A stretch of 11,873 nucleotides of DNA. It comes from Candidatus Woesearchaeota archaeon (GTDB lineage Archaea; Nanobdellota; Nanobdellia; Woesearchaeales; DSVV01). A model generated the notes under the pieces. The model worked only from the letters and a program-made list of their open reading frames with translations, had not been told where the DNA came from and did no database searches. A program made the position numbers and the translations under genes. The stretch covers positions 1 to 11,873 of the forward strand of contig JAHFMP010000012.1 in the NCBI GenBank assembly GCA_023267795.1, given 5' to 3'. Below are positions 1-11,873 of the stretch, piece by piece (position 1 is the stretch's first letter; every line of letters starts with the position of its first letter).

Positions 1-2
1 TG

Positions 3-1217
3 GGCATAAAAACAGATGGGATTACTGCTAATGAAATTAATCGTTTGGTCAAAGAGCACAAACTTGTTTCGGAAAATAATGAAGAATTTCAAGAAGTCAA
101 GCCATTTAACCTTATGTTTGAAACTATTGTTGGACCAGTGCAAAACAGCCAGAATACTGTGTTTTTGCGCCCAGAAACAGCACAAAGCATATTCATCAAC
201 TTTCATCTTGTTGCAGAAAATGCCCGCGCAAAATTACCTTTCGGGATTGCGCAAATTGGCAAAGCATTCAGAAATGAAATCAGCCCACGAGATTTTTTAT
301 TCAGGAGCCGTGAATTTGAATTAATGGAAATTGAATATTTTGTTCATCCTGAAAAATTACATGATTGTCCTTTTTTTGAAGCACTTAAAAATATAAAAAT
401 ACAATTTCTTTCTGCTGTATTGCAAGAGCAAAAGAGTCAGCATAAGGAAATTCCATTGCATACACTTGTTGATGAACAGTTTGCAACTCCTTGGCATTCA
501 TACTGGTTGGGACTGTTTTATCAATGGTTTCTTGATCTTGGTATTAAGAAAGAGCATTTGAGAATTCGAGAGCACGTGAAAGAAGAACTTGCTCATTATG
601 CTGGTGCATGCTTTGATATTGAATATAAATTCCCTTTTGGCTGGAAAGAAATTCACGGCAATGCAGACAGAACACAATTTGATCTGACAAAACATAGTGC
701 TGCTGCTGCAAAACAGCTTGCTATCTTTGATGAAGAAACAAAACAAAAAATAGTACCATCTGTTGCTGCTGAGCCTAGTCAGGGAGTTGATCGTTTGTTT
801 TTAGCATTACTTTTTGATGCATACTATGATGACAAAACTAGGGAAAATGTAGTGCTGCATTTGCATCCTTCTTTAGTTCCTGTTCAAGTTGCTGTCTTTC
901 CGTTGGTTAACAAACTCAAAGAAAAATCACAAGAGGTCTTTTTACAGCTTCAAAAACAGTTTGTGTGTCAATACGATAAATACGGAAGTATTGGCAGAAG
1001 ATATGCACGTGCAGATGAAATAGGTATTTCTCTCTGTATTACTGTTGATTTTGAATCCTTAGAAGATAATGCAGTGACATTGCGTGACCGCAACACCACA
1101 AAACAAATTCGAGTTGCTATTGCACAATTGTTGGGAATTATCACTCAATTCTTTGCAGGAGCATCTTTGCTTTCTTTAGGACCAGAAGTCACTCCTGCCA
1201 AAGATACAATAAATTGA
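3..1217 (+). CDS. glyS: Glycyl-tRNA synthetase, archaeal/eukaryotic type (5' truncated by window)
   Basis: This is a class II aminoacyl-tRNA synthetase that charges tRNA-Gly in the cytoplasm. The reading frame is open from base 3, so the gene starts upstream of the window; the TTG at 45 is internal. Motif 2 is seen as FLRPETAQSIFINF, followed by an FRNEISPRDFLFRSREFELMEIEYF-like block (parts: FRNEISPRDF, REFELMEIEYF), which is diagnostic of the dimeric archaeal/eukaryotic GlyRS rather than the bacterial alpha2beta2 form. Motif 3 appears as EPSQGVDRLFLALL. The C-terminal anticodon-binding domain is complete: HPSLVPVQVAVFPLV, then YGSIGRRYARADEIGISLCI and VTLRDRNTTKQIRV. About 405 codons are visible; the N-terminal part with motif 1 is missing. 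The gene ends in TGA and converges on a minus-strand gene across a repeat-rich spacer. Identity is very secure. Confidence 0.96.
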   Translation, partial: GIKTDGITANEINRLVKEHKLVSENNEEFQEVKPFNLMFETIVGPVQNSQNTVFLRPETAQSIFINFHLVAENARAKLPFGIAQIGKAFRNEISPRDFLFRSREFELMEIEYFVHPEKLHDCPFFEALKNIKIQFLSAVLQEQKSQHKEIPLHTLVDEQFATPWHSYWLGLFYQWFLDLGIKKEHLRIREHVKEELAHYAGACFDIEYKFPFGWKEIHGNADRTQFDLTKHSAAAAKQLAIFDEETKQKIVPSVAAEPSQGVDRLFLALLFDAYYDDKTRENVVLHLHPSLVPVQVAVFPLVNKLKEKSQEVFLQLQKQFVCQYDKYGSIGRRYARADEIGISLCITVDFESLEDNAVTLRDRNTTKQIRVAIAQLLGIITQFFAGASLLSLGPEVTPAKDTIN

Positions 1218-1275
1218 GCAAAATTCCCTAAAGAGAATTTTGCATAAATAGCAAAATTCTCAAAGAGAACTTTGC
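1218..1275. repeat. Two tandem inverted repeats of a GCAAAATTC/GAATTTTGC unit
   Basis: Arms at 1218-1226 and 1235-1243 are perfect 9-base complements (GCAAAATTC / GAATTTTGC). A second unit has arms at 1251-1261 and 1265-1275 (GCAAAATTCTC / GAGAACTTTGC, one G-T wobble). The first begins immediately after the glyS stop. They lie between convergent genes, so a role in 3'-end formation is the simplest reading, but neither is followed by a T-run. Confidence 0.6.
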
Positions 1276-1288
1276 ATCGTTTGAGCTT

Positions 1289-1326
1289 CTCGTCGAGCGC
1301 GAAAGAAAAAATTTCGCGCTTTCGAG
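1289..1326. terminator. Strong GC-rich hairpin between convergent genes, putative bidirectional terminator
   Basis: AGCGCGAAA (1296-1304) pairs perfectly with TTTCGCGCT (1312-1320) around a 7-base loop. CTCG (1289-1292) pairs with CGAG (1323-1326) outside a small internal loop. A T5 run follows on the plus strand near 1338-1342. The position between the ends of glyS (+) and the coiled-coil gene (-) fits a shared terminator. Archaeal termination relies mainly on U-runs, so the hairpin could instead protect 3' ends. Confidence 0.5.
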
Positions 1327-1358
1327 TTATAAATCGATTTTTGCAAAGTTCTCTAAAC

Positions 1359-2153
1359 TTATTTTTTTCTCATACTGCTGGTAATCCTGCTTAATTCACC
1401 AACACTTTCTGTCAGCGTTGGCAGTACTTTTTGGAATACCTTATCCATTGCCTTTATTTCTGCACCGACATTTGTCAAATTACGGTCATAATCAGTAATT
1501 TTACCAAGAACACCCTTGTGTAGTGTTTCAAAATTCTTGTTCATGTCATCAAGCTGCTGCTCCATTTTTGTAACACGCGCCTCGACTCGCTCTTTCCAAT
1601 CAATAATTTTATTGATACTCCTAACAATCTCATTCCACTTCTCATCAATAATTGCTTCTGCAAGTTCTTCAATACGCTGGGTTTCAAGACTTGGACCATA
1701 ACCCGGAGCACCATATGCAGGCGCTGTAGCGTATCCTTGTTGATTATAATCCATTGGAGGCATTTGTGCACTTCCGCTGTCCATCTGTTGTTGCATCTGG
1801 TCCATCCCGGGCTGCATACCCATATCTTGATCTGTCATCATTCCTGTATCCTGCATCATAGGCACTTGTTGGTTATAATTCATTTGCTGAATTGGTTGTT
1901 GTGGCATTGTTGATCCTCCTTGTTCTGGAAAAGATTGTTGGTTCGCATCTTCAGGCATTGTCTCTGAAAATGCACCTGCATCAATCCCTCCTTTAATATC
2001 TGCTTGATTCATTGCATTAAAGATAGCTGTTAATTCAAAACCATCTCTTTGTAATATCTGAATGATTTGATTATTGCTGACTCCCTGATTTCTCATTTCA
2101 ATAACTTTATCAGTAGGAATTCGTAAAGGACGCATCACTTGCTGATCTGCCAT
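1359..2153 (-). CDS. Coiled-coil protein with UBA-like N-terminal helices and a Q/M/P-rich linker
   Basis: This 264-residue soluble protein has three visible parts. The N-terminal segment, about residues 8-55, has short amphipathic helices (KVIEMRNQGVSNNQIIQILQ) resembling a UBA/CUE-like fold. Residues about 65-150 are low complexity, rich in Gln, Met, Pro, Gly and Tyr. The C-terminal segment, about 155-264, is a long heptad-like helix (IDWKERVEARVTKMEQQLDD) ending in basic residues. No signal peptide or membrane segment is seen. The start is set by an AGGTGAT ribosome binding site at 2157-2163 that overlaps the stop of the upstream gene, so the two are translationally linked. The gene is divergent from a type IV pilus motor operon, so an accessory role like archaellum/pilus coiled-coil proteins is possible; this is inference from context. 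I recognise no named family. Confidence 0.85.
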   Translation of the reverse strand: MADQQVMRPLRIPTDKVIEMRNQGVSNNQIIQILQRDGFELTAIFNAMNQADIKGGIDAGAFSETMPEDANQQSFPEQGGSTMPQQPIQQMNYNQQVPMMQDTGMMTDQDMGMQPGMDQMQQQMDSGSAQMPPMDYNQQGYATAPAYGAPGYGPSLETQRIEELAEAIIDEKWNEIVRSINKIIDWKERVEARVTKMEQQLDDMNKNFETLHKGVLGKITDYDRNLTNVGAEIKAMDKVFQKVLPTLTESVGELSRITSSMRKK

Positions 2154-2161
2154 TTTATCAC

Positions 2162-2671
2162 CTATGCTTTTTGCGGTGTATGTTGAGAATCAACCGCAGT
2201 TTTTGTTGCTTTCTTATTTTCCAAAATAAATTGAATTATTTTTTCCACTTCATTGCGAGTTACAAAATTAAGTGGCTCCCAAAGATTGATATATTTTTCC
2301 AGCACAATAATATCCTCTCTTTTTGCAGTTTCAGAAAGTTCAGCTGTAAGAAGGTCAAAATTCTGTTTCATTTCATATATTTGTTTTTTAAGATCGTCAA
2401 AATCTGTCTGGAGTGTCCGAACCTGACTCTGCACTTTTTTGTTGTCTCCCAGCATGCTATGTTCAAGAACCTGCATATTTTTGCGCTGGTTTGCAGAGCG
2501 TTCCTCAAGAATACGGAGTCTTCTACTCACATTTCGAATTTGATCAGTAATATCAGTACCAAATGCAGGAGGTACTTCAACTGATTTTAGTGCAAAGAGT
2601 CCTTTTTTTTGTTCAGACTCAGAATGTTTTCCATATTCCTTATACCCTTCCACTAAACTTGCCTGCTCCAT
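2162..2671 (-). CDS. Coiled-coil protein, ArlC/D/E (FlaC/D/E)-like, pilus/archaellum accessory candidate
   Basis: This 169-residue protein has a central coiled coil, about residues 40-125 (DQIRNVSRRLRILEERSANQ onward through DDLKKQIYEMKQNFDLLTAE). A short C-terminal globular segment follows, LEKYINLWEPLNFVTRNEVE, about residues 126-150, ending in a basic tail. The WEPLxFVTRxEVE pattern after a coiled coil recalls the conserved end of archaellum accessory proteins FlaC/FlaD/FlaE; I hold that assignment only moderately. It is first in a two-gene minus-strand operon; its TAG stop lies inside the ribosome binding site of the next gene. It is divergent from the RHH-ATPase-TadC operon, supporting a cytoplasmic partner role for that motor. 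No obvious ribosome binding site precedes its ATG. Confidence 0.85.
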   Translation of the reverse strand: MEQASLVEGYKEYGKHSESEQKKGLFALKSVEVPPAFGTDITDQIRNVSRRLRILEERSANQRKNMQVLEHSMLGDNKKVQSQVRTLQTDFDDLKKQIYEMKQNFDLLTAELSETAKREDIIVLEKYINLWEPLNFVTRNEVEKIIQFILENKKATKTAVDSQHTPQKA

Positions 2672-2746
2672 AGAGATGATAAAGATATAAGGAGTAATAA
2701 AGGTTGCGGTTTGGTGAAGAAAAATTTAAAAAACATATCATAATAA

Positions 2747-2781
2747 TATTATTTTATGTTATATTCTAATATAAAATAATA
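2747..2781. promoter_or_regulatory. 35-base near-perfect AT palindrome in divergent promoter region, candidate operator
   Basis: TATTATTTTAT (2747-2757) is the exact reverse complement of ATAAAATAATA (2771-2781). Pairing continues inward with a G-T and three more base pairs. It lies between the coiled-coil operon and the RHH gene, just ahead of the TATA box at 2787-2797. Ribbon-helix-helix proteins bind short palindromes, so self-regulation by the adjacent RHH protein is a reasonable inference. AT palindromes arise by chance more easily in such AT-rich DNA. Confidence 0.5.
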
Positions 2782-2786
2782 GGAAA

Positions 2787-2797
2787 TTATATAAATA
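2787..2797 (+). promoter_or_regulatory. TATA box for the RHH-pilus motor operon
   Basis: TTATATAAATA is centred about 29 bases before the ATG at 2821. With the usual archaeal spacing, transcription would start almost at the ATG, giving a very short or absent leader. This agrees with the lack of a ribosome binding site there. Confidence 0.5.
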
Positions 2798-2820
2798 AAC
2801 AAAGCAAAGAAAGACAAAAA

Positions 2821-2985
2821 ATGAAAAAAATCCTGAGTATCACAGTAGAAGAAGATCTTATCGAGTGGTTGCAGTCATATTCTAAAACAAATTCCAAGTT
2901 CAGAAATAAGTCACATATTGTAGAAGTTGCACTCGATAGACTGAAAGAACAAGAGGAAAAAGAAAAGAAGAAAGGAAAAAACTAA
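2821..2985 (+). CDS. Small ribbon-helix-helix (CopG/Arc-like) DNA-binding protein
   Basis: A 54-residue open frame, MKKILSITVEEDLIEWLQSY onward, has the RHH layout. A short N-terminal beta strand (KILSITVEEDL) is followed by helix 1 (LIEWLQSYSKT), a turn with FRNKSHIVE, and helix 2 (SHIVEVALDRLKEQ). The last ten or so residues are almost all Lys and Glu. RHH proteins dimerise through the strand and bind palindromic operators. It lies 27 bases before the secretion ATPase in the same direction and follows a TATA box and an AT palindrome, so it is probably the first gene of the pilus operon and may regulate it; that role is inferred. Similar solitary RHH proteins also serve as antitoxins, but no partner toxin is adjacent. 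Confidence 0.8.
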   Translation: MKKILSITVEEDLIEWLQSYSKTNSKFRNKSHIVEVALDRLKEQEEKEKKKGKN

Positions 2986-3012
2986 TAGAAAGAGCAAAAA
3001 TAGCAAACAACC

Positions 3013-5304
3013 ATGGCGCAACGACCTGAAGAAACAAAGAAGGATTGGGAATATGAAGTTGTAGAGGAAGGAGAAGAAAATATCCTTTTCATCTATTTAG
3101 AAACAGTGCCTGATATCCCCTCTATAGAAGATAATGGATTTATGATGGGAAAAACAATTGATATTCTCAGCCAAGCAGACAGAATAACCAAAATAATATT
3201 TACCCAAAAAAGAGATTATGAATATGATTTTAACCAAACACAAATACTGATGGAACTTGCAGCACTGTACAAAAAGTTTGTCAAGGATAAAGCAATTTTT
3301 GGATATAGCAGCTATGATCTTACTCCTGTAGAAATAAATAATATCCATAAGCAATATGCAACAGTGCAGGGAATTATTTACAGGTCATTAAAAACTGATC
3401 CTGTTGGAACATATCTTGAAATCAAAAGGATTGCAAGAAATGAAAAAATTAAGCTTGAGAAATCAGAAACAACGCGGGAACAAATGATTGGCCAGAAATA
3501 TCTTGCTCTTTTAGGTTATCTTCTCGATAAGATAGAAAAGATCAAAATAATACAACTTGCATTGACACAACTTGCAGGCTATCAAATTGGTGACAGAACT
3601 GTTTACAGAACAATCTTTAGTCCGCTGATTAAGCCTGATTTTATGTTTACAAAACTTATGGCAGATTATCCTGCAAATGGAGAAGAGCAGGAGAGCTATA
3701 CAATTGGAGAAGATGCAGAAGTGACTGTGTTTACATTTTCAGATTCTATTGAAACGTTGTATCATGTGATTCCTCCTGAATTCAAATTATCAGAAGAAAA
3801 GTATGAACTGTTGGATCTTGCAAGAAAAATTATGGCAGAACACAAGCCAAGAAAAGAAGAATTTACAGATCCAAAGCGCATGCGCCAGGTTTTTTTCAAT
3901 ATAGGGAGGGATTTAATTGAAGAGCTTGCACAAAATAAAGGCATACGATTAAGACAAAGTGAGATAGATGCACTTACAAATATTCTTGTACGCTACACAG
4001 TAGGCTTTGGATTAATAGAAGTATTATTGCAGGATGAAAAAATTCAGGATATTTCTGTTAACAGTCCAATGGGGAAACAGCCAATGTACATTGTTCATGG
4101 AGACTATAATGAATGCACCACTAATATTATTCCGACAAATGCAGAAGCAGAAAGCTGGGCGACAAAGCTAAGAATGATTTCTGGCAGACCATTGGATGAA
4201 GCAGATCCTATTTTAGATACAGAATTAGAAATTCCCGGCGCATCAACAAGAGTATCTGTCATTGCAAAACCATTGGATCCTACAGGACTTGCATTTTCGT
4301 TCAGGCGCCATAGGGAAAATCCATGGACATTGCCTTTGTTTATTAAGCAAAAAATGATTACAGCAGAAGCAGCTGGTTTGTTGAGCTTTCTTATTGATGG
4401 AACAAGAACATTGCTTGTCTGTGGCACGAGGAGTTCTGGAAAAACATCGTTTTTGGGATCGTTGATGGTAGAGATCATGAGAAAGTATAGGGTGATTACA
4501 ATTGAAGACACTATAGAATTACCTTCCAAATCACTCCGCGAACTCGGCTTTAACATTCAGCAGATTAAGGTTGCAGCAGCATTGGCAAAAGAATCAACAG
4601 AAATGACTGCCTCTGATGGAATTCGCTCAACGCTTCGCTTAGGAGATTCTGCATTGATTGTTGGTGAGGTAAGAAGTAAAGAAGCAATTGCATTGTACGA
4701 AGCAATGCGTATTGGTGCAGCAGCAAACGTTGTTGCAGGAACTATTCATAGCGACAGTCCGTACGGAGTATATGATAGAGTAGTAAATGATATTGGAGTT
4801 CCAAAAACATCATTTAAAGCAACAGATGTGATTATTGTTGCAAACCCAATTAAAAGTGCAGATGGTCTTCATAAAAATAGAAGAGTAACACAAATTACAG
4901 AAGTCAGAAAACATTGGGAAAATGATCCAATGCAGGAAGGTGGATTTATGGATTTGATGAAGTATAATGCAAAAACAGATTGTTTAGAAGCAACAGATGC
5001 AATTGCCAGTGGAGAATCAGATGTTCTGAAGGCAATAGCTGCAAATATGAAAGAATTTGCCGGAAACTGGGAAGCTGTGAGGGACAACATTGAGCTGCGA
5101 GGAAAAATAAAGCAGGCGATAGTGAACTATGCTGTAAAAGCAAACAATTTTGATATGTTAGAAGCACCATTTGTAATAAAAGCGAATGACAAGTTTCATC
5201 TGCTTTCAGAAAGCATCAAGGAAGAAGTAGGGAATCTTGATTCAAAAAGAATATTTTATGAATGGGAAGATTGGATCAGAAAAGAAGCAAAGAGAATAAA
5301 ATAA
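3013..5304 (+). CDS. Type II/IV secretion system ATPase, archaeal pilus/archaellum type (TadA/VirB11/FlaI family)
   Basis: This is a cytoplasmic hexameric ATPase that powers assembly of type IV pilus-like filaments. The 763-residue protein has a long N-terminal region (about 1-300) of family-specific type. An N2-like segment follows (DLIEELAQNKGIRLRQSEID, then LVRYTVGFGLIEVLLQDEKI and SVNSPMGKQPMYIVHGDY). The RecA-like core has Walker A GTRSSGKT at 471-478, the Asp box VITIEDTIEL just after it, Walker B DSALIVGEVRSKEA with Glu552, and the His box GTIHSDSPYGVYDRV. All catalytic residues look intact. At 763 residues it is longer than typical FlaI, with extra sequence at both ends. The platform protein follows after 26 bases, so the two form the motor of one system. 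Whether it drives an archaellum, adhesive pilus or uptake pilus cannot be told without pilins. Confidence 0.95.
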   Translation: MAQRPEETKKDWEYEVVEEGEENILFIYLETVPDIPSIEDNGFMMGKTIDILSQADRITKIIFTQKRDYEYDFNQTQILMELAALYKKFVKDKAIFGYSSYDLTPVEINNIHKQYATVQGIIYRSLKTDPVGTYLEIKRIARNEKIKLEKSETTREQMIGQKYLALLGYLLDKIEKIKIIQLALTQLAGYQIGDRTVYRTIFSPLIKPDFMFTKLMADYPANGEEQESYTIGEDAEVTVFTFSDSIETLYHVIPPEFKLSEEKYELLDLARKIMAEHKPRKEEFTDPKRMRQVFFNIGRDLIEELAQNKGIRLRQSEIDALTNILVRYTVGFGLIEVLLQDEKIQDISVNSPMGKQPMYIVHGDYNECTTNIIPTNAEAESWATKLRMISGRPLDEADPILDTELEIPGASTRVSVIAKPLDPTGLAFSFRRHRENPWTLPLFIKQKMITAEAAGLLSFLIDGTRTLLVCGTRSSGKTSFLGSLMVEIMRKYRVITIEDTIELPSKSLRELGFNIQQIKVAAALAKESTEMTASDGIRSTLRLGDSALIVGEVRSKEAIALYEAMRIGAAANVVAGTIHSDSPYGVYDRVVNDIGVPKTSFKATDVIIVANPIKSADGLHKNRRVTQITEVRKHWENDPMQEGGFMDLMKYNAKTDCLEATDAIASGESDVLKAIAANMKEFAGNWEAVRDNIELRGKIKQAIVNYAVKANNFDMLEAPFVIKANDKFHLLSESIKEEVGNLDSKRIFYEWEDWIRKEAKRIK

Positions 5305-5330
5305 TAAAATAACAAAAAGAATAAAAAACA

Positions 5331-7520
5331 ATGGCAAACGACCAATACGAACAGCTAGTTACGAAATACAGGAAAAAATTAGCAGAAAAGTTAGGAGGAG
5401 AAGAAAATATAGAGACAGCAATCTCAGAAAAAATTATTTCTAAAGAGTATGAAACATTCAAGAAAGAATTACTGCCAGTGAAATTGACACTTTATGAAAA
5501 AGCATGTAATAATGCAGAAAAGATTATCAAAATTTCTCCTGACAAAAAAAAAGCGCATGAAATACAAAAAGATATTGATGCTGTGCATTTACAAATCACC
5601 CCAACAGGAGTGTACAGCTTTTCTATTTCAGGGCCACTTGTATTGGCTGTTGTTGGAATTCTTCTCAGTATGTTTATTCCTGCACTTTTTGGCAATGATA
5701 CAAGCATGTTCTTTATTCTTGCAAGCATTATGACAGGAGCAGTGCTTATTTATCCTATGCAGCAAATTCCAAAGTATATTGCAAACAGCTGGCGCATGCA
5801 GGCAAGCAATCAGATGGTGCTCTGCATTTTTTATATTGTAACATACATGCGCCACACCTCAAATCTGGAACGAGCACTGGAGTTTGCTGCAAGTCACTTA
5901 ACAGGTCCGCTTGCCTTAGATTTGAAAAAAGTGCTTTGGGATGTTGAGACAAGCAAATATGAAACTGTAAAAGATTCTCTTGACAGGTATTTAGACACAT
6001 GGAAAGAAACAAATTTTGAATTTGTAGAAGCAATCCATCTAATTGAGTCATCGTTGTATGAAGGATCAGAAACAAGAAGAATATCTTTACTTGACAAGGC
6101 ACTTGATGTTATTCTGGAAGAAACATACGAAAAGATGATGCACTATGCACAAAATCTAAAGGGACCTATTACAACACTCCACATGTTAGGGATAATTCTT
6201 CCTATTTTAGGATTAGTGATTCTTCCGTTGATTGTGAGTTTTATGGCAGAAGTGAAATGGATTCATATTGCTGTTTTATACAATGTTGCATTGCCAATTG
6301 CAGTTTATATTATGGGAAAAACAATCCTCACAAGCAGGCCAACTGGATATGGAGATACTGATATCTCTGAGGAGCATCCAGAACTAAAAAAATTTAGAAA
6401 AATTATTATTCACATCGGAAAAAAAGAACTTTATTTCTCACCAATGCTACTTAGTATTATAGTAGCAGGCAGTTGTTTTTTTATTGCAATAATTCCATTA
6501 CTAATGCACTTTATAGGATTGTCTGACATTGGCTTTGGAAATGATGACACAACAACTGCTTGTGGTTACACATACTGTTTTCTGGATTACAGAGAAGATG
6601 CATTTGGGAATGAAATGGGGCCATTTAGTTTGATTGCAACAGTCATTAGTTTCTTTTTCCCACTCGCAGCTGGTTTAGGAATTGGAATATACTATAAACT
6701 TCGCTCTCAGAATGTCATCAAAATACGAGAAGAATCAAAGAAACTAGAGCAGGAGTTTGCTTCAGGATTATTCCAATTAGGAAACAGGTTGGGAGATGGC
6801 ATTCCTGCAGAGATTGCATTCCAAAAAGTTGCAGGAGTCATGGAAGGAACAGAAACAGGAAAATTCTTTGAAATAGTAAGTGATAATATTAATCAGATGG
6901 GAATGAGTGTAGAAAGAGCATTGTTTGATACAAAAAGAGGAGCTGTGCTATACTTTCCATCAAAGATGATTGAAAGCAGCATGAAAGTATTGACAGAGTC
7001 AGCAAAAAAAGGACCGCAGATTGCAGCACGAGCACTCATCACTGTTTCCCAATACATCAAAGAAATGCATCGAGTTGATGAACGGTTGAAGGATTTGTTA
7101 GCAGAAATTATTTCTTCCATGAAATCACAGATCAGTTTTATGACTCCTGTTATTGCTGGAATTGTGGTTGGCATTACCTCTATGATTTCCAATATTCTTG
7201 CAAAACTTGGTCCAATGTTGCAGCAGCAACAAGGAGGTGCAGCTGTTGGTAGTGCAGGTGCATTGCCAATGGATTTATTTGGATTAGGGATTCCTAGTTA
7301 TCATTTCCAGGCAATAGTTGGCATTTATGTTATACAAATTACTTATATTTTGACTATACTGGCAAATGGTATTGAGAATGGCGCAGATAATTTGAATGAG
7401 AAATACTTAATTGGAAAGAATGTTTTGTACGCAACAATACTGTATGTTGGCATTGCATTTATTATTACGATAATTTTCAATACTGTTGCTGTGATGGTGC
7501 TGGAAGGGGTTGTTGCATGA
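5331..7520 (+). CDS. Type II secretion F-like membrane platform protein (TadC/FlaJ family), two T2SSF domains
   Basis: This is the membrane platform on which the secretion ATPase acts. The 729-residue protein has a charged cytoplasmic N-terminus (about 1-90) and roughly nine hydrophobic segments: near 95-120, 122-147, 280-305, 312-332, 365-395, 430-457, 600-625, 660-685 and 698-729. The two large soluble stretches between them, about 150-280 and 460-600, are both T2SSF-like. The second carries GLFQLGNRLGDGIPAEIAF and ISFMTPVIAGIVVGITSMIS, typical of archaeal TadC/FlaJ. Tandem duplication is normal for archaeal homologues, though 729 residues is on the long side. A Gln/Gly/Ala-rich loop (about 625-645) separates the last segments. 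The gene ends the operon and is followed by two stem-loops. There is no clear ribosome binding site before the ATG. Confidence 0.92.
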   Translation: MANDQYEQLVTKYRKKLAEKLGGEENIETAISEKIISKEYETFKKELLPVKLTLYEKACNNAEKIIKISPDKKKAHEIQKDIDAVHLQITPTGVYSFSISGPLVLAVVGILLSMFIPALFGNDTSMFFILASIMTGAVLIYPMQQIPKYIANSWRMQASNQMVLCIFYIVTYMRHTSNLERALEFAASHLTGPLALDLKKVLWDVETSKYETVKDSLDRYLDTWKETNFEFVEAIHLIESSLYEGSETRRISLLDKALDVILEETYEKMMHYAQNLKGPITTLHMLGIILPILGLVILPLIVSFMAEVKWIHIAVLYNVALPIAVYIMGKTILTSRPTGYGDTDISEEHPELKKFRKIIIHIGKKELYFSPMLLSIIVAGSCFFIAIIPLLMHFIGLSDIGFGNDDTTTACGYTYCFLDYREDAFGNEMGPFSLIATVISFFFPLAAGLGIGIYYKLRSQNVIKIREESKKLEQEFASGLFQLGNRLGDGIPAEIAFQKVAGVMEGTETGKFFEIVSDNINQMGMSVERALFDTKRGAVLYFPSKMIESSMKVLTESAKKGPQIAARALITVSQYIKEMHRVDERLKDLLAEIISSMKSQISFMTPVIAGIVVGITSMISNILAKLGPMLQQQQGGAAVGSAGALPMDLFGLGIPSYHFQAIVGIYVIQITYILTILANGIENGADNLNEKYLIGKNVLYATILYVGIAFIITIIFNTVAVMVLEGVVA

Positions 7521-7535
7521 GAAGATAAATTATAA

Positions 7536-7623
7536 TGCCGGACGTAAATAATTAATATATTTGTTACGTCCAGCAAACATAATAACGGAAAGAAATCTAT
7601 TAATTAATTAGTTCCGCTATTAT
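7536..7623. terminator. Two tandem stem-loops after the pilus motor operon
   Basis: Stem 1 pairs GGACGTAA (7540-7547) with TTACGTCC (7564-7571), extended by TGC/GCA across one mismatch. Stem 2 pairs AATAACGGAA (7581-7590) with TTCCGCTATT (7612-7621) with one mismatch. Both loops are AT-only or nearly so and contain TTAATTAAT-like sequence. They sit between convergent genes, so 3'-end formation is the likeliest role; a small structured RNA is possible. Confidence 0.45.
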
Positions 7624-7693
7624 ATGTGGTAGTAAGAATGATAAAGAAAGATGAGAGAGTACGGAAAAGATTTTGGAAGTGGATTAGAGAAAA

Positions 7694-8098
7694 CTATTTT
7701 CCCAATAAGATTGTATTTGGCGCTTTTGCTAATACAACATCTGCTGTAATAACAACACTACCATACAACAAACCTATTGCAAGATAGAGTGCATCGTACA
7801 GAGATAATTTATATTCAAAAGCTAGGAGACTCGCTTTTTCAAGAAGGAAATAATTCATTTTTTCAACATGAAATTGCACATCCCATAATGCTTCATTGGC
7901 TTGTGTAAGGCTCTTTATTGACCCCCCTTTATAGCGTAATGCATTGAGAACTTCTAAGAAGGTAAGCTCAGGAATTATAAGAAGAGTTTTACCAGATATA
8001 TGATCTGCACGAAAGGTGAGCGCTTCAGTGCTATTTTCTTCATCAACAAACCATTTGACTATAACAGAAGCATCAACGACTATCTTTTGTCTCGCCAT
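7694..8098 (-). CDS. vapC: VapC-like PIN-domain ribonuclease toxin
   Basis: PIN-domain toxins are Mg-dependent endoribonucleases that cut RNA and arrest translation until neutralised by a partner antitoxin. The 134-residue protein begins IVVDASVIVKWFVDEE, placing Asp9 in the first catalytic position. Glu49 follows in FLEVLNAL, Asp102 in SLYDALYLAIG, and Asp120 in VITAD, so the acidic quartet is complete and the enzyme should be active. Length is normal for VapC. Its ATG at 8098 overlaps the end of the antitoxin gene by 19 bases, and a GAGGT ribosome binding site lies inside that gene, giving translational coupling. It runs towards the pilus operon, ending 173 bases after it. Confidence 0.93.
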   Translation of the reverse strand: MARQKIVVDASVIVKWFVDEENSTEALTFRADHISGKTLLIIPELTFLEVLNALRYKGGSIKSLTQANEALWDVQFHVEKMNYFLLEKASLLAFEYKLSLYDALYLAIGLLYGSVVITADVVLAKAPNTILLGK

Positions 8099-8328
8099 TC
8101 ACGTATAACCTCAACGCCTTTTTTTCCAGAAGCAAATATCCTTCTTTTTCGAAAAGCATCTATTATCTCAGAAGCTGTTTCTGCGCGTTTTCTATCAATG
8201 GTATCTATTTTTTCAATAGTCTCCTGAATCGAGTTTCGCAGAACAGCACTCCAGTTAATATGATGATGACTTTTCATCTCGTTATGAAGTTGCTTATCCA
8301 CTCGCAAGGAAATAGTAACGTCTGTCAT
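8080..8328 (-). CDS. vapB: VapB-like ribbon-helix-helix antitoxin
   Basis: This 82-residue protein has an N-terminal RHH domain (MTDVTISLRVDKQLHNEMKS, then helix WSAVLRNSIQETIEKID). The C-terminal part is charged (FRKRRIFASGKKGVEVIREW), the usual layout where the tail wraps around and blocks the PIN toxin while the RHH dimer represses the operon. It precedes vapC with a 19-base overlap. A TATA box centred about 28 bases before the ATG, with no ribosome binding site, suggests a leaderless transcript. The specific family naming rests on the paired PIN gene and the RHH pattern, not on a database search. Confidence 0.88.
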   Translation of the reverse strand: MTDVTISLRVDKQLHNEMKSHHHINWSAVLRNSIQETIEKIDTIDRKRAETASEIIDAFRKRRIFASGKKGVEVIREWRDKR

Positions 8329-8350
8329 AAAGCAATGTAATATTTGTAAT

Positions 8351-8364
8351 ATATTTAAATCTTT
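8351..8364 (-). promoter_or_regulatory. vapBC promoter: TATA box with BRE-like purines
   Basis: Read on the minus strand this is GAAAGATTTAAATAT, a good archaeal BRE-TATA match. Its centre is about 27-28 bases from the vapB ATG at 8328, so initiation at or next to the start codon (leaderless) is expected. Confidence 0.6.
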
Positions 8365-8377
8365 CTATTGCAACCAT

Positions 8378-8419
8378 AAAAAAACATCCCACTCCCACAG
8401 ACAAATGTCCGCAGGAGTG
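8378..8419 (-). terminator. Hairpin plus T7 run ending the two-small-gene operon
   Basis: On the minus strand CACTCC pairs with GGAGTG (plus positions 8414-8419 and 8390-8395). An inner GGAC/GTCT helix sits around a short loop, and seven T residues follow (A-run at 8378-8384 on the plus strand). It lies between the 52-residue gene and the vapB promoter, so it would insulate vapBC from read-through. Confidence 0.6.
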
Positions 8420-8469
8420 AAATGAAGAGGGTTTTGGCAAAAGAAAGAGTATGATTACAAGGGAACTCT

Positions 8470-8628
8470 TTACGAAGTAAAGCCCAACATAAATCCTTGT
8501 TCTGCAGGATTCATAACATCATCATCAGTATCATCCATATTATTGACACTATAAACGTCTTCAACAATGTGTTGTTCTTCTGTTCTTCGTATTAATTCAC
8601 GCAATATAGCCCTATTGTTTTTTTCCAT
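8470..8628 (-). CDS. Tiny acidic protein of unknown function (52 residues)
   Basis: The frame starts MEKNNRAILRELIRRTEEQH and ends MLGFTS, 52 residues. The N-terminal half is a predicted basic helix (RAILRELIRRTEEQ). The second half has an acidic Asp run (MDDTDDDV). No signal peptide, membrane segment, Cys or known motif is visible. Support for it being real is the strong ribosome binding site AGAAGGTGAT six bases before the ATG, matching the archaeal 16S 3' end. This site follows the stop of the preceding tiny gene, only 12 bases away, and a hairpin-T7 terminator lies about 50 bases after its stop. Function is unknown; being paired with another tiny gene under the shared repeat promoter suggests an antitoxin, anti-defence or regulatory peptide, but that is speculation. 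Confidence 0.6.
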   Translation of the reverse strand: MEKNNRAILRELIRRTEEQHIVEDVYSVNNMDDTDDDVMNPAEQGFMLGFTS

Positions 8629-8640
8629 AAATATCACCTT

Positions 8641-8775
8641 CTAAATAAAACGATGACTAACTTCAATGCGTAATTCATCATTGTTTGTTGGCTGAAACAA
8701 TGCTTTTGTTTCTCGTTTCATAACCTCAAAAAATAATTCATTGATTGTGGTTGTTTCCAAGCTGAAATTTTCCAT
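8641..8775 (-). CDS. Tiny protein of unknown function (44 residues)
   Basis: The frame MENFSLETTTINELFFEVMK onward is 44 residues and ends EVSHRFI with a TAG stop. A central amphipathic helix (TINELFFEVMKRETKALF) is the only predicted structure. The ribosome binding site AAGGTGATC, the exact complement of the archaeal anti-Shine-Dalgarno core, lies a few bases before the ATG, at about 8779-8786. A TATA box in repeat copy 1 is placed to start transcription roughly 15 bases ahead of the ATG. It is the first gene of a two-gene operon with the 52-residue gene. I recognise no family. Confidence 0.6.
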   Translation of the reverse strand: MENFSLETTTINELFFEVMKRETKALFQPTNNDELRIEVSHRFI

Positions 8776-8813
8776 ATTGATCACCTTTTGATAGAATTAT
8801 AATGAACAAAGTT

Positions 8814-8888
8814 GTTTATATATCTCACACCAGCGTGTCCAGTGTGGGTTGTGCAGCATATTTATTGAGAATAAGAGCACTGGACAAA
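8814..8888 (-). repeat. Promoter repeat copy 1 (short form) before the tiny-gene operon
   Basis: This matches copy 3 over 8818-8888 with a single difference (position 8833, A for G). It carries a minus-strand TATA box (GTTTATATAT on the plus strand at 8814-8823). An inverted pair GTCCAGTG (8837-8844) and CACTGGAC (8878-8885) lies further out, with a TTATT-gag-AATAA mini-stem inside. It stops at CACTGGACAAA and lacks the extra 55 bases of copies 2 and 3. Confidence 0.85.
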
Positions 8889-8982
8889 TAGGGTTTGACT
8901 TGTGGTTTTTTTGTCAATAGATAAATTAGTAAAAATCAAAGAAAGAGCACAACAGATAGAGAAAATTTGTAGATGTAGAGAA

Positions 8983-9090
8983 TCACACAACAACTAAATC
9001 AAGAACAACTCCTGTGCCATAGTTTCTGAGTAACTCTTCAAATAGAGCAATATGCTCATCCTCAAGGAGACCATATTTATCGTTTAACAT
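8983..9090 (-). CDS. Possible 35-residue acidic peptide
   Basis: The frame MLNDKYGLLEDEHIALFEEL continues to a Val-rich end (VVLDLVVV) and stops at TGA. The first part is an acidic amphipathic helix. A TTTATTAATA-like TATA stretch about 28 bases ahead would allow a leaderless transcript; no ribosome binding site is seen. It follows the BRO gene by 57 bases on the same strand. It may be a real microprotein, the remnant of a larger gene, or chance; length gives no statistical support. Confidence 0.3.
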   Translation of the reverse strand: MLNDKYGLLEDEHIALFEELLRNYGTGVVLDLVVV

Positions 9091-9146
9091 AATAATAAAG
9101 AGAGTAATAACTATTAATAAAGATGAGTTCTTTTTTCTCAGCAGTT

Positions 9147-9992
9147 TCATCTTTTAGAACTTTTCAATCTCTTCCTCTTATTCGCTTCAGGCTCTTCCAA
9201 GTAATTTTCGTCAGTAACTACATTTTCTCCAGAAACTATTTCAAGATTCTCTCGTGCATCTCCAGCAATCTTTCCACCTTTTTGAGCAGCATCTTTGTTC
9301 TGTAGAAATCCAACTACATTTTTATTTTGAGCGATCTTTGTTGTAGATGCTTCACCAAGCATTGTGAAAATAAGTTCTAGATCATTCATGTGATCTCGAA
9401 GATTTTCTTTTTGTAGCCCTTTGAATTGTTTATAATCATCAACAGTTTTCCCAAAAGCTGCTTTGCTGATTTCATTGGTGAGAATTGCATATTCTTTATC
9501 CTCATTGACATCTCTCTTCTTCCATTCATCAGTGAGTTCTTGTCGCACAGCTATGCCCCTTACTCTTTTTTCTATCCATTCATTTGAATATCCTTTTGCT
9601 TTGTAAAGCTCTTTCATCCTCGCTTGAGCAAGTTCAGGGTCTTGTATTTCCAGTACGCGCTCATTGCCAACTTTTGCAAGCCATACTTTGAACGGTTCAG
9701 CTTTTTTTGAAGGGATGGACTGGATTAGTCTTAGAATCAATTCTGTATCAGCACAGTCCGTTTCATAATTTTTGCCATCAGAAGACGTAAGTTTCAGTTG
9801 TACGATTTTTTCGTACAACTCAAAACCCTCTTCTTTTAGCTTGATTTTTAGGTCAGACCAGTATCTTCTGGGAATAGAGCTATCTGTTAAAACTTCGATT
9901 ACATCAACAACAGAGAAATACCATTCATCATTGTGCCAGGTTCTTCTTATTTTCTTATCTTGGAAAACAACCAATGCATTTTGTTCATTCAT
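9147..9992 (-). CDS. BRO-N domain protein, DinD-like (DNA-damage-inducible D / phage antirepressor type)
   Basis: This 281-residue protein has an N-terminal BRO-N domain, about residues 5-110: LVVFQDKKIRRTWHNDEWYF, then VVDVIEVLTDSSIPRRYWSD, then DTELILRLIQSIPSKKAEPF and VWLAKVGNERV. BRO-N domains bind DNA and occur in viral BRO proteins, phage antirepressors and bacterial DinD. The C-terminal half (FGKTVDDYKQFKGLQKENLR, LIFTMLGEASTTKIAQNKN, GDARENLEIVSGENVVTDEN) follows the DinD-type pattern, and the length is normal for that group. It ends in a strongly basic tail (NKRKRLKSSKR). The ATG at 9992 is chosen because a G-rich ribosome binding site (GGGGGGAT) precedes it and the TATA box of repeat copy 2 is about 40 bases ahead. 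Such genes move between viruses, plasmids and hosts, so acquisition by transfer is likely. Confidence 0.88.
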   Translation of the reverse strand: MNEQNALVVFQDKKIRRTWHNDEWYFSVVDVIEVLTDSSIPRRYWSDLKIKLKEEGFELYEKIVQLKLTSSDGKNYETDCADTELILRLIQSIPSKKAEPFKVWLAKVGNERVLEIQDPELAQARMKELYKAKGYSNEWIEKRVRGIAVRQELTDEWKKRDVNEDKEYAILTNEISKAAFGKTVDDYKQFKGLQKENLRDHMNDLELIFTMLGEASTTKIAQNKNVVGFLQNKDAAQKGGKIAGDARENLEIVSGENVVTDENYLEEPEANKRKRLKSSKR

Positions 9993-10026
9993 TTGTATCC
10001 CCCTAAGAAAAAGAAAAGAGAAAGAG

Positions 10027-10156
10027 GTTTATATACTTCACGGCAATCTGTCGTGTGTGGGTTGTGCAGCATATTTATTGAGAATAAGAGCACTGGACAA
10101 AGTGGTTTGGGTAGTGCGAATAAATCTTTGTTTGATGGTTGTTTTCTTAACTGCAT
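10027..10156 (-). repeat. Promoter repeat copy 2 (long form) before the BRO gene
   Basis: Bases 10055-10156 are identical to 11115-11216 (102 of 102 by eye). The TATA end (GTTTATATA at 10027-10035) matches copy 1, but bases 10036-10054 differ from copies 1 and 3. The left arm GTCCAGTG is therefore lost while the right arm CACTGGAC (10091-10098) is kept. The far end stops 28 bases short of the KilA-N gene stop, with weaker similarity to copy 3 running on to about 10170. Confidence 0.9.
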
Positions 10157-10183
10157 TGAAGAATGAATTTACTGTCAGAATTA

Positions 10184-11056
10184 CTAATATTTTGCCTTTT
10201 TCCAAAATCCTTCAAATATCTTTTTATATGAATTTGCAGTTTCTTGACTTACAATGAGAATAGCAATAGGGGGCTTTGCGGTATAGGTAACAATGAGCAC
10301 TTTATTTTTGTAAATCCACGTATCTGTAGGAAAATAAGAAAGAGGATAAAATTTTATCTGTCCATAGGTCAATTTTGTGACATCACTTCGCCTCCTAAAT
10401 GAATTATCATAAAGTACCTTTGTTAGAACTTTCTTTTTTCGCTTTATATCTTGATAAATAGCATAATAAGAACCCATTGCATCTGCCATATTTCCAGAAG
10501 CATAAATAATATTTTCCACTGTTTTTGAAATTTTAGGAGGAACCAAGTGTCTTTTTATTGCATCTGTATGAATTCTATAATTGATTTTTGAAAGATTTCG
10601 CTTAATATCCCAATCTAAATGCTTTAGATCGCTCTCCTCTGCTTTCAAGCGCTGAAATTCTTTTATGAGATACAGCTTGAATTCAACAGATATCCAAGAT
10701 GCAAATTCAAATGCAATATCTTTATGAGCATATGTTCCACCATACCTTCCAGATTTTGAAAGTATTCCTATTGCATAAGTACGCTCTATCCATTGTTTTG
10801 GAGTAAGAATAAAATTGTTTAATCCTGATAACTTTCTAAACCCATCGAATTCGATGGAATTAAAATTTGGATTATGTATTTGTTCCCAAAGTCCCAAGAA
10901 TTCAAGAGTAGTTCTACTTCTGAGCCAGTTTTGGATAATATAATCACTTCTATTTTGATCTTTGTATCTTGCAATATCTGTTAATGATATATAGTCTTCA
11001 CTTTTCTGTGAATGAAGAGTAACTTCTTTTCCCAATACATTTAGTTTCTTTCCCAT
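10184..11056 (-). CDS. KilA-N domain protein fused to an archaeal TrmB-like C-terminal sensor domain
   Basis: Residues about 10-125 of this 290-residue protein form a KilA-N domain of the bacterial/viral kind: EDYISLTDIARYKDQNRSDY, IQNWLRSRTTLEFLGLWEQI, TPKQWIERTYAIGILSKSGR, YGGTYAHKDIAFEFASWISV. A basic helical linker follows, with NLSKINYRIHTDAIKRHLVP (155-173), which is also standard for this family. After about residue 190 it diverges: the tail DTWIYKNKVLIVTYTAKPPI then AILIVSQETANSYKKIFEGF ending WKKAKY resembles the C-terminus of archaeal TrmB-type transcription regulators (tWIY...piaIlI...aesyrkiFe.lWk.Ak). The fusion suggests a DNA-binding regulator with an archaeal sensor or dimerisation module. 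A TATA box at about 11089-11097 in repeat copy 3 drives it; no ribosome binding site is clear. The KilA-N call is secure, the TrmB-like call moderate. Confidence 0.85.
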   Translation of the reverse strand: MGKKLNVLGKEVTLHSQKSEDYISLTDIARYKDQNRSDYIIQNWLRSRTTLEFLGLWEQIHNPNFNSIEFDGFRKLSGLNNFILTPKQWIERTYAIGILSKSGRYGGTYAHKDIAFEFASWISVEFKLYLIKEFQRLKAEESDLKHLDWDIKRNLSKINYRIHTDAIKRHLVPPKISKTVENIIYASGNMADAMGSYYAIYQDIKRKKKVLTKVLYDNSFRRRSDVTKLTYGQIKFYPLSYFPTDTWIYKNKVLIVTYTAKPPIAILIVSQETANSYKKIFEGFWKKAKY

Positions 11057-11088
11057 ATTATTTTAGAGAAAAAGAAAGTATTGACAGA

Positions 11089-11216
11089 ATATATATCTCA
11101 CACCGGCGTGTCCAGTGTGGGTTGTGCAGCATATTTATTGAGAATAAGAGCACTGGACAAAGTGGTTTGGGTAGTGCGAATAAATCTTTGTTTGATGGTT
11201 GTTTTCTTAACTGCAT
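11089..11216 (-). repeat. Promoter repeat copy 3 (long form) before the KilA-N gene
   Basis: This copy unites the features of the others. The TATA side (11091-11161) matches copy 1 with one difference, and 11115-11216 matches copy 2 exactly. The inverted arms GTCCAGTG (11110-11117) and CACTGGAC (11151-11158) are intact with a 33-base spacer. It ends 18 bases before the stop codon of the neighbouring small lipoprotein gene. Confidence 0.9.
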
Positions 11217-11233
11217 GGAAGAGTAATTTCTTT

Positions 11234-11677
11234 TCACAAACCTAAGTCAAGACATATTTTATTTATATCTTCCCGAAATTCACCAATATATTTTTCTTGA
11301 TTTCGAGGAGATAAGTTAGTGAGAGGGATCTGCAAAGCACTGTCACGATCAATAATTGCATTAGGAAGGTCATTTGCAGTATAGTTAGCAACAAACAAAT
11401 AAGGATGATGAGGAGAGCTAATAACCAAGTCAGCACCTGGTTCGTAACAGATTGTATCTCTTTTTGAAGTAATATAACAGTATTCTCTACCAATCATTTC
11501 TCCATTATGTATAACAAAAGAGGCGAGTTTTCTGCTGTTACTACTGTCTTCAACAAGAGTTTGTAAAGTAGGATCATTATTTTGATACGAAGTTTTTATT
11601 TTTGGAAATCTCTGTTCAGGATGAATAACAACAACACAGCTAGACAAAAGTGCAACTAATCCTGTAATCCTCTGCAT
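11234..11677 (-). CDS. Small predicted lipoprotein or secreted protein of unknown function
   Basis: From the ATG at 11677 the protein is 147 residues and opens MQRITGLVALLSSCVVVIHP. This is a short basic start and a hydrophobic core ending in LSSC, which fits a lipobox with Cys14 as the anchored residue. The rest is soluble: segments SFVIHNGEMIGREYCYITSK, DTICYEPGADLVISSPHHPY and a helical C-terminus (FREDINKICLDLGL). Three further Cys residues could form disulfides outside the cell. The frame stays open to 11755, but that 26-residue extension overlaps a Nudix-like remnant in another frame, so the internal ATG is preferred. I do not recognise the family. Its stop is 18 bases from repeat copy 3. 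Confidence 0.6.
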   Translation of the reverse strand: MQRITGLVALLSSCVVVIHPEQRFPKIKTSYQNNDPTLQTLVEDSSNSRKLASFVIHNGEMIGREYCYITSKRDTICYEPGADLVISSPHHPYLFVANYTANDLPNAIIDRDSALQIPLTNLSPRNQEKYIGEFREDINKICLDLGL

Positions 11678-11723
11678 AAAATAAAAGGAAAACAAATAAA
11701 GAATAAAAAATGTTTGACATATT

Positions 11724-11837
11724 TGCTTCTCGAACCTCACGAAGGGCTGCTTCATTAGGATTTTCTTTTTGTTCGATATGACCTCCTAAAGTCTAATACT
11801 GTTGCTCTCTAAGAAATATCTTAACTCTATATTTATT
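11724..11837 (-). pseudogene. Decayed Nudix hydrolase fragment
   Basis: Read on the minus strand, one frame gives KYRVKIFLREQQY, a TAG stop at 11793-11795, then TLGGHIEQKENPNEAAL and REVRE followed by AN. This matches the Nudix box G-x5-E-x7-R-E-U-x-E up to the last conserved residues, where E-x-G-U is replaced by A-N-M. A normal Nudix protein would have a Trp or Val at the stop and 60 or more residues after the box. Here the frame runs into the start region of the lipoprotein gene. The frame upstream is also broken by stops. It appears to be an inactivated, truncated nucleotide-hydrolase gene. Confidence 0.55.
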
Positions 11838-11873
11838 CTAACCCTAAAAGCAGTATCTATATCAATAAATACT

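Follow-up and report, generated by a model that had tools for sequence, protein, structure and literature searches.

The SOS box of bacteria precedes genes for recombinases, excision repair, site-specific recombinases, antirepressor-like proteins and tiny proteins. We know of no damage regulon in DPANN archaea, and none was found in the titles and abstract openings of the open-licence papers that full-text searches listed. In the available portion of PMC9738581, Orc1-2 of Saccharolobus is described as the regulator of the damage response, an Orc1 paralogue that is not an initiator and has AAA+ and winged-helix domains, and genes for DNA repair proteins are activated; damage-response promoters of Sulfolobus and Saccharolobus carry an ANTTTC element at -44 to -39, according to the accessible part of PMC5817253. 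An excerpt of a UV study in Sulfolobus states that repair genes were not increased (PMC2246294), and a further excerpt gives the ORB consensus as CTTCCAGTGGAAACGAAAGGGGT (PMC4153887).

The window analysed here, a stretch of 11,873 nucleotides from a Candidatus Woesearchaeota archaeon, holds three promoter repeats. From sequence comparison, we interpret these, with a probability of about 0.7, as three members of an order-wide SOS-like regulon of Woesearchaeota-type archaea, which are tiny and uncultured, with Orc1-S, a short Orc1/Cdc6 paralogue, as its candidate master.

Three promoter repeats and their counterparts in a sister species

A repeat search of the window recovered the three direct copies on one strand that the initial annotation had described (8793-8895, 10006-10108 and 11066-11168); the second and third are 80% and 77% identical to the first, and they match each other over a longer span (10030-10169 against 11090-11229, 90%). 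The aligned cores share 82, 86 and 89% pairwise identity, and a 38-nt word that occurs identically three times in 11.9 kb is, in our judgement, not due to chance. The features are as follows.

8470..8628, minus strand: tiny protein B gene, 52 aa, C-terminal AEQGFMLGF; the next same-strand gene after tiny protein A
8641..8775, minus strand: tiny protein A gene, 44 aa, containing TINELFFEVMKRET; start 41 nt past the TATA pattern
8813..8904, minus strand: copy 1 of the genus-specific promoter module, before the tiny-protein operon (repeat search and alignment)
8817..8844, minus strand: core box and TATA of copy 1, CACTGGACA-N7-GTGAG-A-TATATA, which fits the order-wide pattern with 0 mismatches
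8878..8886, plus strand: copy 1, second CACTGGACA site, in the opposite orientation to the first (read from the sequence)
9147..9992, minus strand: Bro-N domain gene, 281 aa (PF02498, E 1.5e-9)
10026..10169, minus strand: copy 2 of the promoter module; homology with copy 3 up to 10169
10030..10057, minus strand: core box and TATA of copy 2, first site degenerate; 2 mismatches to the order-wide pattern
10091..10099, plus strand: copy 2, second site, an intact CACTGGACA
10184..11056, minus strand: KilA-N domain gene, 290 aa (PF04383, E 1.1e-21)
11086..11229, minus strand: copy 3 of the promoter module
11090..11117, minus strand: core box and TATA of copy 3, which fit the order-wide pattern with 0 mismatches
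11151..11159, plus strand: copy 3, second CACTGGACA site, in inverted orientation

A longer GTG start, at 8637, is possible for tiny protein B. Each copy occupies a fixed place relative to the TATA box of its own minus-strand unit, in all three units, and the two words quoted in the initial annotation were found in 3/3 copies at equal distance from TATA. That annotation needs correcting on three points. Copy 1 diverges from copies 2 and 3 past about 8888, and the first site of copy 2 is degenerate. The three sets of genes had been called unrelated, which does not suit Bro-N and KilA-N; the two domains are kin, both are virus-type DNA-binding domains, and the genes are not plainly unrelated.

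In the window's own genome (995,997 bases, 89% complete), BLAST matched only the three window copies, and the core pattern also picked out contig C63, where a fourth site precedes a short ORF (98 aa) that we named Bro-N-like by eye. Exact words of the repeat had no match in viral contigs or in a named genome collection that may omit records close to this genome. In a sister species, core boxes lie upstream of the KilA-N gene (protein 66% identical to the window's), of the closest Bro-N gene (contig C20, 70% identical; a second on contig C5, at 54%, is less close) and of the tiny-protein operon (proteins 62 and 70% identical). The promoters of these closest counterparts are 79, 68 and 75% identical to window copies 1-3, the 68% being copy 2 against the C20 Bro-N promoter. 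The copies within the genome are more alike (82-89%), so local homogenisation or duplication of the promoters has taken place.

Core box, its geometry and its range

Read in gene direction, the core is CACTGGACA-N7-GTRARN-TWTATA, with CACTGGACA at about -52 to -44 and sometimes doubled as CACTGGACACTGGACA. Of 99 related genomes of Woesearchaeota type, 75 contain it with up to 2 mismatches, against 1 genome for a reversed-pattern control. With 1 mismatch at most, 97 of the 166 genomes sampled from the order have it, versus 4 of 113 from other orders (reversed control, 0/279), and this strict box was absent from the other 69 of the 166. Among the matches listed, the gap between CACTGGACA and TATA was 13 nt at 99 and 15 nt at 24 of 133 distinct TATA ends (123/133 together), placing the same element at a set distance from TATA in many operons; the core pattern presets the 13-nt gap for most fetched loci, and free spacing was tested by one scan alone, which required TATATAAR. 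An ORF start codon lay 22-27 nt past TATA in 47 of 90 cases versus 1 of 57 on the control side, and genes behind the box often have very short leaders. A further site within 150 nt upstream was seen in 54 of 112 cases, versus 2.3 expected. The check proposed by the initial annotation, a search for more copies of the core just upstream of gene starts, was positive for the sister species and for the order as a whole; in one of the scans, 47 of the listed matches were inspected.

Genes behind the box and alternative readings of the repeat

Box-bearing genes encode RadA with an ssb-like partner, Hef/Xpf, UvrA, Cas4-like nucleases, a Lhr-type helicase, XerA-type recombinases and a putative DNA-repair radical-SAM protein, together with virus-type proteins (Bro-N/ORF6N/KilA-N/RhuM) and operons of tiny proteins like those of the window. 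In at least 32 of 87 genomes, radA has a correctly oriented listed box no more than 1 kb upstream, versus about 0.1 expected; here, and for Orc1-S and the winged-helix-like protein below, counts come from the matches listed and are lower bounds (a second radA of genome G001 was not entered), and expected numbers assume 1.25 Mb per genome. Among 150 downstream proteins (of 167 from outside the window with 60 aa or more), we counted 30 Bro-N, 11 integrases, 11 helicase-type ATPases, 11 LAGLIDADG, 4 ERCC4, 4 Cas4 and 3 UvrA. Of these target families only Helicase_C reached two or more members (2) among 99 upstream neighbours, the control set (99 of 103; 3 duplicates and 1 ORF that is itself a target were left out). 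Recombinase and repair genes among the targets stand above this control, for which 25 of 95 families were listed; DNA-metabolism genes (OB-fold/RPA, Topo VI, ScpB) occur among the neighbours as well, and the target picture may therefore be inflated by regional clustering. Tiny-protein motifs A, B and C occurred 13, 6 and 4 times behind 156 boxes and 0 times on the control side, counts that are descriptive only because the motifs were written after examples had been seen.

Of the two suggestions in the initial annotation, common regulation is strongly supported by the presence of the box before many gene starts in the sister species and order-wide. The other, an array spreading by recombination, would make the repeat the recombination site of mobile, integron-like cassettes that move with their accessory genes. 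The direct orientation of the copies, their spacing of 1.1-1.2 kb, the virus-type cargo (Bro-N, KilA-N), the greater likeness of copies within the genome than with the closest sister-species counterparts and the XerA-type recombinases among box-bearing genes of relatives would all suit it. We nevertheless consider it very unlikely, given that the core recurs from genome to genome in the promoters of corresponding genes, precedes the chromosomal repair genes radA, uvrA and hef, and is bound in position to TATA and start codon; no integrase was found among the eight proteins scanned (7694-11755; the contig ends at 11873). What survives of the recombination idea is local homogenisation or duplication of the copies; the spreading array does not. 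A conserved RNA fold of the repeat was rejected, as 0 of 7 predicted pairs had changes on both sides, and this speaks against an attC-like fold and against a plus-strand non-coding RNA beginning inside the repeat. Such an RNA is scarcely credible: TATA is near-palindromic and TTTATATA is readable on the plus strand, but no Rfam match exceeded the gathering score in 7500-11873 and the start codons lie on the gene side of TATA.

Many box targets are virus-type or homing-endonuclease genes, and the box could instead mark a regulon of virus or mobile-element genes of antirepressor type, with an unrelated trigger, which repair genes joined later. Bro-N is indeed the largest target class (30/150, with a Bro-N-centred cluster of 37 loci), and LAGLIDADG genes number 11/150 and 13 loci. 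Against this, the radA/ssb-like, hef, uvrA, Cas4-like and radical-SAM repair genes recur behind the box in several families. Since prophage antirepressors of bacteria are SOS-induced, the virus-type and repair classes would both fit one damage trigger, and we regard the unrelated trigger as unlikely. The combination of repair, recombination, virus-type and tiny-protein genes points to an SOS-like response; judged by gene content, the regulon quite probably answers DNA damage. The damaged first site of copy 2 counts against this order-wide damage-regulon reading.

Candidate regulators and comparison with known systems

A search for LexA gave no support to it as the regulator; S24 LexA-type peptidases occur in only 9 of 99 genomes (8 over the cut-off), with none in genome G000 or in G001, which has 15 boxes. 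Orc1-S is the leading candidate, and a tentative one. It was found in 92 of 99 genomes (E <= 1e-60), and its predicted model has a winged helix at the C-terminus and matches Orc1/Cdc6 structures best; its wing differs from that of canonical Orc1, a divergence from which we infer a putative non-initiator paralogue. The distance between the Orc1-S gene and a listed box was at most 2.5 kb in at least 18 of 92 genomes versus 1.4 expected, compared with 0 of 56 listed canonical Orc1 genes versus 0.8 expected. The box was on the 3' side of Orc1-S in 16 of these 18 cases, so Orc1-S itself would rarely be box-driven. At the same threshold Orc1-S was not found in G011, G016, G022, G025, G055, G083 and G093; G011, G016, G022, G025 and G083 have boxes, an absence that genome incompleteness could explain only in part.

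The same regulon might be read by a conserved winged-helix-like protein of about 159 aa, of the DTPLMEVTLRRYEKP family, autoregulated as is typical of LexA-like regulators. Its gene has a listed box within 300 nt upstream on the same strand in at least 11 of 82 genomes, versus 0.03 expected, and a box within 400 nt at 15 of 80 named loci; the predicted model appears winged-helix-like by our own reading of its helices and strands, with no convincing structural match (best E 0.026). The protein occurs in many box-less genomes (for example G013, G020, G021 and G024), was not found in the well-boxed G026, and has no box upstream of its gene in G003 and G008. Its range departs from that of the box, which lowers it to a rather unlikely regulator, behind Orc1-S.

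The regulator, somewhat more probably an activator than a repressor, would bind the box immediately ahead of the TFB/TBP site and, after damage, would recruit or stabilise TFB/TBP in a fixed geometry. In the window, the regulon would then drive two virus-type DNA-binding proteins and the tiny-protein pair, perhaps as damage-induced antirepressor or checkpoint effectors; for the tiny proteins this role is a guess. The full proposal, a true SOS-like response of Woesearchaeota in which Orc1-S as master reads an ORB-derived box and the tiny and Bro-N/KilA-N proteins act as checkpoint or antirepressor effectors, is possible but falls short of likely. The box flags candidate target genes in about 100 genomes, yields two concrete regulator candidates, gives testable functions for Bro-N, KilA-N, ORF6N and tiny proteins, and makes the damage answer of LexA-less archaea directly testable in vitro.

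Integron attC arrays likewise have direct repeats between accessory genes; in contrast, the repeats here are tied to promoters and counterpart genes, without an integrase among the eight window proteins or a covarying fold. The box and the ORB consensus, as excerpted in PMC4153887, have TCCAGTG in common, but the box lies in promoters and is without the AAAC and G-stretch parts; ten stretches of 2.6-3.5 kb surrounding canonical orc1 genes contained no TCCANTGGA, so the resemblance may be chance. As in the LexA/RecA SOS system, one box precedes recombinase, excision-repair and other repair genes, along with site-specific recombinases, antirepressor-like genes and tiny proteins; the differences are the archaeal TATA architecture and the restriction of LexA-type S24 peptidases to 9/99 genomes. 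The likeness to the Orc1-2/DDRE system lies in damage-response genes that carry, ahead of BRE and TATA, a short element in a constant position, as far as the available parts of PMC9738581 and PMC5817253 describe it, and in an AAA+/winged-helix Orc1 paralogue that is also present here (Orc1-S, 92/99), a candidate regulator whose orthology to Orc1-2 and binding to the box are putative. The elements differ, ANTTTC there and CACTGGACA, sometimes in tandem, at about -52 to -44 here, as do the targets, which here include radA, hef and uvrA. If the regulation by Orc1-S proposed here is true, Orc1 would have been made a damage regulator in at least two archaeal branches.

Module copies in the window and in a sister species

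Three copies of one promoter-bearing module lie in the window as direct repeats of the same orientation, each before a minus-strand gene:

8813-8904, module copy 1, before the minus-strand tiny-protein operon (proteins of 44 and 52 aa)
10026-10169, module copy 2, before the minus-strand Bro-N gene (281 aa)
11086-11229, module copy 3, before the minus-strand KilA-N gene (290 aa)

Outward from the gene, the module comprises the start codon, a TATA box (pattern to start codon 41, 37 and 33 nt in copies 1, 2 and 3), an adjoining GTGAG or GTGAA, the 9-mer CACTGGACA, which is degenerate in copy 2, a species-variable stretch and then a conserved stretch with a second, inverted CACTGGACA; copies 2 and 3 have extra sequence in common on the right, reaching 10169 and 11229. 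Among themselves the window copies share 82-89% identity; with copies 1, 2 and 3, the promoters of the nearest counterpart genes in G001, a sister species of the same genus, share 79, 68 and 75% (for copy 2, the promoter of the closest Bro-N gene, on contig C20); within these comparisons no G001 copy exceeded 81% identity to any window copy. Because the window copies are more alike mutually than to these promoters, they have been homogenised through gene conversion or local duplication. The initial annotation had suggested common regulation or a cassette array spread by recombination; of the recombination idea, only this local homogenisation is retained.

BLAST recovered just the three window copies from the window's own genome and eight from G001, where a sequence profile built on 13 copies added four further strong ones. 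The genes behind the G001 copies encode ORF6N, Bro-N, RhuM and KilA-N proteins, an Lhr-type helicase (named by eye) and a winged-helix-like protein; one copy precedes the counterpart of the tiny-protein operon, and two precede a small ssb-like gene and, after it, radA. Of the weak profile matches in other genera of the family the best-scoring were inspected (47 hits examined in total), and most showed the module's shared core, here called the box, next to a TATA and ahead of the same kinds of gene. The evidence is comparative throughout. As radA was not found at E <= 1e-60 in the window's own, incomplete genome, the window's tie to repair runs via relatives. A second box-bearing radA operon of G001, on a 4.1-kb contig (C26) within the same assembly, is 83% identical to that on C36 and is either a paralogue or contamination.

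Adjoining the tiny-protein operon, at 7694-8328 on the minus strand, a PIN-domain protein (PF01850) overlaps a DUF6290-like small protein (a weak match, below cut-off); the two are likely a toxin-antitoxin pair. An imperfect inverted repeat (7531-7624; 35-nt arms, 80% complementary) separates the PIN gene from a long plus-strand operon. Judged by eye, positions 1-7520 hold the end of a glycyl-tRNA synthetase gene, then a type IV pilus/archaellum-type ATPase and membrane genes, and look like ordinary chromosomal surroundings.

The box across the order and its position before TATA

The common core of the box, CAYTGGACA-N7-GTRARN-TWTATA, was found at up to two mismatches in 75 of 99 relatives; a backward-read control pattern matched one genome (G013, two matches). 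At up to one mismatch it occurred in 101 of 279 genomes sampled evenly across the phylum (control, 0): 97 of 166 from the same order versus 4 of 113 from other orders of the class, these four with one copy each. Named relatives are mostly Candidatus Woesearchaeota records; one record titled Aminicenantes bacterium (L318), with an archaeal winged-helix-like gene behind a perfect box, is probably a mis-binned contig. A pattern that did not presuppose the geometry (CACTGGACA, 1-31 nt, TATATAAR) matched 53 of the 99 genomes (control, 0), and among the 150 matches listed, which comprise 133 distinct TATA ends, the nearest 9-mer lay at 13 nt in 99, at 15 nt in 24 and elsewhere in 10. The TATA-adjoining GTGAG was not universal in these matches, some lineages having CAAAC-like bases; the constant part of the box is therefore the 9-mer at a fixed distance from TATA. 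The consensus of 118 sites outside the family reads CACTGGACAt.t.cgcGTGAGgTATATAAA, and a doubled 9-mer, CACTGGACACTGGACA, is present in 30 of them.

An ORF of 40 aa or more followed within 300 nt in 186 of 191 distinct boxes and none followed the other 5, these loci having mostly been fetched for the box. In a set of 96 boxes whose upstream sequence spans 900 nt or more, ORFs of 60 aa or longer started 22-27 nt past TATA in 47 of 90 cases downstream, as against 1 of 57 on the other side; start codons this close behind TATA are typical of leaderless or nearly leaderless archaeal promoters. The box is best read as a promoter element. Of 112 boxes, 54 have a second site no more than 150 nt upstream (2.3 expected from the next kilobase). 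The 9-mer would fall at about -52 to -44 when the start codon is taken as the transcription start. Repressor sites usually wander in position; since the spacing here is fixed just upstream of TATA, we favour action through an activator over a repressor, with a probability of roughly 60%. For the Sulfolobus damage element, the authors of PMC5817253 speculate on activator contact with basal factors.

Genes behind the box

Among 87 radA-bearing genomes, at least 32 carry a listed box within 1 kb upstream of radA on the same strand (about 0.1 expected). Clustering of ORFs starting within 1 kb downstream of a box gave a Bro-N-centred cluster (37 loci), ssb-like and RadA clusters (17 each, from loci partly fetched for radA), LAGLIDADG (13), XerA-type tyrosine recombinases (12), helicases with Hef (11) and the winged-helix-like protein (9, partly fetched for that protein), then Cas4-like nucleases (7), a radical-SAM protein (4), UvrA (3) and ORF6N (3). 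Pfam counts for 150 of 167 first downstream proteins agree: Bro-N 30, integrase 11, helicase-type ATPases 11, LAGLIDADG 11, ERCC4 4, Cas4 4, UvrA 3 and ORF6N 3. NCBIfam examples include a Hef nuclease with a weaker Xpf part, a PRK13767 helicase, Cas4, a 'putative DNA modification/repair radical SAM protein' (TIGR03916, below the curated cut-off) and an MCM interrupted by an intein. Among 99 upstream neighbours, families with at least two members were OB-fold/RPA, ScpB, nucleotidyltransferases, tRNA synthetases, Topo VI, mechanosensitive channels, Helicase_C (2) and a peptidase; neither Bro-N nor integrase appeared among the families listed (25 of 95, so that singletons are possible). LAGLIDADG genes of the homing-endonuclease or intein type are found repeatedly behind the box (L270, L297, L299 and L309, among other loci; 11 of 150 proteins in the Pfam counts), and the putative damage regulon may thus have been joined by selfish elements.

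The window's tiny-protein operon represents a small-protein set that recurs: A (motif TIxxLFxxxI..), B (C-terminus GFMxGY or GFMxGF) and C (EWxxYK...WQQ, found in operons elsewhere). Identity to the G001 counterparts is 62% for A and 70% for B, and no Pfam match was obtained for these families among the proteins of the window and of one fetched locus (L024). In several families, ORFs of this sort are found behind boxes; two- and three-gene operons for 35-75 aa proteins of these types occur at L105, L238, L282 and L438-L447, some preceding a YrdC-like gene and adjoining Orc1-S, a short Orc1/Cdc6 paralogue. Bacteria have small SOS-induced division inhibitors, and by this analogy we would guess that the tiny proteins could be checkpoint effectors.

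Candidate regulators and known Orc1 systems

LexA-type S24 peptidases were found in 9 of 99 genomes, and none was found in G001. Exactly two Orc1/Cdc6 matches, a canonical one of ~400 aa and Orc1-S of ~355 aa, were present in 69 of 99 genomes, and Orc1-S in 92 (E <= 1e-60). At least 18 of these 92 have a listed box within 2.5 kb of Orc1-S (1.4 expected), versus none of 56 listed for canonical Orc1 (0.8 expected); A/B/C-type ORFs follow the box in 7 of 10 Orc1-S neighbourhoods, fetched because a box was nearby. Because the box lies on the 3' side in 16 of the 18, Orc1-S is rarely box-driven itself. It keeps the ATPase motifs and, at its C-terminus, a winged helix whose wing has changed, and its predicted model best matches archaeal Orc1 structures. 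The conserved winged-helix-like protein, present in 82 of 99 genomes, is box-driven in at least 11 of the 82 and at 15 of 80 named loci, but is common in box-less genomes too. Orc1-S is our tentative candidate for the regulator, short of an even chance; the winged-helix-like protein is a less likely one, and the remaining probability falls to something else.

TCCANTGGA was not found near ten canonical orc1 genes. The 9-mer and the ORB consensus, as quoted in PMC4153887, have TCCAGTG in common. In Saccharolobus, according to PMC9738581, the non-initiator Orc1-2 is the global damage regulator and binds an ANTTTC element; this element is placed at -44 to -39 in PMC5817253, whereas the 9-mer here, reckoned from the start codon, would fall at about -52 to -44.
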